NCBI RefSeq assembly: GCF_022458985.1
Contig: NC_061789.1
Location: forward strand, 17,206,357 to 17,270,356
DNA length: 64,000 nucleotides
From: Mugil cephalus
Taxonomy: Eukaryota > Chordata > Actinopteri > Mugiliformes > Mugilidae
Direction of reading: 5' to 3'
Shown: positions 1-64,000 of the stretch, piece after piece
How the letters are laid out: every line of letters starts with the position of its first letter
Position numbering within the stretch: position 1 is the first letter of the stretch
Position numbers and translations under genes: made by a program
The notes under the pieces: generated by a model
What the model saw: the letters and a program-made list of their open reading frames with translations, nothing else
Databases searched by the model: none
Told to the model about the DNA's origin: nothing

Positions 1-2674
1 GGCATCCAAGCTTTTAAGAGTCTGGGAGCCTCTACCTGAAGCATCTTACATGATCACCGTTACACCATTCATCCACTCTTGACTGTATATCACTGAGACC
101 GGCTATTTGTCTAAAAGAGCCTGGAAAATATGCAGGGGCTGACATAGTTCTTGCAAGTTTGTGTACTGTGTTTGTAGCTAAGCATTTAGATAGACCCTCA
201 TTCGTTCCATTAAATGAATGTAGTTACATAATTCTCTCTTTAAAAGCTCCAGACCATAATCCGCCTGGAAACTGAAAGGCAAACATTCCTCAACGCAGGC
301 AAAAAAAAAAAAAAAACGAAAATAAGAACAGCTACAATACCAGAAGTCATGTTATCTCCAACCGTCATCGAAAAAGCTGCAAAAAATGTTAGAGAGAAGC
401 TGGACTGGAGTCACTGAGGCAGAGAGTAAGATGTGGGATTGATAAAGATCAATAGGCAGCCGGTGTAGATAACAGGCAGGGGAGCTGCGACTACGACTCA
501 TAGAATAGACACAACAACTGACGATGCAGACAAACAAAGCAGAGATATGCCCTCATATTGGCTGGTATTTTCACATCAAAGACGAAATAAAGAGCAGATT
601 AGATCCCATAGACAATGTTTAATACAGCAGCTGACGACTGAACAAACCGAACAACTGAGTTAGCCCTGAGTCCTGTAAAAGGCCATCCATTTTACTGAAG
701 CGTCAGTGTCACGTGCTCGAAGCTGCCCAAATGAAAACCATTTATGTTTAACTTTCAGTGTCTGGGACAGAATGTCATACTGGTTGTGGTGCTGCAGGGT
801 TAAACACTGCCGAGTGCTACAGCAAAGGGAGAAGATAACATATTGACAGTTAGGGAGGCTGGGCAGACAGCCAAAGTCCTCCAGTTATTTTTAGGATGCC
901 GAATGTGTGAGAGTACTTTAAATGCGGAATCAATGACACATTGCCAAAATCTGAACCTGCGTTGCATTAGTGGTGTCTGTGTATGCCTGCAATTCCACAT
1001 GTGCTCATGCGTGTGCATAAATGTGCATAAAAAAAGTGTCCTTTTGCACAGACGCGCGGGCATGCATATGCAACTCATGCAAGGAATGCACAACGACGTG
1101 CATGCGTCTGCAGTATGTATGTGCGCATATTAAGTGTGCGCTGGATGGAAAACGAACGAGAGACGGACATGTCAAAAGGATTTGCAGAATCAATGGAAAC
1201 AGTCAGCTGTTTGTGGAGGAGTCTAGCCCTGTGGGTCTGTGCTTGGTCTTGCTCTTGTTTCCTGTGTTTAGATATCAGCCTAGAGAGTAGCTCTTACCAG
1301 TACAAGCAGTATAATTACTGAATATGGAAAAAGTGCCCACTGCTTTACCTCAGTCCAGGCAGCAGCCCTTCACAGAGGAAGTGAATAAACTTCTATTCCT
1401 TTGGTCCAATTTGTGAGTTTATATCTGGGTGCCTTCACAAAGAAACCAACCCCAAAACAGAATTATGCACCCCTGTGATCTCCCACACTTAAAAGCCTTC
1501 ACAGTAAACAGGAAGCAAAAATCAAGGCAACCAAAACCAAAGTGACAATGAATGTGAAGCAAGTCGTCTGGATAATCTTTTTTGGACTTTTTACACTTCA
1601 GTTATTTTTATTCCAAAGAAAAAAGAAAAAAAAAATCATTTGTAGTGGGAAGAAATCAACAAATATTTGACGTGACAAACAAGTCTGCAATTCATACGTG
1701 ATAGGATGGCGTGAGAGAAAGCTGATGAAGTGCTTGGGGGCATTTTCATATTTAGCAGACGGTTTGGAGTGCATAAGCAGGAAAGGCGTGGAGAGGAGGG
1801 GGCGCAATGCAAGATTTTTGGCTGGTTTTAAACCAGAAAATGCAAAATGTTACTACAGAAGCCGTGTGTGCATGTGCACGGCTGCCTGTGTGCTGTCTCG
1901 TGTTTCCTTCAGGACTTGATCCAGGCTGTTGCTAGGTGCCATGACCTCCAAGAGCAACACTCGCGGATAGAGAGGGTGAACCCTGCGAGGAGGAGTAGGG
2001 TTGTATTTTATTTCTGCACCTCCCCCAAACACTGTACACTGCAAACTCCCCACGGGCCAGGCCTGTGGTTAGGCTTGTACACTCATGGTTCATCATCAGC
2101 AACAATATCCATTCTTGTTAACAACTAATGATCTCTCTTTCTCGGCCTTGGATCTTGTGAGGTATGATATTTCAGTCTCATTCACCCATGATGAAGGTTT
2201 TAACTTTAAACACTTCCAACACCACATTCTATTGTAAGAGATCCATTAGCTGCCCATCACATGCCCCCACCCCCACCCCACCTGCAGGCTTTGAGCTGAG
2301 TGGGGCCTTGCATTTCGTAACCTCACTGCCAATGGTACTTTACTGGAGCTCAACCCTAACTGAGATGGGGAGAGGAAGCACCCCGGTTGACTGAATAGCC
2401 CGACATTATGGACTGTGTGCAAGCACTGTGCTGCAGAAAGGGCTCAGCTGAACGTTTGACATTTAATCATCATCATCCTCCCAGTCGCAACTGTCATTTA
2501 GTACAGTCAGCACTTCACTTGAAACACAACCCAAGGCAGAGCAACAAAAGAAAGGAGAGAAAAAAAAAGACAGTGGGCAAACAAACTGGGAGGCAGACTA
2601 AATAACTGCGGCTTGTTTGCTGCGTGAGGAAAACACAACCTAGTGCTGTGTGTGTCGCTTGGCTGCGGCTACGC

Positions 2675-2696
2675 CCGTGTGTGTGTGTGTGTGTGC
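2675..2696. repeat. (TG)n microsatellite
   Basis: An uninterrupted run of about 11 GT/TG dinucleotides. Confidence 0.85.
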
Positions 2697-3615
2697 TCGT
2701 GTTGGCAGCAAACATCAGAAACAAAAGTGTCTCAGCTCCATGCGTCCCCAGTAGGCCGCAGCTGTTGTCGGTATTCAAACCTAATGCAGGTGTCTGCGCT
2801 GTTTGCTTTGTGGAGCTGTCGTTATGTGCACATCCACCGTGTTTCCTCTGCGTGTAAGTCGGCTCTGAAAAACGCATGAAGACGTGCGCATTCATTAACC
2901 CTTCTCTTTAACAGTGCGATGATGGCTCGGCGACAGCAGCAGGCGTCACTGCTTACACGAGAGCATCACTCGGCTGTTTTAACAGAGTGATTGAGGTTTA
3001 GTAAAAGGAGAACAACACAAAAAGAACAAGCTTCGCAGCTGAGAAGAGCTCACTGAATAAAATGAAACGTAAACCAGATGTACACGTTTGCCCTTAAAGT
3101 TAGAATAATGTGTTTAACTATTACTATTCTCATGAAACAACTGTGACAGTGTGATTTATTTGTGTGAGATACAGTGTATATCTGCTCAAAACTTTACTGA
3201 TCAGTCTCTTCGTAACATATAACTGACACATATAAATAGGAATAAAAAGAGGAATGTGTCTGAAAACAAAATTACTCCAACTTTATGGGCAACAGTCTGC
3301 TTTGATTTCCTACTGTTACTGTTGTCTGCACAATTCAAAAGAAGCTGAAACAATGATCTGGATTATTAACTGCAACGAAACTTAAGGAAAGTTACAAAAA
3401 GTGTGAGACCATAATTATACAGTATGCTGAAATAATGAGAGTACAAGATCAATGATATTTATGTGTTGCTAGTTGGTAGCTGACGGCTAGACCTGCTAGC
3501 CGTTTATTTTTATTTCTTTTTTGTTCAGTTGGACTGGGCTCCCAAATGTGTTTTGCCCCGAAACTTGGCACAAGGGATGGTAACATCTCATACTGTGTTA
3601 TAATGAATGTGCTAT

Positions 3616-3685
3616 GCTAAGCTAAGCTAAGCTAAGCTAAAATAAGCTAAGCTAAACTAAGCTAAGCTAAGCTAAGCTAAGCTAA
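3616..3685. repeat. (GCTAA)n satellite
   Basis: Thirteen to fourteen tandem copies of the pentamer GCTAA, with two slightly altered units in the middle (AATAA and ACTAA). It is a simple pentanucleotide array outside any gene. Confidence 0.93.
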
Positions 3686-5073
3686 CTGACCGCTGAACCC
3701 AGCTGCAGCTGTGTTCTGCAGCAATAAGAGTGCTAAGGTCAAGCTATGGTTCTCACTAAGACAGTCTCGTACTGCAAGTCTGTGCTCTTAACTCGTAACA
3801 ACTGGTTGTTGTGTCCACTGTGAAGGGTGAGTGTCCGAACAGGTTGCAGCAGCTGTCTTTAGACACACCAGTTGAACTAACATTGGGGGTAGATGTTCAG
3901 AGTTAGAATACCAGGTCCCACACTCCCCTGCTGGGCTCATTTTCAGCTGTGATTGGCCCCCACCAGCAGGAGGCCATACTGATGTATGGACACCTGAGCG
4001 CAGGCTGTTTTAATAGTTACGTTTACAGCAGCTCATTCGACAGTAAGGACACCAGGTTCCCGTAGGTGGTGACCAAAATAAACACCTGTCTCATGATTGT
4101 CCAACTAGAACGCAATTTTGCTGAATTCTCCAGTTTCCGAGGCACACTTTCAACCCGTCAGCATTATTTACCTCTGCTTCTTTGTGTCTGATACACGTAA
4201 ATAAAGCCAGTGCTCATCAAACCCACGTTTCACAGATTCCTTCATCCATCTTCGTGACAACTGGCTCTCACCCGTGATAACCGATAACCGAAACATCTGG
4301 GCTTGAGTCACGGCTTGATCCTTGTTTGCGAGTAGGTGTGTGTTTGCGTGGCCGCAGTTGTGGGTTTGACGGTGCTTTTTCTGTTTATGAGAACGTCTCA
4401 TGTGTGTTTTCATGCTCGCACCCTTAGCACATGTCCTGCTCAGCGCAGAGTGGCACCCCTATGGAAAATACACCCGGTGCTAATGGGGGCAGACCAAAGT
4501 ATAACCTGATGCCAGAAGAAATCCCTGTGGGAAACAAGATCATCAGAGGTCTCCAGCTGTCAGTCTGTTCTCACATGATGTGTGTAGGAGAGAGAACCAT
4601 TGTGACATTATATGGAATTTCGTTGTGATTCAGTGGCATAAAACCTAAAGGGTGCAGATCTGTGAATATTTCCCATCTTTCTCCGGATAAGTGTGTGCAG
4701 ATGATTCATTTATGACTTCAGTCATTTATAATTTATTTTAAGATCTTGTTCATTTTGACAGCACGGACACACCATAAATGACCCGTAATGTAAAGTTAAG
4801 TGATGAATAGGCTGTGTGATTCAGCTGGGCCCGAGACTATAGATCAGCTGATTCACGCTGCCATGTTGTATGGGAAAGAGAGATTCAAGTCTGAGCTTTT
4901 TCTGACATCTAGTGGTGAGCTGGTTTGAGGCCACTGCTCTACCTACGGTGTCAAATAGACATTCTGTTCAAATGTGAAGTAAATACTGTCATAAGTTTAT
5001 AAATATGATGGTTTTCTTGCTGCATTTTGTATGAATGCTTTCCTCATACAACTTAATGAATCCATCTCAACAC

Positions 5074-5230
5074 ACACCGATCAGGCATAACATTATGACC
5101 ACCTTCCTAATATTGTGTAGGTCTCCCTTGTGCCGCCAAAACAGTTGTGACTCATCAGGGAATAGACATGGACCTTCTGAGGGTGTCTGGGAACAGGATG
5201 TTGTTCGTGGGGGTCTTTGAGTCTTAAGGG
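5074..5230. mobile_element. Tc1/mariner-like element fragment (left end)
   Basis: It begins with a terminal sequence common in fish genomes (ACCGATCAGGCATAACATT followed by ATGACCACCTTCC). The next part, with CCGCCAAAACAG, corresponds to the antisense end of a decayed Tc1-type transposase unit. The other end of the same family appears at 6190-6461, so the two pieces may be one element broken by later insertion and deletion. Family assignment rests on recognised consensus, not on an alignment. Confidence 0.75.
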
Positions 5231-5373
5231 TTGAGAGGTTTTTAGTTGTTCCTGAACTGTTTATGTGTGTCTGTGTATCCTGCTAGGGATGGTGTCATTG
5301 GGAGTGTCATTGTTATGCAGAACATTGTGTTGTGTTTGATGGGTGTAATATTTAATGATCAAGTTTAATTACA

Positions 5374-5622
5374 TTCTTCCGCTTTCTGTAACCACTTGTC
5401 CTCTAGAGGGTTGCTGGGGGCTGGAGCCTATCCCAGTTGTCGTTGGGCGAGGCAGGACACACACCCTGGACAGGTCTCTGGTCTTTCACAGGGCTGACAC
5501 AAAGAGACAGACAAACATTCACACTCACATGCGCACCTATGGCCAATTTAGAATCATCGGTTAAGCAAACTGGATTCAAACCCGGAACATTCCTGCTGTG
5601 AGGCTAACCAGCAGTGCCGCCC
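5374..5622 (+). repeat. Interspersed teleost repeat (probable LINE 3' end)
   Basis: It contains the run CTGGGGGCTGGAGCCTATCC, then ACACCCTGGACAGGTC, CACACTCACATGCGCACC and a 'GCCAATTTAGAATCA' block. These appear in this order in a very common fish repeat whose 3' part resembles L2/Maui-type LINE tails. The copy is diverged and truncated. It sits between the two halves of a Tc1-like element. Confidence 0.75.
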
Positions 5623-6189
5623 TCAGGTTTAATCCCTCACAAATAACCATAAATTTAACAAACAGCAATCATCTAAAGTAACAGCTGAGTATAAAATGAT
5701 TGGGTTTGAGATTTTTTTGCCGCATTCTACTTCAATCACATTAAAATCTTCTACCCCGATAAAACTCTGATTTACTTGTCATGAAAATATCTGGGTACAT
5801 TCACACTGTGCCACAAGTACAGCAGCTTTGAGCAAGGCTGAGTGAAAGAAGTTCTGAGATATATTTTATTTGCCTCTGATTGCTCCTCACAATAACATCA
5901 GTGGTTGAACACCAACCAGATTGTATTGGTTGTGCTCTGAGCTGATCCCTAAGGTTACTATAAGGTCAAATGTTCAGGGTCATTATGGAAACAGATGGCA
6001 GGTCTGTGAGCTAGGTGCAGATGTGTGGGAGGGAGGATGAGTCCAGGATGTCGGTTTTCCTCTGATACTGTCGACTGGAGAGATGAAAGCATAGCCGTTG
6101 CCAGCTGGTTTACCTTTAATTAGATCAAATTTGTTTACAATAGAGAAGATGCGTTATGTTAACTGCAACTGGAGCAAAATTTGTAGGCC

Positions 6190-6461
6190 TAAACTCTGAT
6201 CGACCACAACATTGAAACCACTGACAGGAGACGTGAATAGCATTGACCATCTTGAATTCAGTGTTCTGCTGGGAAACGTTTGGACCTGGCGTTCATGTGC
6301 ACGCTGCTGACATGTACCACCCACACAGACCAGACCAGGGCCCTCAGTCCGTCGCAAGCACACTCCTTGATGGCAGCACCCACTAACGACGGTCTGTTTC
6401 CAGATGAGTCACAACTGTTTTGGAGGCACAATATTAGTCACAATGTTGTGCCTGTCATGTA
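6190..6461. mobile_element. Tc1/mariner-like element fragment (right part)
   Basis: It contains the block TGATCGACCACAACATTGAA, then 'TGTTCTGCTGGGAAACGTTTGG', and ends with an ACAATATTAGTCACAATGTT block followed by TGCCTGTCA. That end resembles the inverted complement of the terminus seen at 5074. The transposase-like internal frame is disrupted, so this is a dead copy. Confidence 0.72.
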
Positions 6462-6479
6462 TAATGAGGCACTACGATA

Positions 6480-7600
6480 AAAAATCTCTTTAATATTCAG
6501 GACATTGGAGTGTTTTGATGATTTCTGCTGTGACTGAGATAAGCTACTTCACCAAATCTTTTCTCAGATAAATAAATACCTTTGCGTTGCTCTGGGCCCA
6601 TGCACAGCCAGTTCCCCTTGATTTGACAACATACTTTACTCCCATATATGTTTTTCTCCTGTTTGCAATTGCGTTCTCTCTGCGACTACAATTCTATACT
6701 CTTATAGTATCTGAGGTGGAAACCAGTGGCAGGGAGCTTACAAACTGTCAATCTGATTTGATTGAAAACAACACAAATCCCACACTGGCCCGGGCATTCA
6801 ATCTCACATCATGAGTGACACACTACCGTCCCACAAACCCACTTCTTAATCCTAAAGCCTTTTTTTTATATTGTGGTCAATGTGCCACACATTGCCACAA
6901 ATCCCTTTCTGCCTCAGTATCCCCCCTCCCCCTCCAATTGTGTGTGTGTGTGCAGGGATGAGTCTAAGTTCAGGCACAGCTGGCATCGTCATCCTGTAAC
7001 CTGTTCTGCTGTGGGCACATTTCTGAATATACTGGCATGTACTGAGTACCTGGACAAGGTCAGACAGAAAACACGCCGAACAGCAGCCTGCTGGTCTGGC
7101 GTCATCGTCATTCTCCGAGGTCCTGGTGCTTCCAAACGACATTGAGGACCTCCATCTTATTTTTGGGACAAGTTAAGATCTGCGTTCCTGCACAGAAGGA
7201 CTTCTTTACCGCCCCCCAATAACGCAGAGCACTCCTGGACAGTTGGTTGCCTTGAAAACTGTGCCAAAAGGACGATGGGAAAAGAGGAATACATTGATGC
7301 TATGTTATCATCAGCAGCTCTGATGGGAAACTTTTCAAAAGCGCCATTCTACTGATTTCCGGGACTGAACACAACCAAACACCATTCTTGGCAGCATTGG
7401 AAAAATACTGTGCACTGCAGCGAACTTGAAAAGTTTTCCCCCTTCTCCCCGTTCACTCTCCTCTGCACCTGAATATCCAGACTCCTAAGGGAGAGACGCA
7501 GAATCCCACCACAGAGACCATCGTCTTTCAGGGACGTTGCTGATTGAGCACATTGAACACAAATATGTTTAGTGCGGGAGTCACGGTATTACACGGCGGT
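6480..7600. other. Proximal 5' flank of CNTNAP1, no gene seen
   Basis: Unique-looking sequence with a short TG run near 6943-6953. No frame resembles a known protein and no element boundary is clear. The last few hundred bases probably belong to the CNTNAP1 promoter or 5' leader, but the transcription start cannot be placed from sequence alone. Confidence 0.5.
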
Positions 7601-7840
7601 CATGTAAATAAAACAATTTCAAGGGTATAAACGAAGAAGTGCGCGCCCTCGGCGAAGCGCAGCATCAGCACCAGCATCCGATGCGCGTCCCCGCCCCGGT
7701 AAAGGCTGCCCGAGATCCCGGGAAGAGGAGTTGGAGCTGCGCGAGTTAAAGTTGGGCTAAAGGGGGGCTAAAGGATGCTACAGAGCGACCTATGGTCAAA
7801 TTAACATAACCAATGCGGAGAAACGTGTCCTAAGTGAAGG
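7600..7840 (+). promoter_or_regulatory. CNTNAP1: CNTNAP1 promoter-proximal region and uORF-rich leader
   Basis: The 240 bases before the CNTNAP1 start are locally GC-rich (GCGCGCCCTCGGCGAAGCGC). They hold a TATA-like GGTATAAACG near 7624 and a CCAAT at 7810. Four short upstream frames are readable: 7681-7749 (22 codons), 7775-7804 (9 codons), 7792-7809 (5 codons) and 7813-7833 (6 codons). The last ends 7 bases before the CNTNAP1 ATG. If the leader includes this stretch, initiation at the main ATG would be dampened by these uORFs. Confidence 0.5.
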
Positions 7841-21427
<13,587 letters not shown>

Positions 21428-22605
21428 CGTCGCAGGACCTACAGGACCATGGGTGGGGTTTGACAGGGGGGGTTAGAGCGAGGGAAATAGCACTTACAAA
21501 AACCACAGATACCTGTATTAAGTCTTCAAATTATTTTCCTCTCTTTTCTTTTTTTTTTTACATTTTTGTTTGTGTTCCTTTCCCCGGGGTTCAGTGGGAC
21601 ATGATGCCTGGTGCTCTACATAGTATGTATTTTGGTAAGTTCTAGTTTTGCTGGATTCAGAGTTCAAATCAAGCCTCCTACGTTGCATGAGTAGCCAACA
21701 AGTCTCACGCTGTATTGCGGGGTGAAATACTGAAGTGCCTCATCTGAGCAAGCTTGATTTGACGTAACTATTATAGCTTATTCAGATAGGGTTTTGCGTA
21801 GACACTGTGGGATATCGGGCGTTTAATTAGGACAAAAACATATTCAGGCTTTTTATTGATTTCCGAGACATTTCTGAGTGAGATTAAAGCTACTAATACC
21901 TTACTATAAAAATTTAATGCCATCTATAATATACCATTCGATGACAATCTCTCATGGAGCCATTTTTGACACCATAGCTAATAGTTTGTCTTGGGATGGA
22001 GCAGCGAGCCCTTGTGGGGAACTAAAACACTATAAGAAAAATTTATAAAAAAAAAAGAAAAAAGGAAACAGCAACCCACCTAAGAGAGAACATACTGACG
22101 AGCATGGTGCTTTGAGATGTTAAGCTTTGAGATGATTCATATAAAGAGTGTAAAGGGTATATACTATTGTATGTATTTGTTGTATCGCAGCCTATAACAA
22201 TGCATTACCTATACAGAATGGCACATGTAAGTTGTTCAGAAATGCCATATTGTCAGTAGATAGCAGCTTTGCCGTTTACAGTACGCTCAGACTCATAACA
22301 CATTCCCAGCCACGGAGCTTTGGAAATGAGAATGCGAAGGCTTTAAGATATAGCACCTCTGGGTATGAGAGCTAACAGATCAAAAAAAATAAAATAAGGT
22401 GATGACGACAGAGTCCTAAACATCCAAACAAGTCCTCCCTCCTTCTGTCTTACTTCTGGCTGCTTATGTTACGGTCAAGCTGCCAATAGCTCGGTGCTAC
22501 AGAGTGTCTGACCCCGCATCTAATGAGAGAATTACAAAACTACAATCATCCTAAGTATATGACTTTCAGGGAACAGCTGCTCCCTCCGACCATGTGGAGA
22601 AGCGC

Positions 22606-22646
22606 GCACACACACACACACACACACGCACGCATACACACACACA
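22606..22646. repeat. (CA)n microsatellite
   Basis: Interrupted CA array (with CGCA and TACA variants) in the CNTNAP1 3' UTR. Confidence 0.9.
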
Positions 22647-24585
22647 ATACCATATGTACAGAGGACCACAAGAGAATAAATGCTTCTGTTTTATTTTAAA
22701 TCCACACTGCTCGAATGTTTTCGCGTGACGCCGTTAGAACAGTACCTGACCACGATGCCATCGCTGCAGCCGCCTGTTTAGCCGCTTCCAGTGGAAAGTT
22801 GAAAATCCTACCTCTAGTCCAATGAAATTTCCCTCTTTGGCAGAACGAAATCTCATTTGATGTGTGGTGCGACCAAAAGCTTAGGGCTCTCACCGCTCAC
22901 TGCAGCACTCATTGACACTAAAGCACTGTTGTGTACGTGAAGAAAAAAAAAAAAAAAAAAATGTTAAAAAAAAAAAAGTAATATATTTCCAACATATGAG
23001 CTATGCATATGTAGAGCATGGGCGCACTTCGCAGTAACATGCAATAATATGAGCTTCTTCCAGCCACTAATTGTTGTTGATGTCTCAGTTTAATTTGCAA
23101 TTGCACAATAGCAAGTAGGATGTATTGAGTGTATACGTGAATATAGAAACATTGTGTCAAGCGACTTTTTTTATTCCTAAGGTTTATACAAAACAAGTTT
23201 GAACCGTAAAAGGAGTGCTCTGAATGTAAACCATTTGACTCTGTAATGTACGAGCAAACTCTACAGTGGAGATCTGATCTGATCTTTTTATCGTAGACTG
23301 CTCAGCACTGAAAGTAAAAATATAAAAAAAACATTCTTAGTAGCTTTTTAGGACGCTCAGGATAAAGAAAGTACAGTACTTGTTCTCTGTAGCGCCAACA
23401 CACCTGGTTTTCTTCCATTACAGACGGGCAGTGCTGTGCAAAATTGTACAATGGATGTAAAAAACTTGATGTACAGATTTGGTCAAAACCGGCATTTAAA
23501 GGCTATATTTTTAAGAATGTGCTGTGATGAGATGAGTGAAAGTGAAAGTTGAGCAGTCAGAGTGAAACCGGTGGTTTGCGACTGGTTCAAAGGATGACCT
23601 GTATTTTTGTTATGTGGAAAATCCCCACTCAAAGTGCATATTAGGCGCAACAAACTTGTGTCTGGTGTACTTTGTTGCTCGTTAGGAAAGGAGTCGACTT
23701 ATGTATTATATAAATGTATACACCTCACTGTACTCACCGGTCAATGGACTACAAGCATTCAGCCTAGCAGTGTCACATTATTGCAACTCACTAGTCAACT
23801 CAAGTGTGGTCCCTGAAGTGTGTGTTTGTGTGACTGACTGTATATTTTGTGTCTTTATCGTTTGCCCACCAAGATACAACCTAAAGATGTTAAATAATGC
23901 CAAGTGTGCACTGATGCCAGCTATGGAACTCACTTATTGTAGTGCACCAACAGTAGTGGATTGAGACAGAAACAAGGCTTGCTGTTGTTTGTTAAGGCTC
24001 CTCCTCGTGCAGGCTATAGGAGTTTGCGACATTAAAAGTCTGCTGGGCCTGTGTTGAACCCATCCCTTGCCTGGAGGCAAGGATGTGGGTAAAACAGATT
24101 GAATTAAAATGGCCAGTAGGGGGAGGCAGCCAGCAGGATGTTGTTAGCTCAGAAAGGGTATCTGCTCATTACTGAAAATGTCAGGTTAAATGAGCGCTGT
24201 TGAACGACTCTTGGGTTATAACACCAAAATTTACAAACAAAGAGCACATATTGAGTAAAATATTCACATATTTGTCCAACAGGCACAGAGGTTTTAATAG
24301 AAAATTTGCAGATACCCTGTCAACGGTGATGTCGTGTATGAAATCAGGTGACACCTGACCGGAGTGAGGAGCAGGCAGGCAGGTTAGATCAGGTTAGACT
24401 TCTCTGCATCACAAACCAAACGCTTCTGGAACAAATGCGAAAAATAAAGATTACAGTTGTGTTTTTGATCACACTGAAATTTCTGATTTTTTTTTTCTTT
24501 CAGTTCGCTGTAAGTTTCTTTTGTAATATTTTCACTGTAAATGACCATTACTGTGTAAATCAAGGCAAAGCCCAACTGTCATCTC

Positions 24586-24591
24586 AATAAA
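24586..24591 (+). terminator. CNTNAP1: Candidate CNTNAP1 polyadenylation signal
   Basis: Canonical AATAAA followed downstream by GT/T-rich sequence (GTTGTTTACGTGTTCTTTCTTT). It is the last plus-strand signal before the oppositely oriented EZH1 signals at 24642 and 24717. Confidence 0.6.
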
Positions 24592-24641
24592 AGACGCTTG
24601 AAGGAAGTTGTTTACGTGTTCTTTCTTTAAAGTTTTTTGTT

Positions 24642-24722
24642 TTTATTGCAGCAGTGAGTCGCGATTAACACACGAAAGGACGAGGAGACACCGCCATTAA
24701 TGTATAAAGTTAAACTTTTATT
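24642..24722 (-). terminator. EZH1: Candidate EZH1 polyadenylation signals (two)
   Basis: TTTATT on the plus strand at 24642-24647 and 24717-24722 reads AATAAA on the EZH1 strand. They lie 1.3-1.4 kb past the EZH1 stop codon and face the CNTNAP1 signal at 24586, 56 bases away at the closest. Which of them is used cannot be told from sequence. Confidence 0.5.
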
Positions 24723-26024
24723 TTTATAGGCATACACTGTACATAGCATTAAACTCCATTTTGTTCTTCTCTGTTGAGAAAGATCTCATTTTAAAGGGAG
24801 GGGGCTTCAAATGAAATCCGAGTGAATGACAAATCTGGACGTACAAAAGAGAAAAGATGATAAATTATATTTTACATTCACATGTGGGGGACTTTAGTAT
24901 TTGGTCAAACATTGACAAGTTTACTTTTCCCATTGTCATAACAACCACTGCTAATTGCGCAAGACGTCCACAAGGGTTCATCCGCCTTCCCGCGTGGAAT
25001 CATTTGGCACTTTATCGTATTTCTCATCAAGACATTTACTCTCCGACTACTTCTTAATAGTTTGCCCGGTGAAAGGCGTGAGTCTGGCCTCAAGATTGCG
25101 TAAACATAATGATAAATGTCTGCTGTCTGTAAGTTGCTCTGACTGCCAATAACAGGATAATGCGTACAATGAAAGGAGGGATGAGATCTCTTCACCACCA
25201 TCTACAGGTTACATTCAGTCAGTCGGTTTCTCGTCCGGGTTGCCTATTTTTGCTGAAGAATGATATAAATGCACAATTACTTTATTCTCTGTAAAGACGT
25301 GGTGACCCTAGCTTGCTGAAAAGGGTTCGCAGGGGAACATGCCAAGCTGTCAAACCTGGTCACGTCCCTCTGCAGAACAACCGGAGGGTAACATCATACT
25401 ACAAACACTGAGTGACCGCACAGGAACGGCATCTGACGGAAGCTAAATGCTGTGGCTAACGTGTGTTAATGGATGGGTTTGTCAGAAGACGGCAACATGC
25501 ATTTCACTGATTATCATTAGGTATGCTGTAAAAGCTTGTATTATGTATTGAGATGTCAAACGAAAAGCCAGTCTATAAGTACAGTAACAGAACAGCTCAG
25601 AATAACACACTGTATAACGGATAAATGCAGCCTTATTGACAAGATGGAATAAAAACGTGTGAGATCCTCTTGGTGCAGTAAGCAATATGGATTAATAATG
25701 TTTCCACTTTAAATAGTTTAGTTTAATAAGCTTGGTGTATACAGTTTTGCAGGTATGTAGGTAGGTAGGTAGGTAGTTAGGTAGGAGGGCAGATGATGGG
25801 GGAGAGCTAGCGGCTGCCACTGGGGGAGGTGGTACTGTATGGTGTTTGCAGAGCAGGAGCACCTGCAAACAGTGGGGAGGGACTTTCTATTTTTGGAAGT
25901 GCAGCAGAGGGTGCAGCGACTGTTTAAAGAAACCTGCCAGCTAGATGTGATGCCGCAGAGAGGGAGAGGAAGCGATAGTGGGTGGCCGAGGAGGACAGGT
26001 TACGCAGGTGCGGCGCCGATGAAG
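24723..26024 (-). other. EZH1: EZH1 3' untranslated region
   Basis: About 1.3 kb between the EZH1 stop and its likely polyadenylation signals. It carries a GTAG microsatellite at 25752-25786. A 104-codon plus-strand frame that overlaps the last coding exon is its antisense shadow. Confidence 0.6.
25752..25786. repeat. (GTAG)n microsatellite
   Basis: About eight tandem GTAG units with one variant (TTAG), located in the EZH1 3' UTR. Confidence 0.9.
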
Positions 26025-36266
<10,242 letters not shown>

Positions 36267-39247
36267 GACTCTTTTAAAAGAGAACAACACTTTATGGCAA
36301 TCCAGTGCAACTTCACCTCACAGACATATGGACTAAGGGCTACTTTCATCATACAGTGTTCAAACAACTTCTACAACTACAATCAACACATATTATATCC
36401 TTATAAACATTTTTTTATGTAATAAGCTTAAACTACAATCCACTTTAATTGTCTTACCTTGTAATAGGGTATGCTACGTCACTTAGCCTCTCATGCAAAA
36501 ATTAAACTTCCCCATTCAATCTTTGAAAGAGTGCCCCCCTCTGTTGGCAAAACAAAATAGACATCTGATATAAAAAATAAATAAATAAATAAAAAGCCTT
36601 CCACAGTGGGGCTTTAAACTGCTCGCCGTGGGGTGCCTTTTATAAATCATGGGTGGCAACTGAGCAAATAGTGAACATGCGAACGGACAACGTGTGCATC
36701 AGTGAATACGGTCTACGGATTTAACAGCACGGGTCAAACACATTGCTCAGGAGTGGGCGTGCCTCTTCAGAAAAGCGGAGCAGAAAAGTGCGTAGTACAG
36801 TTTTTCTGTGTTGCATAATCGCCTTAATGAACATCAAGTTCAACGGTTGAGCTAAAACAGAATCAAAAATTACTACAACGGCAAATATGAGCAAGTGGAA
36901 ACAGCCACGGTGCGATTTTTCCCCCCCTCTTGGACTACGAGGCGTGCACACGTTTCAGCCTCAGCTATGAAGTGCGCTACGTCCTGTAGGTGCAGCACCG
37001 TGCCAACAGAGCTACACAGTACCCATTTAAATGTAGAACACTTTAAAGACGTGCGCACCAACCACCACAATGACGGCACGTTATTCTAGCGCACGCGTGT
37101 GCACGTGTAGATCTCCACATCCAGTGTCGCAGTTATCAAATACCTTTAAATCCACGTCTTGCGTCCTATTTGTTGCGACAACAGCCTGCAACGCGATCAA
37201 GTCCCTCTGTGTTTTTTTTGTTGTTGATTTTTTTTTTAAATAGTAGAGAGATCCGGAGCAATTTAAGGCAGTCTTTGCTATGGATCTGACGCAGATATCG
37301 TCTCCGTACGGCGAGGGGATCTCAGAGAAATCCCTACATTATCCATGGGCATGGTGCTGGAGGTTGTTGTTGTTGTAGCTTACAAATAGCTGCGCACTTG
37401 GCTCGGTTGAACCAACCCGAGCTGGAGGGTGACGTCTTTATTATGATCACAGCCTTTCGTAGCAGAGGAGGATTTATTACTATTCTGCGTCCTGGGAATA
37501 AAAAGTAGCGTGGAGCAGCCACGGCACAGCCATTTACACGCGCACACAGGAACTGATGCAACTGGCCGGAGTGCGAGATCGCCATCTAAATGCGTGAGGG
37601 CACAACACCATAGAGTTTTATAATAGCGCAAGGGGAAGCAGATAATCATAGCATCCTTAACGTAGCTATACTCTACTGGAGCGAGTCAGGATCGGATAGA
37701 AAATGGGATAAATAAAACAAACATCCTAAATAAACGTAGCATCCCAGGATCGGTGATTTGTATTTATTTTATTTTATTTATTATTTATTTTTCGCAAAAA
37801 GACCAATAAAATATCCGCAAAGCCTTGGGATACTACAGTCACTCTTGATTATTCTTAATATTAAAATAACGGTTTAACAGTTGAATAATCTCACATGAAT
37901 TATTAATAGTTAAAAAACAAGCCCCCAGTTTCTTAACATTCCATTGGACGACGGAGAACAGTTGAGTTGCTGTTCAGCACTCCTCCTCCAGGGTGAGCCC
38001 AACACATTACGTCCTCCCTTTTTTAAAGGGAGAGACAGAGGGGCTGTGGTGCTGTCACGTACTCCACGTGAAAAACAGAATTCATAGAAACGTAACTGAA
38101 CTAAAGAAAGAGAGAAACAACAACAACAAAAAAAAGAAAACTCGTGCAGATGTGCGTTTGAAAGAAGTTTGACGTAAAGCAGAATGGCACGAATCCGTGG
38201 ATAAATCGATTAACTGGTTATTTCAAACGTTTGAATAGATGAAAGTGCAAAATCTGACACGGGGGAGCTCCTAAACGTCCTTTTGCAAGGGGAAGGGACA
38301 AATGTGGTAAACAAGTCACATGTAAGGCGGTCGTATGGTCACCAGTTTAATAGAACACAATGTAAAAGGGGAAACGTAAACATCATTTGACCTCGTTGAA
38401 AAAATAACTGCCAATGTGGTTGCCAAGTATAAATATGAAGAACTATTTTTATTTTTATTTTTTTTGGCATTGCGTAGTGGTCATTGCGGAAGATATTTCG
38501 CTACCATTAGAACCGCTGCACTGATGTCGTTTGTACAGACATGCAGGCACATGTGCAACATCTCTGCTCTTGTATCAGAAACCGCAGATTCGTGAGGCAT
38601 CTGGCCCATGTGTCCGTATTTAAATATTTACAATATATTAAAATGTATACAACATGTACAGCTATGCAAATGCTTCGTATTTCCTTGGAGGGCATTCCGT
38701 GAACATTTTCAACGGTTTAGTTCATTGAATAATTGATTTCGGGTCACGGAAAAAAGAAGTTATCCTTCCCTGGCACACTAGGTGGCACCGTTCAGCTACT
38801 TTTTTAATGCAATAACACACTTTTTTAATGCAATAACACAGTCCTCAGGTTCTAAGTAACTGATAATGCCACACTGTGAATATACTCCACTACAGTTAAA
38901 TGAATTATTACTGGCAAACGTTTCTTTGTTGAAAGTAATCAAAAAGTTAATATTTTTTACTATTGTGCAAGCTATAGGATCTTTTCATAAACGTCACTGC
39001 CACATTTGTGTGTATGTTGCATTTAGTGATATCTGAAGAAGTGTGTTTTCAAATCATGCAATTTTTGAGTTTGTCAGAATAATTGAAATTCTTAATCGCC
39101 ACCTTTGGAGATTGTTGCTTTTCACCAGGCAGAAAGGCTTTTAACAATTAAAAATAGCTAATGCTGCTGGACAAATTTAGTGCAATATTTTTAGTTTCTT
39201 TAAAAAAAACAAAAAAAACAACTCAGTTTCAAGTCGTAACCCCGTGG
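36267..39247. other. EZH1 5' region and EZH1-RAMP2 intergenic spacer
   Basis: No coding exon is seen. The EZH1 non-coding first exon and promoter should lie here on the minus strand, but its splice donor cannot be chosen with confidence. The interval 36880-37680 is richer in CpG (GCGCACGCGTGTGCACGTG near 37090). It holds an AAAT array near 36577-36594, T- and A-rich tracts, and a 21-bp tandem duplication at 38798-38839. Confidence 0.5.
38798..38839. repeat. 21-bp perfect tandem duplication
   Basis: The unit ACTTTTTTAATGCAATAACAC occurs twice, head to tail, without a mismatch. Confidence 0.9.
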
Positions 39248-39358
39248 CAACCTCTCAGTTCCTTTTTCAAAACAGAGGGTGGGATGAAGCAAACACAGAT
39301 AAAGAGGGATGATGGTGCGCCAGCTTTATCAGAAGCTCTTTGGCCCATTTAGTGAAGC
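39248..39358 (+). repeat. Direct repeat, distal copy (111 bp)
   Basis: It matches 40615-40726 in all but three substitutions and one T of length, starting CAACCTCTCAGTTCC and ending TTTAGTGAAGC. It carries two GATA-type motifs, AGATAA (39297-39302) and TTATCA (39326-39331). It lies 1.5 kb upstream of the distal RAMP2 start. Confidence 0.93.
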
Positions 39359-40614
39359 AATATTTTTTATCATCTGAGGTATACTGAAGTGGACGTGTTA
39401 AGGAGCACGGACTGCAAAAACTCGAGTGATGTGCAACTACCTCGATTTGGTGCCGAAGAGCACCACGACCGGCTCGAACTCTTTCTCTTTGATGCCTTTG
39501 TTGTCGCACCCCCCCCATTCTCTCATTTCACTGTTGATGGCAAGCATTCCTGCTTATTAATTATGCACTCAGCGAACAAACGTATCTCAGATGATACAGC
39601 GTGTTTGGCATGTCTGCAGTGCTATTTGAAGTAGCCCGTGCCATGTTGATACTGAACTGTCAAACAAAAGCAAACACGCACAGGAAAACGAGCTCGGGGA
39701 GGGAGGCTGTTATCAGCAGGAAGTTTTTAATTCTGTATCATGTAAACTGTGTGTTGTTGATCTTGGCACTTGTCGATGGCGGTTATTTCCTTAGATATAG
39801 TTAGCATAGATTAGTATAGTTGCAAAGATTCACAAAGTAGATAACATAGCAATGCTCTGTAGTAGTTTAAATTTTAACTCACAGTAGCAGTTGAAAAAAA
39901 AAAAAGAAAACTTGGAAGGAAACTTATTTTCTCTCACAGTGTGCTTCCTACTCCTCTTTATGGGAAAGTGTACATTAGCTGTTCGACTTCACTCTAGCTG
40001 TGACTTTGATATTTAGGCTTCTGTTTGCTGGATTTCCGAAATGAAGAAGAGTGGCCTCCTTTAACCGAAATGAAATGTGGAAGCAATTTTGGCCAGAGCT
40101 GCCTGGCTGTCTTCCAAGCCCAGCAGCTGAGAAAGAGCACTCATCCCTCAGTGACGCGAACGAGTGCATCAGTTCCATGCTGGATAGCCCTCCTTGCCAC
40201 GGAACCTCAGTGTGATGTCGGATCCAGAGGTGGCAAGAGGTTGTCATCAGCAGCGAGTGTGTACCACAGCACACGTACAGTAAATATATGTTCTTCACTC
40301 ACCCCCATGTATATAAGCTTTTATGTTATACAACAACAAAACACACACTCTGAAAATGTAGTCTCTAATGAGAAATTAAAAGGGAACTCCACCAGTTATA
40401 CATGCCAAAGTCTGTGCAACAAACAACATCTCATATTAGTGATTTAAAAAAAAACTTTTAATTGCATGTAGCAACCGTGTGGTTCTGCCTTAAAAATGCT
40501 TCTAAACTGACAAAAATCATGTAATAAAATCAGATTATTTCTAGTGCTCTTGCAAAGGTAGAAAGAGGGGGTGAGAAAAAAAGGGGGGAGGGGGAGAGAG
40601 GGTGGGGCTCTCCC

Positions 40615-40726
40615 CAACCTCTCAGTTCCTTTTTTCAAAACAGAGGGCGGGATGAAGCAAACACAGATAAAGAGGGATGATGGTGCACCAGCTTTATCAG
40701 AAGCTCTTCGGCCCATTTAGTGAAGC
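40615..40726 (+). repeat. Direct repeat, RAMP2-proximal copy (112 bp)
   Basis: Second copy of the block at 39248. It ends 115 bases before the distal RAMP2 ATG. It keeps both GATA-type motifs (AGATAA at 40665-40670, TTATCA at 40694-40699). The sequence right after it holds three ETS-type GGAA/TTCC cores (AGGAAATG, GCTTCCTG, CCTTCCTG) between 40737 and 40774. Confidence 0.93.
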
Positions 40727-40841
40727 CGCCCACACTAGGAAATGAGAGCTTCCTGTTGTTTCATAGAGCCTTCCTGCAAAGAAGGTTGAGATATGTAATC
40801 CCTAGTCACCGGGGGAGACGAACACACCACTGTTGGGCAAA
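40615..40841 (+). promoter_or_regulatory. RAMP2: Probable distal RAMP2 promoter
   Basis: The 230 bases before the first RAMP2 exon combine paired GATA motifs with three ETS cores, a combination common in endothelial control regions. RAMP2 is known as an endothelial gene in mammals. No TATA box is clear. The start site and activity are inferred. Confidence 0.45.
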
Positions 40842-40943
40842 ATGACAGGCTCACTTGTGTTTTTTGGCTATCCTGCGACTCTTCTCATTTGGGGTAAGTA
40901 GAGGATTTACACTATTTATTTCTGTCTCTGTGTCTCTGTCTCT

Positions 40944-40985
<42 letters not shown>

Positions 40986-41397
40986 TCTTTACTTGCCCCT
41001 CAGCTGGCCAAGAGGTATTCCTTGAACTTTCAGTAACTGAGGAACTGAAAAGAAAGGAGCTTAACCAGTCCCATGACTGACACTTAAACACTTCGGTTTC
41101 AGGGTCGCTGAGAGTTTCTTTTCAACTGGAAAAATGTAATATATTAAAAAAAAGAAAAAGAAAAATCAAACAAAAAATACAATATCATTAACAGTATTTT
41201 TTTCAGTTAATACTGCTATTATTATTTACAACTAAGTTATTCAATGTTTGTGTGAGGAGAATATACACACGCATATATACATATATGTATATGTATACGT
41301 ATCATGTACGTACCTAATATGATCAGTTTCTAACTCCTATTTTCAGAAAACAAGAAAAAACACATTTTTTTAGCAGCATATTAGTATTTATTTATTA

Positions 41398-41454
<57 letters not shown>

Positions 41455-44400
41455 TATAGCTATATATATAGCCTGTTTAAATGTCCCTGACCTGAATAAA
41501 TTAAGACTTCCTTGAAGCAGCAGCAGACAAAGGGAGGATGCACAGATGTGTTCACTCCCCAAAGCTTACTCCTTGTTATTTCCTTTACCTCCTCTACTTT
41601 CCAGAGTTCGCGGGAAAGCATTGAATCCAATTGAACTGTTTAATATTTCTGAGACTTCAAATCTTTGTTAAGGCCTCATTCCAGTGTTCACACCCTATTC
41701 TGTCTCGCTCTCTCGGTGCAGGATGTGCCACAGCGCTTTGCCTGGTCAATGAAAAGGTAACGGAGCAACCGGCCACGGTGACAGGTATGTTGATATCGAT
41801 GGAAAAAAACTCATCTTCGCCTCTGAATTCCTTTAACTCAGCTGACATCCTTCCTCTATAGGTGACGCCTCAACACTGACAACGACGCCTAGTAAGTGAA
41901 GAACTTTTCTCTGTCACAAATTATAGATAAATAGTGTCATTCTAATTAAACAAAATAAATAAAAAATGGGCAGGTTTTAGTCTAATTGTACTTTAATGAT
42001 TTAACAGAAATACACCAATGCTGCTCAGATAAATATATTTTACAGTTCCAACTTGGTATTATATAAATGTGTTCACTGGGGATTGTTTTGAATAAGTTGC
42101 TTAAACTCATTTGCTTGGCCTGGAACTGAAAATCCCAGAAAACAGAGCTCAGAGATCATGTTTTCTGGCAATATATCTCTTTGTGTGTATTATTATGAGA
42201 ATCCAAGATAAACTCCTGGGGAGGTCTCTACCAGTGTGGGGTGAACAGCAGTAGACATGAGGCCCATAATGGTTTGGGGTTAAAGGTTAACTGAAACCTC
42301 ATTATGAGCGGCCCCCACCTGGCGCAACTTCCTGAATTTGTTCGTCATTCACCCCATGCAACGTCTGTGATCAACGCATGAACTCCGGGTTGTGAAACAA
42401 CTGGAACTTTGGAGCAGCGCCCCTTTCACTGTTCCTCATCCTGTGCCTTCTTTTTCTTTTTTTTTTTTCTCTTTCCCCGACTGTCCCCCCCCCTCCTTCC
42501 TCTGCCAACTCCCCCCAACTCTGAGCTCCTCCTCTGCTGAAAAGACACATTTCCTGATGTCATTCCTAAATCAAAACGCTGCTCTGCAAACAGATGTTGT
42601 GAGAGGCCCAACATGTGGATTCAGTGACATAAATGAACAAGTTGGCTGTGAGAAAACCCGAACAGTAGATTTCTTTTTCATTCAATCAATGAAACCGCCT
42701 TCCTCGCACTGTTTTTCCAAAGTGGGGAAAGGTGACGGTGAGAAACGACCTCACATTTATAGCACGTTCATCAGCTCCGCAAGACATAAAAGGCAAGTTT
42801 CCCGCACATAACCTGATAGAAATCTCTTAGATAGAAATTCTATGTTTTCTTTAAGTGTGCACAGTTGCCTTTTCAAAACAGCTGGTCAGGTCTCACTAAC
42901 AACTTGTTCCACGTTTGATCAAATTAACCTAAATTTGAAATCACGGCTGTCTGCGCAGCACACCCTGCAGAGTCATGATTATATCCAACCCCAAAACGCT
43001 AAGCCCTAAATGTTTACTTATGTTTCCTATTTGGCAGAGGCAGCCCAAAAGGCAAATAAATCACATGCTGTGAGCTGGCCAGGCCTTCGACTGTGAGAAA
43101 CTGAGACTAAAAAGCAGAACAAGAGTTAAAGAGTAAAGGGTTTTCAGATGTGAGTCCAGCCCCAGCTTGGGTGTGCTCCCTTTTATTTGGGAGAATGGAG
43201 AGGACAATCTTAGTTGCCTCCACCCCTTTAAGAAAGGGAGAAAATCTTCAAGAAACGTGTGCTGGAGAGGGGAAGAGCTGTTGCCAAGGCGCGGGGCCAT
43301 CAGACAGATCTTCGAAGAACATCTGGTAACCGCGGGTAACATTGTTTGGACATCTGGTAACCGAAGATTACACTGCGTCTCCTCCATCCTGTCGGGTTTC
43401 CTGTTATGCCTCGCTGTACACAGACTAAGAAGTTCAGATTTATTATACATGGTCATCAGCTGGGGACATCGCACCTTTATTCCTTTTTTCTGACATGAAG
43501 GGAGCACTTGGTTTCATTGGGGTATTCCTCTCCTTTCTCTCGGGTGAGTGTGTGGTCTCCCTTCTAACAGCTGCAAATGTCTGCCACAGACAGTGCTGGA
43601 AATGTGAAAGGAGGCAGAATTTCTCACTGGATTCAAATGTGCTAGGGACGCATGTGTTCTTGAATGGACTGAATTACAGCTCTGCTCACGGTGTAAGCCG
43701 ACTGAATTTGCGTAGATCAATATTTGATGTGGATTGTTTTTAATCTAAAATGTATTTGCTTCCCCTTTAGAAATCATGGCAGGCTCTCACATCCCCTTTG
43801 GTAGGTAACATGCCTTTAAAAACATATGGATGCTTACATCACATGTCATACTCTGAAGAGATCACCTTCCACAACTGAATAGTTGTCATTTTCTAATCGC
43901 TCCATTTCTTTTATTGTCTCTTTCTCCCCTGCTGTTTTTTTTTCTTCCAACTCCGATCCATGCAGCTTGTGGAAAGTCTGAAATATGTAGAAACTATTGT
44001 GAAATCTGTCAAACTTATTTTAATGGACCAACAATGGAATGCCTCTCGTTGATCTTCGAACATCTATGCCTGCGCGCTTTTGAGAAGGATATGGAGTCCT
44101 TGAACAGCACTGACTGGTGCATTTGGGGCAATGTGAACAGGTAAATACCGATTTTTACATTCACACAATTGTTTTCACTATTACAAAAACGGAATTTGCC
44201 CTTTTCTGGACCAGCTAACACACTCTCCCTGTGTCCAGACTATATAGCAACTTAAGCATTTGCACAGAGGAAATATCTGACTGTCTCTGTATCCCGTGGC
44301 CCAACCCGTTGGTGGAAAAGACCTTTGTGGACATTCATACCAGGTTTTTCAAGGAATGCCCCACAGAGGATCTAAGTGATCCCCCACCTGCCATCATCTT

Positions 44401-44488
44401 TGCCCTGGTGATCACTCCCATCTGCTTGATCCCCGTCATGGTTAGCCTGGTGGTGCTCAAGACAAAAAACGGGGACGGCAGCTCCTGA
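40842..44488 (+). CDS. RAMP2: Receptor activity-modifying protein 2, distal-start form (5 exons)
   Basis: Single-pass accessory subunit that carries the calcitonin receptor-like receptor to the cell surface and shapes it as an adrenomedullin receptor. Exons: 40842-40893, 41722-41784, 41862-41891, 43966-44140, 44239-44488. All junctions are GT-AG; phases 1,1,1,2 join, giving 189 aa. Hydrophobic leader about 5-25, then a Thr-rich linker, a Cys-rich ectodomain with CRNYCEICQTYF, DWCIWGNVNR and CIPWPNPLVEK, and N-glycosylation sequons NST and NLS. The transmembrane helix is about 157-180 (PPAIIFALVITPICLIP), with a nine-residue tail. PICLIP after DPP is the RAMP2 type, not RAMP1/3. Length agrees with human RAMP2 (175). 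It lies next to EZH1, as in mammals. Whether this 5' end or the one at 43495 is the main form is open. Confidence 0.88.
40944..40982. repeat. (GATA)n microsatellite
   Basis: About nine tandem GATA units starting 51 bases after the first RAMP2 exon (distal form). Confidence 0.93.
41406..41452. repeat. (TA)n microsatellite
   Basis: About 23 TA units in RAMP2 intron 1 (distal form). Confidence 0.93.
43495..44488 (+). CDS. RAMP2: RAMP2, proximal-start form (alternative 5' end)
   Basis: A second complete 5' end for the same gene. Exon 43495-43543 starts MKGALGFIGVFLSFLSG, a short hydrophobic leader, and ends G|GTGAGT in phase 1. Exon 43771-43800 is 30 bp, CCCCTTTAG|AA to TTTG|GTAGGT, again phase 1. 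It then joins the shared exons 43966-44140 and 44239-44488, giving 167 aa. The start has G at -3. The 30-bp second exon has the same length and phase as the 41862 exon of the distal form. The two forms would share the receptor-binding ectodomain and differ only in signal peptide and mature N-terminus. Use of both is inferred. Confidence 0.7.
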
Positions 44489-45620
44489 TTGAATCTCCGC
44501 TCCGCTCGTCACTAAAAAATGACCTACGCTCTCCTTTCCCTCACGACCTGAGGACCGCTTGTTTATACATTGACTGCCGCCGCGCTTCCGTTACAGACCT
44601 CGCAGAGGGCTGAATCTTTCTGACAAGTTTACCCACTCATCGCGATTCAGAGGAACATTGAAGGGACCAACCACAGGAGGACCTTATGGAAAGACCACTC
44701 CAATTTAAATCAACTGTTTTGTGGCTTTATTGTTGTCACTCTCCCTCGGCTAACCTCCGCCCATCGGTATCTCCTCATCACTTTGAGAATAAGGGCTGTG
44801 ATAGACATTCAGTTTCCCACCACCTGAGTGGAGATCAGGTTAAACTACTAGTCACATCCAGTTTGCACATACATATTCAGAAAACAGAACTGACAAGACA
44901 TGGTAATATTTTCTTACTGAATTGCTTAACATTTCATTTGCAAAGTTATTAATTTTTTATTTTTTTTTCTGCTGCTCAAGTTGGCTTAGAGTTGCAAATG
45001 AGAAAACTGGATAAAGGTGCTCATGTATGATCTGATGACAGGGCTCCTATATGAGTATACAGAGGATAGGAATATAAGTAGAGTCCGATGCATGGATCTG
45101 GTTATAGTGTGTGGAAGGTCATAGGTTACATATGGGACACAATGGATGGGTGCGCCCAAAGGGGAACATCTCCTTCTGTTTTCTATTTTTAAACAGCGGG
45201 AAATCTTTCAGCACCTTCCCACCTCCACGGACTAACTAACGATCCCTCGTGGTCGTGTGAAGATGACAAGCTGATGGAAAGTTTGTCCCCAGACTTAAAC
45301 TGTCTGTGCGACATAGTGATATACACTGAGCAATGACAAAAAGATAAAAGTGCTATCTTTTGCGCAGAACATGATACTGTGGTTATGTATTTTTAAGCTT
45401 TGTATGACGATAAAGCCATGTGACGTGCTTTCTGATCCTGATGATTGCATATTTATATACTTTATTGTATTTCTTTTACTGTCAACAGTTGGTGGACTTG
45501 CTATACAGTCTGAGAGAATACATCCTGTCTGCTCTCACTCTATGTACTGTATACATTTTTACGTATTTCTTTATATTTTAAAAACCATTAAATCTATAGT
45601 TGAATCGTGGGCTGTTGCTT
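44489..45620 (+). other. RAMP2: RAMP2 3' untranslated region
   Basis: About 1.1 kb of non-coding sequence ending near ATTAAA at 45587-45592. A second ATTAAA at 45767-45772 could give a longer form. An AT-rich block at 44949-44968 lies within it. The end point is inferred from the signals. Confidence 0.5.
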
Positions 45621-47043
45621 ATTTGGACAGATTGAAGGATTGAAGAAACTGCTACTAACATGAGAGGAGCGAGTTGTGTTAAGTCCAGCCCGCGCTCACA
45701 AGGACGCGCTAACAGAGCTGTGGCGTGATTCTGCGGAAAGCACCCTTTCACCTCTGTCTTTATTTGATTAAACACTCCTTTCCCTCGAGTGCAGTGCAGA
45801 TGGCACTGTTTCCTGCCTCAGGTAGTGTTTCGCTGTATCTTCACTGAGCAGTATATTGCGGTGCAGCTGCTGCGCAAGTGCTGATGTAGTGAAGGAAGCC
45901 GTGACAGCAGTCATGTATCACACCCTCATCTGGCACACACAACGCTCCAGGGTGGGCCCCGTGTCTGTGTGTATGGAAGAGTGTTTTGTGTGTGTCTGGC
46001 AGGGCTGGGTGGGAAAGCGTGTTCGGTGACCCTCTTCCTCTCTAGATGTCAGGTCATCCTCGTCCCCACCCCCTTCTGATCTCATCCAATTTTGTGTTAC
46101 TCCATATTTTTTACAGCAAAACAGGCCCCGTTTCTGATGTGATTATACAAGATGTGATTGTGCAAAATATCTCGCTCGCGTTATATCAGTCACATTGCAT
46201 TAACTGTTACACGAAACAACTTGTGCATGGATTCTGTACACAAGTCTGAGGCTCATTATCTGTTAGGCTTACATGAACGTTTTTAAATGATTTCAGTCAG
46301 GAAATGTTGCCCTCTAGTGGCTTTGATAGCAAACTGTCTGCATCACTCCAACTCCAAGTTGCTCTCCTGTTTTATATTAGGTTCATTAGGAAAAATATAT
46401 AAATACAATGGTTCATTATTAGGACTAAACATTTTACATATACATAAATCAAAATGATTTTAAAACTATGTGTCATATCTGGTGGCATCAACACAAGCTC
46501 CAGTCTTCTAAATGGGCAACGTAACTTTACCCAACTACCCTCAACCTGTCTTCAGAATATAAGCTCCCTTGTCTTAACTTTAGTTACCATAAAGGTGGCC
46601 TTTGTGATAGCACAAACATGTGAGTTACTGTAAAAACTCTCAATTTAAAATGGCCTTCTTGGATAGGTCTTTTTGAAGTACGCTATTATCTAACATCCTA
46701 CAGAGCAGTATACAAGGCCATCGGGTCATTCTCCAACCTCCCAGCTATGCCGCAGCACAAAAATATAACAGGCTGAGGCCCCTTACCTTGTATAAATCAG
46801 GCAGTCTTAATGCAATCCCATAGGCGTCCGTTTCAAGGGTCTGTGAGTGGGTTGACTTGACGCTGTGGGAGGGGAATTAGTCTCTGTAATGAATCAGAGT
46901 GTGTCTGCGGTCCTCTCAAGATAATTTCTCATGCTATATTTGACCGTTTTGATCGGCAAATTAGTAAAATCAGGAATAGTGCAATCAGAAATCAGAATGC
47001 TCTAAATGTACACCTAGTGGCACAACATAGGCATATAATATAC

Positions 47044-47180
47044 CAGAGGTCTTTAAACTTTTTTAGGCCAAGGACCCCAAACTGATGACCTACCTACTAT
47101 ATGTGTTCTATTAAGAAAAAAAAAAATTAAAGACATTATATAAAAAATGTCTAATCAACCAAAGTTAAAGACCTATGTAA
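47044..47180 (-). mobile_element. hAT-like short element, second copy
   Basis: Starts CCAGAGGTCTTTAAACTT, typical of hAT inverted-repeat ends. It shares ACCTACTATATG and AATGTCTAATCAACCAAAG (in reverse orientation) with the EZH1-intron copy. Internal sequence present there is missing here. Boundaries are approximate. Confidence 0.65.
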
Positions 47181-48661
47181 TATACAGTACATTTCTTTTT
47201 AAATAACTACAACACAGTGTTACACGACACACAAAAACACTAGGCACCTTCTTCTCTCTGCACTAGTCACCAGCATGCCTCAGCTAAGTCTCCCTGGGCA
47301 GTCTCTGGGTTCTGGCTCTGTAGTTGGACCTTCTCACCGTGGGAGCTGATGATTATGTCCCAGAGGTCTGGAAGAGCAGTGGGCAGGACGGCAGGTAAGG
47401 GCACCTTTATAATGACGGCTGCTTGCTTTGGCAGACTTCGCAGTGTGGCTGGGGACTTTGGCTTTGTAGATGGTCGACAGCGTCAGCTCCCCCTGCTTTA
47501 TATGGAACACTGAGAAGCATCGGGGACATCAGATGAACTTCCACAGCTGTCCGAAGACAGGTACTGTAGCTTCTTGGAGCAGGTCATGCCAAGTTATCGC
47601 TAAGAGACTTCTGAGTCATTGACGTCTTATTTAAGTTATAGGTGCTTAAAAGTGCATTTGCATTACATCAACTTGTTTATTGGCACATGCGCACACTGGG
47701 ATTTTGCCAGATTTGATGAAAATTAAAATATTGCACCCACTGATGCGAGTCATTCAGTGTGACATGAGTAATTGCTTTGTTGTGTGAGAGGCAGGCAGCT
47801 GGCACTGCTGTGTCAGTGCTGACCCCTCAGCTGGCTGATATCAAGCAGGCAGCAGATGACTGTACATTCAAGTAGGTCTGACATCAAAACTGCTGCTCAA
47901 TCAGTCAGAATAAACTCAAAATATACAGAGCCCGAGCAGCCTTGTTTCACTGCCAGCTTAAGATCTGAGTGACAAGGGGACTGAAATATTCTTTTCAGTT
48001 CTGCAATCATGTTGGAAAGGAGCAGGGCCTGCATCAACCTGAAGGTCAGCGTAATTGGTTTGACGAGTCTCCTGACTGGTTTATGCCCAAAAAAAGAACT
48101 GGCGCCAGAGCACTACAACTTGAAAGCCGGTGTACCTAAGAAAATATCAAAGGGAAGTATTGGGAAGTAAAACAATGCATGGACTTGCGGCCAGCTTGAG
48201 CTGCACGCAACTGCTTATAGGACACTCACTGAAATACTTAGAACTTATAAATTTCAAACCTAGAGTGTTGTTGTAGGGCATAAAAAGACTTTTTTTTTCT
48301 TTTGTGAAATTTTTACACTTTTTAAAAAAAAGTAAGATTAATGAATTTACCAAATATAGTTCCCATAAAGGCTCCATCAGAGGTTAAGGTAAAAAACTAA
48401 ACGATCAGTTATTGAAGTATGTACTGTAAATTCATGTAAACATATAGAGTAGTGCTAAGGCTACTGAGAAACTAAATTCCAAAACAAATAGGTCTGGTTT
48501 ACCTGCTTTTTACATGATGTCAGGAATAGGTGAGGATGAAAAGTGAAGCAGGAGTAGGGACCATGTGTTGGCGCATCTGAGACATTAAAAATAAATAAAC
48601 CACCTCACCACTGAAGACTAGAACCCTGGTTTGAAGCCGCACAGCATTATGGTTAACGATA

Positions 48662-48755
48662 TACACTGATCAGGCGTAACATTATGACTGAATTAGACAG
48701 CCGATGTTATTTAATTCTCCCATCCATGGTTTTAATGTTGTGGCTGATCGGCATA
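48662..48755. mobile_element. Miniature Tc1-like element
   Basis: About 94 bp with imperfect inverted ends: TACACTGATCAGGCGTAAC at the left, and TTGTGGCTGATCGGCATA at the right. It is the same terminus as the fragments at 5074 and 6190, with nearly all of the interior lost. Confidence 0.7.
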
Positions 48756-51700
48756 TTCCAACTTCTCCCTCCAGCAACCTGGAAACAAGAGTATACAAGT
48801 GGCAAACACTGACAAATTATTAATTTCACCAAAAGACCACGTCTTAATTGATGCAAAGAAGTTTAATGGTAGACAGGATGGGAGGTAAAGGGATGGAGGG
48901 ATAAGAGGGGCCGAAGGGATGGATAAGAAAGGTCGAAAGGGATGAGGGTAGTTGAGTAGGAGTGTCCTCCTGGTCCCTGGAGTGAAAGGTGGAAGAGGAA
49001 GAAAAGGAAAGAGTTATGAGGAGGGTGTGGGTTGAGAACTGAGATGGAGCACTTTTGAGACGCATTAAGAACATTTCTCAGGAAAATAAAAATAAAAATA
49101 CTGACAACAGAGAACATTTGAGAGTCATTCGTCCAATATTTTGCATTGTTATGATACATCTCTGTGTCACTCTGCACGCTCAGAGGTTCTAAAAATAACA
49201 AACTAACATGGTGAAACAACGCCCAAAACCTGCCAAGAATAACATGATGTTGAACCCTCGCTGAAGGAATTATGTGGAGTCAGCGGAATATAACCTACAT
49301 ACATTTCAAAAAACCAAACAAACATGCTGATCAGTGAAACTTAAACTGAGCTTAAATTTTTTTTTTCTTTTTTGCATGTACCCTTGAAGAGTCTCTAGAG
49401 GTGAACCTGACTGAGACTGAAACCAGCAACCAGAGCTTTAATGATGTGGCTTCAGGCGCCTGCTGCCAGCCAGACACACATCAGGTCACATCATCACACG
49501 TCACGGTGTAAAAGCACTGGGCCCTGCTTGATGTCAAGACGTGCTAAGGCAGCAGTAGATACAGTCGGAGTCACTACCACTGTATGCTGCAATGGACTCT
49601 TTGCAGACTCAGAGACAGCTTTCTCTCTTAAAATCAGCCAGTTCCTGGTGCTTTCATGCTTTTAACCTACACCTTATATGTGTGATGCACAGAGTCTTGG
49701 AAACATTATAAAGCATATGTTTTGTTTTGAAAATAGCTTTTCTCACTCTGAGCCTGGAGTCCTGAGAGCAGTTCAGCTCTAAATAAGCACACTTAATACC
49801 AGAAGAGGCCTCTAGATGGCAGTCTTTGAGAGATTATTCCATAGTCAAAGATGCTCAAAAATTGCACATTTTAAGCATTTATGTTTAGAGGGAAGAATAT
49901 GCATTATGCAGCTGTTTCTGCCTATGGCCAATGTCATGAAGTCGTTGAAACGACGCTGCAGTTTGCTCTCAAACCTCAGGTCATGTTAATTCAATCATAT
50001 TATGTTTCTGCTTGGGCTCTCCCAGTTTGTCTCAATTTAGAGCATAGTAGAGCGGTATCGTGGGACTGGTTTTAAAGCAAATAGATGGACTACAATTCAA
50101 ACAAGCACCTGAGAAATTAAAGTGGGGGTGGAAATGGGAAACAATGGCTTCGGTAAAAATAAAATGGGAGGGAAGATGCATGCCTGTGTGTTTCATTCTT
50201 CAGCTTTCTTTTTGATATTATAGATGTGGATAGCCACTCAAAAATTAGAACAAAAATCGACGCCTCTGTTTGATCCTGATTGTCCAGCGTCTGAGGTTTT
50301 ACTGCATGTCACAGTACTTTTCCCTCATTCATCTTTGCTTACCTTCCTGCGGCTGGTTAAAGGAGAAGCATATTGTTGTTTTAGTGTGATCAGCTGATGT
50401 GTGTCTCATGAAAAGACATGCACTTTGATGGCGCACCTACTATTATTCCGCCTCCCTTCCCTTTAAACATCCTGTAAGGATTTTGACTGGAGCTTTTATA
50501 GAGAGATTCACTCCTGTTCAGAGGTAAATAGCATCAGTTTGAATCCCCAAATCATGAGCTTCTCACATTTATCTGCGCAGGAAAATATATTTCTCTCACA
50601 TCTTTACTTTTCCCCGTTAAGAAGTCTAATCCTGCAGCGTTCTTGAAAGATAGTTTTAGGCAAAAATACTTTGTGAATAAATCGTATAATGCGACAAAAC
50701 ATTTATTTGATCTATCCATATCTGCATTTGCATATGCATTTATGTTCTGACTCCAAGAAGCCCAGCACAAAGGTGCGCAAACACACATAATCTATATACT
50801 AATGCAGACACGAACGCACTCACAAGTAGAAAACAATGCAATACAATACATCAAAGTAGACTTATGTGCAGGTACAGTAAATATAGAAGACAGATTGAGG
50901 AGAAAAATATGAAAGAATTTATGGAAACGTATCCTCATTTTAAAGCGGTGACAAACAGCAAGTTTCTGCTAAGTGTCTGGTTTATAGAGTCCGCGTATCA
51001 TTTCTCAACAATGCATCATGGATTGAGTCTCAACAGGCCTAGTTTATACCTCACTATTATGTATGGCTTTCGTGCAAATGCAACGGAGACAGTGAGTAAA
51101 ACCTTTGATCTGGGCGTCTTTGTGGATGGAGCAGTTAATGCTGCGAACGCGTCATAAACCTAATGGGAAAACAGAATCGGGAAGGCAGCATTGAGATTGT
51201 AAACAGAATCAGTGGAACCTGATAACTTCCTATGAGATGCAAATTAAGAGCTGGTGTTGTGCCTGCCGCCTTCGGAGCCCATTTTTCCTGAGGTTAATGA
51301 CTGCATCGACATAGGATTGACAATGCCATTACGGCAAAATAAGTTATTTGATGATGAGATAACGTGTCAAGATAGTAATGTCTTCCCAATTAAATAGTTA
51401 TTAAGCTTTTGGTAAGTTTAATGAGTGAAAGAGTGTTCATAATAATAGGGTCTTCACCTAAATCCTGTTTCCCAAGATTATAATCGTAAAAAAAAAGAAA
51501 AAGAAAATCATTCTTTTTGCTTGAGATTACTGGTTCATAATGATTGTGTTTTAAAAGATAACAACATAATAGAAGGAAATCTACTGCACCTTCTGAGTCA
51601 GCAAGGACAGCAAGCCATTTCTTTGTATAAAAGAATCATTAAAAACAGCTCCTTTTAATGAAGCAGTGTAGTATTTATTTTTCATATATGTGTTCATAGA

Positions 51701-52182
51701 GACAGTGAATGCTCATTTATTTTATATACATATATAATTTTGCAGTAGGATATTTAAATATTCATTCTTATCTTATATACTGATAGAAGTAATACTGTAC
51801 TAAGTCAAGATTGTTGCAACTTGTGAAATAGACTAAAACTGATTCCTATATGGCTTTTAAAAGTTATATTAAGACTTTGCAGCCTTAGCAGCGACACACG
51901 TACTCCGATGTTGTGCAACATGAGATTGTGTCATGAGCTTGTATCCGTGGGCTGTTCTCACAGTCATGTGGAAAAATGCAGCCTTTGTTTGCGTCCAAGT
52001 CTCAGCTCCCCGTCAGAGGGATCCTTGTGAAGCCCTGTAAACCTCTGCATTATTCGGATAGCTTGCGCGCACAAAAACATAATTATTTGAATTCAAAAAA
52101 TTCAGCCCCATTTCTTTTTAAGCAAATTTGCACTCAATCAACCGACAGTCATACGCAAATAGCTCCAGAGAAAAAAAAAATG

Positions 52183-52246
52183 TTTATTTCATTCATCAGA
52201 ATACAGTGTCAAGGCAAATACAGACTTGCGCTCTGTGTATTTTATT
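52183..52246 (-). terminator. Candidate polyadenylation signals for actinoporin-like copy A
   Basis: TTTATT at 52183-52188 and 52241-52246 read AATAAA on the minus strand, 320-385 bases after the stop. The choice between them is open. Confidence 0.4.
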
Positions 52247-52567
52247 AAGCCATGTGCCCTCATCCTCGACTGAGTTATTCTTTGATTTCCATTTCTAAAG
52301 ATTCCATTTTAAAAACCGAATGCCATTGAAACAGATATGGGCTTTGGTTATAAAGATGGGATATTGCCACCCGGATTTATAAACAAACTCAACTCGGCTC
52401 TTAAGCAGATTTACTGTAGGGTAATAGCCAGGTATACAGACACATGTCAGCAACAATACGTCTGTTAAATCATGCATGCACACTGTATTAGAAGGAGTCT
52501 GGCAGGTAAAAGCCTGAGGTGGAGTGATGAATTCGGCTGTCAAAACACATGACAGAAATACGGGTCG

Positions 52568-53215
52568 CTAGTATGCCTGCTGGCCCATGGATGTGAAAAG
52601 CTTATCCCACACCTCCACCTTCATGATGGCGTTGCCCATTGGACACATGGTGGCCTTGATATCAAGGGAGTTGCCCACGTAATTGATTCCCGACCCGACG
52701 GCTTCCTCCCTGACAAACCCGTGCTCCTGCTGATTCTTCTCGTAGTACATTTCTTTGTACAAAGCCTTATCACAGTTGCGGCCCCTTTGGTAGATGCCCA
52801 CTGCAAACCAGTTCTTGTACAAGTTGTAGTCCCAGGGAACTGAGAACATGATGGCCAGCGTCTCAGCGTGGTCGTTGCGCGACCTCTCGAAGAGGTCATA
52901 GGTCAGTACGCCAACGCTGCCGGTTGCTTTGGCACTTGATTTGGTGAAAGTGCAAACTTCTGTCTTTAGGGGGCGTACTGTAGGTTGGGGTGGGTTGTAT
53001 GTCTCCCCATTCTCAATGTACACCCTAACCAGAAACAGAAACACACGTAAAAAATGTAAAATGTTTGATAGAGGCCTGGGAATGTTTGACCCCAGCACAG
53101 TCTGGGCTTACCTGGGGTTGATGAGGCAGTAGCCGTTGGTGACGTTGGTGATTTCAATGGTCACACTTCTCCTGCTGTTCACGTCGGCTGCCACAGCTTC
53201 GGCTGACTCTGTCAT
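52568..53215 (-). CDS. Actinoporin-like protein, copy A (2 exons, 186 aa)
   Basis: Member of the actinoporin-like family, a beta-sandwich fold known from sea-anemone pore-forming proteins and also found in fishes, where the role is unclear. Exons: 53215-53112 and 53024-52568, joined in phase 2 across CCCCAG|GTAAG and GGTTAG|G. No signal peptide: it starts MTESAEAVAADV. Residues 95-104 (FSVPWDYNLY) hold the Ser-Val-Pro and Tyr of the phosphocholine pocket; W107 follows in the exposed aromatic loop. Y124, Y128 and Y129 complete the pocket. The tryptophan at position 112 of the anemone proteins is Leu103 here. The N-terminal helix of the anemone proteins is short here. Copy B lies upstream on the same strand. 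Function in fish is not inferred beyond membrane or lipid binding. Confidence 0.9.
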
Positions 53216-54590
53216 GTTGCAGTGGTCGTGAGATCTGCCTGTAAAGCAAAGGACATGTAGACGTCAGCCTGCTTTCTATAGGCGCGGGGGAATAATGACA
53301 GTATCACTTATGATGGTACAGAATACGCTCCCGACCTCTGCTCTGCTGATATATTCTACTGGCATTACGTTGACCTTCAAAGACACACATCGACTGGCGC
53401 TGAGTGTGAACGATGCATTTCACAGGCTAATGAGATTTCAAAACATTTGTGAACAATCAGAGAATGGCTGCAGCCGCGTGAGAGAGACTACCGCTTCAAT
53501 TACAGCCCTAAGTAGCATGCGGTAATGAAGTTAAAGTGAAAACACTGAAGAAAACGATCACCCCCCTCTCATCATTAGATACATGTATCAAACTAATTCC
53601 TCATCAGACGTCTATATTAGTCAAACTGCTTTTCTTTCTCACGACTGTCTTTTTACCTAGAAGTTTGAAGCAACTCACCTGCTCAGAAACTTCTGTTCGT
53701 GTGCAAGTCTCCGAATGGAAGAAGTTACCTGAAAGGGAGGTGGTGGTACAATTTTTTTTTTTTTTTTAAACAAGGATGCGGGCTATCATTCCGTAAACCC
53801 TCCCTTTTGAAACACAACCTCGGTCAGAAAGGACACACCTTTCTTTCTAGACATATTTATCTGTAAGCCTGGCCCACCCAAACATGAGACAAGAACAAAC
53901 AGCGCTCGGTTTTCCATTCTGGCATGACAAAACCACACCCTATCGATGGCAGAGCTGAATAGTTTTCCTATTGGATCTCAACCTCTTAGGCTGCTCTTCA
54001 CTCAGCACATTCATTTTCTCCTACACAATTGTGGGTTGACTAACAGACATGGTTTTGGGAAGCTCAATCCTGTGACATTGTGCAACGGGGGAAAAAAGAA
54101 AAAAAATGCACACCAAACAAGCTGAGGCAGACTTCTAAAGAGCCCCTTTAATCTTATTCTGCCTTTTGTTGGACCTTTGCATTCCAAATGCCTCTGAAGA
54201 ACAATGTTGTTATCATGCCGATTAAAAAAACATCTATGCAGATATTCCATCTGTTGCTGCTCATTAGAACTGGCTGGATCCAGCTAAGAGATTAAAAAAT
54301 GATTACTGTTAATCAGTAATACTGAAAGCATACTGAGTGAAAACATAGTCAACACAAAATAACACAAGCGCTGGGTCTGAATGTTTTATTACCATAATCA
54401 AAGAAAAGGGAGTGTACAATGCGCATGAGCCCAAGGAATAAGCTAATGGGGAATCAATGAGCTGGCTGTCAGATATTGATATCTTTCAGCAGACACAAAA
54501 TGCAGATGACAGCAAAATCAGTCTTCCTCTCCTGAATGTTTTTTTTTTTTTTTTTTTCCAGGGGGACAACAGTAGTCAAATTAAATTAAG

Positions 54591-54596
54591 TTTATT
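54591..54596 (-). terminator. Polyadenylation signal of actinoporin-like copy B
   Basis: TTTATT on the plus strand (AATAAA on the minus), 49 bases after the stop codon, implying a very short 3' UTR. Confidence 0.6.
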
Positions 54597-54644
54597 CATT
54601 CTGCAAGAACAAGTACAAAAAAAGGAACCCCAGTAGACAGCACA

Positions 54645-56044
54645 CTAATGACCCATTTTATCGTAGAGCTCCACTTTCACAATGGCTTTGCCAACCGTAG
54701 ACATTGTGGCCCTCAAATCGACCGATCTCGCTTTGTGTTCAAGCCCGGAGCCGGTCGAGTCAGCGCGGGATGAGTTGCTGAGATCCTTCCCGTCGTACAG
54801 CTGGTCGTACAGATGTTTGTCGCAGGCACGGGACTGCTCGACCACGCCCACGGCCAGGCGGTTGTTGTACAAGTTACGGTCAAAGGGCACGGAAAACATG
54901 ATGGCCATGCGCTCGGAGCACACCCTGCTCTGCATGTGGAACAAGTCGTAGGTCAGCAGGCCGACGGCGCCCGTGGCGGTGTTGTCGTCCTTGGTGAAGG
55001 AACACACTTCAGTCTTGCTGGTGCGAACCGTGGGTTGGGGCGGGTGGAAACAGAAGCCACTTGTCATGTGCACCCTATACAAGACAACAACAGATCCAAT
55101 TTTTTTTTTACCATCAATACTGATCAGTTGAAAACTTTTATATCCCACACTTTTGATGAACACTTTTGTGAGTTTTGTGGAGGCTGCCAGTGCACTTTGT
55201 GACTGTCGGGCTTTCCAGGGTGAAACATCTTATGCTGATGGATGGAGTGTGACTGGAGGTACTACTGTGGACTTCCAAGCAACAGCGAGTGTACCTGCGT
55301 GTGATGTGCAATGAGGCAGTGTGTGTCACCGCGTGATGGATAGGTGGATGTTTTCGGCGAAGTAATGTCACACATGAAAACCGCCCATCCAAAATATGAG
55401 CTGTCTTGCCACAGTTAGATGAATGTCGAAGCATGGCGCAAATTCCAATGGACGCGAATATTTTTATTATGTTTATTTCATTCTTTAGTTTTATTAACTT
55501 TCGTTTTTTGGTCAGACGTGGGAAAAGTGACACTATTGTGACAGTATTGTTAAGCAACATAGTAGGTAGCTATGGCTAATAATAACTATGCACTGGGAAT
55601 ATCATTGAGCTTTTCTTCTGCAGTGTAACCACACTGAATTAACATTACTTTTTATGCAGTCTACTAAGAATAAAAATGGCTGAGACCTGATTTAAAGATA
55701 TGTTTTCTACATTGTCATGGTAAACGCTAGGCAGACATACAGTAATGTTAGGGGTTTAATAAACACAGGTTAAATGGTGTGGAGGTAAGCAGCAGTATCA
55801 CACACCGTTTTATTACACGTTTCCTCCGTTCATCACAGCATCAGAAGTCATTCATTTGAACGTCATACAGTAAGCATTAAATAATATGTTCATTAAACCA
55901 GTTTAAGTGTTAAAACCATCATGTTCAGTCACACACTTACTTGGGGTTGATGAGGCAGTAGCTGCCGCTGACATTGGTGATTTCTATAGTGCAGTTTCTG
56001 TTGGTGGTGAGGGTGGCTGACACGGCTTCTGCAGTTTCAGGCAT
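54645..56044 (-). CDS. Actinoporin-like protein, copy B (2 exons, 177 aa)
   Basis: Tandem paralogue of copy A. Exons: 56044-55941 and 55074-54645. The first exon is 104 bp, as in copy A, with the intron in the same place and phase (CCCCAA|GTAAG, GTATAG|G). It starts MPETAEAVSATL with no signal peptide. Shared blocks include EITNV, YCLINP, PPQPTVR, KTEVC, LLTYDLF and MFSVP. At the lipid-contact positions it differs from copy A: Arg instead of Tyr at 101, Arg instead of Trp at 107, Asp instead of Tyr at 129. Y104, Y124 and Y128 are kept. The C-terminus is nine residues shorter. The frame is intact with a normal stop, so it is not a plain pseudogene, but its membrane-binding surface looks altered. 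Confidence 0.9.
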
Positions 56045-59000
56045 CTTGACTGCAGGAGAAACAAGACAGAAAGCTCACACCTGCCAACGGGTCGCTATTT
56101 AGCAGCGTATTGTCCGTTCCTTTCATATACAGTTACAGATAGTGTTTAGGTTCCAAGTCCCACTGGGTCAAAGGAAAAACACCTTCCAGTTATTTTTTTT
56201 CCCAGACAATAACAAAGACACAGCTGAGATGTAATTTCCCAATAAGTAAGCAGAATCATATTCACCTTTCAGAGTTAAACACCCGCGTTGTGCCAGACAG
56301 CAGCGTCAAGTTCTTTTCTTCGGGTCCTGCAGAGAGGTGGAGAGTCTCCCTTGTGTGATTACACCTCCACAGTGCCTGTTCCAACACAAGCACAGGCGTG
56401 TCCTCGTGATATGTAAGAACACCATCCATTATGGGAAAACTGATATTAGAAAGAAGCCCTTTGCAATAACAACGATTCTTATTTTGTGAGTTATTTAACT
56501 CTTGTATCAATAATCAACAGTTTATATATATATATATATGTATATGTCTGTTTAGATCATGCATGAGTGGCATTAATTCACTAAATGGAGCCTTGATGTG
56601 GAAAATTGTTGCAAATCAATATCAGATCATACTCTGCAGTTAAAAGTTCATTTCATGTATATTCTCCAGTTATTTTATTACTTAAATTATTTTTTAAATT
56701 AAATCCAGTGAATCCAGTTAACGGCCCAGTGTCATGTTGTGTCTTGATTAGACTGAGACTGAACCTTAGTTTTTGCTCAAGTAGATACTTGTTATTTCTG
56801 CGGGCGATGACAGGCGACACATTTCTGTGGCAACCCCCTCTCATCCGTTACAAATTTCAACACACTGACGTTCATATCTCAGTAAATCTTGCGCCCGCTG
56901 GAGCACGCTGGAGTCGAGGAGGAGACACTCCCTTCTTCCGTGCTAACTTGCTCAAACAACACAGAGCGGTACAGTGCAGTGTTGTATTTATCCGTGGGGT
57001 TACAAGGCTCGAGGATCTTCCCAATTAAGAAGGTTTTGCAGTGTGTTCATTATTCCTCCTAGCAGCTAAAGCTATACTATGGCAGCTGTTCTGTTGCGTT
57101 TATCAAATACCAGGAACTTGACTGAAATCCTTCAACTCCACAGCTCGAAGTCAGCAGATGGCACCAGACATGCATTTGCAAAAAAAAAAAAATCATTTGC
57201 ACTACACAGACGTTCACAGTTAATGTTTGCTATCTGATGATTAGCCAGTGACCACTGCAGAGAATATCTAACAAATATTATACATTCAGCACCCCGTCAT
57301 TGTGCCCCTTAATAACAGCATTCAGGCATATTGGACAAAGTCACAGTATATGTCAGTTGTATGTCAGTCACTTCAATAACTCGAACGGGAAAGGGAAAAT
57401 AGAGTTGATATAAATACCAGTAACACTTTCTGAAACAAAAATCTCACTTCCTCATACCCTAAAATGATAAATGATATGACAGAGAATAAACCCTGCCATG
57501 ACTTTTCCTCTGCTGCCACCCTCGGGTCAAAATTATTGTTTAGGTGAGTTGTAAGTACTCAAATTATTATTATTATTTTTATTATTATAATTATTATTAT
57601 TTGGCCCCACAATTAATATATAGTATTGAAATTACACTTTTAAGGGACTAAAAGTGGGCTTGCTGTCTCGACATAAGATCACCTCCACAGCCGAAATTGC
57701 TCCTTATTTTATTAAACAGGTGTAGTAAATTTAATCTCACTGGGGTTATCATTCTGAGAACAGCTCGTGAGAGGCAATTAAAAAGGTGACAAAAGGACAA
57801 AATATCAGTAATCTCCATTCATGGCTTTCCGAGCCTTTTAGAGTAGTATGATGACAGAGATAAATGTACACTAGAAACGAAAGCATATTTAATTATAGCA
57901 GGTGCAGTCACCTCATGTCACTCCAGTTGCTGTTTTAGATACCTGTCCTAGCACCATCTCTTTCAGTCTGTCTTATATATAAATACACAATCAACATCCT
58001 GCTTATGGTATATGGCTTTCTTTAAAATCTGGTGATGAATACACAGATGTACGTATACCTCGCACAGAAGTGTGTGGCAAGGTTACAACATTAAGCGAAC
58101 GCTACCACATGCAAAAATAACTCTGTCTCTTGTTCAGATAGAACAGATTAGTGTTTCACCCTACTCCTTATTTAACTATTTTAAGGGGCTAACTCCATAG
58201 CTAGCTAATTCTAAAGAAAGGGGAGAAGGTACGTGATGTGTTGACGGACGATAGAAGGCGGGAGCGCGATGGTGACACCTTGTGGGCAGGTGTGGAACAA
58301 GCATTGCTTCAGAAGAGCAAAAAATAAATCAGTTATTAGAATTGGAGGAGCAGGGAACAGCTGCTGACATGACAGCAACAGTATATCACTCAGAAATGAT
58401 TTTGCTAGGAAGTAATAATGTGTGTAGAAATATGAAACTGTCACAGGCTCTCTAATCTGGTTTGTGATATTTGTCTTCAGATCAGGTGCAATTGCCTGCA
58501 ATTTTCAGGACTGATTTCCATCACAAAGAGGAACCCTCCATGAAAAACAGAAGCAGGACGGTTCTGCGCACTCATTTGTATCCGGGATGTTAAATGTACC
58601 TATGCTGAAAATAAGGTGGATTTTATTGCATAAGTATTTAAATACCCAGAGGTAATTTGCACTCACACTGATTTGTAGCAGGAGATTAATTGTCAGTTTC
58701 ACTAATTTATTTTAAGTACTCAATTTACATGCTAATAATGCGGCCCCGTGGCTTTTATTAGATGTGAGGCGTTGCAAACGCACGCACAAACACAGATAGC
58801 ACAAAAACATCACATGTCAATTTTGCACAGATCTACAGAAATGCAGCTGTTATCACGATATCAGATATTCACTGTTTTTACGAGCATAAATTGTTGCTTT
58901 TTAGAGCACATATAATTTGGCAGTTATTGATCGTAGGTGTGTCTAATGTGACAGACTGTTAAGAAGATCCTCCCAGCTCTTACTCTAGGCAGCCAGGCCT

Positions 59001-60049
59001 CGTCATCGCTGCTTGATGTTTTGTTTTGCTTTGACCTCTTCCCAGAATCACTCTTTCACTTCCAAATGTGATAGCAGCATTATTGAGGCCCGGGGTTCAG
59101 AGATGGCCACTTAGGACGTGTGAAAACAAAAATCATTGTAAATTGCTCTTCCATCACCGGCTCTGACAGATGTGCCAGACAGATTTCAGATTGATTCAAC
59201 TTTGTAGATGTGACCATAGGTATAAAACTTCAAGGTATTCAAACCGTCAGAGCACGGATGCTTAAAATGTTAGTTCCCTTAATTACCATACATTTCATAA
59301 AAGACATGGTTTTTAGTAGTAAATTAAAAGTAACAGTAGTTTTGCTTCAGTTAAACACTAATGACTTATGACTTGTGGGAACATTCACTTTCCATTCCAT
59401 TTTCCAGCACTGCCTAAGTAAACTACTTTGCAGCTCTAATGATGTGTAACATCACTGACATTTCTCCATCTCGAGGGAACTATTTGGATCCGTCTTAATC
59501 TCTTTATCTCTGCTGTTATACCTGATGACAACTGTTTGACTGATGCACTGCTCATCGCCAATTTAAAGAAATTTAAACATACAAGTCATTTTATAATGAC
59601 CTATATTCCATACCCACCCATCCATCATATGTGGTATATTCCGTTTATTATTTTACTTCTTTAATGAATCACTCTCTCCAGCTCACCAGCTGTCTATATC
59701 CAACTCTTCTTTCTTATGTTTATGCATCATTTTCAGTGCAGGGACATGGAAAGCATATCATGAATCTGCTTGAGATCTGATGTGTGTGGAACCATTTACA
59801 CATCATTTGCATAAAGTGTTTTTTTTTTTTTTTTTACCAGAACACAAACTGTAGAGGACATACAAGATTTTCTGAGAACGCAAATTCTAAACCAACAAAT
59901 CCATGTAAACATCATATCATGTATGACCAAATGGAAAGGAAAATTCACCGGGGTTTGTTTGTTTCAGGAACACCATATTAAATTACATTTAAGTCTAAGG
60001 TCGACTCGTTGAATCAGTCACAATTAGAGTGTATAATATCAAGTTACGC

Positions 60050-60083
<34 letters not shown>

Positions 60084-61500
60084 GTTTTCCATTAACTGTC
60101 ATTGCAAATGAGCAGATATGAGGGACTGTATGGAAACACTTGACGGATGTAATGGCACACTATGATGAAACAGCATGAAGCAAAGGAACACTTGTCTTCC
60201 AACAGTTCTAATTTTCAAAGGTTGCATTAATGCTATTGGCACATCCTTTAATTAAAGCTTACTCCGATATTATAGTGTGTGACAGTCCTATAGGGTCAGC
60301 TCCCATTTTCCACAATATGCCAGTTTTATCAGCATTCTCCAATCTGTTCAGTTAAATATTTTACAGGCACAGTGTAAATGAAACCCTTTTTGATATATTC
60401 AGTTTATTTAATTTAAGGAGCTTCCTTGCAAGCGTAGGTAAAATCTGATAAAGATGCTTTGTTGTTGTTTTTAGTGTATGGATGCGCGACTGCATGTTCT
60501 GCTTTATTTGTGGTTATTAAAGCTCCATGGGTTTTAGGTCTGTGGTAACTTCTTATTCTGCTTCCTTTAGACCTGTTGTCTTCATAAGTGGACGCCTTTA
60601 TCTGCCATCTAGTGGTAGTGAAGGGTCAATACGCTCGTCGGTGTAAGAAAATGACAGCGGGCATTTCAGCGAAATCTTTATTTAATTTGTGTTTTTTATG
60701 GTTGAAACTTGTCTATTTACGCTTATTAACGCCTCTAGTTCAATTTTGAAAATTTAACAAATTCCACCAGCAGCAAAAAGCTACAGCGTCGCTAATTAGG
60801 AAGTGCCTGTTTGAGGTTGTTTTGTGTAAACACGTCCTGCCCAAAGATGATGCTCAGTTTTTATACTTCTTAGCTCCTTGGAGGAATTAACAGCACATAA
60901 CAAATAAAAGCTCGGGTCTCAGGAGCTTAAGCTTTGCATACACCACTGGTGACCATTGCATATATCACTGATGATTTTAATGATTGGCCGTAGGGTGTGA
61001 ATGGTCGTCTGTCTCTCTGTGTTAGCCCTGTACCCTGTGTCTCGCCCAATGACAGCTGAAGTCTGTAGTTACAGAAAACACAACGTTCTCACTGGAGCGC
61101 CAATTACGTCTTGATTGTTGCAGGTTATGTAGAATGGGCTAACCCACAGTTACAGTAAATCACCCATTACACTCTGAAATAAAAAGATCAAATCAATTGT
61201 CTAATAACATTACACATTTTACAGCTGCATTGACTTTTAATGATGGGATTACAGGATACTTTGAGTAAACACCAGATGGCAATTTCAGCTTGTCTAATGA
61301 AATCTTGCACGCTTAAACACAATATGAATTATGTGGTTGGAGAGACCAGTGCTGGGGCTTTTATGATGTCCGATCAAAAGCAGCAATCTAAAATTCCAGA
61401 CAATCAGTTGAGCCATAGCACAGATCCGATGGCTGGATATAAATACCCCCCCTTTCTATGTATCATATTATTCACTGCATAAACTCTTACAATTTCATCA
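56045..61500. other. Upstream flank of actinoporin-like copy B and distal gene-poor DNA
   Basis: The first few hundred bases presumably hold the copy B promoter or a 5' non-coding exon; no clear TATA box is placed. The rest is AT-rich and has no recognisable gene. It carries small AT/ATT arrays (56523-56540, 57566-57601), T-runs (59819-59836) and an AAT array at 60050-60082. Confidence 0.55.
60050..60082. repeat. (AAT)n microsatellite
   Basis: Eleven uninterrupted AAT units. Confidence 0.92.
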
Positions 61501-61549
61501 GCTTTTGAGAATAGGAGATCCTGATTAATCCCTTCAGTCATCAAAATGG

Positions 61550-62800
61550 TCTTCAAAGGTAAAGGTTCTCAAACGCGGGGTAATGGGTGGGGGAAGTGGA
61601 GGGGGATTATGCAAACTTCACAGTGATTAATTTTGGCCTGAGATGTATCTGCACTGACGGTAGCCGGGAGAGGAGCATATTGATTGATTGCTGCGGCGGG
61701 CGCGAGGTTCTGCACATTTACTTTTTGATGAATAGGCTGTCAGGCCCACGAACAACCAAATATGGCCCTGTAAATGAATGTTTAAGCGATTATGGTATAA
61801 GTGTAAATATTACACATCCATTAAGGAGGATTACATTTGGTGCCACTCTGGGAGGGGAGGAAATAAAAGGGACAAGCCCGCTGAATATCCCAGAGGTGGT
61901 GCGTGGAGAAATGTGGCTTTAATCTGCATGTGTAATGTTTTAGAATTCTAAATAGGAAAGTCCTTGACATTAATCTGTGCGTGCCTGCGTGCGGCGAGCG
62001 TGTATCTTTATGTAGGCTGGTGTGTGTGTGTTTTCAAGAGGCCAAGACTGAAGATGGGGGCTTTAAGTTGACAGAGCATGCCAGTGCATCCGCCCGCTCA
62101 AATTACCACGAGAAAAAAAAGAAAAGAAAAAGAAAACGTATCCGGGGTGTTGCACTGGAGGTGAGAACGGGAATAAATGTCTGCTTCAAAGATGATTTGT
62201 GCTCAGCGTGGATTAATTCCCCCACCTAAGAAAAATCAATAGCACGGCGTGCCATAGGAATACATTTGTGTCACCTCTTGGGGGGACAAAGAAGTGAAAA
62301 CACAGCTCAGAAGCAGTTCAGACAATACACATCAGAATGACGAAAAACCCAAACAACAACCGAACTGGTTAGCAGGCTCATTCTGGAGAGCTGCCAGTAA
62401 TTAAGGGATTTCTCTCTTTGTCTCTTTCCCTGAATCTCTCTCCATCTCGATGTGAATTAAATGCGCTTCCAAAATAGCTCTCGTGCAATCTTTAACGTTT
62501 GAAACTTAAACGCCTCATCATTCAAAATATGCAAATATATTCCCCACATTCATCATTCATTGTTTAAATAAGCACTTTCCATCTCATTTCTTGGCAGTCA
62601 AATCCCGGCGTTCGACCCTTGTATCTGCAGCCTTTCACTCTATTTCGCTTGATTTATTATTATTAGAGAGCGCACTCCATGTATTTAAACTCCAGATGCA
62701 TGTAAACACAAGGCCCTCAAGGGCATGCTGCACGCATGGAAAACATACACATCACGAGCAACACAACGAGAGAGACTGATTTCAAACACAGAAATAAATC
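61550..62800. other. Candidate conserved non-coding block
   Basis: A mostly repeat-free 1.2-kb stretch dense in homeobox-type cores (TAAT/ATTA), TTATGCAAA (POU-type), TGATTGATTG (PBX/MEIS-like), GTAAATATTACA and AATATGCAAATATA. A 111-codon open frame at 61587-61922 has no family resemblance, but its low stop density agrees with constrained sequence. Only cross-species alignment could show conservation. Confidence 0.3.
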
Positions 62801-64000
62801 CCTCTGGGAGAAGCCCAGCATTTTTTTTTTTTTTTTTTTTCCTCAACAGCGTGTCAAAAGACTGAAAACAAATCTGTTGTCCTTGTGGCAGGCTGCTGTG
62901 TAACAAACTGTTTTTGCATGAGAATATTTAGTTTTTGGTCCTGGGAAACATCTTAACTTTTGAACTTTGCGTCCAGGTTGACTTTCAAAGTACTTTTAGG
63001 AAAATATCTACATCATGCAAACATGCTGTTTCACAGCGTTTGCCTTCCATTTCCATATCCCCAGACGGAGCGTCCTCATCCTCGCATTGACTAAATGATA
63101 AACGCCAGGGCCTGTGTTTGCGCTGATCTTCTGAAGACAAGACAGACAGGAGATCAATAAGCTTCCCATTTTCTACCCACCCAACCCCCCCCCCACAATT
63201 TCGCCCTCTTCCCCACTCTTTCCCCAAACCGTGGCTCAGCCATTGCATCCTCTCTGACGGTCCGTTTCTCTGCCTTTCACTCACACTCCCACAAAAACCG
63301 CGCGCCGCCCTTCTCCCACCTTCCTCCTGCTCCGTCCTGCTTTATAAGAAATATAATCCCATTGATCCAAAACCCGATGGGAAGCGTTGATCTGTAAACA
63401 GACGCGTCCTCAATAAGAGCCGTCCAGTCCTCCGGGGAGGAGATGGAGGGACGGTGGGCGTGTGGTGTTCTAGGTGTTCTCCCGGGACTGGAGAAGTGCG
63501 CCTGTGAAAAGGGCTGCTGCGAGAGCGGAGAAAGTGGTGGTGTGTCCTGGCATCATTTATCAGGTTTATTGCTTTCTTGTCTTGTTGCCGACTGCCGTCG
63601 GCCCTCACCTGGCCCTCCTGCTCCCGGTAAACCTTGCTTCGATCAAGCTATGTTCTACTCAAGCAATTAAAAGTCTGCAGCTCGGGGTGAATGGATGGAA
63701 AGGTGTGACATTTTGCTTTTGACTGACGATGAATCCAGAGTGACGGCACGGACAGGCGCATCCAGGCGCAGATATGGATTTATCTTTCCCCCTTATGTTC
63801 CAACACTTTCCCCGCTATCCCTCCTCCAGCCTCTCCTCCGGCCTTTCCTGCCATGTTATTCTGCCTATTCCTGAGGCGACGGGCCCAGCCGTGAGGGAGT
63901 GTGCCCCGCTCCCCACCTCATCCTAAATCATTACTTGACAGTTTAAAAGGGCACAAAGCAACAGATGGCTTTTCTCTGTGTTTCCATGGTTATTCCCTTT
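62800..64000. other. Distal end of window, no gene identified
   Basis: Contains a T-run (62820-62841), a C-run (63185-63194) and a CpG-richer stretch near 63290-63660 with a TATA-like TTTATAAG (63341-63348). That could be a promoter of a gene outside the window, but no coding exon with splice sites is convincing. Confidence 0.4.

What the first reader, a model, noticed from the sequence alone, without database searches (positions are those of the whole stretch)
52568..56044. Tandem pair of actinoporin-like genes beside the CNTNAP1-EZH1-RAMP2 block
Seen: two intact two-exon frames with the same exon 1 length (104 bp), same intron position and phase, and shared family motifs. Known: actinoporins are best known as sea-anemone pore-forming proteins, and related proteins of unclear role exist in fishes. 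Inference: a local duplication in the fish line. The lack of a signal peptide argues for a cytosolic or non-classically secreted protein.
Basis: partly seen in the sequence, partly recalled or inferred. Interest (0 to 1): 0.72.

Follow-up and report, generated by a model that had tools for sequence, protein, structure and literature searches.

The report
Fish actinoporin pair, one face recharged
A genome whose listed closest protein matches are fish carries, side by side, two intact relatives of a sea-anemone pore-forming toxin that have a shorter start than the toxin; bowfin holds the same two types, and one of the two has charged residues at three places where the other and the anemone toxin have aromatic ones, so the pair has likely split into a membrane detector and a partner with another target.

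Summary
Two intact genes with two coding exons lie on the minus strand (A 52568-53215, B 54645-56044), with 104-base first coding exons and the same intron position and phase. Both score above Pfam's cut-off for PF06369. They are not a recent local copy: A belongs with fish 'actinoporin-like protein' (best listed match 89%), B with fish 'bryoporin-like' (86%). Both types share a contig in 25 of 26 teleosts compared and in bowfin; several teleosts hold a second pair elsewhere, as a whole-genome duplication would leave. Neither has a conserved signal peptide, and about 14 residues of the actinoporin N-terminus are missing. A's group keeps three aromatic residues near the lipid pocket (all three in 108 of 121 relatives). 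In B's group none of 128 has all three and 102 have none; the window's B has Arg, Arg, Asp there, while inner pocket residues are kept. Likely mechanism (inferred): A docks on phosphocholine-lipid membranes without piercing them; B was repurposed for another target. Fish actinoporin-like proteins are known since 2006. I found no description of the linked pair or of B's changed face in my searches of an open-access library.

The parts
53112..53215 (-). gene A, coding exon 1 (34 codons plus 2 bases)
   Evidence: ATG at 53215, donor GTAAG after 53112; start aligned in relatives
53025..53111 (-). gene A intron, 87 bases
   Evidence: GT...AG; relatives run across this point without insertion
52568..53024 (-). 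gene A, coding exon 2 to stop; most of the actinoporin-like domain; Tyr, Trp, Tyr at equinatoxin positions 110, 116, 138
53216..53238 (-). gene A, untranslated bases between a splice acceptor (53239-53240) and the ATG; probable end of a non-coding 5' exon junction
   Evidence: sequence; inferred
55941..56044 (-). gene B, coding exon 1 (34 codons plus 2 bases)
55075..55940 (-). gene B intron, 866 bases
   Evidence: GT...AG
54645..55074 (-). gene B, coding exon 2 to stop; Arg, Arg, Asp at equinatoxin positions 110, 116, 138
56045..56049 (-). gene B, 5 untranslated bases between a splice acceptor (56050-56051) and the ATG
   Evidence: sequence; inferred
56266..56420 (-). gene B, probable non-coding 5' exon (its donor follows 56266; its far end is not defined). 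In the frame of the ATG it holds a stop, so it adds no N-terminus here; its DNA, read in other frames, resembles the annotated N-terminal extension of a clownfish relative (P0145)
   Evidence: inferred
52241..52246 (-). AATAAA downstream of gene A
   Evidence: motif match only
54591..54596 (-). AATAAA downstream of gene B
   Evidence: motif match only

Best explanation
These are two intact, neighbouring actinoporin-like genes, of which A likely works as a soluble, non-piercing sensor that docks on phosphocholine-lipid membranes, while B likely lost that docking and was repurposed for a different target. Shown: intact genes; no conserved signal peptide; an N-terminus about 14 residues shorter than that of sticholysin-1; the actinoporin fold predicted for a close relative of each; inner pocket residues kept in both groups; three aromatic residues kept in A's group and replaced in B's. 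Inferred: the proteins stay in the cytosol or leave only from damaged cells; A meets phosphocholine lipids where a membrane has been breached and outer-leaflet lipid faces the cytosol; B binds an anionic lipid, a headgroup or a protein (perhaps A) by a face with basic residues at two positions and an acidic one at the third.
For: PF06369 hits; matches to solved actinoporins and bryoporin; predicted fold of P0003 and P0123 matched to equinatoxin II and bryoporin; 17 residues before the first strand and a 6-7-residue helix; residue 18 of P0003 aligns with residue 32 of sticholysin-1. Pocket residues P107, D109, Y113, Y137 in at least 93 of 94 A and at least 126 of 128 B1. Aromatic at 110, 116, 138 together: 108 of 121 A-type, 0 of 128 B1, 12 of 50 B2 plus bowfin B; none aromatic: 0 of 121, 102 of 128, 1 of 50. 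Zebrafish member reported membrane-binding and not cytolytic (passage of PMC8778704). apnl named among salmon skin epithelial markers (figure legend in PMC10627282). Non-toxic equinatoxin probes expressed in the cytosol bind sphingomyelin there (abstract and passages of PMC11266560) and TECPR1 senses sphingomyelin on breached vesicles (passages of PMC10476172): analogies.
Against: The same passage says the zebrafish protein's binding was not specific for sphingomyelin, and I could not tell whether that protein is of type A or B. No binding, location or damage data exist here. Position 112 is Leu in the window's A and B, not Trp. B1 changes faster than A (71.8% against 79.0% mean identity over 25 species), which also fits relaxed constraint. 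In A, Y138 is Asn in 11 of 94 and in bowfin A, and bowfin A has Arg at 116.
Confidence: 0.42

Rival explanations
1. Both proteins are surface-defence proteins, released without a signal peptide from skin and gill cells, that coat microbes or parasites by their lipids or glycans, like the fungal fruit-body lectins of a related fold.
For: A's model also matches fungal lectins, weakly (ranks 25, 27-32); apnl is named among salmon skin epithelial markers; one review passage says a role in target cell recognition was proposed for fish (PMC9526159).
Against: No conserved signal peptide or extension; no proteomic evidence of mucus location was found in my searches.
Confidence: 0.22
2. A or B is the lipid-recognising half of a two-part pore: it marks a membrane and recruits a perforin-type partner, as aegerolysins do (OlyA with PlyB).
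For: Both models match OlyA in the OlyA/PlyB pore, weakly (9do6_A, E 1.5e-4, 6.0e-4), and B's model matches Cry34Ab1.
Against: Fold matches are weak and no partner gene was recognised beside the pair in the parts of the window examined.
Confidence: 0.08
3. B is a decaying copy of A under relaxed constraint, with no new function.
For: B1 changes faster than A and its face residues vary (His 66, Arg 31, Tyr 19 of 128 at position 110).
Against: Pocket residues are kept in at least 122 of 128 at seven positions (V87, S105, P107, D109, Y113, Y133, Y137); B1 is intact in the window and on the same contig as A in 25 of 26 teleosts; replacements are charged rather than random (99, 99 and 118 of 128 are D, E, K, R or H).
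Confidence: 0.13
4. One or both are active pore-forming toxins used in defence.
For: Membership of PF06369 and the kept pocket.
Against: Short N-terminus, no export signal, zebrafish member not cytolytic.
Confidence: 0.04
5. A and B are a recent tandem duplicate within this fish's lineage.
For: They lie 1.4 kb apart, in the same orientation, with the same exon plan.
Against: Each is far closer to its own type in other fish (best 89% and 86%) than to the other (49.6%); tree.
Confidence: 0.01

Closest known systems
Fish actinoporin-like protein (zebrafish ALP of Gutierrez-Aguirre and others 2006; gene symbol apnl)
   Same: A's listed matches are mostly fish proteins of this name or named after anemone toxins, 89% at best. 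Reported membrane binding without lysis (passage of PMC8778704).
   Different: The 2006 paper is not held; whether its protein is A or B is not settled. That apnl is type A is inferred from names.
Sea-anemone actinoporins (equinatoxin II, sticholysins, fragaceatoxin C)
   Same: Pfam family, predicted fold, inner pocket residues; A also has the aromatic rim.
   Different: Shorter N-terminus, no signal peptide, conserved cysteines, no RGD letters in either protein.
Bryoporin (moss)
   Same: Best solved match of B by sequence and fold; fish B proteins bear its name.
   Different: Bryoporin is haemolytic and binds sphingomyelin (PMC9526159 passages); B lacks the aromatic rim and the long N-terminus. 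The shared name is from automatic annotation, not orthology tested here.
TECPR1 and non-toxic equinatoxin probes (cytosolic sphingomyelin sensors)
   Same: What A would work like: a cytosolic protein that meets exposed sphingomyelin (passages of PMC10476172; PMC11266560).
   Different: TECPR1 uses an unrelated DysF domain and has a known effector; A has neither shown. The resemblance is an analogy.

Membership tests
Actinoporin-like proteins (Pfam PF06369) | Score above the curated Pfam cut-off (25 bits) | tested here: met
   A 71.4 bits, B 47.5 bits, exon 2 alone
Actinoporin-like proteins (Pfam PF06369) | Beta-sandwich fold of actinoporins | tested here: met
   Predicted models of relatives P0003 and P0123, not of the window's own proteins; Foldseek TM 0.72 to equinatoxin II and 0.80 to bryoporin
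Pore-forming actinoporin (toxin proper) | N-terminal region long enough to form the membrane-crossing helix | tested here: not met
   17 residues before the first strand in P0003, helix 5-10; residue 18 aligns with residue 32 of sticholysin-1. The window's A and B have the same start lengths
Pore-forming actinoporin (toxin proper) | Signal peptide and secretion | tested here: not met
   Conserved start without a hydrophobic stretch; best 15-residue mean hydropathy 0.67-1.33 in four relatives; in-frame stop upstream of B's ATG
Pore-forming actinoporin (toxin proper) | No cysteine | tested here: not met
   Cysteine at P0003 positions 30, 59, 119 conserved in both groups; definition from passage of PMC5198562
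Pore-forming actinoporin (toxin proper) | Phosphocholine site V87, S105, P107, Y133, Y137, Y138 and Y113, D109 (S54 not mapped) | tested here: inconclusive
   Window A has all eight; window B has seven, with Asp at 138. Site from PMC5198562
Pore-forming actinoporin (toxin proper) | Sphingomyelin-dependent lysis | not testable with these tools
   Needs purified protein; zebrafish member reported non-cytolytic
Fish ALP type A orthologue group | Falls in the A clade | tested here: met
   Window A in the A clade, support 1.0 for that clade
Fish ALP type B1 orthologue group | Falls in the B1 clade | tested here: met
   Window B in B1, support 0.656 for B1 as a whole
Cytosolic membrane-damage sensor (works like) | Recruitment to breached membranes and a link to an effector | not testable with these tools
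   Analogy only

The most novel reading that the evidence does not exclude
Ray-finned fish carry a natural, built-in counterpart of the laboratory sphingomyelin probe: A is a cytosolic guard that recognises phosphocholine lipids on breached membranes of surface cells, and B, kept beside it since before the teleosts and recharged on its membrane face afterwards, is its partner or regulator with a new anionic or protein target. A toxin fold has become a vertebrate damage-sensing pair.
Probability: 0.12. Interest if true: 0.8.

Novelty: new variant of a known kind. Interest (0 to 1): 0.48.

Why it matters
In print the role of fish actinoporin-like proteins was given as presumed membrane binding (passage of PMC5198562) or proposed target-cell recognition (passage of PMC9526159). 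The finding gives that question a handle: two linked types with a clear difference at three positions, present in many fish including laboratory species. If A senses breached membranes, a venom fold has become an internal alarm in vertebrates; if B has a new target, the pair is a clean case of a lipid-binding surface turned into another surface after a genome duplication.

Tried and rejected
Recent tandem duplicate: rejected by tree and identities. Pore-forming toxin: disfavoured by the short N-terminus and the zebrafish report. Hidden signal peptide upstream: 18 of 299 sequences have an extension before the conserved start; they resemble each other only within salmonids (P0200, P0223) and carps (P0229, P0293), and that of a clownfish relative (P0145) resembles the window's upstream DNA read in other frames, where the frame of the ATG holds a stop. 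An earlier look at 15 longer or exon-1-less models gave the same picture. Third copy in the window: none. Further copies in this genome: the genome search did not complete, so a second pair in this species is untested. Expression searches by toxin-style names were swamped by unrelated fish papers and gave nothing. Non-ray-finned vertebrates: the protein searches list the best 120 hits only, so sharks and land vertebrates stay open.

Limits: searches found 316, 323 and 460 proteins, 120 listed each; 297 distinct proteins plus the window's two exon-2 products make the 299 used for residue counts. Representatives stand for clusters at 90% identity. The tree used 114 sequences picked by hand, mostly with a named species and a contig length, and species showing both types were favoured, so 25 of 26 is not a random sample. 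Groups for the residue counts were assigned by nearest tree member; 15 A sequences of unclear copy are 'A?'. The counts include the window's two sequences.
Full report
What is there. On the minus strand lie two intact genes, B (56044 to 54645) upstream of A (53215 to 52568), in the same orientation, 1.4 kb between B's stop and A's start. Each has a 104-base first coding exon that ends two bases into a codon, an intron with GT and AG ends (866 bases in B, 87 in A), and a second exon to the stop. Reading on into A's intron meets a stop at once. A splice acceptor lies 23 bases (A) and 5 bases (B) before the ATG, so a non-coding 5' exon is likely for both; for B a matching donor follows 56266 (inferred). 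By arithmetic the proteins have 186 and 177 residues, lengths common among the listed fish relatives.

Family. The exon-2 product of A scores 71.4 bits and that of B 47.5 bits against Pfam PF06369, cut-off 25; exon-1 products alone score nothing. Against solved structures A's best match is equinatoxin II (E 2.3e-13) and B's is moss bryoporin (E 1.9e-9). AlphaFold2 models of one close relative of each, P0003 (89% to A) and P0123 (86% to B), have mean pLDDT 82.1 and 84.1. Foldseek's best matches are equinatoxin II (E 6.6e-12, TM 0.72) and bryoporin (E 4.6e-12, TM 0.80); the lipid-binding protein Nakanori, aegerolysins, fungal lectins, Cry34Ab1 and a bacterial haemolysin follow further down. The window's own proteins were not modelled.

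Two old types. A's exon 2 finds fish proteins mostly named 'actinoporin-like protein' or after anemone toxins (316 hits, 120 listed). B's finds a different set, mostly 'bryoporin-like' (323 hits, 120 listed). In a FastTree of 114 hand-picked sequences over 177 columns, rooted at the midpoint, A and B are the deepest split (support 1.0 for the A clade) and the window's A and B fall in their own groups. Bowfin (Amia ocellicauda) has one of each, P0102 and P0285. Its B stands outside all teleost B in the tree (support 0.936 for teleost B), which splits into B1 (this locus; 0.656) and B2 (0.911). Against a tidy picture, the branching inside A is poorly resolved and bowfin's A falls within teleost A (support 0.763). 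Within one species A and B1 are 42-57% identical over exon 2 (25 species).

Linkage. The search listings give the length of the longest contig for each protein; equal lengths in one species are taken to mean the same contig. In the tree set, 25 of 26 species with an A of the main group and a B1, both with lengths, have equal lengths; Atlantic salmon is the exception. Species showing both types were favoured when I picked the set. Menidia menidia, not in the tree, also differs (16946090 against 20710405). Bowfin's A and B have equal lengths. B2 shares a contig length with an A in seven species: Chanos, Clupea, Lampris, Mastacembelus, Polymixia, Synaphobranchus and Megalops. Polymixia has both pairs, on two contigs, which fits the doubling of an already linked pair in the teleost genome duplication. 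Megalops has A, B1 and B2 on one 74-Mb contig, which does not fit simply. Consecutive locus tags suggest that A and a B are direct neighbours in Zoarces, Muraenolepis, Lucifuga, Dallia (B1) and Synaphobranchus (B2). The pair therefore predates the teleosts (inferred). What flanks the pair in other fish was not seen.

Expression. No transcript data for this species were available. Of 15 relatives of 176-186 residues hand-picked from contigs of 902-2127 bases with source label lgn, 14 run from the conserved start straight across the intron position, so they look like spliced transcripts; one (P0076) has an unrelated start. In the Atlantic salmon skin atlas apnl is one of three epithelial markers named in a figure legend (PMC10627282; passages only).

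Why not a toxin. In P0003 the first strand starts at residue 17 or 18 and the predicted N-terminal helix covers residues 5-10 (5-11 in P0123). Residue 18 of P0003 aligns with residue 32 of sticholysin-1. In actinoporins that N-terminal region elongates and crosses the membrane to build the pore (passage of PMC9526159). There is no strongly hydrophobic start. Eighteen of 299 sequences carry an extension before the conserved start; these look like translated 5' leader and are alike only within close relatives. Cysteines at three places are conserved in both groups and two more in B, whereas actinoporins lack cysteine (passage of PMC5198562). PMC8778704 reports that a zebrafish member had no cytolytic activity and bound membranes without sphingomyelin specificity (passage); the original paper is not held.

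The difference between A and B. Positions were numbered by the HMMER alignment of P0003 to equinatoxin II, gap-free from 98 to 141. All 299 sequences were sorted by nearest tree member: A 94, A of unclear copy 15, A2 11, B1 128, B2 49, bowfin one each. Inner pocket residues are kept in A and B1: P107 in 94 of 94 and 128 of 128; D109 93 of 94 and 127 of 128; Y113 93 of 94 and 126 of 128; Y137 94 of 94 and 128 of 128; S105 90 of 94 and 126 of 128. Y133 is Tyr in 63 of 94 A (31 Phe) and 122 of 128 B1. At three positions the groups part. Position 110: aromatic in 121 of 121 A-type sequences and 21 of 128 B1. Position 116: 119 of 121 against 12 of 128. Position 138: 109 of 121 against 0 of 128. All three aromatic: 108 of 121 A-type, 0 of 128 B1, 12 of 50 B2 with bowfin B. 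None aromatic: 0 of 121, 102 of 128, 1 of 50. In B1 the commonest residues are His or Arg at 110, Arg or Lys at 116, Asp or Glu at 138; the window's B is Arg, Arg, Asp and its A is Tyr, Trp, Tyr. Bowfin B is Tyr, Trp, Tyr; Megalops B1 is Tyr, Trp, Asn; Dallia and salmon B1 are Tyr, Trp, Gln and Tyr, Trp, Lys; the commonest B1 triad is His, Arg, Asp (46 of 128). So the aromatic state looks ancestral and the charged one reached stepwise within B1 (inferred). Against this, bowfin A has Arg at 116 and Asn at 138. Y138 belongs to the phosphocholine site in print (PMC5198562); that positions 110 and 116 face the membrane is recalled.

Mechanism. A keeps the pocket and the aromatic rim and lacks the piercing part and an export signal, so it looks like a natural non-lytic lipid-binding domain. 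Non-toxic equinatoxin probes expressed in the cytosol report sphingomyelin on the cytosolic leaflet (abstract and passages of PMC11266560), and TECPR1 senses sphingomyelin exposed on breached vesicles (passages of PMC10476172). By analogy A would guard against membrane breach in surface epithelium. This is inference, and the zebrafish result against sphingomyelin specificity weakens its narrow form. B keeps the pocket but has charges on the rim; it would bind an anionic lipid, a headgroup or a protein, possibly A. Faster change in B1 (mean identity 71.8% against 79.0% for A over the same 25 species; A higher in 95.7% of 300 species pairs) fits repurposing and also relaxed constraint.

Novelty. 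Fish actinoporin-like proteins are known. In the held open-access library I searched 'actinoporin-like' with 'fish' (36 papers, 20 listed), 'actinoporin' with 'zebrafish' and 'vertebrate' (24 papers), 'actinoporin-like' with 'teleost' and 'gene duplication' (1), 'bryoporin-like' (0), 'apnl' with 'zebrafish' (2), 'actinoporin' with 'skin mucus' and 'fish' (4) and 'actinoporin' with 'teleost' and 'paralog' (2). In the listings, and in passages read from nine papers, I saw no description of the linked pair or of B's changed face. Subscription journals are mostly outside that library, so this is weak evidence of absence.

Noticed in passing
window 12700-21500 (+), 26200-36300 (-), 43900-44500 (+): Neighbour genes: F5/F8 type C and laminin G exons (CNTNAP1-like), preSET CXC and SET exons (EZH1-like), and a RAMP gene (101.5 bits).
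   Followed up: partly
Megalops cyprinoides, P0035, P0219, P0245: A, B1 and B2 all on one 74-Mb contig, which does not fit B1 and B2 as simple whole-genome-duplication copies unless chromosomes fused.
   Followed up: no
groups A and B, P0003 positions 18, 30, 59, 87, 119: Cysteines conserved in proteins without a signal peptide: three shared by both groups, two more in B only.
   Followed up: no
window 3611-3685 and 38798-38840: A 15-copy GCTAA tandem repeat and a perfect 21-base repeat in two copies.
   Followed up: no
window 57000-64000: No gene recognised; two of its reading frames gave no Pfam hit.
   Followed up: partly
public fish protein records: Many fish proteins bear automatic names of anemone toxins (DELTA-stichotoxin, sagatoxin, actitoxin) or bryoporin although the two modelled ones lack the long N-terminus; the names mislead.
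   Followed up: no
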